From assembly GCA_029210875.1 (NCBI GenBank), contig JARGFJ010000020.1, positions 1 through 46,226 on the forward strand: a stretch of DNA of 46,226 nucleotides, written 5' to 3'. The notes under the pieces are model-generated. The model worked only from the letters and a program-made list of their open reading frames with translations. It ran no database searches and was not told where the DNA came from. Position 1 is the first letter of the stretch. Every line of letters begins with the position of its first letter. Shown piece after piece: positions 1 to 46,226 of the stretch. A program made the translations under genes and the position numbers. Source of the stretch: Gammaproteobacteria bacterium. Lineage in GTDB: Bacteria > Pseudomonadota > Gammaproteobacteria > Nitrosococcales > Methylophagaceae.

Positions 1-62
1 ACTTGCATGTGTTAGGCATGCCGCCAGCGTTCAATCTGAGCCATGATCAAACTCTTCAGTTT
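1..62 (-). rRNA. rrs: 16S ribosomal RNA, 5' end only (partial)
   Basis: The reverse complement reads AAACTGAAGAGTTTGATC and continues through the conserved first helix to the universal ACATGCAAGT segment, which is the start of bacterial 16S rRNA. By comparison with E. coli, the mature 5' end is near position 62. The rest of the gene lies beyond the left edge. It is transcribed in the same direction as the ribosomal protein block and begins about 400 bp after the rplQ stop, behind its own promoter. Confidence 0.95.
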
Positions 63-67
63 AATTA

Positions 68-89
68 CTCTTTGTACCCTTTTAAAGAG
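68..89 (-). other. small hairpin just upstream of 16S
   Basis: Six-base arms CTCTTT (68-73) and AAAGAG (84-89) can pair around a 10-base loop in the rRNA leader. The second arm also resembles the core of boxA. It may be part of the leader processing stem or a second antitermination-like element. The function is inferred only from position. Confidence 0.4.
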
Positions 90-223
90 GATACGAACTC
101 ATTTCGACGTTGTCGTATTACTTAAAACATTTACATGTTTTTGTGTTGATACTCAAACATCAGATCTTCTTGTTGCAAATTCGACCTAACGCAAGTACCC
201 ACACACATTACTTGATATTATTT

Positions 224-236
224 TTTTAAAGAGCGT
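224..236 (-). promoter_or_regulatory. rRNA antitermination boxA
   Basis: On the minus strand the leader reads ACGCTCTTTAAAA. This contains the GCTCTTTAA core of boxA, the NusB/S10 binding element that makes rRNA transcription resistant to Rho. It lies between the promoter at 273-300 and the 16S gene, the usual position for a leader boxA. Confidence 0.75.
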
Positions 237-272
237 TTGATGAACAACAGTATGTCCAACAAAGAAGCGAGA

Positions 273-300
273 ATTATACAGACACCCGCTGGGCTGTCAA
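273..300 (-). promoter_or_regulatory. strong sigma-70 promoter of the rRNA operon
   Basis: The minus strand shows a perfect -35 TTGACA (300-295), a 16-bp spacer and a perfect -10 TATAAT (278-273). The 16-bp spacing is characteristic of rrn P1 promoters. Upstream, on the minus strand, there is an A-rich stretch (about 308-325) that could act as an UP element. The region from 65 to 415 contains this promoter and the rRNA leader, and I see no protein gene in it. Confidence 0.9.
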
Positions 301-415
301 CACTAGAATCAAACTTTTTTCGTATTGGATCTCTTTTATTTCTAAGCCATTGTTCTTACTAGTAACAGTTATTGTCTTGCTAATACGCAATTCAATATTT
401 ATGGCCTACACTTAT

Positions 416-440
416 AAAAAAACCGGCATAAAGCCGGTTC
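416..440 (-). terminator. rho-independent terminator after rplQ
   Basis: The seven-base arms AACCGGC and GCCGGTT pair around a five-base loop. On the minus strand they are followed directly by a run of T (complement of A416-A420 and beyond). It begins 26 bp after the rplQ stop and closes the ribosomal protein block before the rRNA promoter. Confidence 0.9.
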
Positions 441-465
441 TTTTGTAGCATAATTAATCTGTTTA

Positions 466-843
466 TTATGCAGCTGTTGCTTCAGTATTACGATCAACTA
501 ATTCAACAATTGCCATAGGCGCTTTATCACCTTCACGTAAGCCACATTTTAGGATACGTATGTAGCCACCTGGACGAGTAGCTGAACGAGGACCTAGATC
601 TGTGAACAATTTTGTAACAGCAGCTCTATCGCCTAGGCGAGAGAATGCAAGTCTACGATTAGCAACAGTATCTTCTTTACCCAAAGTGATTAGAGGTTCA
701 ACAACACCTCGTAATTCTTTTGCTTTCGGCAGCGTTGTACGAATAACTTCGTGTTCCATCAGAGAAACAGCCATATTTTTGAACATAGCTTTTCTGTGGC
801 TACTATTACGGTTTAATTTACGACCAGAATTACGATGACGCAT
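466..843 (-). CDS. rplQ: 50S ribosomal protein bL17
   Basis: This 125-residue protein begins [20 protein letters not shown] and has the conserved [10 protein letters not shown] segment. Both match bL17, which lies at the exit-tunnel side of the large subunit. The length is the family norm (about 120-130 residues). It is the last gene of the alpha operon, 40 bp downstream of rpoA as in E. coli, and is followed by a clear terminator. The ATG start is supported by the conserved N terminus. Confidence 0.97.
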
Positions 844-883
844 GTTATTACCCTATATCTTATGCTGAATTACTTCAGTATTA

Positions 884-1867
884 TTATTTCTGTTCCAGTG
901 ATGCAGGTGGCCAATTATCAAGGTGCATACCTAATGATAACCCTTTTGATGCCAATACATCTTTAATCTCGGTTAGTGATTTCTTACCTAGATTCGGTGT
1001 TTTTAATAGTTCCATCTCACCACGTTGGATCAAATCACCAACATAGTAGATATTTTCAGCTTTCAAACAGTTCGCTGAACGAACAGTTAAATCAAGCTCA
1101 TCAATCGCCTGCAATAGAGCTGGATCTACAGCAACAACTTCTTCTACAACCGCTTGTTCTTCAATTACTTTGAAATCAACGAATGCAGATAGTTGATCAC
1201 TCAAAATTGTAGATGCATATTTAATAGCATCTTCAGCTTCTAATGTACCATCTGTTTCAACATCAAGAATTAACTTATCTAAGTTAGTTCTATTTTCAAC
1301 ACGTGCACTTTCAACATTGTATGTAACCATGTTTACAGGGCTGTAAGAAGCATCCAGGTACAGCTGACCAATCACACGATCTTCATCGTCATTTTCAACA
1401 CGCGCATTAGATGGCACATAACCACGACCTTTTTCTACTTTAAAGGTGATAGATAAGCTACCGCCAGTAAGGTTAGCAATAACGTGTTCTGGATTCACAA
1501 CTTCGACATTATGTGGAAGTTGAATATCTGCAGCAGTTACAGGACCGACACCATCTTTATTAATTGTAAGAACTACTTCTCTTGCATCGTGCAAGATAAT
1601 AGCTAGACCTTTCATATTTAACAAAATATCTAGGACATCTTCTTGCACACCCTCAATTGCTGAATACTCATGTACAACACCAGCAATTTGAGCTTCGACA
1701 ACAGCAGTGCCTTCCATAGAAGACAATAAAATGCGTCTCAGTGCATTACCTAACGTATGACCAAAGCCTCTTTCTAAAGGCTCTAGCACAACACGAGTAC
1801 GTGTTTTGCTAGCCTTCTTAATATCGACAATGCTTGGTTTTAAAAACTGACTCATATAGGTCGTCAT
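884..1867 (-). CDS. rpoA: RNA polymerase alpha subunit
   Basis: RpoA (327 residues) nucleates assembly of RNA polymerase. The N-terminal dimerisation domain carries the [19 protein letters not shown] signature near residues 33-51. The C-terminal domain has [12 protein letters not shown] near residue 260, containing the arginine that contacts UP-element DNA, and [13 protein letters not shown]. The ATG at 1867 has a GAGGGA ribosome-binding site 6 bases upstream and gives the same N-terminal length as E. coli; an internal ATG at codon 5 is possible. It lies between rpsD and rplQ, the standard alpha-operon order. Confidence 0.98.
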
Positions 1868-1906
1868 GCAATTCCCTCTAAGTAAACCTTAATGGTTTAA
1901 TTAAAA

Positions 1907-2533
1907 TTATTTCGAGTACAACTCAACAATTAAGTGTTCGTTGATTTCTGCAGGCAACTCTGAACGTTCAGGAACGTGCTTGTAAGTACCTTGCATTTTT
2001 GTAACATCAACATCCACCCAATCAGAGAAGCCGTGTTGTACAGCTAACTCTAATGCAGCTTTAATTCGCAATTGGTTTTTACCAGCTTCACGTACAGCAA
2101 CGACATCATTTGCTTTCACTTGATATGAAGGAATATTTACCTTTGCACCGTTGACAGTAATGGCATTGTGACGTACTAATTGACGCGCCTCACTACGAGA
2201 AACACCAAAACCCATACGATACGCAACGTTATCTAAGCGGCTTTCCAACAACTGAAGTAGGTTTTCACCAGTTGAGCCTTTTTTGTTATCAGCCATTTTG
2301 TAGTAAAGACGGAATTGCTTTTCCAAAATACCATATACGCGACGCATTTTTTGCTTTTCACGTAACTGCGTTGCATAGTCTGATAGACGACCACGGCGCT
2401 GGCCATGTTGGCCAGGTGGAAACGCACGACTTTCCATTGCGCATTTTGATGTAAAACACTTTTCACCTTTAAGAAAAAGCTTCTCGCCTTCACGGCGACA
2501 TAAACGACATTTAGCACCAATATATCTAGCCAT
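1907..2533 (-). CDS. rpsD: 30S ribosomal protein uS4, four-cysteine form
   Basis: uS4 (208 residues) is a primary 16S-binding protein. In E. coli it also represses the alpha operon. The S4 RNA-binding domain ([21 protein letters not shown]) and the C-terminal [13 protein letters not shown] are conserved. Unusually, the N terminus has cysteines at 9, 12, 26 and 31, the spacing of the zinc knuckle known from Thermus S4; E. coli S4 lacks most of these. It sits between rpsK and rpoA. Confidence 0.97.
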
Positions 2534-2547
2534 AATGTTCTCCTAAA

Positions 2548-2937
2548 CTACACTCTACGCCGTTTTGGCGGACGACAACCATTATGGGGAATTGGTGTAA
2601 CGTCTGTAATATTGTTAATTTTAAAACCAAGATTATTTAATGCGCGAACAGCTGATTCACGACCTGGACCTGGACCTTTTATTTCAACATCTAAGTTTTT
2701 CATACCAAAGTCTTTGACAACTTGGCCAGCTTTTTCAGCTGCTACCTGTGCTGCGAACGGTGTACTCTTACGAGAACCTCTAAATCCACAACCACCAGAA
2801 GTAGCCCAAGAAAGAGCATTACCTTGACGATCTGTAATCGTTACAATTGTATTGTTAAATGAAGCGTGAACATGTGCTACGCCATCTACAACATTCTTTT
2901 TTACACGTTTACGTTGACGTGCTGATGAGTTTGCCAT
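2548..2937 (-). CDS. rpsK: 30S ribosomal protein uS11
   Basis: This 129-residue protein forms part of the 30S platform near the mRNA exit channel. The [20 protein letters not shown] and [13 protein letters not shown] segments are diagnostic, and the C terminus ends in the basic CRPPKRRRV tail. Length equals the E. coli protein. It lies 12 bp after rpsM and 14 bp before rpsD in the alpha operon. Confidence 0.98.
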
Positions 2938-2949
2938 CGAATCGCCTCT

Positions 2950-3303
2950 TTACTTAATCATGCGGCGAGGACCTTTACGGGTCCTTGCGTTAGTTTTTGT
3001 TCTTTGACCACGAAGAGGGAGACCTCTACGGTGACGCACACCTCGGTAACAACCAAGATCTTTAAGACGTTTAATATCCATAGATACTTCACGTCTCAAG
3101 TCACCTTCAACGGTGAACTTAGCAACTTCTGTACGAAGTGCTTCTACTTCTTGTTCAGAAAGGTCTCTGATCTTTTTATCTTCAGCAATATCTGCAGCCG
3201 CACAAATTTGTTTTGCACGAGTAAGACCTATACCGTAGATAGCAGTTAATGCTATTACAGCGTGTTTCTGTACAGGAACATTAATTCCAGCAATACGAGC
3301 CAT
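2950..3303 (-). CDS. rpsM: 30S ribosomal protein uS13
   Basis: uS13 (117 residues) sits in the head of the small subunit and bridges to the large subunit and P-site tRNA. The N terminus [10 protein letters not shown], the [11 protein letters not shown] helix-hairpin segment and the basic tail [14 protein letters not shown] are family signatures. It is the first gene of the alpha operon. An extended -10 promoter lies 35 bp upstream, and the predicted leader is only about 28 nt, short for an S4-binding pseudoknot. Confidence 0.98.
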
Positions 3304-3337
3304 TGAGCTACCCTAATCCTTCAACAGTGAACCGAGA

Positions 3338-3367
3338 ATTATAGCACATAAAACCTTGGTTCAACAA
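3338..3367 (-). promoter_or_regulatory. alpha operon promoter (extended -10)
   Basis: On the minus strand there is a perfect TATAAT (343-338) preceded by TGC, giving an extended -10. Candidate -35 elements are TTGAAC (364-359, 15-bp spacer) or TTGTTG (367-362, 18-bp spacer). It lies in the rpmJ-rpsM gap, where E. coli also has its alpha promoter, and would start transcription near 3331. Confidence 0.7.
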
Positions 3368-3390
3368 TACATTAATTAACACTAAAGCTA

Positions 3391-3504
3391 TTAGCCTTGA
3401 CGTTGCTTGTGACGAGCTTCTTTGCAGATAACTCGTAAAACGCCTCTGCGCTTAACAATTTTGCAATTGCGACATATTTTCTTAACTGACGCTTGAACTT
3501 TCAT
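3391..3504 (-). CDS. rpmJ: 50S ribosomal protein bL36, zinc form
   Basis: This short 37-residue gene translates as [20 protein letters not shown] followed by a tail ending HKQRQG. It matches bL36 and has the zinc ligands C11, C14, C27 and H32 (the C-plus type), one residue shorter than E. coli RpmJ. It starts with ATG at 3504 behind a GGAGA ribosome-binding site and ends in TAA at 3391. Its place between secY and rpsM is the standard one. Confidence 0.97.
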
Positions 3505-3546
3505 CGATCTTTCTCCAACTGTATCTGTGATATGCAGACTTAAACT

Positions 3547-4893
3547 CTAGTTTAAAAAGCCAGACATACCATTACTTTTTTTATTTGATTTACGCATCAA
3601 GCTTTCGTATTGCTGCGACATCATGTGTGATTGAATTTGAGAAACAAAATCCATCACAACTACAACAATAATCAACAACGATGTTCCACCAAAATAAAAC
3701 GGTACGTTCCAGTATAAAATCAAAAACTCTGGCAACAAACATACTGCTGATATATATACGGCACCAGCAAGAGTTAGCTTGCCCATCACTGTATCAATGT
3801 ATCGTACAGTTTGTTCACCAGGACGTATCCCTGGAATGAATGCGCCAGACTTTTGTAAATTTTCTGCTGTTTCTTTCGGGTTAAACACTAATGCTGTATA
3901 GAAGAAACAGAAGAATATAATTGCTACAGCATACGACACAACATAAACTGGCTGACCAGGCGACATAAGTGTAGAAATATCTTTTAACCAGCCTAGGCCA
4001 TCTGAACTACCAAACCATCCCGCAATAGTTGCTGGAAACAAGATAATACTAGAGGCAAAGATCGGTGGGATAACACCAGCCATATTTAGTTTTAATGGCA
4101 AATGTGTTACTTGTCCAGCCATCATCTTACGACCTTGCTGACGTTTTGCATAATGCACTGGTATACGTCTTTGAGCACGTTCTACATAAACAACAAACGC
4201 TGTCACGGCTAATGCCAGAAACAGTAATGTAATCACTAAGAATGTATGCAACTGCCCAGTTCTGGCTAGCTCTAGAGTACCACCTATTGCAGCCGGAAGT
4301 CCTGCAACGATACCTGCAAATATTATCAATGAGATACCGTTCCCAATACCACGCTCTGTAATCTGCTCACCTAGCCACATTAAAAACATTGTACCTGTAA
4401 CCAATGTTATAACTGCAGTTATTCTAAACAACAAACCAGGGTCAACTACAACACCCATATCGCCGGCACTTTGCCCTTCAAGAGCAAGAGCAATACCTAA
4501 TGCCTGAAATGTTGCCAGGACTAACGTTCCATAACGCGTATATTGCGTGATTTTACGCTTTCCAGCCGCACCCTCTTTTTTAAGCTGTGCTAGTTTAGGG
4601 TGAACAACGGTTAATAACTGCATAATGATTGATGCAGAAATATAAGGCATAATTCCTAAGGCAAAAACAGATAAGCGTTGTAAGGCACCACCAGAGAACA
4701 TATTAAACATGTCCAAAATCGTGCCTTTCTGCTGTTCAAACATAATAGCTAATGCAGCAGGATCAATTCCAGGAACTGGAATAAATGTACCCATGCGATA
4801 GACAAGCAAAGCACCAAGCACAAAAAGCAATCGACTTTTTAGCTCAGCAAACTTGCCTGCACTCGGCAACGCACTGTGTTTGTTTTTTTCCAC
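3547..4893 (-). CDS. secY: preprotein translocase channel subunit SecY
   Basis: SecY (448 residues) is the pore of the inner-membrane Sec translocon, partnering SecE (encoded at 29893-30231) and SecG. About ten hydrophobic membrane segments are visible. The plug-region sequence [11 protein letters not shown], the [14 protein letters not shown] segment and the [13 protein letters not shown] loop are typical. The start codon is GTG at 4893, 5 bp after the rplO stop, with only a weak ribosome-binding site, so coupling to rplO is likely. Confidence 0.97.
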
Positions 4894-4898
4894 GTAGG

Positions 4899-5333
4899 CT
4901 ACTCTTCTACTTTTCCGCCGACAGCAGTAATTGCTTTTTCTGCGCCTGCTGTAGCAACAAGACCTTTAATCGTGACGGCTTTAGTCAATTCACCAGAACC
5001 AATTACTTTTACACGTACTGTATTTTCTGGAACTGCGCCAACCGACTTTAATGTTAACAAATCAATTACAGCAGCATCGATATTAGCAAGAACGTCTAAA
5101 CGCACTTCTGCAGTAGTCGCTTTTTTACGTGATCTGAAACCAACTTTTGGCAAACGACGTTGCAAAGGTTGTTGACCACCCTCGAAACCACGATTAGAGA
5201 AACTACCAGAACGTGATTTTTGGCCTTTATGTCCACGACCACCCGTTTTACCTAAACCAGAACCAATACCACGACCTACGCGTTTAGCAGATTTTTTCGC
5301 TCCTGGAGCTGGAGCAATAGTATTTAAATACAT
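4899..5333 (-). CDS. rplO: 50S ribosomal protein uL15
   Basis: uL15 (144 residues, same as E. coli) is a late-assembling large-subunit protein. The glycine- and arginine-rich N-terminal half, including [20 protein letters not shown], is diagnostic. It starts one base after the rpmD stop and ends 5 bp before secY, keeping the spc-operon order. Confidence 0.97.
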
Positions 5334-5334
5334 C

Positions 5335-5523
5335 TTATACTTCCTCGACCTTCAACAGGTAAGAAACATGATTAATCATGCCTCTGTTTTCTGGTGTATC
5401 AATAACAATTGCACTGCTGCCTGTTTTTCTCAAACCAAGACCAGCAACACATGCTTTATGTTTAGCTAAGCGACCTATAGTGCTCTTAACCAATGTAACT
5501 TTTAATTTAGATTCAGATGCCAT
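5335..5523 (-). CDS. rpmD: 50S ribosomal protein uL30
   Basis: This 62-residue protein contains [19 protein letters not shown] and the [20 protein letters not shown] region typical of uL30. Length is within the bacterial norm of about 60 residues. It lies 5 bp after rpsE and one base before rplO. Confidence 0.96.
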
Positions 5524-5528
5524 TGTAC

Positions 5529-6038
5529 TTATTCCATGATCTCAGCAACTGTCTTGCCACGCTTAGCAGCAATTGCTTCAGGGTTATTCATATCAGTTAG
5601 GCCTTTGATTGTTGCACGTACAACATTCAGTGGATTGGTTGAACCGATAGATTTAGCTAATACGTTATGAACACCAACAGCATCAAACACAGCACGCATC
5701 GCACCACCGGCAATGACACCAGTACCTTCAGAAGCTGGTTGCATAAACACTTTAGCCGCACCAAAGTTAGCTTTAACGGGGTGCTGTAATGTATGACCGT
5801 CTAATGTCACTGTTTGTAGGTTTTTACGTGCTTCATCCATTGCTTTTTGAATAGCAACAGGAACTTCACGCGCTTTACCCTGACCAAAACCAACACGACC
5901 TTGGCCATCTCCAACAACTGTTAGTGCTGAGAAACCAAATACGCGACCACCTTTAACAACTTTTGCTACGCGACGTATTCCTACTAACTTTTCAACCAAG
6001 CCATCTGATGGAGCTTGTCGCTGATCATTTTGTGCCAT
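5529..6038 (-). CDS. rpsE: 30S ribosomal protein uS5
   Basis: uS5 (169 residues) helps maintain decoding accuracy and mRNA unwinding at the entry channel. The double-stranded RNA-binding fold is marked by [20 protein letters not shown], and the second domain by [19 protein letters not shown]. It lies between rplR and rpmD. Confidence 0.97.
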
Positions 6039-6056
6039 TTGATAATACCTTTAAAT

Positions 6057-6410
6057 TTAAAACTGCAAGCCATTTTCACGAGCAGCGTCAGCTAGTGCTT
6101 TCACTCTACCGTGATACTTGAAACCAGAGCGATCAAATGCAACATTAGTTACACCAGCACCGGCAGCTCTTTCTGCAACAGCTTTACCAACGGCAACAGC
6201 CGCTGCGATATTGCTTGTACCATTCAAGCCTGCTTTAACTTCAGCATCTAAAGTTGAAGCACAAGCAATAACTTTAGAACTATCGTGAGCGAGCACTTGT
6301 GCGTAAATATGGCGTGGTGTTCTATGAACACTTAAGCGATATACTTCAAGTTCTTTCAACTTAGCTCTAGACTTTGCAGCCCTACGTAAACGTGAATTTT
6401 TCTTATCCAT
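6057..6410 (-). CDS. rplR: 50S ribosomal protein uL18
   Basis: uL18 (117 residues, equal to E. coli) binds 5S rRNA in the central protuberance together with uL5. The motifs [15 protein letters not shown] and [20 protein letters not shown] match the family. It follows rplF by 12 bp in the spc operon. Confidence 0.97.
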
Positions 6411-6422
6411 TGTTCAGCCTAA

Positions 6423-6956
6423 TTATTTTTTCTTAGCGTCTTTACGAGCAACATGTTCATCAGAATAACGTACGCCTTTACCTTTATAGGGTTCAGGAGA
6501 ACGGTATGCACGAATATCTGCCGCAACTTGACCAACCTGTTGTTTATCTGGACCAGACACAACAATTTCAGTTTGGCTTGGGGTTTCTATATTAATACCT
6601 TCTGGTGCAATGTACTCAACAGGGTGTGAGAAACCTAAAGTAAGATCTAATTTATTACCTTGTGCTTTAGCACGATAACCAACACCTACTAGGGTTAATT
6701 TCTTCTCAAAACCTTGGCTTACACCAACAACCATATTATTCAATAAAGCACGTGTAGTTCCAGCCAACGCAGTTGATTGTTTCGCTGGTGTACGCGCACT
6801 TGATTTTAACGTTGTTCCTACTTGTGTTACTTCAACTTCGGGGTGAACAGCACGAGTTAACGTACCTTTTGTTCCCTTAATTGACACCTCATTGTTACCC
6901 AATGAAACTTCAACACCTGCCGGTATTTCTACTGGCGCATTAGCAATACGTGACAT
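6423..6956 (-). CDS. rplF: 50S ribosomal protein uL6
   Basis: uL6 (177 residues) binds near the sarcin-ricin loop where elongation factors dock. Two tandem L6 repeats are visible. The C-terminal signature [11 protein letters not shown] is present, followed by a lysine-rich tail. The start [17 protein letters not shown] matches the family. It lies between rpsH and rplR. Confidence 0.97.
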
Positions 6957-6979
6957 TTTCTAATCTCCAAATACTAAGG

Positions 6980-7375
6980 CTAGCTAACTGCACACAGGAC
7001 TTCACCGCCCTGACCAAGTGCACGTGCTTTACGGTCAGTCATAACACCTTGTGAGGTTGAAATGATAGCAACACCTAAACCTGCAATTACCTTAGGTAGA
7101 TCACTTGCTGACTTATAGACACGAAGCCCTGGACGGCTCACGCGATCAATCGCTGAAATAACCGATTTACCTTCAAAGTACTTCAATGTAATTGTAAGTA
7201 CTGCTTTTCCGTCAACATCAGTAATGTTATGTGCAGACACATAACCTTCATCTTGTAATACTTTTGCAATGCTAATCTTAACTTTTGAAGAAGGCATAGA
7301 AACATTTGTTTTCTTTGCCTGCTGTGCATTACGAATGCGTGTTAGCATATCTGCAATAGGGTCTGTCATACTCAT
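6980..7375 (-). CDS. rpsH: 30S ribosomal protein uS8
   Basis: uS8 (131 residues) binds helix 21 of 16S rRNA. In E. coli it is the repressor of the spc operon, acting near the rplE start. The N terminus [18 protein letters not shown] and the C-terminal [20 protein letters not shown] are diagnostic. It lies between rpsN and rplF. Confidence 0.97.
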
Positions 7376-7406
7376 TTTATTCTAGCTCCACAATATCAAT
7401 CGGTTA

Positions 7407-7712
7407 TTACCAGCTAGCCATTACAAGGCCAGGGATATCACCTTTCATTGCATGTTCGCGTAACTTGTTTCTAGACAGGCCGAACTTGCGATAGTAACCA
7501 TGTGGACGGCCAGTTATGTTGCAGCGATTTCTCATGCGAACCGCACTTGAATTACGTGGAAGTGCATGGAATTTTTTAGCAGCTTCTTGACGCTGTTCAA
7601 ACGACAATGACTCATCAAGAATCTGTTTTTTTAATTCCATACGCTTAGCAGCGTATTTATTTACCATTTTTTCGCGTTTAATTTCGCGATTTATCATGCA
7701 ACGTTTAGCCAT
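7407..7712 (-). CDS. rpsN: 30S ribosomal protein uS14, zinc-free long form
   Basis: uS14 (101 residues) is the long form without a zinc knuckle. It has the [20 protein letters not shown] core and the [12 protein letters not shown] terminus. It lies between rplE and rpsH. Its lack of zinc ligands contrasts with the cysteine-rich uS4 and bL36 nearby. Confidence 0.97.
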
Positions 7713-7737
7713 AACTTATACCATCCAACCTAAATTT

Positions 7738-8277
7738 TTATTTTCTAAAAGGAAATTTAAATGCTGACAACAATGCATGAGATTCCTCAGCAGTTTTAGC
7801 TGTTGTCGTAATCGTAATATCCATCCCTCTTAGCTTATCGATTTTATCGTACTCGATTTCTGGAAAGATAATTTGCTCTTTCACACCCATACTGTAGTTA
7901 CCCTGCTTATCAAAAGACTTAGGGTTTAGACCACGGAAATCACGAGTACGAGGTAGTGAAATAGTAATCAAACGGTCAAGAAAATCATACATGCGTTCAG
8001 ATCGTAGCGTGACCTTGCAGCCTACTGGCCATCCTTCACGCAATTTAAATCCGGCAATAGATTTCTTTGCCTTTGTAACAACAGGCTTTTGACCGGAAAT
8101 TTTTTCCATGTCAGCAACCGCATTTTCCAATACTTTTTTATCAGTAAGAGCCTCACCAACACCCATATTAAGTGTAATCTTGGTAATCCGAGGTACTTCC
8201 ATTACTGATTTATAGCCAAACTGCTCTGAAAGCTGATTGACTACAGTATCACGATAAAAATCTTTTAATCTGCTCAC
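7738..8277 (-). CDS. rplE: 50S ribosomal protein uL5
   Basis: uL5 (179 residues, equal to E. coli) binds 5S rRNA and contacts P-site tRNA. The motifs [26 protein letters not shown] and [12 protein letters not shown] are conserved. It lies between rplX and rpsN. This is where S8 binds the mRNA in E. coli; I did not verify such a site here. Confidence 0.97.
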
Positions 8278-8299
8278 TGTATATACCTAATTTCGTAGC

Positions 8300-8617
8300 T
8301 TAAGCGCCGACAACTTCGCCGTTTGATTTGAACACGCGAACCTTACGACCATCATCTAAAATCTTAAAACCAACCTTTTCGCCTTTACCTGTAGCAGGAT
8401 TCAACAATGCCAGGTTTGAACCGTCAATTGGCATTTCTTTTTCTACGATGCCGCCAGTTCTGCCTAAAGCAGGATTAGGTTTGGTGTGTTTTTTTACAAC
8501 ATTGATACCTTGAACCAAGAACTTTCCATCTTGACCAGGCTTAAGTATCTCGCCTTGTTTGCCACGATCTTTACCAGTTGTTACAACAACTTGATCGCCT
8601 TTTCTTAATCTTTCCAT
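8300..8617 (-). CDS. rplX: 50S ribosomal protein uL24
   Basis: uL24 (105 residues) is an early assembly initiator of the large subunit. The KOW motif is near residues 6-30 ([20 protein letters not shown]), followed by the VKKHTKPNP segment. It lies 15 bp after rplN and 22 bp before rplE. Confidence 0.97.
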
Positions 8618-8632
8618 TTCAGCACTCCTAAC

Positions 8633-9001
8633 TTATAGCACTTCAGGCGCTAATGAAATAATCTTCATGAACTTCTCACCGCGAAGCTCACGTGTCACAG
8701 GCCCAAATATACGAGTACCGATCGGCTGAAGGTTAGCTGTTAATAGAACAGCTGCATTAGCATCAAAACGGATCACTGAACCGTCTGGACGACGAACACC
8801 TTTACGAGTACGAACGATAACAGCGTTATGAACTTCACCTTTTTTCACTTTACCGCGAGGTGCCGCTTCTTTAATGGTCACTTTAATTACATCACCAATA
8901 CCGGCATAACGACGGTGTGAACCACCCAATACTTTGATACATTCTACGCGTTTAGCACCACTGTTATCAGCGGCATCTAGACTGCTTTGCATTTGAATCA
9001 T
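8633..9001 (-). CDS. rplN: 50S ribosomal protein uL14
   Basis: uL14 (122 residues) lies at the subunit interface. The start [20 protein letters not shown] and the central [17 protein letters not shown] are characteristic. It is classically the first gene of the spc operon. Here only 27 bp separate it from rpsQ and I see no promoter in that gap, so it is probably read through from S10. Confidence 0.97.
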
Positions 9002-9028
9002 GATCTAACTCCAATATAAACCGTGGCA

Positions 9029-9289
9029 CTACTTCGCGCGGTCGATAATTTCGACCAATTGCCAGCTTTTTGATTTCGAAAGCGGACGGCTTGAAGTGAT
9101 ACTAACTACATCACCAATATTGCATTCATTGTTTTCATCATGCGCATGCAATTTGGTAGAACGTTTCACATATTTTTTATAAATAGGGTGCGCAACTTTA
9201 CGCTCAACCAATACAGTGATGGTTTTATCCATCTTGTCACTGACTACACGGCCTGTTACTAAACGTATGCTTTTTTCCGATTCACTCAT
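9029..9289 (-). CDS. rpsQ: 30S ribosomal protein uS17
   Basis: uS17 (86 residues) is a primary 16S-binding protein with an OB fold. [19 protein letters not shown] and the [18 protein letters not shown] segment match the family. It is the last gene of the S10 group, 9 bp after rpmC. Confidence 0.97.
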
Positions 9290-9298
9290 GTTCGTACC

Positions 9299-9484
9299 CT
9301 ATTTCTTTTCGTTCAGTACAGTTTTGATACGTGCAATGTCACGGCGTACACGTTTAAGTTCACTCGAACGTGTTAACTGGCCAGTAGCGTTTTGCATACG
9401 CAGATTAAACTGTTCTTTATGAAGAGCATCTAGCTCTTGCGCCATATCTTCAACAGATTTTTGTCTAATTTCGCTTGCTTTCAT
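9299..9484 (-). CDS. rpmC: 50S ribosomal protein uL29
   Basis: uL29 (61 residues) lies near the exit tunnel and forms part of the SRP and trigger factor docking area. The helical hairpin with [20 protein letters not shown] is diagnostic. I place the start at the ATG at 9484, matching the family start MKA. The GTG one codon earlier would add a single extra residue. The ATG overlaps the rplP stop by one base (TGATG), implying coupled translation. Confidence 0.95.
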
Positions 9485-9897
9485 CACAATATTGCTCGCG
9501 TTACGAATGTTGTTTTAAGAGGAAGCTTGGCAGCTGCAAGACGGAACGCTTCGCGTGCAATCTCTTCTGATACACCTTCCATTTCATAGAGCATGCGACC
9601 AGGCTGTATATTAGCAACCCAGTATTCAACATTACCCTTACCTTTACCTTGACGTACTTCAAGCGGTTTACTGGTAATTGGTTTATCCGGAAAAACACGG
9701 ATCCAAATTTTACCACCACGCTTGATGTAACGAGTCATAGCACGACGAGCTGCTTCAATTTGACGCGCTGTAACACGACCGCGTTCAAGTGATTTAAGCC
9801 CAAACTCTCCGAAGCTTACTTTAGCTCCACGATGAGCCAAGCCACGGTTGCGCAATTTCATCTGCTTTCTAAATTTCGTTCTCTTTGGCTGTAACAT
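9484..9897 (-). CDS. rplP: 50S ribosomal protein uL16
   Basis: uL16 (137 residues) helps position A-site tRNA and is a late assembly factor. The N terminus [19 protein letters not shown], the [16 protein letters not shown] core and the [12 protein letters not shown] loop identify it. It lies between rpsC (11 bp upstream) and rpmC (1-base overlap). Confidence 0.97.
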
Positions 9898-9908
9898 TGG
9901 TTATAACC

Positions 9909-10571
9909 TTACTTCTCAGCTGGGGTTACTGTTTGCGCGTTTGCGTCAAAAACTTCACCCTTAAAAATCCAAACCTTGACACCAATAATGCCGTAGGTTG
10001 TGTTTGCTTCTGCAGTTCCATAATCGATATCTGCACGTAATGTATGCAAAGGCACACGACCTTCACGATACCATTCAGTACGAGCAATCTCAGCACCGTT
10101 TAAGCGTCCACCAACATTGATACGAATACCTTCTGCACCTAGGCGCATAGTATTAGTAACCGCACGTTTCATAGCTCTACGGAACATAATGCGGCGCTCT
10201 AGTTGTTGCGCAACGCTTTCCGCAACTAATGTCGCATCTAGCTCTGGCTTGCGAATCTCTTCAACACCAACACTAACTGGGATACCCATAATTTCGGACG
10301 CTGCAATGCGAAGCTTATCGATGTCTTCGCCTTTTTTGCCGATCACAATACCTGGGCGAGCCGTATGGATTGTAATCTTAGCGTTTTTCGCTGGTCTATC
10401 TACTTGAATCTTACTGACCGACGCATGAGAAAGCTTATCTTTAAGATACGCTCTAACCTTAATGTCTTTGTCTAGTAGATCTGCATAATCAGAAGAATCA
10501 GCATACCAGATCGAATTCCAATCTTTAATTATACCAAGTCTGAAGCCAATTGGGTGAACCTTTTGTCCCAT
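9909..10571 (-). CDS. rpsC: 30S ribosomal protein uS3
   Basis: uS3 (220 residues, somewhat shorter than E. coli's 233 at the C-terminal tail) lines the mRNA entry channel. The KH domain motif [13 protein letters not shown] and the C-terminal [15 protein letters not shown] are conserved. It lies between rplV and rplP. Confidence 0.97.
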
Positions 10572-10583
10572 AAGTATTCTCTC

Positions 10584-10916
10584 TTACTTTTCGTCAACAA
10601 CCACAGTAATGTGGCTTGTACGTTTAAGGATACGGTTACCACGTCCTTTTGCACGCGGTGACATTCGTTTCATTGTTGAGCCTTCATCAACCATAACTGC
10701 CGACACATATAGTTCGTCGATATCAGCACCGTCGTTATGTTCTGCATTTGCGATCGCAGAGTTCAATACGTCTTTCATTAGTACTGCAGCCTTTTTAGGG
10801 CTGAAGGTTAATAAATTAATTGCCTTTTCAACTGGCAACCCTCTAATTTGATCTGCAACTAAACGCACTTTTTGTGCAGAAATGCGTGCATAGCTATATT
10901 TTGCTTTCGTAGCCAT
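10584..10916 (-). CDS. rplV: 50S ribosomal protein uL22
   Basis: uL22 (110 residues, equal to E. coli) reaches into the exit tunnel with its beta-hairpin and is a macrolide-resistance site. The hairpin region [20 protein letters not shown] is intact, with no deletion or duplication visible. It lies 9 bp after rpsS. Confidence 0.97.
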
Positions 10917-10925
10917 ATCTCAACC

Positions 10926-11201
10926 TTATCGTTTAGCTTTTTTATCAGCAACATGGCCTTTAAAGGTACGTGTTGGAGAAAACTCACCCAACTTGTGACC
11001 AACCATATCTTCTGTAATAAATACAGGTAGATGCTGCTTGCCATTATGAATAGCAATAGTTAACCCGATCATATCTGGAATAATCATCGAACGACGTGAC
11101 CATGTTTTAATCGGACGCTTATTATTTTCTTTTACTGCTTCTAAAACCTTTTTTTCAAGGTGAAGGTCAACAAACGGACCTTTTTTAATCGAACGCGGCA
11201 T
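10926..11201 (-). CDS. rpsS: 30S ribosomal protein uS19
   Basis: uS19 (91 residues) pairs with uS13 in the 30S head. The start [19 protein letters not shown], the [14 protein letters not shown] segment and the [13 protein letters not shown] motif are typical. It lies between rplB and rplV. Confidence 0.97.
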
Positions 11202-11217
11202 ATCTAGTTCCTAGCCT

Positions 11218-12048
11218 TTACTTACGGTTACTACGACGACGTACAATTAGATTATCTGTACGTTTGTTTTTACGTGTTTTATAGCCTTTAGTTGGCATAC
11301 CCCATGGCGACACAGGATGACGACCACCTGATGTACGGCCTTCACCACCACCATGCGGGTGATCAACCGGGTTCATCACCACACCGCGAACGGTAGGTCT
11401 TACACCACGCCAGCGTGTTGCACCAGCTTTGCCCAGTGAACGTAACGAATGCTCGCCATTACCCACTTCACCTAATGTAGCTTTACAGTCTAATGACACT
11501 TTACGCATTTCGCCTGAACGTAAACGTAATGTTGCATAGCCATTTTCACGCGCCACATATTGAGCACTACTACCAGCGCTACGAGCGATTTGCGCGCCTT
11601 TACCTGGCTTCATTTCAATACAATGAACAGTGCTACCAACAGGGATATTTACTAAAGTCATGCAGTTACCTGCGCGAATTGCAGCACTTTCACCTGTTTC
11701 TAAACGATCACCAGCAACAACGCCCTTAGGTGCAATGATGTATGTTTTTTCACCATCAGCGTAGCTGAGCAGAGCAATATGTGCAGTACGGTTTGGATCA
11801 TATTCAATACGCTCAACAACAGCAGGAATACCTACTTTGTTGCGTTTGAAGTCAATCAAACGATAACGTTGTTTATGACCACCACCATGATGTCTTACAG
11901 TGATGCGACCTGTGTTATTTCTACCACCAGTTTTGGCTTTCTTTTCAACCAAAGGCGCGTATGGTGCGCCGCGGTGTAGATCTGCTGTTTTTACTTGAAC
12001 AACGAATCTACGTCCTGCTGATGTAGGTTTAGCTTTTTTTAACGCCAT
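11218..12048 (-). CDS. rplB: 50S ribosomal protein uL2
   Basis: uL2 (276 residues) is among the most conserved large-subunit proteins and is needed for subunit joining and peptidyl transfer. The C-terminal [13 protein letters not shown] contains the conserved histidine region. The RNA-binding core ([17 protein letters not shown]) is near residue 50. It lies 28 bp after rplW and 16 bp before rpsS. Confidence 0.98.
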
Positions 12049-12076
12049 TCCTGATTCCTCACCCGTATTCTGTTAT

Positions 12077-12373
12077 TTATTCTGCGCCAAGGAAGTTAAG
12101 ATCAGCACCTTCAGCTAATGTTACATAGGCTTTTTTCCAATCGCTACGCTTGCCGAAAATACGACCGGTGCGTTTAGTTTTACCTTTAACATTCACTGTT
12201 GACACTGATTCAACTTTTACTTCAAACAAGGTTTCAACAGCTCGTTTGATTTCAATCTTATTGGCGTTAGGCAGTACTTTAAGCACTACTTGGTTGTTAC
12301 TTTCAGCAACACGTGATGCTTTTTCTGCAACAACGGGGCCTAAAATAATTTTTGTTATGCGTTCTGAGTTCAT
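12077..12373 (-). CDS. rplW: 50S ribosomal protein uL23
   Basis: uL23 (98 residues) is the main docking site of trigger factor and SRP at the tunnel exit. The motifs [25 protein letters not shown] and [12 protein letters not shown] support the call. Its ATG overlaps the rplD stop as ATGA, the usual mark of translational coupling. Confidence 0.97.
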
Positions 12374-12987
12374 GCTAATGACTCCTCTAACTTACGGACT
12401 GAGTCTTCACTCATAACAACTTTATCAAAACGTAACAATGCAACTGGATTTAGATGCGCTGCATCTGTTGCTGCAAGATCATATAAGTTACGTGATGCTA
12501 ACGCTAAGTTACCTGCTGCATTTTCAGAAACGATAAGTGCATTTTTAATGCCCATAGCATTTGTTTTAGCTAGCAAGTCTTTTGTTTTTGGTGATGCTAA
12601 CTCAACCTTGTCAACAACCACTAATGCGTCGTTACGACGTAGTTCAGATAAAATTGAACAAATCGCATTACGGTAAACTTTGCGGTTTACTTTTTGACTA
12701 TAGTCACGAGGCTTAGCTGCAAATGTCGTACCACCTGAACGCCATAATGGGCTTCTGATTGTACCTGCACGCGCACGACCACTACCTTTTTGTGAGAATG
12801 GTTTACGACCACCACCACTTACTTCAGAACGTGTTTTCTGTGCATGTGTTCCGCTACGAGCAGCAGCCAAATATGCTGTTACTACTTGATGAACCAAAGA
12901 TTCATTATATTCACGATCGAATACAGCATCAGAAACAGTAATGCTTCCGGCTTTATTTCCATCGAATGATTGTAATTGAAGATCCAC
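12370..12987 (-). CDS. rplD: 50S ribosomal protein uL4
   Basis: uL4 (205 residues) extends a loop into the exit tunnel. In E. coli it also represses the S10 operon through the rpsJ leader. The loop motif [20 protein letters not shown] and its continuation [10 protein letters not shown] are present. The E. coli type leader target is absent here (tufA-rpsJ gap of 5 bp), so that feedback cannot work at the standard site. Confidence 0.97.
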
Positions 12988-13007
12988 AATATTCCCCTAA
13001 GAATCTT

Positions 13008-13640
13008 TTAGGCTTTAACAGCAGGACGAATCACAACATTACTACCTTTAGCGCCAGGTACAGAACCTTTAACAAGTAGCAAGTTACGTTCACTATCAAC
13101 ACGTACTACAGATAAATTCTGTAATGTGCGTTTGACATCGCCCATATGGCCAGCCATTTTTTTACCTTTGAATACACGACCAGGTGTTTGACATTGACCG
13201 ATAGAACCAGGCGCTCTATGTGACAAAGAGTTACCATGAGTCGCATCACCACCACGGAACCCGTAGCGTTTAACAACACCAGCAAAACCTTTACCTTTAG
13301 TAACACCAGAGACATCAATTTGCTGCCCTACTTCAAAGATAGTTACATTTAATTCAGAACCAAGCTCTAACTCAGGTGCTTCGCCAACAGTAAATTCACA
13401 TACTTTATGTCCAGCTGCTGATTCTGCTTTTGCAAAATGTCCAGCTTGTGGCTTAGTTACACGTGATGCTTTTTTAGCACCCACTGTAACTTGAACCGCA
13501 TTGTAGCCATCGACATCAACTGTTTTTAATTGACTTACGCGATTTGGTTCAACTTCAATTACCGTTACAGGAGTAGAAACACCATCTTCAGTGAAGATGC
13601 GAGTCATACCAGCTTTACGGCCAACGAGTCCAATAGTCAT
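13008..13640 (-). CDS. rplC: 50S ribosomal protein uL3
   Basis: uL3 (210 residues) initiates 50S assembly and reaches the peptidyl transferase centre. The start [20 protein letters not shown] and the core [20 protein letters not shown], then [14 protein letters not shown], are diagnostic. It lies 12 bp after rpsJ. Confidence 0.97.
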
Positions 13641-13652
13641 ATCAGGCCCCTA

Positions 13653-13967
13653 TTAATTCAACTTGATCTGGACATCTACACCAGCGGCGAGATCCAGTTT
13701 CATTAAAGCATCAACTGTTTTATCAGTCGGCTCAACGATATCCATAAGACGTTTGTGTGTACGAATTTCATACTGGTCACGAGCATCTTTATTAACGTGC
13801 GGAGAAATCAACACAGTGAAACGTTCTTTTTTTGTAGGCAATGGAATTGGTCCATTGATACGTGCGCCAGTACGTTTCGCTGTTTCAACGATTTCTTTCG
13901 CTGATTGATCAATCAAACGGTGATCGAATGATTTCAATCTGATTCTAATTGTTTGAGTTGCTGCCAT
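13653..13967 (-). CDS. rpsJ: 30S ribosomal protein uS10 (NusE)
   Basis: uS10 (104 residues) is a 30S head protein and, as NusE, binds NusB and boxA in antitermination and NusG in transcription-translation coupling. The motifs [20 protein letters not shown] and the [20 protein letters not shown] segment are conserved. It begins only 5 bp after the tufA stop. In E. coli about 170 nt of regulatory leader precede it. Confidence 0.97.
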
Positions 13968-13972
13968 TTCTA

Positions 13973-15163
13973 TTACTCAGTAATTTTACTAACGACGCCA
14001 GCACCAACAGTACGGCCGCCTTCACGAATAGCAAAACGTAAACCTTCTTCCATCGCAATCGGTGCGATCAAAGTTACGTCCATTTTAATGTTGTCTCCAG
14101 GCATAACCATTTCGACACCTGCTGGTAATTCACAGGCACCGGTTACGTCTGTTGTTCGGAAGTAGAATTGTGGACGGTATCCATTAAAGAATGGAGTATG
14201 GCGACCACCTTCATCTTTTGACAAGATGTAGACTTCTGCTTCAAATTTTGTGTGTGGCTTGATTGAACCCGGGTGCGCTAATACTTGACCACGGTCAACG
14301 TCTTCACGCTTGGTACCACGTAGTAACACACCTACGTTGTCGCCCGCTTGACCTTGGTCAAGAAGCTTACGGAACATTTCAACACCGGTACAGGTTGTTT
14401 TCGCTGTATCTTTGATCCCTACAATTTCAAGTTCTTCACCGACTTTTACAATACCACGCTCGATACGACCCGTTACTACGGTACCGCGACCTGAGATTGA
14501 GAATACGTCTTCAATCGGCATTAAGAATTTACCATCGATTGCACGTACAGGTTCTGGGAAGTAGCTGTCCATTGCTTCACCCAAACGGATGATTGATGGT
14601 ACGCCGATTTCACTTGTGTCGCCTTCTAACGCTTTCAATGCTGAACCAACAATGATTGGTGTGTCGTCACCGGGGAAGTCGTAGGTATCGAGTAGTTCAC
14701 GTACTTCCATTTCGACTAATTCAATCAGCTCTTCATCATCAACCATGTCGGCTTTGTTCAGGTAAACAATGATGTAAGGTACGCCTACTTGACGTGACAA
14801 CAGGATGTGTTCACGTGTTTGTGGCATAGGACCGTCTGCCGCGTTCACAACTAAAATAGCACCGTCCATTTGTGCTGCACCTGTGATCATGTTTTTAACA
14901 TAGTCAGCATGGCCTGGGCAGTCGACGTGTGCATAGTGACGGTTAGGTGTTTCGTATTCAACATGCGCTGTTGAGATCGTGATACCACGCTCTCTTTCTT
15001 CTGGCGCGTTATCGATATCCGCGTAATCCTTGAAGGTACCACCTTGTTGCTCTGCCATTACTTTTGTAATCGCCGCTGTCAATGTGGTTTTACCATGATC
15101 TACGTGACCAATGGTGCCCACGTTTACATGGGGCTTCGTTCTTTCAAATTTTTCCTTGGACAT
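13973..15163 (-). CDS. tufA: elongation factor Tu, copy A
   Basis: EF-Tu (396 residues) carries aminoacyl-tRNA to the ribosome. The GTPase motifs are GHVDHGKT (residues 19-26), DCPGHADY and NKAD; the two beta-barrel domains follow. The start is ATG at 15163 with a GAGG ribosome-binding site. It is the fourth str gene, 28 bp after fusA. The protein is identical to that of the tuf gene at 30406-31596. The DNA is identical by eye over 1178 bp (13977-15154), with synonymous differences only in codons 2, 3 and 396 and the stop. Confidence 0.98.
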
Positions 15164-15191
15164 CTCGTCTACCTCATTAAAACTATTCTAG

Positions 15192-17288
15192 TTATCTTTT
15201 ACTTATGACTGCATCAGCCACGTTATTAGGTGTTTCTGCATAGCGAGCAAACTCCATTGAGTACGTTGCTCTACCTTGCGTTGCAGAACGCAAATCTGTT
15301 GCATAGCCAAACATTTCAGCTAATGGCACTTCAGCATTAATAATCTTGCCGCTTGCTGAATCTTCCATACCATTTACCAGGCCACGCCGACGGCTTAAAT
15401 CACCCATCACGTCACCCATATAATCTTCAGGTGTAACAACCTCAATCTTCATCACTGGCTCGAGCAATACAGGAGCTGCTTCTAAAGCACCGTTCTTGAA
15501 CCCCATCGATCCGGCAACCTTGAATGCCATTTCGTTTGAATCCACATCGTGATAAGAACCGTCAAACAATGTCACTTTAACATCTTCAACTGGGTAGCCG
15601 GCTATTACACCATTTTTCATCTGCTCTTGTATACCTTTATCTACAGACGAAATATATTCTTTTGGAACCGATCCGCCTACAGTCGCATTTTCAAAGGCGT
15701 AGCCGGTACCTGCCGCTTGTGGTTCAAGGCGCAACCAAACATGACCATACTGGCCACGCCCACCACTTTGGCGCACAAACTTACCTTCAGCTTCAACTGA
15801 TTTTGTGATCGTTTCGCGGTAGGCAACCTGTGGTGCTCCCACATTTGCACCCACACTAAACTCTCGTTTCAAGCGATCAACAATAATATCCAGATGTAAC
15901 TCGCCCATGCCCGCAATAATCGTTTGCGCAGACTCTTCATCTGTGTAGACACGGAAAGAAGGATCTTCTTTCGCTAACTTTCCAAGCGCAATGCTCATTT
16001 TTTCTTGATCGGCTTGCGTGCGCGGTTCGATAGCTACTGATATTACTGGCTCTGGGAATTCCATACGCTCCAGTGTGATCACATGCTCAAGATCACATAA
16101 GGTATCACCAGTTGTTGTATCCTTTAGACCAATCGCAGCAGCAATATCACCTGCAGATACTTCGGTTATTTCTTCACGACTATTACTGTGCATTTGCACT
16201 AGTCGGCCAATGCGTTCTTTCTTGCCTTTAACTGGATTATAAACAGCATCACCTGATTTCATTACGCCAGAATACACTCTAAAAAAGGTTAGCGTACCAA
16301 CGAATGGATCCGTCGCAATTTTAAATGCAAGTGCCGCAAACGGCTGACTATCATCTGCCTCACGCGAGCTTACTGTTTCGGCACCATCATCTAAGACGCC
16401 AGTGATCGCTGGAACATCAACCGGTGAAGGCATATAATCAATAACGGCATCAAGCATAGCTTGAACGCCTTTATTTTTGAATGCAGACCCACAAAATGTT
16501 GGAATCACCTGATTTGCAAGAGTTTGCAAACGGATGCCTAATTTAATTTCTTGTTCAGACAGTTCACCACTATCCAAATAGTGATTCATTAATTCTTCGC
16601 TTGCTTCTGCTGCCGCTTCAACCATTCGCTCACGATATGTTTCACATTGGCCAAGCATCTCTGCTGGAATATCTTTAGCCTCGTAGCTTGCCCCCATATC
16701 AGATTCGTTCCAATAGATTGCTTTCATACGGATAAGGTCTACGACACCCTCGAACTGTTCTTCAGATCCGATAGGTAATTGCATAGCAACAGGATTTGCG
16801 CCTAAACGCTTTTTGATTTGTTCTGTAACACGAAGGAAGTCCGCACCAGATCGATCCATTTTATTAATGAATGCCATTCGAGGGACTTTGTATTTATTAG
16901 CTTGGCGCCATACTGTTTCAGATTGTGGTTCAACACCGCCAACAGCGCAAAATACAGCTACCGCACCATCAAGCACACGCAAAGAACGTTCTACTTCAAT
17001 GGTAAAATCGACGTGTCCCGGTGTATCAATAATGTTAATCCGGTGGCTAGGATACTGTTTATCCATCCCTGACCAGAAACAGGTTGTAGCCGCTGACGTG
17101 ATAGTGATACCACGTTCTTGCTCTTGCTCCATCCAATCCATTGTAGCTGCGCCGTCATGAACTTCACCAATCTTATGCGATATACCCGTATAAAACAGCA
17201 CGCGCTCGGTCGTCGTGGTTTTACCCGCGTCGATATGCGCCATGATGCCGATATTACGGTATCGATTAATAGGTGTACTTCTTGCCAC
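15192..17288 (-). CDS. fusA: elongation factor G
   Basis: EF-G (698 residues) drives ribosomal translocation by GTP hydrolysis. The G motifs are AHIDAGKT (17-24), DTPGHVDF and [10 protein letters not shown]. Domain IV has [15 protein letters not shown], and the C terminus has [10 protein letters not shown]. The start is GTG at 17288. It belongs to the str operon between rpsG and tufA, and a 12-bp perfect hairpin sits in the 95-bp gap after rpsG. Confidence 0.98.
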
Positions 17289-17342
17289 TATCCGCTACTC
17301 TTAAGCTAATAAATAAATTGTTAAAGAACCGGGCCAAACAAA

Positions 17343-17373
17343 CTTGAGCTATCTAAAGTTCAGATAGCTCAAG
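17343..17373 (-). other. 12-bp perfect hairpin between rpsG and fusA
   Basis: The arms CTTGAGCTATCT (343-354) and AGATAGCTCAAG (362-373) are perfect inverted repeats around a 7-base loop. On the minus strand it is followed by a broken T tract (TTTGTTT). It could be a leaky attenuator, or a structure protecting or processing the mRNA between the two cistrons. Which of these applies is inference. Confidence 0.6.
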
Positions 17374-17383
17374 GTAAAACGAA

Positions 17384-17863
<480 letters not shown>

Positions 17864-17901
17864 CTAATTCTGAATTCTAAGCTAATCGTACTGAACGACT
17901 A

Positions 17902-18276
17902 TTAACCTTTTGGACGTTTCGCACCGTATTTAGAACGGCCTTGACGACGTGCAGCAACACCAGAGGTATCCAATGCACCACGAATAGTATGATAACGAAC
18001 ACCAGGTAAATCCTTAACACGACCACCACGAATCAATACAACCGAGTGCTCCTGAAGATTATGACCTTCACCACCAATGTATGATGTGACTTCGAAACTG
18101 TTTGTCAAACGCACACGAGCCACTTTACGCATCGCAGAGTTTGGTTTCTTAGGTGTAGTTGTATACACACGTGTACATACACCACGACGTTGAGGACAAG
18201 CCTGCAATGCAGGAACATTGTTCTTTTTCTTTTGCTTCAATCTTGGTTTACGAACCAACTGATTTATTGTTGCCAT
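17902..18276 (-). CDS. rpsL: 30S ribosomal protein uS12
   Basis: uS12 (124 residues) monitors decoding. The streptomycin-resistance positions are wild type: the lysines in [11 protein letters not shown] (near 43) and in [11 protein letters not shown] (near 88). It is the first str gene. The 148-bp gap after rpoC holds a candidate promoter and a terminator-like hairpin. The ATG start gives the conserved [12 protein letters not shown]. Confidence 0.98.
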
Positions 18277-18344
18277 TAAAGTACAGCCTTTAACAAATAT
18301 TCAACCATGGTAACCTGCGATACTATCCTTCTCGCACTACCAGT

Positions 18345-18372
18345 AAAAATCTGGCCCCCGAACATGGGGCCT
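18345..18372 (-). terminator. terminator-like hairpin between rpoC and rpsL
   Basis: On the minus strand GGCCCC and GGGGCC pair around a 7-base loop, followed by GATTTTTA. This looks like a rho-independent terminator for the rpoBC transcript. It also lies about 10 nt inside the transcript expected from the promoter at 18387-18416, so it may instead be a leader attenuator for rpsL. Confidence 0.65.
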
Positions 18373-18386
18373 GACAAAGAAGAGGA

Positions 18387-18416
18387 ATTCTACTACTCAA
18401 TATATCATTGAGTCAA
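18387..18416 (-). promoter_or_regulatory. candidate str operon promoter with internal palindrome
   Basis: On the minus strand TTGACT (416-411) and TAGAAT (392-387) are separated by 18 bp, a good sigma-70 match. The spacer contains a 7-bp perfect inverted repeat (ACTCAAT, 395-401, with ATTGAGT, 407-413). This could be a repressor site, or a hairpin at the 3' end of the rpoC message. The -35 begins 8 bp after the rpoC stop. Confidence 0.6.
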
Positions 18417-18424
18417 GTTCTGTT

Positions 18425-21400
18425 TTAAGAAACCTGTTCTAATTCTTCTGTGTTATCTTCAGCTTCAGCAACTGGAGATGTTTTTTCTGTTACAACAGCT
18501 TCATTGCCGTGGCGTTTGCGATAACGTTCTTTGTGATAAGCCAATCCAGTACCAGCAGGAATTAAGCGACCAACAATAACATTTTCTTTCAAACCTCGTA
18601 AGCTGTCACGTTTACCTGTTACTGCAGCATCTGTTAACACGCGCGTTGTTTCCTGAAATGACGCTGCTGAAATAAACGAATCTGTAGCAAGCGACGCTTT
18701 AGTAATACCTAATAACAAGTGGCTATAGGTTGCTTCTAATTTATCTGCAGCTCGTACAGCATCATTTGCTTCTAACAAAGTATCATGATCAACTTGCTCA
18801 CCTTTAAGGAACTTGGTATCACCTGGTGATGTAATTTCAACTTTACGTAGCATTTGACGAACAATAACCTCAATATGCTTATCATTGATTTTTACACCTT
18901 GCAGACGATAAACCTCTTGTACTTCGCTAGACATATAGTTGGCGAGATCTAACACGCCTTTCAAACGTAAAATATCATGTGGATCTTCAGGCCCATCAAC
19001 TAACATTTCACCTTTTTCAATGCTTTCACCCTCAAACACAGAAACATGACGCCATTTAGGAATAAGCTCTTCATGGGCATCACCCTCTTTAGGGGTAATG
19101 ATTAGGCGTTGTTTACCTTTTGTTTCCTTACCAAAGCTGATTGTGCCTGAAATTTCAGCCATCAATGCAGGATCTTTTGGTTTACGCGCTTCGAACAAGT
19201 CGGCTACACGAGGAAGACCACCAGTGATATCACGCGTTTTACTACTTTCTTGTGGAATACGTGCTAAGACATCACCAATGTTTACCTGCGCACCATCTAT
19301 TGCACGAACAATCGCACCACCTGGCAAGAAGTATTGTGCTGGTATTTCTGTACCAACGATAAAGACGTCATTGTCGTTTTCATCAACCAGTTTAACCATC
19401 GGACGCATATCTTTTGACGAACTGCTACGTTGTTTTGGATCACGCACGATTAAGCTTGTCAGACCAGTCACTTCATCGACTTGTTTATCAACAGTTACAC
19501 CTTCAACAAGATCTTTCAGTTGTACACGACCTGTCATTTCTGTCACGACGGGGTGTGTATGAGGATCCCATGTTGCAACAATTTGACCCGCTTCTACTGC
19601 TTCGTTATCAGCAACACTGATTTCAGCACCATATGGGATCTTATAACGTTCACGTTCACGACCATTATCATCAATCAGATGTAATTCACCCGAACGAGAA
19701 ACGGCAATGAATTTACCGTTGGCGTTCTGAACTGATTTAATGTTATGGAAACGAATGCTACCTTTGACCTTCAATGCAACCGAGTTATCCGCAGCTGTAC
19801 GTGACGCGGCACCGCCAATATGGAATGTACGCATTGTTAACTGTGTACCAGGCTCACCAATTGATTGAGCCGCGATAACACCTACCGCCTCACCCACGTT
19901 AATTTGGTGTCCACGACCTAAGTCACGTCCGTAGCAAGAAGCACAAATACCGTAACGTGATTCACAGGTAATAGCTGAGCGCACAAGTACTTCATCAATC
20001 CCTTTTTGTTCTAACGTGATGACGGAATCTTCATTCATCATCACACCAGAGGCAATAACAACATTACCATCAGTATCAAGTACATCTTTAGCAACAACAC
20101 GACCAAGTACACGCTCACCTAGCGGTTCTACAACATCACCACCTTCAATGATTGGTGTCATGTTGATACCTTGCTGCGTACCACAGTCTTCTTCAACAAC
20201 AACCAAATCTTGTGAAACGTCAACCAAACGACGAGTCAAGTAACCTGAGTTCGCTGTCTTAAGTGCGGTGTCGGCCAGACCTTTACGAGCACCATGTGTA
20301 GAAATAAAGTATTGAAGTACATCTAGACCTTCACGGAAGTTCGCTGTGATCGGTGTTTCAATAATAGAACCATCCGGTTTTGCCATCAAACCACGCATAC
20401 CCGCTAACTGACGAATTTGAGCAGCCGAACCACGCGCACCAGAATCAGCCATCATATAGATAGAGTTCATAGATTGTTGTTTGACTTCATTACCTTCAGC
20501 ATCAATAACCGTATCCGAACCTAAACCACTCATCATCGCATTAGCGATTTGATCGTTAGTGCGTGACCAGATATCGATGATTTTGTTGTAACGTTCACCA
20601 TCAGTAACCAAACCTTGAGCATATTGAGTCGCAATCTCTTCTACTTCGGCTTCTGCCGCAGCCAGGATTTCAACTTTTTGCTCAGGAATAACCATATCAT
20701 CTACACCAACAGATGCACCTGATTTAGTCGCATGAGTAAAGCCAAGGTACATCAATTGGTCAGCAAAGATGACCGTATCCTTCAAACCAAGACGGCGATA
20801 GGATGTATTGATCAGATCACCAATGGCTTTTTTAGTCATCGGGCGATCAACAACTGAGAACGGTAACCCTTTTGGTACGATACCAAACAAAATTGCACGA
20901 CCCACGGTTGTGTCAACACGAATGGTGCGACTTTGTTCTGGTTCAGGCAATGTCACATCTGTTTCATCAAGACGAACTGTAATGCGAGCGTGCAACTCAG
21001 CTTCACCATTTGCATAAGCACGTTTCAATTCATTTAAATTAGCAAACTTAATGCCTTCGCCTTTAACATTAACCAATTCACGTGTCATGTAATAAAGACC
21101 TAATACCACGTCCTGTGAAGGAATGATCACGGGCTCACCATTTGCAGGTGACAAAATGTTATTAGTTGCCATCATCAATGAACGTGCTTCTAACTGTGCT
21201 TCCAATGATAGTGGTACGTGTACCGCCATTTGGTCACCGTCGAAGTCAGCGTTGAATGCACTACACACAAGTGGGTGTAATTGAATCGCCTTACCTTCAA
21301 CTAATAATGGTTCAAACGCTTGAATACCCAACCTATGTAAAGTTGGTGCGCGGTTAAGCATGATTGGATGTTCGCGAATAACTTCTTCAAGAATATCCCA

Positions 21401-22624
21401 CACTTCAGAACCTTCACGTTCTACCATTTTCTTAGCCGCTTTAATGGTTGTTGCTAAGCCTGCACGTTCCAATTTACCGTAAATAAATGGTTTGAATAAT
21501 TCCAAAGCCATTTTTTTCGGCAGACCGCACTGGTGTAATTTCAAATATGGACCAACCACGATTACTGAACGGCCAGAGTAATCAACACGCTTACCAAGTA
21601 AGTTTTGACGGAAACGACCTTGCTTACCTTTGATCATATCTGCCAAAGATTTAAGCGGCATACGGTTAGTACCCGTAATCGCACGTCCACGACGACCGTT
21701 GTCTAGTAAAGCATCGACAGATTCTTGCAACATACGTTTTTCGTTACGTACGATAATGTCAGGTGCATTTAGATCTAACAAACGTTTCAAACGGTTGTTA
21801 CGGTTGATAACACGACGGTATAAGTCATTCAAATCAGATGTCGCAAAACGACCACCATCAAGCGGTACTAATGGACGAAGATCAGGCGGTAATACTGGCA
21901 ACACTTCCATAATCATCCATTCTGGTTTATTACCAGAATCTAGGAAGGCTTCCATTAATTTAAGACGTTTGCTTAATTTTTTGATCTTAGTTTCAGAGTT
22001 GGTTGAACCGATACCTTCACGGATCACTTCTATCTCTTTAACCAGGTCAATAGCACGCAACAATTGTTGAACGGCTTCCGCACCCATGCGTGCATCAAAT
22101 TCATCACCGTATTCTTCAACAGCTTGCAAGTACATATCATCAGATAAAAGCTGGCCTTTTTCTAATGGCGTCATGCCTGGATCTACTACGATGAATGCTT
22201 CAAAATAAAGAACGCGTTCAAGATCGCGTAATGTCATATCAAGGAACAATGAAATACGCGACGGTAATGATTTCAAGAACCAGATATGCGCAACTGGGCT
22301 GGCCAATTCAATGTGAGCCATACGTTCACGACGTACTTTGGCTACTGTGACTTCAACGCCACATTTTTCACAAATAACACCACGGTGTTTTAGACGTTTG
22401 TATTTACCACACAAACATTCGTAGTCTTTAACTGGACCAAAAATTTTGCAGCAAAATAAACCTTCGCGCTCAGGCTTAAAGGTACGGTAGTTGATCGTTT
22501 CTGGCTTTTTAACTTCACCAAAAGACCATGACCGCACCATTTTAGGTGATGCCAATCCAATTCGGATAGCATCAAACTCTTCTGTTGGCGATTGTTGCTT
22601 TAATAAATTAAGCAAGTCTTTCAT
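18425..22624 (-). CDS. rpoC: RNA polymerase beta' subunit
   Basis: RpoC (1399 residues, close to E. coli's 1407) carries the catalytic magnesium loop NADFDGD near residue 460. The N-terminal zinc ribbon ([20 protein letters not shown], near 70-90) and the second zinc site ([17 protein letters not shown]) are intact, as is the trigger-loop region [17 protein letters not shown]. It follows rpoB by 75 bp and ends in an acidic tail. It is followed by a new promoter and hairpin before rpsL. Confidence 0.99.
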
Positions 22625-22699
22625 CTTTTTTTCTCCGCTGCCGATTAACGGCTAATGTTTTGATTATCTATTCGTATTAATTCGATACTTTATAAAGAC

Positions 22700-25600
22700 T
22701 TAATCTTCAACCAAGTCGATATCGATACCTAGAGAACGAATCTCACGCGTTAATACTTTGAAGGATTCAGGCATACCTGCTTCCATTCGATAATCACCAT
22801 CCACAATATTTTTGTAGATCCGGGTACGACCATTAACATCATCTGATTTCACAGTTAACATTTCTTGTAGTGTATAAGCAGCACCATAAGCTTGTAGTGC
22901 CCATACCTCCATCTCACCGAAACGTTGTCCACCGAATTGAGCTTTACCACCCAACGGCTGTTGTGTAACCAGGCTATAAGGACCAGTTGAACGTGCATGC
23001 ATTTTGTCATCAACCAAGTGATTCAATTTCAACATATGCATGTAACCAACCGTTACTGGACGCTCAAACTCATCACCAGTACGACCATCAATTAACGTCG
23101 CTTGCCCACTACGAGGTAAGCCCGCTAAATCAAGCATAGCTTTAATTTCATCTTCTTGAGCACCGTCAAATACTGGTGTTGCCATTGGCACACCACCCTT
23201 CAAGTTATGTGCCAATTCGATGATTTCATCATCAGTCAATGAATCAAGATCTTCTTTTTTACCGCTGGTGTTATAGACCTTGTCTAAAAACTGACGTATC
23301 TCGGCAATTTCACGTTGTTGGTCAAGCATTTCAGCAATCTTGAAGCCAAGGCCTTTAGCTGCCCAACCCAAATGAATTTCTAAAACCTGGCCAATATTCA
23401 TACGTGACGGTACACCCAACGGGTTTAATACGATATCAACAGGACGACCATCTGCTGTATAAGGCATATCTTCAACAGGAACGATGTTTGAAATAACACC
23501 TTTGTTACCGTGACGACCCGCCATTTTATCACCAGGTTGGATACGACGTTTGACAGCTAAGAACACTTTCACCATACGTTGTACGCCTGGAGCCAAATCA
23601 TGACCTGAGATCAGTTTATGTTTCTTAACTTCAAATGCATCATCCATATCTTGACGATATTGTTTGATTTGTTGCACAGCATGTTCTAGTTGAGCATTAA
23701 GTGCATCTGTTTCCATGGTAATTTCAAACCACTGTGAATGCTCAAGTGATTTCAAGTAAGCTTTAGTGATTTTATCGCCAGCTTTCAAGCCTGGACCACT
23801 TTTAGCAACTTTACCTGTTAATGCTTTTTCTAATCGAGCAAAAACGTCGTCGACAATAATACGGTGTTGATCTTTCAAGTCAGCACGTACTTTTTCTAAT
23901 TCCGCTTTTTCGATTGCTAATGCACGTTCATCTTTTTCAACACCATCACGTGTGAATACTTGTACATCAATAACTGTACCGTATGTACTTGATGGAACGC
24001 GTAACGATGAATCTTTAACATCCGCCGCCTTTTCACCAAAGATCGCGCGGAGTAATTTTTCTTCCGGTGTTAACTGTGTTTCACCTTTAGGTGTGATCTT
24101 ACCAACTAAGATATCACCGGGTTTAACTTCAGCGCCTACGTAAACAATGCCTGACTCATCTAATTTAGATAAAGCGCTTTCACTGACATTCGGAATATCA
24201 CTAGTGATTTCTTCTGTACCTAGTTTGGTATCACGAGCCAAACAATTTAGTTCTTGGATATGAATGGTTGTGAAACGATCTTCTTCAACAACACGCTCAG
24301 AGACTAAAATCGAATCTTCAAAGTTATAACCATTCCAAGGCATAAATGCGATTAGAATGTTTTGACCTAAGGCTAACTCACCTTTATCCGTTGAAGGACC
24401 ATCAGCTAATACATCACCTTTTTCAATGACATCGCCAGGATTAACAAGAGGACGCTGATTGATACATGTGCTTTGGTTAGAACGTGCATATTTAATCAAG
24501 CTGTAGATATCTACACCAGAATCTGCATCTTCCGCTTCGTTATCGTTAACACGAATTACCACACGACTAGCATCAACAGAGTCAACTACGCCACCACGGC
24601 GAGCGGTTACCATTACGCCTGAGTCTTTAGCAACAGCACGCTCCATACCTGTACCAACAATTGGCTTCTCAGCACGCAATGTTGGAACGGCTTGACGTTG
24701 CATGTTTGACCCCATCAACGCACGGTTAGCATCATCATGTTCCAGGAATGGAATTAATGAAGCCGCAACAGATACAACTTGGCGTGGCGATACATCCATA
24801 TATTGCACTTGCTCTGAAGGCATTAATGAAAATTCATTCTTATAACGACATGGCACCATGTTGTCTAAAATCAAATTATCTTCACCCAGGCTGATTGTCG
24901 CCTGTGCAATTTTGTATTCGCCTTCGTCAATCGCTGACAAATATTCGATCTCGGTTGTTGCTTTACCATCTATAACCTTACGATAAGGTGTTTCGATAAA
25001 GCCGTATTCATTAGTGCGTGCATAGACGGCTAATGAGTTGATCAATCCAATGTTTGGACCTTCAGGTGTTTCGATAGGACATACACGGCCATAATGAGTT
25101 GGATGTACGTCACGAACTTCAAAGCCTGCGCGTTCACGAGTAAGACCGCCAGGGCCTAATGCTGAAACACGACGTTTATGGGTTACTTCAGATAATGGAT
25201 TGTTTTGATCCATGAACTGAGATAATTGGCTTGAACCAAAGAATTCTTTGATCGCAGCGGCAACAGGTTTAGCATTGATTAGTTGCTGTGGCATCAATCC
25301 TTCAGACTCGGCAATACTCAAACGTTCTCGAACAGCACGTTCAACACGAACCAAACCAACACGGAATTGGTTTTCGGCCATTTCACCAACGCTACGTACG
25401 CGACGATTACCTAAGTGATCGATATCATCGACAACACCATGACCATTGCGAATTGCAATCAATTCTTTTACGACATCAACGATATCTTCGCTAGAGAGAA
25501 TACCTTCACCTTCATGACTTTCATGGCCTAAACGACGGTTGAATTTCATTCGACCAACGCCAGAGAGATCGTAACGTTCACTAGTGAAGAATAAGTTTTT

Positions 25601-26776
25601 AAATAAGTTTTGAGCTGAATCTTCTGTTGGTGGCTCACCAGGACGCATCATGCGATAGATTTCAACTTTAGCTTCTAATGGCGTTGTTGTGTCATCTAAA
25701 CGTAATGTATCTGACATGTATGGGCCATCATCCAGATCATTAGAATAGATTGTGTTGATAGTTGTGATATCAAAACGTTCTAACGCTTCTAATGTCGCTT
25801 CTGTAATTTCTTCATTAGCAGCAACTAACAACTCACCTGTATCGGTATCGATCATATCCTTGGCGATAACTTTACCAACCAGGTAACTGGCTGGAACAGT
25901 CAGGCTGGTCATGCCTGCTTTTTCCATTTGACGAATATGACGTCCAGTGATTTGACGATCAGCTTCAACAATCACTTCACCTTCTGGGCTTGTAATTACA
26001 AATGGTGTTGTTTGACCGCGTAAACGTTGAGGAACAAGTTCCATTTCGAAGTCATCACCCTTCTTAACGAAAGTATCTTGACTGAAGAATATGTCCAAAA
26101 TTTCTTCATTTGTGTATTCGAGTGCACGTAGCAGCACTGAGGCTGGTAATTTACGGCGACGATCGATACGCACAAATACGGCATCTTTAGGATCAAATTC
26201 AAAATCCAACCATGAACCGCGATACGGAATAACGCGAGCGTTGAATAAAATTTTACCTGAAGAGTGTGTTTTACCTCTGTCACTATCAAAAAACACACCA
26301 GGTGAACGATGTAATTGAGATACGATTACACGTTCTGTACCGTTAATGACGAAGTTACCTTTTTCCGTCATTAATGGGATTTCACCCATATATACTTCCT
26401 GCTCTTTAATGTCTTTGACAACTTTTGATTTTGCAGGGGCATCTTTATCGTAAATAACAAGACGCATTTTGACGCGTAATGGCGCAGCATATGTCACACC
26501 ACGTAATTGACATTCTTTCACATCAAATGATGGCGTACCTAAACGGTAGCTAACATACTGTAGTTCTGCCATGCCTGTATGGCTTTTAATCGGGAAGACT
26601 GAATCAAACGCTGCATGTAAACCTTTCGCTGCGCGATCATCTGCTGCAATGCTGTGCTGCAAAAAGTCCTGATATGAATTGACTTGGGTTGCAAGCAAGT
26701 TAGGAACATTCAAGACACTTGGACGCTTTCCAAAATCTTTACGAATCCGTTTTTTCTCGGTAAACGTATAAGCCAT
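22700..26776 (-). CDS. rpoB: RNA polymerase beta subunit
   Basis: RpoB (1358 residues) forms the catalytic cleft with RpoC. The rifampicin-binding cluster reads [18 protein letters not shown] then VSALGPGGL, with the usual susceptible residues (D, H, S) all present. [14 protein letters not shown] and the C-terminal [20 protein letters not shown] are conserved. It starts 185 bp after rplL, beyond an attenuator, and precedes rpoC. Confidence 0.99.
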
Positions 26777-26884
26777 TTATTACACCTCAAGAAACGTCCT
26801 TACACCACTAAAATATAGGGTCATAAGGAATTATCATTTTGTATTTATTCAGTCAGTAATCAGATGAATACCGACCAGTAACGG

Positions 26885-26913
26885 AAAAAGGCCGGTGACA
26901 AAAATCACCAGCC
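26885..26913 (-). terminator. attenuator between rplL and rpoB
   Basis: On the minus strand GGCTGGTGA and TCACCGGCC form a 9-bp stem with one G-U pair, directly followed by TTTTT. In E. coli a partial terminator at this place lowers rpoBC expression relative to rplJL. The same role is inferred here. Confidence 0.85.
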
Positions 26914-26924
26914 AATTCCTATAT

Positions 26925-26948
26925 CGAGATGGTCACAAGACCACATCG
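26925..26948 (-). other. hairpin upstream of the rpoB attenuator
   Basis: The arms 925-934 and 939-948 pair over 10 positions with one mismatch around the loop TTGT on the minus strand. The E. coli rplL-rpoB spacer has an RNase III cleavage hairpin near its attenuator, so this is a plausible counterpart. The processing role is inference. Confidence 0.45.
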
Positions 26949-26961
26949 ATTAAGCAAATGC

Positions 26962-27336
26962 TTATTTAGCTTCAGCAGTTGCGCCAGCTTCAGTAAGCTG
27001 TTTGATAACATCATCAGCTTCAGCTTTGCTAACACCTTCTTTAACTGTAGCAGGTGCGCCTTCAACCATGTCTTTAGCTTCTTTCAAGCCAAGACCTGTG
27101 ATGCCGCGTACAACTTTGATTACAGCAACTTTGTTATCGCCGAAACCAGTCATTACTACGTCAAATTCAGTTTGCTCTTCAGCAGCTGCAGCTGCAGGGC
27201 CAGCAGCAGCGGCTACAGCTACAGGAGCAGCAGCAGTTACACCAAATTTTTCTTCCATTGCTTCGATCAGATCAACGACCTCAACAACTGTCATATTTGA
27301 AATTGCTTCCAAAATATCGTCTTTAGATACAGCCAT
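26962..27336 (-). CDS. rplL: 50S ribosomal protein bL12 (L7/L12 stalk)
   Basis: bL12 (124 residues) forms the flexible stalk dimers that recruit GTPase factors. The N-terminal dimerisation helices, an alanine-rich hinge around residues 37-53, and the C-terminal domain with [20 protein letters not shown] are visible. It lies 62 bp after rplJ. An attenuator separates it from rpoB, as expected for a protein needed in several copies per ribosome. Confidence 0.98.
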
Positions 27337-27398
27337 GTTATTTTCCTATTTCAATCTTACAGAATTAATTTAAACAGCAACCTAATCTCAAATGAGAA

Positions 27399-27926
27399 TT
27401 AAGCCGCTTCTTTTGCATCGCGAACTGCCGCGAGCGTACGAACCATCTTGCTTGTCGGTGCAACCAAAGTACGAACAAATTTCTCAATCGGCGCTTTCAT
27501 CGTACCCATAAGAATAGCAATTGCTTGATCCTTAGTAGGCATTTTAGCCAGCTTGTCGATATCAGAAGCAGGCAATAATTTACCGCCTAAAGATACCATT
27601 TTGATTTCAAGTTTTTTGTTGTCTTTAGCAAACTCACCAATGACGCGTGCTACAGCACCAGGATCTTCTTGCGAAAAACCATATACCAAGGGACCTGTCA
27701 TTCCTTCTTGCATGCAAGCGAAATCAGTTCCTTCAACAGCACGTTTAGCTAATGTGTTACGAACAACACGCAAATAAACATTTTCATTGCGAGCTGCAAC
27801 ACGAAGCGCAGTCATTTCTGAAACAGTTAATCCACGGTATTCTGCTGCTACAGCAGAATAAGCAGATGATGCTACTTCAGCGACCTCAGCAACGACGGCC
27901 TTTTTACCTTCAAGATTTAAAGCCAC
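27399..27926 (-). CDS. rplJ: 50S ribosomal protein uL10
   Basis: uL10 (175 residues) anchors bL12 dimers to 23S rRNA and, with bL12, represses its own translation. The start codon is GTG at 27926, preceded by a full AGGAGG ribosome-binding site. Features include MALNLEGKKAVVAEVAEVA, the EYRGLTVSEMTALR segment, and a C-terminal helix for bL12 binding. It follows rplA across a 216-bp structured leader. Confidence 0.97.
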   Translation of the reverse strand: MALNLEGKKAVVAEVAEVASSAYSAVAAEYRGLTVSEMTALRVAARNENVYLRVVRNTLAKRAVEGTDFACMQEGMTGPLVYGFSQEDPGAVARVIGEFAKDNKKLEIKMVSLGGKLLPASDIDKLAKMPTKDQAIAILMGTMKAPIEKFVRTLVAPTSKMVRTLAAVRDAKEAA

Positions 27927-28032
27927 CTAAGTACCTCCTTAGGTTTACTACCTAATGGTAGCGTTGTTGCTAAAAGAAGAGTTTCCCCTTCCACCTAGTT
28001 ACGGTATTCAACGCTAGAAATTCTGCAGCTGA

Positions 28033-28120
28033 ACCCGTCTGCGCAGGCCAATTACACGGATGTAACCGATTAAACTCACATACCTGCGGTCTTAGACGGC
28101 CAGACCGAAAAAGGTCTGGC
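28033..28120 (-). promoter_or_regulatory. L10 leader (autoregulatory structure upstream of rplJ)
   Basis: The rplA-rplJ gap holds nested long-range pairings: CCGTCT/AGACGG (28094-28099 with 28035-28040) and CGCAGG/CCTGCG (28083-28088 with 28042-28047). A separate 8-bp hairpin GCCAGACC/GGTCTGGC lies at 28099-28120. The minus strand sequences TAAGACCGCAGG and CCTGCGCAGACGG resemble the E. coli rplJ leader bound by the L10-L12 complex. Translational feedback is inferred from that resemblance. Confidence 0.75.
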
Positions 28121-28142
28121 GGTCCAAATTTTTTAACCTTGC

Positions 28143-28835
28143 TTAGTCTAAGAAAGACTTATCAACAGCAATACCAGCACCCATAGTGCTAGATATGCTA
28201 ATACGCTTCAGATAAACGCCTTTCGCTGAGCTTGGTTTTAATTTATTCAAGTCATCAATCAATGCTTTTAAATTTTGACGCAATGCATCAATTTCGAAGC
28301 TTGCATTACCAATTGAGCAATGAATGATACCGGCTTTATCAGTGCGGTAACGTACTTGACCCGCTTTGGCATTTTTTACTGCTTCAGCAACGTTTGGCGT
28401 TACAGTACCAACTTTAGGATTAGGCATTAAACCACGAGGACCTAACACTTGACCTAACGTACCCACGATGCGCATTGCATCTGGTGATGCGATAACAACA
28501 TCAAAATCCATGTTGCCTGCTTTAATTGATTCCGCTAAATCTTCAAAACCAACTACATCTGCACCAGCCGCTTTTGCAGCATCAGCATTTGCACCTTGGG
28601 CAAATACAGCAACGCGTACAGTTTTACCAGTACCGTTAGGCAATACAGTTGAACTACGAACAACCTGATCAGATTTACGAGGATCAACACCCAAGTTAAT
28701 CGCAACATCAATTGATTCAACGAACTTAGCTGAAGCGTTATCTTTAACCAATGTTAAAGCTTCATCAACAGCGTAGACTTTACCTGGTTCCAATTTTGCG
28801 CGGATAGCACGACTTCTTTTTCCGATAGCAGCCAT
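28143..28835 (-). CDS. rplA: 50S ribosomal protein uL1
   Basis: uL1 (230 residues) forms the mobile stalk at the E site and in E. coli represses rplKA by binding the rplK leader. The motifs [12 protein letters not shown] and the C-terminal [11 protein letters not shown] are diagnostic. Its ATG shares one base with the rplK stop (TAATG), so the two are translationally coupled. Confidence 0.98.
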
Positions 28836-29269
28836 TATTCAACGCCCTCTGTGTTCAAACCCATACTACGTGCAGTACCAGCAATTGTTCTTACTGCTGC
28901 ATCCATATCCGCTGCTGAAAGATCTGCCATTTTAGTAGTAGCAATTTCTTCAAGCTGAGCACGGGTCACAGTACCCACTTTTTTAGTATTTGGTGTCGCA
29001 CTACCACCTTGTAAACCAGCCGCTTTCAACAACAATACTGCTGCCGGTGGTGTTTTAGTGACAAATGTAAAGCTCTTGTCGTTGTAGACAGTGATAACAA
29101 CAGGAATCGGTAAACCTGCTTCCATACTTTGAGTTTTAGCATTAAATGCTTTACAAAACTCCATGATGTTAACACCGTGCTGACCTAGAGCAGGACCAAC
29201 AGGTGGACTAGGGTTTGCTGCGCCAGCTTTCACTTGCAGCTTAATATAGGCTTGGATCTTCTTAGCCAT
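28835..29269 (-). CDS. rplK: 50S ribosomal protein uL11
   Basis: uL11 (144 residues) makes up the base of the GTPase-associated centre and is needed for the RelA stringent response. The N-terminal proline-rich [20 protein letters not shown] and the C-terminal [20 protein letters not shown] match the family. It lies 73 bp after nusG, beyond a terminator-like hairpin. Confidence 0.98.
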
Positions 29270-29313
29270 TATTTACTCCTCAGCGGGTTCAAACGCCTTA
29301 CGGCTCCCCAATT

Positions 29314-29337
29314 AAAAAACCAGCGTCAACACGCCAG
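29314..29337 (-). terminator. terminator-like hairpin between nusG and rplK
   Basis: On the minus strand CTGGCGT and ACGCTGG pair over 7 positions (two G-U) around GTTG, followed by TTTTTT. It could end or attenuate the secE-nusG transcript ahead of rplK. I saw no convincing promoter between it and rplK, so partial read-through is likely. Confidence 0.7.
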
Positions 29338-29342
29338 ACAAA

Positions 29343-29876
29343 CTAACCTTTTGCGACTTGACTAAATTCAAGTTCAACCGGTGTTGAACGCCCAAAGATA
29401 AGCACCTCAACCCGTAATTTACTTTTTTCGTAGTTAACTTCTTCTACCACGCCGGTGAAGTCATTAAAGGGACCGTCCGTAACTCGAACAACCTCACCTG
29501 GTTCGAACAGTACTTTTGGTCTTGGACTTTCGACACCTTCCTGAACGCGTTGCAAAATTTTATTTGCTTCCGCTTCAGTGATAGGTGCCGGGCGATCACC
29601 AGAACCACCAATAAATCTTAAAACACGAGGCAAGTCATTGACGACATGCCATGTTTCATCATCCATTTCCATATTAACTAATACATAACCTGGAAAGAAT
29701 TTACGTTCACTGCGACGTTTTTGGCCTTCACGCATTTCAACAACTTCTTCAGTTGGAACCAGAACATCACCAAATTTTTCTTCTAGGCCTAAACGCTTAA
29801 TACATTCCTCTAGTGAACGTTTAACCTGCCCTTCATATCCAGAATAAGCTTGAATTACGTACCATTGTTTACTCAT
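29343..29876 (-). CDS. nusG: transcription elongation/antitermination factor NusG
   Basis: NusG (177 residues) binds RNA polymerase through its N-terminal domain, and Rho or uS10 through its C-terminal KOW domain. The N terminus [20 protein letters not shown], the [20 protein letters not shown] segment, and the KOW region [20 protein letters not shown] are clear. It follows secE by 16 bp. Confidence 0.98.
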
Positions 29877-29892
29877 TATTCAAACCTTGTTT

Positions 29893-30231
29893 CTATATGG
29901 TAAGAGCGCGAACCGCCCAACCTAATAACGAATCAAATGCCCATAACATCAATGCAACAACAAACACCATCACAACGACAATCAGTGTTGTTTGAACTGT
30001 TTCTTGGCGTGTAGGCCAAACAACCTTACGGACTTCTACTTGTGTATCGCGGATATATTTTAACAACGTCGCGCCAACAGTTGTTTTTGCAGCAATAAAT
30101 AAAGCCACACCAACAGCTGCTAACAAGCCGAGCACTCGCAAAATAGTAGAATATTCTGCAAAGCTGTAAAACGAAACAGTCGCGGCTACCATAATGATAA
30201 CTGCGACAATCAATTTGATATTATCTGCCAT
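29893..30231 (-). CDS. secE: preprotein translocase subunit SecE
   Basis: SecE (112 residues) stabilises the SecY channel. It has three predicted membrane segments as in E. coli, near residues 5-25, 28-48 and 80-105. The conserved amphipathic segment VEVRKVVWPTRQETVQTTL precedes the last one. It lies between tRNA-Trp and nusG, the usual place in Gammaproteobacteria. Confidence 0.97.
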   Translation of the reverse strand: MADNIKLIVAVIIMVAATVSFYSFAEYSTILRVLGLLAAVGVALFIAAKTTVGATLLKYIRDTQVEVRKVVWPTRQETVQTTLIVVVMVFVVALMLWAFDSLLGWAVRALTI

Positions 30232-30270
30232 TATTTATTCGTTACTTAGTTAATCTATCTGAAAATAAAA

Positions 30271-30346
30271 TGGCAGGCCAGGAGGGAATCGAACCCCCAA
30301 CCTACGGTTTTGGAGACCGTCGCTCTGCCAATTGAGCTACTGGCCT
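30271..30346 (-). tRNA. trpT: tRNA-Trp (CCA anticodon)
   Basis: The minus strand folds as a 76-nt cloverleaf: acceptor AGGCCAG pairs with CTGGCCT, then discriminator G and encoded CCA. The anticodon loop CTCCAAA gives CCA, and the T arm has GGTTCGATTCC. It lies between tufB and secE, a common gammaproteobacterial arrangement. Confidence 0.97.
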
Positions 30347-30361
30347 AACATACTCTTTAAG

Positions 30362-30392
30362 CCGGTCGAGGACTCCAAAATTCCTCGACCGG
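30362..30392. other. 11-bp hairpin between tufB and tRNA-Trp
   Basis: CCGGTCGAGGA (362-372) and TCCTCGACCGG (382-392) are perfect inverted repeats with a 9-base loop, starting 13 bp after the tufB stop. On the minus strand no T run follows, so it looks like a processing or stability hairpin for separating tufB mRNA from the tRNA. On the plus strand TTTT follows it directly, which could stop antisense transcripts. Confidence 0.6.
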
Positions 30393-30405
30393 TTTTGCTC
30401 TTTAT

Positions 30406-31596
30406 CTATTCAGTAATTTTACTAACGACGCCAGCACCAACAGTACGGCCGCCTTCACGAATAGCAAAACGTAAACCTTCTTCCATCGCAATCGGTGCGA
30501 TCAAAGTTACGTCCATTTTAATGTTGTCTCCAGGCATAACCATTTCGACACCTGCTGGTAATTCACAGGCACCGGTTACGTCTGTTGTTCGGAAGTAGAA
30601 TTGTGGACGGTATCCATTAAAGAATGGAGTATGGCGACCACCTTCATCTTTTGACAAGATGTAGACTTCTGCTTCAAATTTTGTGTGTGGCTTGATTGAA
30701 CCCGGGTGCGCTAATACTTGACCACGGTCAACGTCTTCACGCTTGGTACCACGTAGTAACACACCTACGTTGTCGCCCGCTTGACCTTGGTCAAGAAGCT
30801 TACGGAACATTTCAACACCGGTACAGGTTGTTTTCGCTGTATCTTTGATCCCTACAATTTCAAGTTCTTCACCGACTTTTACAATACCACGCTCGATACG
30901 ACCCGTTACTACGGTACCGCGACCTGAGATTGAGAATACGTCTTCAATCGGCATTAAGAATTTACCATCGATTGCACGTACAGGTTCTGGGAAGTAGCTG
31001 TCCATTGCTTCACCCAAACGGATGATTGATGGTACGCCGATTTCACTTGTGTCGCCTTCTAACGCTTTCAATGCTGAACCAACAATGATTGGTGTGTCGT
31101 CACCGGGGAAGTCGTAGGTATCGAGTAGTTCACGTACTTCCATTTCGACTAATTCAATCAGCTCTTCATCATCAACCATGTCGGCTTTGTTCAGGTAAAC
31201 AATGATGTAAGGTACGCCTACTTGACGTGACAACAGGATGTGTTCACGTGTTTGTGGCATAGGACCGTCTGCCGCGTTCACAACTAAAATAGCACCGTCC
31301 ATTTGTGCTGCACCTGTGATCATGTTTTTAACATAGTCAGCATGGCCTGGGCAGTCGACGTGTGCATAGTGACGGTTAGGTGTTTCGTATTCAACATGCG
31401 CTGTTGAGATCGTGATACCACGCTCTCTTTCTTCTGGCGCGTTATCGATATCCGCGTAATCCTTGAAGGTACCACCTTGTTGCTCTGCCATTACTTTTGT
31501 AATCGCCGCTGTCAATGTGGTTTTACCATGATCTACGTGACCAATGGTGCCCACGTTTACATGGGGCTTCGTTCTTTCAAATTTTTCTTTAGACAT
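30406..31596 (-). CDS. tufB: elongation factor Tu, copy B
   Basis: This second EF-Tu gene (396 residues) encodes a protein identical to the copy at 13973-15163. I place the start at the ATG at 31596, which gives [12 protein letters not shown]; the frame stays open nine codons further upstream but that extension has no counterpart in EF-Tu. It lies between tRNA-Thr and tRNA-Trp, as in the E. coli thrU-tyrU-glyT-thrT-tufB operon. It differs from tufA only by synonymous changes in codons 2, 3 and 396 and in its stop (TAG rather than TAA). Confidence 0.98.
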
Positions 31597-31678
31597 GACC
31601 AGTCTCCCCGTCAATATTATCAATTTATAACAAAAACAAAAAAGACAAGATTAGTCTTGTCTAAATAAACACACTTTG

Positions 31679-31754
31679 TGGAGCCCACAATCAGAATCGA
31701 ACTGATGACCTCATCCTTACCATGGATGCGCTCTACCGACTGAGCTATGCGGGC
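31679..31754 (-). tRNA. thrT: tRNA-Thr (GGT anticodon)
   Basis: This is a 76-nt cloverleaf: acceptor GCCCGCA pairs with TGTGGGC, then discriminator T and encoded CCA. The anticodon stem CATCC/GGATG encloses ATGGTAA, giving GGT. It is the last tRNA before tufB. The T discriminator is less usual than A for threonine tRNAs. Confidence 0.95.
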
Positions 31755-31771
31755 CAAATTCCAACGCAAAA

Positions 31772-31845
31772 TGGAGCGGGTGATGGGAATCGAACCCACG
31801 TGATCAGCTTGGAAGGCTGGAGTTCTACCATTGAACTACACCCGC
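31772..31845 (-). tRNA. glyT: tRNA-Gly (TCC anticodon)
   Basis: This is a 74-nt cloverleaf: acceptor GCGGGTG pairs with CACCCGC, then discriminator T and CCA. The anticodon loop CTTCCAA gives TCC. It lies between tRNA-Tyr and tRNA-Thr, matching the E. coli order. Confidence 0.96.
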
Positions 31846-31873
31846 TAACACAAAACTCAACTCTAAATAATAA

Positions 31874-31958
31874 TGGTGGAGGGGGGAGGATTCGAACCTC
31901 CGAAGGTGGAACCGTCAGATTTACAGTCTGATCCCTTTGGCCGCTCGGGAACCCCTCC
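31874..31958 (-). tRNA. tyrU: tRNA-Tyr (GTA anticodon)
   Basis: This is an 85-nt class II tRNA with a long variable arm. Acceptor GGAGGGG pairs with CCCCTCC, then discriminator A and CCA. The anticodon loop CTGTAAA gives GTA. It is the first gene of the tRNA-tufB transcript, with a promoter just upstream. Confidence 0.96.
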
Positions 31959-31971
31959 ACTAAAACAGCGC

Positions 31972-32000
31972 ATTTTCCGCATATCTGAACATAATGTCAA
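31972..32000 (-). promoter_or_regulatory. promoter of the tRNA-tufB operon
   Basis: On the minus strand there is a perfect TTGACA (32000-31995), a 17-bp spacer, and a GAAAAT -10 (31977-31972) followed by a GC-rich discriminator GCGC. Such a discriminator is typical of stringently controlled stable-RNA promoters. A 6-bp inverted repeat (TCAACA/TGTTGA, 31997-32012) overlaps the -35. Two copies of AATGGCACT (32016-32024, 32035-32043) lie upstream. Confidence 0.65.
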
Positions 32001-32148
32001 CACTAATGTTGATTAAATGGCACTGAATGTTATTAATGGCACTCAGACTGGAGAAGTTCGCAAGAATCAATGCGCTTGTTATCTCTGCATAGTATACTAA
32101 TCTGCGCTAATTCTTGCATGTGTGATTCTATGTAAGTGGCACCCAATC

Positions 32149-32154
32149 TATAAT
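32149..32154 (+). promoter_or_regulatory. possible -10 of the hslVU promoter
   Basis: A perfect TATAAT lies 28 bp before the hslV ATG, but no good -35 is found at 16-18 bp. A heat-shock sigma-32 pair at correct spacing could not be seen either; CTTGCAT and CCCAAT are present but about 22 bp apart. Treat as tentative. Confidence 0.35.
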
Positions 32155-32181
32155 TATTGTAACTATTCGGAGTATCAATTC

Positions 32182-32724
32182 ATGGAGCAGTACCGCGGTA
32201 CTACCATCGTATCTTATCGTCGAAACGGTCAAGTTGTGATCGGAGGTGATGGCCAAGTCAGTCTTGGTAACACTATTATGAAAGGCAATGCACGCAAAGT
32301 TCGTCGACTCTATCGTGACAATGTATTGGCTGGTTTTGCAGGAGGCACTGCCGATGCATTTACTCTATTCGAACGCTTTGAAGCCAAATTGGAAAAACAT
32401 CAAGGCAATTTAACTCGCAGTGCTTTGGAGTTAGCAAAAGATTGGCGTACTGATCGCATGATGCGCCGTCTTGAAGCGTTGTTAGCTGTAGCAGATAGTG
32501 AAGCATCCTTTATTATTACCGGTAATGGCGACGTTATTGAACCTGAAAATGGTCTTATGGCGATTGGTTCTGGCGGACCATTTGCCCAGTCGGCAGCCAC
32601 TGCGTTGATTGAAAACACTGATTTAAGTGCACGTGATATTGTCGAAAAAAGTCTTAATATTGCCGCTGGGATCTGTATTTATACGAATACCAATCTCACT
32701 ATTGAAACATTAGAAAGTAACTGA
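32182..32724 (+). CDS. hslV: ATP-dependent protease peptidase subunit HslV
   Basis: HslV (180 residues) forms the proteolytic double hexamer of HslUV, a proteasome-like N-terminal threonine protease. The catalytic [10 protein letters not shown] begins at residue 7, so a six-residue MEQYRG leader must be removed; E. coli has only Met before Thr1. I chose the ATG at 32182 (CGGAG ribosome-binding site nearby) over an in-frame ATG 60 bp upstream, because the added residues do not look like Hsl[14 protein letters not shown] is also conserved. hslU follows after 10 bp. Confidence 0.96.
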
Positions 32725-32734
32725 TAACACCACT

Positions 32735-34054
32735 ATGCAAGCATTAACACCTAAACAAATAGTTCACGAATTAGATAAACACATCATTGGTCAAAGTGCT
32801 GCCAAGAAAGCCGTGGCAATTGCCTTGCGTAATCGTTGGCGGCGCAAACAACTCTCGGCTGAACTACAGCATGAGATCACACCTAAAAATATTTTAATGA
32901 TTGGTCCGACGGGTGTTGGTAAAACTGAAATAGCTAGACGTTTGGCCAGTCTGGCAAATGCGCCGTTCATCAAAGTTGAAGCGACTAAATTTACTGAAGT
33001 CGGTTATGTCGGCCGCGATGTTGAATCGATCATTCGTGATCTTGCTGAAACCGCAATGAAACGTTTGCGTGAACAGGCATTTATTTCTGTCAAAGCACGG
33101 GCTGAAGATGCTGCTGAAGAACGTATTTTAGATGCATTATTACGCCCAGCACGAGATGAAAGCCTGGATGATGAATCAAATACACGCCAACGTTTCCGCA
33201 AAATGTTACGAGAAGGCAAGCTCGATGACCGTGACATTGAATTAGAACTCAGCGCACCTAACGTCGGTATCGAAATAATGTCACCGCCCGGCATGGAAGA
33301 AATGACAAATCAACTTCAAGATATGTTCCAGAGCATGGGATCGACCAAAAAAGCAACACGCAAATTACCTATCGCCAAAGCGATGCGTGCACTTGCTGAA
33401 GAAGAAGCCGCCAAACTAATTAATGAAGATGATCTTAAGAGTCAAGTGATTGATTCAGTTGAACAAGACGGTATCGTGTTTTTAGATGAAATCGATAAAA
33501 TCACTCATCGTAGTGGTACTGAAGGCGGTGGCAGTGATGTATCGCGTGCAGGTGTTCAGCGCGATTTATTACCTTTGGTTGAAGGCAGTACCGTTTCAAC
33601 TAAATATGGCATGATCAAAACTGACCATATTTTATTTATTGCATCAGGTGCTTTCCACCTAAGTAAACCTTCGGATTTGATTCCTGAATTACAAGGCCGC
33701 TTGCCAATTCGTGTTGAACTTGATGCCTTAGGTGCTGATGAATTTGTTCGGATTTTAACCGAACCAGATTCATCATTAACCGAGCAATATAGCGCCTTAT
33801 TAGGCACCGAAGGTGTAACGTTAAATTTCAGCGAACAAGGATTGCGTCGTATTGCTGAACTAGCTGAACAAGTTAACGAGCAAACAGAAAATATAGGTGC
33901 GCGACGTTTGCATACCATGCTAGAGAAACTGCTTGAAGCGATCTCGTATGATGCTGATGAAAATAATAGTACCATCACTATTGATGCTGATTATGTTAAT
34001 CAACAACTGTCAAGCTTGGTTCAAGACGAAGATCTTTCACGTTATATCCTTTAA
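32735..34054 (+). CDS. hslU: HslU ATPase, unfoldase of HslUV
   Basis: HslU (439 residues) is the AAA+ hexamer that unfolds substrates for HslV. Walker A GPTGVGKT is at 57-64, the pore motif GYVGRD at 90-95 and Walker [10 protein letters not shown] near 250. The acidic intermediate domain lies between. The C terminus SRYIL is the tail that inserts into HslV to activate it. The gene follows hslV and precedes a DUF971 gene by 19 bp. Confidence 0.97.
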
Positions 34055-34073
34055 ATTATAGGTCAACAGTTCA

Positions 34074-34430
34074 ATGGCAAATACAAATTACCCTTCAGAA
34101 ATCGTTCTGCACAAACAATCAAAACAACTTGAATTAGCCTACGGTGACGATCGTTATATGTTGTCTGCAGAATATCTACGTGTGTATTCGCCATCGGCCG
34201 AAGTGAGGGGTCATGGCCACGGTCAAGAAGTATTGCAAACCAATAAAGAACAAGTCGCTATCACTCAGATTGAACCAACAGGTAATTATGCAATCAAAAT
34301 CTACTTTGATGATGGCCATGACAGCGGCTTATTTTCATGGGATTATCTATATGAACTGGCAACACAACAAGATCAACATTGGCAAGATTATTTAAATCGT
34401 CTCGAAGCTGCTGGTTATCAACGACACTAA
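34074..34430 (+). CDS. DUF971 family protein
   Basis: This 118-residue protein starts [20 protein letters not shown] and has the [14 protein letters not shown] and [12 protein letters not shown] segments of DUF971. The same fold forms the N-terminal domain of gamma-butyrobetaine hydroxylase. Members of this family commonly follow hslU in Gammaproteobacteria. No catalytic function is established for stand-alone members. It lies 13 bp before ubiE, so it may be co-expressed with both the protease and the quinone genes. Confidence 0.85.
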
Positions 34431-34443
34431 AAGGCTAAACACT

Positions 34444-35190
34444 GTGGAAGATAAAAAAACGACCCACTTTGGTTACAAAGAAGTACCTGTAGAAGACAAA
34501 GTAAAACATGTTGCGGGGGTATTTCACTCTGTTGCCACTAACTATGATCTGATGAATGATCTAATGTCGATGGGTATTCATCGTCTATGGAAGCGTTTCA
34601 CTATTCACACCAGCGGTGTTCGTCGTGGTGCCAAAGTACTTGATATTGCAGGTGGCACCGGTGATTTATCATTAAAGTTTTCCAAATTAGTCGGTAGTAC
34701 CGGTAAAGTCATTTTGGCGGATATCAATGCCAGTATGCTTAATGTTGGACGTGATCGCCTTACTGATGATGGTATCGTCGGCAATATTAACTATGTACAA
34801 GCCAATGCAGAATGCCTGCCCTTTCCTGATAACACGTTTGATTGTATTACGATTGCCTTTGGTCTACGCAATGTAACAGATAAAGATGCGGCACTGCGTT
34901 CGATGTATCGTGTTTTGAAACCCGGTGGTCAGGTTTTGGTTTTAGAGTTTTCTAAACCTGCCGACTGGCTAGCACCGATATATGACACCTACTCATTCAA
35001 GTTACTGCCTAAACTTGGCAAACTATTTTCCAATGATGAAGACAGTTATCGTTATTTAGCTGAATCAATTCGTATGCATCCAGATCAAGAAACCATGAAA
35101 CAAATGATGGTTGATGCCGGTTTTGAGCGCTGTGATTTTAATAATATGAGTGCTGGCATTGTTGCCTTGCATAGTGGCTATAAGTTTTAA
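34444..35190 (+). CDS. ubiE: ubiquinone/menaquinone C-methyltransferase UbiE
   Basis: UbiE (248 residues) is the SAM-dependent C-methyltransferase acting on 2-polyprenyl-6-methoxy-benzoquinol (and demethylmenaquinone where present). Motif I DIAGGTGD is at residues 67-74, with [18 protein letters not shown] and [13 protein letters not shown] downstream. The start is GTG at 34444, chosen because it yields the family N terminus with [10 protein letters not shown]. ubiJ follows after 6 bp. Confidence 0.96.
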
Positions 35191-35196
35191 ATTACA

Positions 35197-35790
35197 ATGA
35201 GTACACCTCTTAAACCTATTGAATTTGCACTCAATGCAGCACTTGCGGTCGATCCTGAATCACAACATAAACTTGAACGCTATGATCAACGTCTTATTGT
35301 TATTGATATCACTGATCTCGCTCATAGCATCTGTGTTCGCATGGATAAACAACACATTCGTTTATCGTCAAATAGTGAACACGATGTCGATTTAACTATT
35401 TCAGCAAAGGCACTGACCTTGCTCAAATTGAGTCGTGATCCTGATAGTTTATTTTCTAGCGATATCACTATTCATGGTGATGTTCAATTCGCTAAACAGC
35501 TACAGGATTTTCTACAAAGTTTTGATTTTGATTGGGAAGCACAAATAGCCAGAGTCACGGGGGATACATTGTCTTACCCGATTGCACATGGCATTAGAAC
35601 ATTAACAGGCTGGTTGTCTGATACACATCAATCACTACAACTTTCACTAGCAGAATATCTTCGTGAAGAAAGCCGCCTGTTACCTGATAAATCTGAAATA
35701 AATGACTATTTATCTGACATAGATAAATTGCGTGCAGACAGCGACCGAATTGAAGCACGGATTCAGCGACTACGAGACAAACGTTCATGA
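35197..35790 (+). CDS. ubiJ: ubiquinone biosynthesis accessory factor UbiJ
   Basis: UbiJ (197 residues) has an SCP2-type lipid-binding domain in its N-terminal half (residues about 15-110, including ISAKALTLLKL and ITIHGDVQFAKQL). The C-terminal helical part is rich in charged residues and may form a coiled coil. In E. coli UbiJ scaffolds the cytosolic Ubi hydroxylase complex with UbiK. Its stop overlaps the ubiB start as ATGA, and the E. coli ubiE-ubiJ-ubiB order is kept. Confidence 0.92.
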   Translation: MSTPLKPIEFALNAALAVDPESQHKLERYDQRLIVIDITDLAHSICVRMDKQHIRLSSNSEHDVDLTISAKALTLLKLSRDPDSLFSSDITIHGDVQFAKQLQDFLQSFDFDWEAQIARVTGDTLSYPIAHGIRTLTGWLSDTHQSLQLSLAEYLREESRLLPDKSEINDYLSDIDKLRADSDRIEARIQRLRDKRS

Positions 35791-37451
35791 AATTAAGGCA
35801 GATAGTTAGGCTTATCCAAATCAATCATGTCTTAGCCAAGCACCGCTTGGATGACTTCATTCAAGCGACTCATCTATTGCGTCCACTTCGTTATCTCAGC
35901 ATGTTATCGCCCTATCGCTGGCGTCATAAGAGTGATCAATCACGTTCCGAACGATTACGACTTGCATTGCAAGATTTGGGCCCTATCTTTGTTAAATTTG
36001 GTCAAATCTTGTCAACTCGTCGTGATTTATTGCCAGATGATATCGCTGACTCACTCGTTAAACTACAAGACCAAGTTGAGCCTTTTTCTAACGAACAGGC
36101 CTTAGCCATTATCGAACAAGCCTATGGCAAAGCGAGTTTAGAAACCATATTCAGCCATATTGATCAATCACCTTTGGCATCAGCCTCTATTGCACAAGTG
36201 CATGCAGCTCGGTTAATCGATGGCTCCGACGTTATATTGAAATTAGTCAGACCCAATATCGAAAAAACCATCCGTAGTGATGTCGATCTATTACACACAC
36301 TGGCAAGTTTGGCTGAACGCTATTGGGCAGAAGGAAAACGCCTTCGTCCAAGAGAAGTGGTTGCTGAATTAGAAAAGAATTTATTTGATGAACTCGACAT
36401 GATGCGGGAAGCCTCATCAGCGTCACAACTTCAACGTAACTTTAGTGATGGCACCCTACTTTATGTCCCTAAAATCAATTGGCAATTAACTAAAACCAAT
36501 ATTCTGGTACAAGAACGGATCTACGGCATACCTATCGGCGATATCGGTCAATTAAAAGCACATAACGTTAATCTTGAACGACTGGCTGAAATGGGGGTTG
36601 AAATATTCTTCACCCAGGCATTTAAACATGGGTTTTTTCATGCTGATATGCATCCTGGCAATATTATGGTTGATGTATCTGATCCCGAGAACCCACGCTA
36701 TCTTGCTGTCGATTTTGGCATTATGGGCACCTTATCACCTACAGATAATGACTATCTCGCTGATAATTTTCTTGCGTTTTTTAATCATGATTATCGTCGT
36801 GTTGCCGAATTACATATTGAATCTGGCTGGGTACCATCAGATACGCGTATCGATGAATTTGAAGCTGCAATTCGTAGTGTCTGTGAACCTATTTTTGCAA
36901 GACCATTACAAGAAATCTCATTTGGACAATTACTATTACGCTTATTTCAAACTGCGCGACGCTTTAATATGGAGGTGCAACCGCAACTGGTGTTGCTTCA
37001 AAAGACCTTGCTCAATATTGAGGGTTTAGGTCGCCAGTTATACCCGGAACTGGATTTATGGAAAACGGCCAAACCTATTTTAGAGCAGTGGATGCAGGAA
37101 AAGATGAGTTGGCAGGCTGCGCTTAAAAATATCAAAAATGAAGCCCCGATGTGGGCTGAGACCTTACCGAAATTGCCACGGCTATTACACGACTTTGTTC
37201 AGAAATTTCAACATCAGGCATCATCGCAACGTTCAAATAGTGAATTTAAACAATTAAAACACGAAATTCGTAATGCGGGTTTTCGTTGTGCGGGTGCCGT
37301 CAGTGGTGCGGCATTTATTATTGGCGCAACAGTTATCATAGGGCTAGATGGTTATGCCCCAAAAATGTTTGCAGGTATCCCCATTCTCAGCTGGGTATTA
37401 GGTCTTTGGGGAGCAATGTTGCTTTATACCAGCCTTAGTGACAAAAATTAA
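35787..37451 (+). CDS. ubiB: UbiB, atypical kinase/ATPase of ubiquinone synthesis
   Basis: UbiB (554 residues) is an ABC1/ADCK-type protein kinase-like ATPase required for ubiquinone synthesis. It has the family KxGQ motif in KFGQILSTRRD (about residue 72), the alanine-rich loop LASASIAQVHAA, the catalytic loop HADMHPGN (285-292) and the DFGIMG metal motif. Two hydrophobic C-terminal segments near residues 500-550 anchor it in the membrane. It is coupled to ubiJ by a 4-base overlap. Confidence 0.96.
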   Translation: MKLRQIVRLIQINHVLAKHRLDDFIQATHLLRPLRYLSMLSPYRWRHKSDQSRSERLRLALQDLGPIFVKFGQILSTRRDLLPDDIADSLVKLQDQVEPFSNEQALAIIEQAYGKASLETIFSHIDQSPLASASIAQVHAARLIDGSDVILKLVRPNIEKTIRSDVDLLHTLASLAERYWAEGKRLRPREVVAELEKNLFDELDMMREASSASQLQRNFSDGTLLYVPKINWQLTKTNILVQERIYGIPIGDIGQLKAHNVNLERLAEMGVEIFFTQAFKHGFFHADMHPGNIMVDVSDPENPRYLAVDFGIMGTLSPTDNDYLADNFLAFFNHDYRRVAELHIESGWVPSDTRIDEFEAAIRSVCEPIFARPLQEISFGQLLLRLFQTARRFNMEVQPQLVLLQKTLLNIEGLGRQLYPELDLWKTAKPILEQWMQEKMSWQAALKNIKNEAPMWAETLPKLPRLLHDFVQKFQHQASSQRSNSEFKQLKHEIRNAGFRCAGAVSGAAFIIGATVIIGLDGYAPKMFAGIPILSWVLGLWGAMLLYTSLSDKN

Positions 37452-37466
37452 CAAACAGGTTGTAAC

Positions 37467-38246
37467 GTGTATAAATTAATCGCAGCTGTAGTCGGCTATT
37501 ATTTCTTTGGCATTTTTGGCGCATTTATCGGTTATTTAATCGGTAGCAGTCTTGACCGCGCGCGCGATTATGGCATTGGTGGTATCAACCCTTTAACATC
37601 CGGCCAACGTCAAAAAGTTTTTCTCGACACACTTTTTATATTAATGGGTAAATTAGCCAAAGCTGATGGTCATATTTCCCAAGATGAAGTCGACCATGTT
37701 GAAGCCTTTATCAAAAAAACAGGCTTAACAGCTGAACACCGTAAAGAAGCTATCCGCCAATTTAAGAAAGGCTCTGTTGCTGATTTTGATATCACTGATA
37801 CGCTCAATGAGTTTATGCATAGCTGTGGCCAGACCTCAAATTTGAAACAGGTACTATTGATGTACCTAACTGTTATCGCTTTAGCTGATGGCAAGTTAGA
37901 TCAATCTGAGCGCTCTTTATTAGAGCAAATTGCACTACGTTTAGGCTATAGCCGCGCTCAATTTAACCGCATCCTTGATATGGTACTTAACCAGGCGCAG
38001 TTTGCTTCTGGCAAGTCACAATCATCAACCACGGTTTTAGCCGATGCCTACAAAGCACTCGGTGTTACAGAAAATAATAGCGATCAAGAAATCAAACGCG
38101 CCTATCGTAAACTAATGAGCCAATATCATCCCGACAAATTAATCGGCCAAGGTTTACCCGAAGATATGATTGCGGTTGCAACCGAACAAGCACAAGAAAT
38201 TCAAGTTGCTTATGATGTGATTAAGAAATCTCGCGGATTAAAGTGA
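37467..38246 (+). CDS. djlA: DjlA-type membrane-anchored DnaJ co-chaperone
   Basis: This 259-residue protein has an N-terminal membrane segment (residues 3-27, glycine-rich as in DjlA), a central TerB-like helical domain (about 45-175), and a C-terminal J domain with HPD at 221-223. DjlA stimulates DnaK ATPase at the membrane and affects envelope stress signalling in E. coli. The start is GTG at 37467, 15 bp after ubiB. It is the last gene of the plus-strand group and faces fhs. Confidence 0.93.
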   Translation: MYKLIAAVVGYYFFGIFGAFIGYLIGSSLDRARDYGIGGINPLTSGQRQKVFLDTLFILMGKLAKADGHISQDEVDHVEAFIKKTGLTAEHRKEAIRQFKKGSVADFDITDTLNEFMHSCGQTSNLKQVLLMYLTVIALADGKLDQSERSLLEQIALRLGYSRAQFNRILDMVLNQAQFASGKSQSSTTVLADAYKALGVTENNSDQEIKRAYRKLMSQYHPDKLIGQGLPEDMIAVATEQAQEIQVAYDVIKKSRGLK

Positions 38247-38287
38247 CCCAAACTGGGGCTCTGTTTATTTTTGATAATTGAGTGATA

Positions 38288-39955
38288 TTAAAATAACCCT
38301 GAAATATTGCCGATCTCATCAATATCAATTCGTTCGCTAGCAGGTTTCTTCGGCAGCCCCGGCATCGTCATAATGTCACCACACAAGACCACCACAAATT
38401 CGGCACCACGCGATAAACGTACATCACGTACAGTAATGGTATGTCCAGATACAGCGCCTCTTAAAGCTGGATCGCCACTAAATGAATACGGCGTTTTTGC
38501 CATGCATACCGGTACATGGGCATGGGTTTCACTATAAAGTTTTAATTTGTCATGGACTTTTTTATCAGCCACCACCTCTGCCGCACCGTACAACTTGGTC
38601 GCTACCGCGATAATCTTATCCCACAAGGATTCGTCATCGTCATAAAGAAAGTGACAAGGCTGATTATCTTGCTCAAGCATGGTCACAACAGCTTGTGCTA
38701 ATTCTTCAGCACCAGCACCACCATGTGCCCAATGTTTAGCTAATACTGTCCGAGCACCCAATGCTTCAACGGTTGTTTTAACAAGCTCAATCTCGGCATC
38801 GGTATCCTGATCAAAATGATTGATTGCAACAATACACTTCAGACCAAATTGATCCTGTAAATTAGACAGATGACGTTTAAGATTTTCCATGCCCTGTTCT
38901 AATGCAGCTAAATCAGGTGTTGCTAAATCAGCAACCTCCACACCACCATGATATTTAAGCGCTCTGACTGTGGCGACAATCACCGCCATATCTGGCTTGA
39001 TTCCGGCTTTACGACATTTGATATTAATGAACTTTTCAGCTCCAAGATCAGCACCAAAGCCAGCTTCAGTCACGACATAATCACTTAACTTTAATGCCAT
39101 TTTTGTTGCCACAACAGAGTTACAACCATGTGCAATATTGGCAAATGGGCCACCATGAACAAAGGCAGGATTATTTTCTAATGTTTGTACAAGATTTGGT
39201 TTAAGCGCTTCTTTCAATAAGGTTGCCATTGCACCCTGCGCTTTTAAGTCTTTAGCAAACCGTGCTGTACCCTCTTTTGTATAGCCAACTAGAATATTGC
39301 CTAAACGTTGCTTCAACTCTTTAATTGAATTCGACAGGCAAAATATCGCCATCACTTCTGATGCCACCACAATATCGAAACCATCTTGTCGTGGAAATCC
39401 ATTAGCTGTTCCACCTAAACCTATGGTGATATCTCTAAGCGCTCTGTCATTCATATCCAGCACTCGACCCCACGTGATACGGCGGACATCTAACTCAAGA
39501 GCATTACCATGATGAATGTGATTATCAATCATCGCGGCCAGCAGATTATGTGCAGCAGCAATAGCATGCAAATCACCGGTAAAGTGGAGATTGATATCTT
39601 CCATCGGTACGACCTGTGCGTAGCCACCACCAGCCGCACCACCCTTCATACCAAAACAGGGGCCCATTGACGGTTCACGCACACACACTATTGCATTTTT
39701 ATTGATTCGATTTAAGGCATCACTCAAGCCAATGGTTGTGGTTGTTTTACCTTCACCAGCTGGAGTTGGACTAATTGCGGTAACTAAGATGAGTTTGCCA
39801 TCTGGTCTTTCAGATAAGTCATTCATCACATCCAATGAAACTTTAGCCTTGTAACGGCCATAGTTATCAACGTTGTCGAGGTTCAGGCCTAATCGCTGAG
39901 CAATGGTTGTTATTTGCTCCATTTTGGCTTGTTGCGCGATATCGATATCTGACAT
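38288..39955 (-). CDS. fhs: formate-tetrahydrofolate ligase
   Basis: Fhs (555 residues) makes 10-formyl-tetrahydrofolate from formate, ATP and tetrahydrofolate. The phosphate-binding loop [11 protein letters not shown] is at residues 64-74; [36 protein letters not shown] and PYSFSGDP are family motifs. The length matches the bacterial enzyme. It is transcribed from its own promoter 67 bp after ubiX. In a methylotroph it would link formate to C1 assimilation; that setting is inferred. Confidence 0.97.
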
Positions 39956-39984
39956 ATTTTTTCCGGAAAATGGTTTTTTTAAGC

Positions 39985-40009
39985 ATTATACGCAAGTTTA
40001 CTAACTTGC
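39985..40009 (-). promoter_or_regulatory. fhs promoter with overlapping palindrome
   Basis: On the minus strand a perfect TATAAT (39990-39985) lies 29 bp before the fhs ATG. No good -35 is present. Instead a 7-bp perfect inverted repeat GCAAGTT/AACTTGC (39992-39998 and 40003-40009, 4-bp spacer) sits directly upstream of the -10. This layout suggests a regulated promoter whose operator covers the -10/-35 region. Confidence 0.55.
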
Positions 40010-40022
40010 TCTTATAGGCGTC

Positions 40023-40631
40023 TTACTCACCCCAACGTGGCGCAATAGTATGTTCAATATCTGCCTGATCTAAAATTCTGGCTACCACAAAGTCGACAAT
40101 GTCAGACAGGTGTGTTGGCTTAAAATAAAATCCGGGGTTTGGAGGCAAAATGCACACGCCAATACGTGCCAATTTAAGCATATTTTCAAGGTGAATCGCT
40201 GAGAAAGGTGCCTCTCTTGGCACCAGAATCAGCTTGCGATTCTCTTTGATCATGACATCTGCTGCCCGATTAATGAGGTTATCACTACTACCACATGCAA
40301 TCGATGATAATGTGCCCATAGTACATGGACACACAATCATAGTTTTAACGTGATGTGAACCACTTGCCAGAGGTGACGTCCATTGTTGTTCGCCATACAC
40401 GAATAATTGCTCTGGTTTACATTTGAATTCATCAACTAAGTGTTGATGAATATCGCTGGCACGAGAAGGTAATTTCCAGTCCAGTTCATCGGCTAACACA
40501 ATCCGGCCAGCCGCTGAGATCATTAAATGCACGGTTAAATCACTATTCAACAATACGTCTAACAAGCGCTTGCTATAAGGCGCACCTGAAGCACCGGTAA
40601 TCGCAACTGCAATCTGATTAGAATCGATCAT
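40023..40631 (-). CDS. ubiX: flavin prenyltransferase UbiX
   Basis: UbiX (202 residues) prenylates FMN to make the cofactor of the decarboxylase UbiD in ubiquinone synthesis. The FMN-binding ITGASGAPYSKRLL is at residues 11-24, and VCPCTMGTLSSIACGSSDNL, then VPREAPFSAIHLENM, are diagnostic. Its ATG overlaps the mpl stop (ATGA), the coupling often seen for mpl-ubiX. Together with ubiE, ubiJ and ubiB, four quinone genes lie within about 6 kb. Confidence 0.96.
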   Translation of the reverse strand: MIDSNQIAVAITGASGAPYSKRLLDVLLNSDLTVHLMISAAGRIVLADELDWKLPSRASDIHQHLVDEFKCKPEQLFVYGEQQWTSPLASGSHHVKTMIVCPCTMGTLSSIACGSSDNLINRAADVMIKENRKLILVPREAPFSAIHLENMLKLARIGVCILPPNPGFYFKPTHLSDIVDFVVARILDQADIEHTIAPRWGE

Positions 40632-41986
40632 TTAGTGTCCAATGCTGTTAATAAGCGTTGATGAATGCCGCCAAAACCACCATTACTCATAATGAGTATT
40701 TCATCACCGCTTTGCGCTTCGTCAACAATAGTAGCAATGATGTCATCAATCGACTTTTTAACCGTCGCTTTGTCACCCAATTGGTGTTGTATTGCCGATA
40801 ACGACAAGGATAAACCTGCATCCTCAAACAGAATAACCCTATCAGCCGCTATCAGAGCATCAGCTAAGGTTTGCTGATGTACGCCCATTTTCATCGTATT
40901 GGATCGCGGCTCTAAAATCGCAATTAACTTACGATCACCTATATTAGCGCGTAGACCCGCGATGGTTGTTTCTATCGCTGTTGGGTGATGAGCAAAATCA
41001 TCATATATTTTAATGCCATTAACCTCACCACGTAATTCCATTCGACGTTTTATACCTTTAAATCGACTTAATGCATCTGCGGCTTGTTGGTAGGTCACAC
41101 CAACATGATGTGCTGCAGCGATTGCTGCCAATGCATTTTGTACATTATGCATGCCTAGCATTGTCCACTCGACATCAGCTACATGTTCACCCTGATATTC
41201 GATAGCAAACTGACTACCATCAGCAGCAACACTCGTTGCCTGTAATGCACCTTGTTCAATCCCGATGGTTTGACGTGGTGTCCATAGCCCTAATGCTAAT
41301 GTTTGCTCAATGGCTTGCACATCTTTGGGTGAAATTATTAAACCTTCAGAAGGAATCGTGCGTACAAGGTGATGAAACTGTTTTTGAATCGCGGCAAGAT
41401 CATCAAAAATATCAGCATGATCAAATTCAAGGTTATTTATTACTAAGGTGCGTGGATGATAGTGAACAAATTTTGACCGTTTATCAAAAAATGCGGTGTC
41501 ATATTCATCCGCTTCAATTACAAAGAAAGGCGTGTCACCTAATCGTGCTGTTTCACCAAAATTTGCTGGCACACCACCAATTAAAAAACCTGGGGCCATA
41601 CCCGCGTCATCTAAAATCCATGCCAGTAAGCTACTGGTCGTCGTTTTTCCATGTGTGCCTGATACCGCTAAAACCCACTTATCTTTTAACACGTAGTCGG
41701 CTAACCACTGTGGGCCAGAAATATAAGGTATCCCCTTATTTAAAACATATTCAACAGCAGGATTACCACGCGACATAGCATTACCCATAACAACCAGATC
41801 AGGAGCAGGATCAAGATGTTCTGGCAAATAACCTTGCTGTAGTTCAATGCTTGCAGCAGCTAATTGGTCGCTCATTGGAGGATAAACATTGGCATCAGAT
41901 CCAGATACCGTCATACCTAGTTGTCGTGCCATTAACGCAACGCCGCCCATAAATGTGCCACAAATGCCGAGAATATGAATATGCAC
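40628..41986 (-). CDS. mpl: murein tripeptide ligase Mpl
   Basis: Mpl (452 residues) reattaches recycled L-Ala-gamma-D-Glu-meso-Dap to UDP-N-acetylmuramate. It is a Mur ligase: N-terminal HILGICGTFMGGVA, the ATP loop GTHGKTTTSSLLAWIL near residue 110, and the central IKIYDDFAHHPTAIE. The start is GTG at 41986, sharing one base with the TAG of the preceding membrane gene (TAGTG). ubiX follows with a 4-base overlap. Confidence 0.97.
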   Translation of the reverse strand: MHIHILGICGTFMGGVALMARQLGMTVSGSDANVYPPMSDQLAAASIELQQGYLPEHLDPAPDLVVMGNAMSRGNPAVEYVLNKGIPYISGPQWLADYVLKDKWVLAVSGTHGKTTTSSLLAWILDDAGMAPGFLIGGVPANFGETARLGDTPFFVIEADEYDTAFFDKRSKFVHYHPRTLVINNLEFDHADIFDDLAAIQKQFHHLVRTIPSEGLIISPKDVQAIEQTLALGLWTPRQTIGIEQGALQATSVAADGSQFAIEYQGEHVADVEWTMLGMHNVQNALAAIAAAHHVGVTYQQAADALSRFKGIKRRMELRGEVNGIKIYDDFAHHPTAIETTIAGLRANIGDRKLIAILEPRSNTMKMGVHQQTLADALIAADRVILFEDAGLSLSLSAIQHQLGDKATVKKSIDDIIATIVDEAQSGDEILIMSNGGFGGIHQRLLTALDTK

Positions 41987-42507
41987 TAAGCAACTCCTGA
42001 ATTAGCCAGAGCAACCAGCACTAACGTTATTATGGTATACGCAACGGTTAAAACAGCCGCTGTCCCCGGTTTAATATCAAGCGACTTTCTTAGAATATGG
42101 GCGGTCACCATTAAACTCCAGAACATCAGCGCTATCATTAACAGCATGACATAACTTGTCATTTGCTGTTTTACGTCAACTTGACTGAATAGCAGCATAA
42201 TTGGAATAGCAACAATGCCAATACAGCATCCAGCACCGGTTAACGCTGTTAAAGATTGTTGATAGCGATTTAACATGCCACGGAAATTGAGCATTAACCA
42301 TAGTGCAACAACCATCGTCAACGTGTCAGCCAGGCTACTGGCTACACTTATTCTGATCGGACTATCAATTAATCCGATTCCTGTCCCAATAATAAAATAA
42401 GCGAATAATGTAAGTCGAAGTAGCCACTGCGATGCCGGCAAATCAGCAGGGCTTGCTTTAAACAGACAAAGATCAATATAGGAGCGGATAAATTTCATGG
42501 CATCCAT
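41986..42507 (-). CDS. uncharacterised five-segment membrane protein
   Basis: This 173-residue protein has about five hydrophobic segments (near residues 29-47, 57-75, 86-110, 117-140 and 150-171) and short polar loops, so it is probably an inner-membrane protein. The composition resembles YIP1-like small membrane proteins, but I do not recognise the family firmly. A second ATG at codon 4 is an alternative start. Its stop overlaps the mpl start by one base, suggesting expression together with murein recycling genes. Confidence 0.8.
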   Translation of the reverse strand: MDAMKFIRSYIDLCLFKASPADLPASQWLLRLTLFAYFIIGTGIGLIDSPIRISVASSLADTLTMVVALWLMLNFRGMLNRYQQSLTALTGAGCCIGIVAIPIMLLFSQVDVKQQMTSYVMLLMIALMFWSLMVTAHILRKSLDIKPGTAAVLTVAYTIITLVLVALANSGVA

Positions 42508-42549
42508 AATACCGTGTAAACATGTAACAATAAATAATTTTCAGGCAAT

Positions 42550-42584
42550 AAAAAAACCCGATAACGGCTAGCGCTACCGGGTTT
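42550..42584 (-). terminator. terminator after the beta-propeller gene
   Basis: On the minus strand a 13-bp stem (two G-U pairs) with AAACCCG/CGGGTTT at its base encloses a 5-base loop and is followed by a run of seven T. It lies 25 bp after the stop of the beta-propeller gene and separates it from the membrane protein-mpl-ubiX group. Confidence 0.9.
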
Positions 42585-42609
42585 AAATTGTTTCTAATCA
42601 GCCTGGAGC

Positions 42610-43563
42610 TTAATCGTCCAAAGCAACGCCCCAGGGACCTTGACCGACTTCGATTTCTTGAACCGATTTTTGCGATGCAGTATCCACAACAGAAACCGTG
42701 TTACTAACACCATTAGCAGTGTAGAGTGTTGAACCATCTCGACTTAATTCAGCTCCCCAAACTCGCTTACCGACATCTACAGTCGCTTTTAACTCAAGCG
42801 TATCAGCATCCATGATAGCGACTTTTGCAGCACGACCCGTTGTTAAATAAAGGGTTTTATTGTCAGGGCTTAAACGAATTGCCATTGGTTTTGACTTATC
42901 AATATCAATACCTGATTTTTTAGTTATTTTTAACGTTTTCATGTCAATAATCGCGATTTCATTACCGACTTCACTACTCACATAAGCACGACTGCCATCG
43001 GTGTTAAATGCTAAACCACGAGGACGTGCTGCAACTAAAATATTCGCAACCACTTTGTGCGCGTTGGTATCAATAACATGAACCATATTCGTAGATTCAC
43101 TGGTCACTAAAACCATGCTGCCATCTGGCGAAACAGCAACACCTTCCGGTTCCAGGCCCACTTTAATTTCTTCGACGATTTCACCCGTTTCAGGATTAAT
43201 GACTGTCGCTTTAGCATCATCTTCATTCGATAAATACAAATTGCCATTTGGATGTACATCAAATGTTTCAGGATCGTCACCTGCATTCAACTTTCCTAAC
43301 AGTTTCAAACTAGCGACATCAACAACAGCAATCGCATTTTCTGCACTTACAGCAACATACAACGTTTTCTGATCAGGCGACAAACCAATACCACGAGGAC
43401 GGTCACCAATCTCAAGTGTTGTTTCAATCTCGCCTGTACGCGAATCAATAACACTCACCGAGTTACTTTTCTCGTTACTTACAAACAAGCGGTAAGTGGG
43501 TTCTGCCCATGCTGAGGCACTCGCCAAAAGCAATGTAGATAACAATAATTGTTTTAATTTCAT
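42610..43563 (-). CDS. periplasmic YVTN-type beta-propeller, PQQ-catabolism associated
   Basis: This 317-residue protein has a signal peptide (MKLKQLLLSTLLLASASAWA, cleavage after about residue 20). It then has seven roughly 40-residue repeats with YVTN-like strands such as LFVSNEKSNSVSVID and LYVAVSAENAIAVVD. The pattern fits the beta-propeller family found beside PQQ-dependent alcohol dehydrogenases (recalled as TIGR03866). Its job there is not established. It follows the binding-protein gene by 38 bp, and no dehydrogenase lies in this window. Confidence 0.85.
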   Translation of the reverse strand: MKLKQLLLSTLLLASASAWAEPTYRLFVSNEKSNSVSVIDSRTGEIETTLEIGDRPRGIGLSPDQKTLYVAVSAENAIAVVDVASLKLLGKLNAGDDPETFDVHPNGNLYLSNEDDAKATVINPETGEIVEEIKVGLEPEGVAVSPDGSMVLVTSESTNMVHVIDTNAHKVVANILVAARPRGLAFNTDGSRAYVSSEVGNEIAIIDMKTLKITKKSGIDIDKSKPMAIRLSPDNKTLYLTTGRAAKVAIMDADTLELKATVDVGKRVWGAELSRDGSTLYTANGVSNTVSVVDTASQKSVQEIEVGQGPWGVALDD

Positions 43564-43601
43564 TTTTGAACCATCCTTAAATTTTTTCTTATTTAGTTTT
43601 A

Positions 43602-44396
43602 TTATTTGCAGCTTTGTAAACCAAGACTATCTAGACCACCTTTAACTCCGCGTAATGGTGCTTCAGCGACGATTTGATCATTTTCAACCAGTAATAGCAG
43701 TTGACGTAATTGCCCAGTATCACGGAAGGTCGCACCATCACCTTTTTGACTATCAAATGCAATCTCATTTCTCAAATAAGACAGCATTGCAGCAGCATCA
43801 GTTGTTTGAATTCGTGCAACGGTATCAGACAATAACTTAACCGCTACCCAACCTGCCCACGCAGCGTCATCCATAGCGACACCATGGGCTTTAGTAAAAC
43901 GAATATTCAGTTGACTGGCAGCAAACTTTTTAAAATCCTGATGCCAGCCTTGAGCGACTGCTTTCGAGTCAGCATGTTTAACATGCCATTGGGCTAAAGC
44001 ATCTTGCTTCATTTTGTTGCTGGCAGCGATACTGAGTAAATTAGGTAAACATGCAACGCGCAGATCATCATCATCAGCCACTACATTAATTACCGGTACA
44101 TGTGCAAACTGTGGCAACTGAGCCAGTTCCATTATCTCTGCGGCATGTGTTGCCATTAACACTGCTGTGACTGATTGTAATGATTCTAAATCTGCCAAAC
44201 TAATTGGCTCCAAGGTGTATTTTTGTCCTAGAAACTCGCCTTGAAGATTAGCTTCATCCAAACCTTGCTGCAAGCCTAACCAAACCCCACCCTCTGTTGG
44301 TCCAACATAGTGTAGTGGAACGTCAATGACCTCTGCTCTAACTGCATGTGACAGTAGACCTGCAAATAGCATCAACAATAATATGATAGCGCGCAT
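43602..44396 (-). CDS. PQQ-associated ABC-type substrate-binding protein, internally short
   Basis: This 264-residue protein has a signal peptide (MRAIILLLMLFAGLLSHAVR). It resembles the putative periplasmic binding proteins of PQQ-dependent alcohol systems (recalled as TIGR03863). The N-terminal half (GVWLGLQQGLDEAN, CLPNLLSIAASNKMKQDALA) and the C-terminal part (DDAAWAGWVAVKLLSDTVAR, DTGQLRQLLLLV) align with the family. About 100 residues normally between them, the second lobe, seem to be missing after DALAQW. The reading frame stays open, so this is a clean in-frame loss or an old divergent form. Confidence 0.75.
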   Translation of the reverse strand: MRAIILLLMLFAGLLSHAVRAEVIDVPLHYVGPTEGGVWLGLQQGLDEANLQGEFLGQKYTLEPISLADLESLQSVTAVLMATHAAEIMELAQLPQFAHVPVINVVADDDDLRVACLPNLLSIAASNKMKQDALAQWHVKHADSKAVAQGWHQDFKKFAASQLNIRFTKAHGVAMDDAAWAGWVAVKLLSDTVARIQTTDAAAMLSYLRNEIAFDSQKGDGATFRDTGQLRQLLLLVENDQIVAEAPLRGVKGGLDSLGLQSCK

Positions 44397-44655
44397 GTAT
44401 ATTCTCCATTGATTTTTTCACACCACAATACAGTGTTTTATCATTAATAAAAACAGGAAAAAATCCTCAAAACAGTGACTATCCAATTGCTAATTAGTTC
44501 GCTTAATTTTTATATTCCCTCTGTAATCAATGTATTGGCATTTTCTTAATTATTACTACTTGTTAGCAATATTCTAAAACATCTAAATTAACTCAAGAAA
44601 TCGCTAGCTACGTCGATACAGCGTGTGACACAGAAAAAAGGTATCTTAGGTTGCG

Positions 44656-44910
44656 ATGACTAATAAAGCACAAGAATTAGAAGTAAGAACTATCATGCAA
44701 GGACTTGAAGAGTTTGCCACGTTTATGAGCTACCAGGGCAATAGTTCTGGCTTACGGATACTTAGCGTTGAATCTGTGCAACAAGCTCAACTTTATAATA
44801 GTCAACCACATAGTGCCGATATTATTCCGCTCACCCAACGACAACACAATCCGAATCAATGCCAGACTGTTCATCGTTCACTCGTATTCCAGGATCGTCA
44901 GACGCATTAA
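44656..44910 (+). CDS. small protein of unknown function
   Basis: This 84-residue frame starts MTNKAQELEVRTIMQGLEEF and is polar and glutamine-rich, with no membrane segment or recognisable domain. A purine-rich AGG lies a few bases upstream of the ATG, and a strong plus-strand terminator follows 38 bp after the stop, supporting a real transcription unit. The 259-bp gap before it, shared with the divergent binding-protein gene, must hold both promoters, though I could not pick convincing ones. Confidence 0.5.
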   Translation: MTNKAQELEVRTIMQGLEEFATFMSYQGNSSGLRILSVESVQQAQLYNSQPHSADIIPLTQRQHNPNQCQTVHRSLVFQDRQTH

Positions 44911-44947
44911 AATAAAAAAAGCCCAGTTACACTCAAGGCATTACCCT

Positions 44948-44982
44948 AAAGTGTGGTCGAGTCAATCGGTCACACTTTTTTT
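44948..44982 (+). terminator. rho-independent terminator after the small gene
   Basis: AAAGTGTG and CACACTTT, extended inward through G-U pairs and CGA/TCG, form a 13-bp stem around GTCAA, followed by further T residues on the plus strand. It ends the transcript of the 84-residue gene and isolates it from the hip locus. Confidence 0.85.
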
Positions 44983-45001
44983 GCGTAAAAATAACGATTG
45001 T

Positions 45002-45023
45002 CTCATTCAAATATTTGAATGAG
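45002..45023. repeat. 22-bp perfect palindrome
   Basis: Two 11-base arms, CTCATTCAAAT and ATTTGAATGAG, meet without a spacer. It lies 20 bp after the terminator and about 100 bp before the hipB promoter. It shares TCAAA/TTTGA half-elements with the hipB operator but in the opposite arrangement. A protein-binding site or a mobile-element scar are both possible. Confidence 0.6.
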
Positions 45024-45123
45024 TTCCACTAATAAGTGATCGATAGATGACGCACTCCAATAAATTATCTTAGTTGTTTTTTCTTAATTGCTCATGTAGT
45101 TGATTAGAAGTGTTAAAACTAAA

Positions 45124-45153
45124 TAATGTTTGATATACTTTACTCAAACATTA
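45124..45153 (+). promoter_or_regulatory. hipB operator palindrome overlapping a -10
   Basis: Perfect 10-bp arms TAATGTTTGA (124-133) and TCAAACATTA (144-153) are separated by 10 bp, putting arm centres 20 bp (about two helical turns) apart. The spacer starts with TATACT, a likely -10. This is the expected layout for a HipB-type dimer repressing its own promoter. Autoregulation is inferred from this layout. Confidence 0.7.
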
Positions 45154-45157
45154 GTTT

Positions 45158-45499
45158 ATGTATGGTATATCAATTATGAGTAGCAAAAATGAACGCGGAA
45201 AGTCTCCCGTTCTCTTTCCAGTAAGGGCGCGCATTCTAAAGCAGATGGGCGAAAATATTATGCTTGCACGTAAGCGACGTAATCTCACTATGGAGATGGT
45301 GGCTGAGCGAGCCGATACAACACGCCATACCGTGTCCAATATCGAGAAGGGTAGCCCTTCTGTGGCAATTGGTCATTACCTTAATGTTCTAACTGTACTT
45401 CATCAGGAGGAAGACTTTCTCAAGATTGCCGCTGATGATGAGCTTGGAAGGAAGCTTGTTGATCTTGAGCTAAAAAACAAAAAGGTCACCACTAAATGA
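45158..45499 (+). CDS. hipB: HipB-like XRE-family antitoxin
   Basis: This 113-residue protein has a Cro/C1-type helix-turn-helix near residues 30-90 (MGENIMLARKRRNLTMEMVA, then DTTRHTVSNIEKGSP), like HipB antitoxins that bind HipA and repress the operon. The start at 45158 lies very close to the operator; an ATG at 45176 (MSSKNERGK) is an equally plausible start and neither has a clear ribosome-binding site. Its stop overlaps the hipA start as ATGA. It appears intact. Confidence 0.85.
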   Translation: MYGISIMSSKNERGKSPVLFPVRARILKQMGENIMLARKRRNLTMEMVAERADTTRHTVSNIEKGSPSVAIGHYLNVLTVLHQEEDFLKIAADDELGRKLVDLELKNKKVTTK

Positions 45500-46167
45500 A
45501 AATGATAAAGGTATATGCTGACTGGCTGGGCCTGCCCGATACGATTTTAGTGGGAGAACTTACTGTTGACGTTGTTCGCGGCAAAGAGATCTACAGATTC
45601 AGTTATGAAAATGACTGGCTTCAATCTCCCTATCGCTTAGAAATAGACCCAGAGTTATCGCTCTACAAGGGTGATCTCTTTCCCAGATCTGGCAATGACA
45701 ACTTCCGCGCCTTCCTTGATTCCGCACCGGACAGGTGGGGAAAGCTACTCATGAAGCGACGAGAAGCAATTGACGCAAAGCTTGAGGGAAGAAAAGAGCG
45801 CACACTACTTGAGTCTGACTATTTGCTTGGTGTACATGATAGCTACAGGATGGGAGGCCTTCGTTATAAGTTAGATATTGACGACCCGTTTTTAAGTGAC
45901 AGCGATGAGCTTTCAGCTCCTCATGTTACAAGCTTAAGAGAGTTAGAGCATGCAGCAAGAGTAGTTGAAGATAACAAATCCATTCCCTCTGATGAATATC
46001 TTGCAGAATACAGGAAGTGGCTAAATATGCTGATTGCTCCAGGCTCTTCTTTGGGTGGTGCAAGACCTAAAGCCTGCGTTCAGGATGATGAAGGTTTTTG
46101 GATTGCCAAGTTTCCAAGCAAGCTTGATGAATATGATGTTGGCGCATGGATGTCAACAACACTTTAA
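45496..46167 (+). pseudogene. hipA: HipA-like serine/threonine kinase toxin, 3' part lost to insertion
   Basis: The frame encodes 223 residues against about 410-440 for full HipA toxins. The N-terminal domain (LVGELTVDVVRG, AFLDSAPDRWGKLLMKR) and the start of the kinase core with the glycine- and serine-containing loop PGSSLGGARPK (182-192) are present. HipA-like sequence runs to W218 (GAW). The next codons read MSTTL then TAA, and come from inserted DNA starting near 46151. The catalytic aspartates and metal-binding motif would lie downstream and are lost, so the toxin should be inactive. Confidence 0.8.
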
Positions 46168-46226
46168 AATTGACCCCTTTTGGCTTTAAAACACCGGTTT
46201 AAATTTGACCCCCTTGAGCAGGATCT
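46151..46226. mobile_element. end of an insertion sequence (IS21-like), partial
   Basis: At the hipA break the sequence changes to TGTCAACAACAC followed by two related direct repeats, TTTAAAATTGACCCC (46163-46177) and TTTAAATTTGACCCCC (46198-46213), 35 bp apart. Terminal TG and multiple internal repeats near the end are hallmarks of IS21-family elements. No transposase gene is in the window, so the family is tentative. Confidence 0.55.

Follow-up and report, generated by a model that had tools for sequence, protein, structure and literature searches.

The 46,226-nucleotide contig analysed here (C12; the window is this whole stretch of DNA), from a gammaproteobacterium of the family Methylophagaceae, ends in a HipA-like reading frame that is cut short. 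This raises the question of what became of the toxin gene, and of how the hipBA pair came to lie at this place. In our assessment the locus was probably formed by two nested insertions, the first placing a hipBA cassette within a terminator loop and the second an IS21-family element within hipA. The features are collected in Table 1.

Table 1. Features at the right end of the window; positions are those of the window unless another contig is named.
Feature	Position	Strand	Basis
orf84, conserved neighbour; convergent with secF in relatives	44656..44910	+	relatives' loci
Bidirectional terminator, left half (A-tract and stem AAAAAAAGCCC)	44914..44924		right half on C66 beside secF
9-bp target duplication AGTTACACT	44925..44933; second copy C66:93888-93896		end comparison
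Left terminal inverted repeat of cassette, 23 bp	44934..44956	+	21/23 identical to C66:93897-93919
Terminator-like hairpin of the cassette itself	44948..44978; second copy at other cassette end, C66:94026-94056		hairpin search
Candidate HipB operator, inverted repeats TAATGTTTGA / TCAAACATTA	45124..45153		7/500 shuffles reach 10 bp
Overlapping repeat pair TTGATATAC / GTATATCAA	45130-45138 / 45165-45173		by eye
hipB, intact; alternative start 45158	45176..45499	+	frame, profile searches, homologues
hipA N-terminal piece, residues 1-218	45496..46149	+	frame and homologue comparison
Left copy of IS target 6-mer, CATGGA (right copy on C66, CATGGG)	46145..46150		5/6 match
IS21-type insertion sequence, istB-side end; contig stops inside	46151..46226	+	recurrent end, istB, 6-mers

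The hipA frame (45496-46167) encodes 223 amino acids. As the first-pass annotation had described, it is HipA-like as far as W218 (codon 46147-46149) and then switches to a foreign tail where the insertion sequence (IS) starts at 46151; the tail, MSTTL and a stop codon, is read from IS sequence. The same annotation had held hipB to be intact, and its frame is indeed whole. The HipA_C profile (PF07804) matched two places in the genome: a hipA on contig C19, and a frame of 265 aa that closes contig C66 on the right and abuts the opposite IS end. The second IS end and the remaining hipA codons, both expected beyond the contig edge, were found together there, the codons resuming at the next residue of the homologues. 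Searched separately, the N- and C-terminal pieces matched the same frame in 28/28 homologous loci, which provides the suggested comparison with uninterrupted hipBA relatives. In 16 of the 28 the N-terminal piece ends at one residue and the C-terminal piece begins at the next, so no hipA residues seem to have been lost. Stop-to-stop frames measured 402–532 aa in 27 of these loci, and the remaining one, of 261 aa, is clipped by the locus edge. The C12–C66 junction across the IS is absent from the assembly, the IS interior between them being unassembled.

The C-terminal piece on C66 contains the motifs NTDDHLRNHG and SPAFD, which we take to be catalytic, and the region around them aligns to a HipA_C protein of solved structure (best match 7ab3/7ab4, E 5e-4), presumably HipT of HipBST. 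The N-terminal piece had no match in Pfam and NCBIfam at 1e-3, and none in the PDB. Instead of a full-length HipA-family kinase the genome thus holds a gene split after residue 218, its pieces lying on C12 and C66, which makes it a broken member of the HipBA toxin-antitoxin modules. An N-terminal product without the two motifs would not be expected to act as a HipA kinase, and we infer that the active kinase is absent from this genome.

The helix-turn-helix (HTH) gene hipB lies directly upstream and overlaps the hipA start. A HipB-like frame was present in 25 of the 28 homologous loci, in one of them (L053) downstream of hipA. The operator that the first-pass annotation regarded as retained may correspond to the inverted repeats at 45124-45153, as judged from the sequence. 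In this genome HipB would persist, we infer, as an orphan that represses itself without a partner; it might also, as the first-pass annotation proposed, change regulation elsewhere. The second HipA-family gene, on C19 (L009 1140-2571), is uninterrupted and is overlapped downstream by a small HTH gene, in reverse order. Protection against related toxins had also been proposed for the orphan; it is not favoured for the C19 hipA, to whose HTH partner HipB showed no match at E 1e-4. Elsewhere, a Colwellia MAG (L037) carries, by eye, a direct repeat of about 25 bp (taaatagcagacag..cctgcaaat) before hipB and after hipA, which may mark another route of hipBA gain, and on a Vibrio breoganii plasmid (L119) a hipBA homologue (56% over the N-terminal piece) is flanked by an IS66 element on one side and a TnpB-type gene on the other.

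The flanks of the two contigs show where the pair was inserted: orf84 precedes hipB on C12, and secF lies beyond the hipA piece on C66. Of 28 relatives in the genus, 27 supplied a SecF locus. Among these, 21 have secF and orf84 as convergent neighbours with 56–194 nt between matched ends and without hipBA; in the other six orf84 is absent from the retrieved stretch. This adjacency joins C12 and C66 independently and identifies hipBA as a gain. By eye, most of 17 orf84-bearing gaps contain a single hairpin, with an A-tract on one side and a T-tract on the other. The terminator is empty in G004, the nearest relative (SecF 95%, orf84 89%), where orf84 is followed by A-tract, GCCC, AGTATAACT, GGGC and T-tract. 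Other sequence with inverted ends CCTCAGTTCTGGATAAG lies between this terminator and secF in G004, and IS-like sequence was seen in the orf84-secF gap of G020 (L091) and G009 (L101), all by eye; insertions may have arrived in this gap repeatedly.

In the window and on C66, terminator arms equal to those of G004 hold AGTTACACT on either side of a cassette of 2,099 bp (IS and one 6-mer excluded) that bears only hipB and hipA. A first reading of its ends gave a 5-bp duplication and 2,103 bp, and was replaced after comparison with the relative G001. The cassette has terminal inverted repeats and a target duplication, contains no transposase and thus has the build of a non-autonomous element; its right hairpin, on C66, overlaps the hipA stop codon. 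It would have inserted first, in the loop between the arms of the orf84/secF terminator, duplicating 9 bp. With up to three mismatches, its repeat occurred in 2/29 genus genomes, twice in this genome and three times in G001. No further copy that would offer a source of transposase was found in this genome, and the cassette was probably mobilised in trans. At up to two mismatches the repeat was found in 1/369 genomes of the class, namely this one, and viral contigs contained no exact match. Nine homologous hipBA loci out of the 28 were examined for about 500 bp to either side, and none had flanking inverted repeats exceeding the best of 50 shuffles; the cassette form is therefore unseen there.

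The relative G001, a sister species, carries nearly the same ends. On its contig C19, two repeat copies, 1-2 mismatches from the 25-bp cassette pattern, bound a 5,758-bp element that is inserted in a terminator, is flanked by a 10-bp duplication and bears a terminator-like hairpin close to either inner end. Its cargo is a restriction-methylation gene of type IIG (PADLOC 2.2e-238) accompanied by a specificity gene, and a 613-aa protein inside it is the candidate transposase. This protein matched the NCBIfam IS1 model at 2.7e-7 (30.7 bits, cut-off 100), below the score set for an IS1-family transposase, and the IS1/IS1595 Zn domain at 1.5e-5 (25.4 bits, cut-off 28); it had no match in Pfam. On G001 contig C40, which starts at this point and shows one end only, 139/140 bp are those of the window's left cassette end. 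SecF of this genome is only 76% identical to that of G001, and the near-identity of C40 fits a recent transfer. The N-terminal HipA piece had no match in G001 (88% complete).

These ends bear on whether hipBA entered the terminator by ordinary recombination, the inverted repeats being duplicated terminator sequence. Over their outer 14 bp the repeats are indeed the arms of the terminator, as that explanation would have it; however, the inner repeat, beginning CAAGGCATTACC, does not occur in the empty G004 site, and it bounds the G001 element, which has other cargo and a target duplication of its own. We consider such an origin quite improbable, and retain insertion of the cassette as a mobile unit.

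The second insertion is that of the IS. Its end from 46151 is present at 15 further places in the 2.44-Mb, 93-contig genome. The search returned 17 places including the window, 13 others being 100% identical over 74–77 bp; the further matches were C57 (95%), a partial copy at C21:1-54, and C21:29316, which is the opposite end at 71%. The opposite end accounted for 13 of 19 match rows in its own search, the remaining six being the first end type at about 70%. Ends lay no more than two bases from contig ends in 14/16 cases for the first type and 13/13 for the opposite type, and this clustering explains why the window stops at hipA. The window also starts within a repeat, a 16S rRNA gene (positions 1-62), just as it ends within the IS. 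Matches to the IS were found in 5/29 genomes including this one, the copies in sister genomes being partial or diverged.

The IS had been predicted to be of istA/istB type. An istB gene was found (PF01695, 6.1e-73) at C55:98072-98590, adjoining the same IS end type, and over 177 of 181 aa the IstB piece shares 84% identity with the ISAeme17 type; istA was not seen, PF22483 having no match in the bin, which is without most of the IS interior. Each end has two GACCCC repeats (by eye). Comparison of 16 left with 13 right ends gave five pairs with an exact 6-mer, against about 0.05 expected by chance (by arithmetic), and one with an exact 5-mer. At hipA the predicted target-site duplication holds for five of six bases, with one base mismatched (CATGGA vs CATGGG), and among the 13 right ends only the hipA one is within one mismatch of the window's 6-mer. 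Repeated ends and short target duplications, 5/6 for the hipA pair, are those of the IS21 family. The element would have inserted after HipA residue 218, later than the arrival of the cassette.

Alternatively, the break might be a rearrangement in which two IS copies recombined, the C66 piece having belonged elsewhere. C12 and C66 are unjoined in the assembly and the target 6-mer has its mismatch, both of which such an event would allow, but the residue-exact continuity with homologues and the secF/orf84 neighbourhood in 21/27 relatives' loci each place the two contig ends together, and we regard it as very improbable. That the 223-aa product represents a true short form of HipA-type protein, or a fusion with a function, is scarcely credible: the frame is open up to the stop inside the IS, but its final five residues are IS sequence present at other insertion sites, it lacks the two conserved motifs, and homologous HipA proteins of about 220 residues, named beforehand as the observation that would speak against an interruption, did not appear among the 28 loci, where no complete frame is shorter than 402 aa. 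Two successive insertions, cassette and then IS, remain our preferred account. Loss of a toxin through an IS in its gene is routine and ordinary; the outer layer, the cassette, matters more.

We turn next to relatives of the 613-aa protein. Inverted repeats accompany its plasmid relatives (25–32% identity) in Polaromonas, Acidovorax, Marinobacter and Rhizobium, and were also found beside a viral-contig relative and a more distant one in Pontibacillus. In Polaromonas the element spans 10.1 kb, and its cargo includes a Mokosh-like gene (MkoC 2.1e-157) together with a nucleotidyltransferase/HepT (MNT/HepT) pair. Nothing in the annotation table of the Acidovorax element is named as a defence gene; the elements of Marinobacter (2.0 kb) and Rhizobium (1.9 kb) contain hardly anything besides the relative of the 613-aa protein. 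Convincing repeats were absent from three loci of distant relatives (L130-L132). A scan of viral sequences with the 613-aa protein alone gave no match; with an alignment it gave two loci, one of which (L134) has a 9-bp duplication (CTATTCGAT) and fails the terminator test. Two phage records matched the protein, both distantly. Among the matches listed, relatives are mostly named 'hypothetical protein' or 'insertion element protein', or are unannotated.

Both ends were located in eight elements, a set that leaves out the Enterococcus and Staphylococcus relatives (most of the records matched), L133 and L135. Five of the eight lie within terminator arms (the window, G001 C19, Polaromonas, Acidovorax and Pontibacillus), and three outside (Marinobacter, Rhizobium and the viral contig). 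Random sites in 13 sequences satisfied the terminator definition 59 times in 20,000, giving a binomial P of 1.2e-11 for five of eight; the bias is strong and not final, because the definition was set after the first examples were known and the elements are few. At the ends used, the duplication is 9 bp in 4/8 (the window, Marinobacter, the viral contig and Pontibacillus, whose end was placed with a 9-bp duplication in view), 10 bp in G001 C19, 1 bp in Acidovorax, and none in Polaromonas and Rhizobium. Its length varies with end placement because the targets are palindromic: shifted ends give 5 or 7 bp in the window (cassette end 2 or 1 bases further out), 6, 8 or 12 bp in G001, 5, 7 or 11 bp in Pontibacillus, 6 to 10 bp in Rhizobium and at most 5 bp in Polaromonas. 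We favour nine as the preferred length.

The ends of the cassette would match those of a group that encodes an IS1-related protein, often sits in terminators and carries defence or toxin-antitoxin cargo. Our reading is that the cassette is a non-autonomous member of this terminator-targeting, defence-carrying transposon group that was later broken by the IS21-type element, with the 613-aa protein as the candidate transposase of the group on sequence grounds. A wider proposal, which we think could equally well stand or fall, is that of a broad transposon group with a large IS1-related transposase that uses terminator loops as safe sites, restores termination through its inner hairpins, and ferries defence and toxin-antitoxin genes (hipBA, type IIG, Mokosh-like and MNT/HepT) between species, partly as transposase-less cassettes. 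The locus suggests a low-cost entry of a toxin-antitoxin pair into the chromosome, through a terminator loop between convergent genes and with hairpins of its own at the ends. If the group holds, terminators are a place to seek small, unannotated defence islands.

Compared with known systems, the locus resembles HipBA type II modules in having an HTH gene that overlaps a HipA-family gene and a HipA_C domain in the C-terminal piece, and differs in that hipA is split and its N-terminal piece has no Pfam match. The IS shares with the IS21 family an ISAeme17-type IstB, GACCCC end repeats and 6-bp duplications at other copies, whereas istA is unseen in the bin and the element is known here from its ends and an istB piece. 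Mobile insertion cassettes and TIMEs consist of inverted repeats around passenger genes with no transposase, as the hipBA cassette does; their ends and target are not known to resemble those of the cassette. A 9-bp duplication is typical of IS1, and the 613-aa protein matches the IS1 model and the IS1/IS1595 Zn domain, below their cut-offs; at 613 aa, however, it contrasts with a model of 199 positions, and its elements are larger and carry cargo. Among the papers listed, no title or abstract opening described this element or an IS1-like one that targets terminators. Targeting of hairpins, including transcription terminators, by a transposon is already known: it is reported for IS1272/TnSha1 of the IS1182 family, where insertion deletes or replaces the hairpin and produces no target duplication (PMC4923244; PMC5678879). 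In contrast to IS1272/TnSha1 as described there, the hipBA cassette keeps both terminator arms and duplicates 9 bp, and its candidate transposase is IS1-like.
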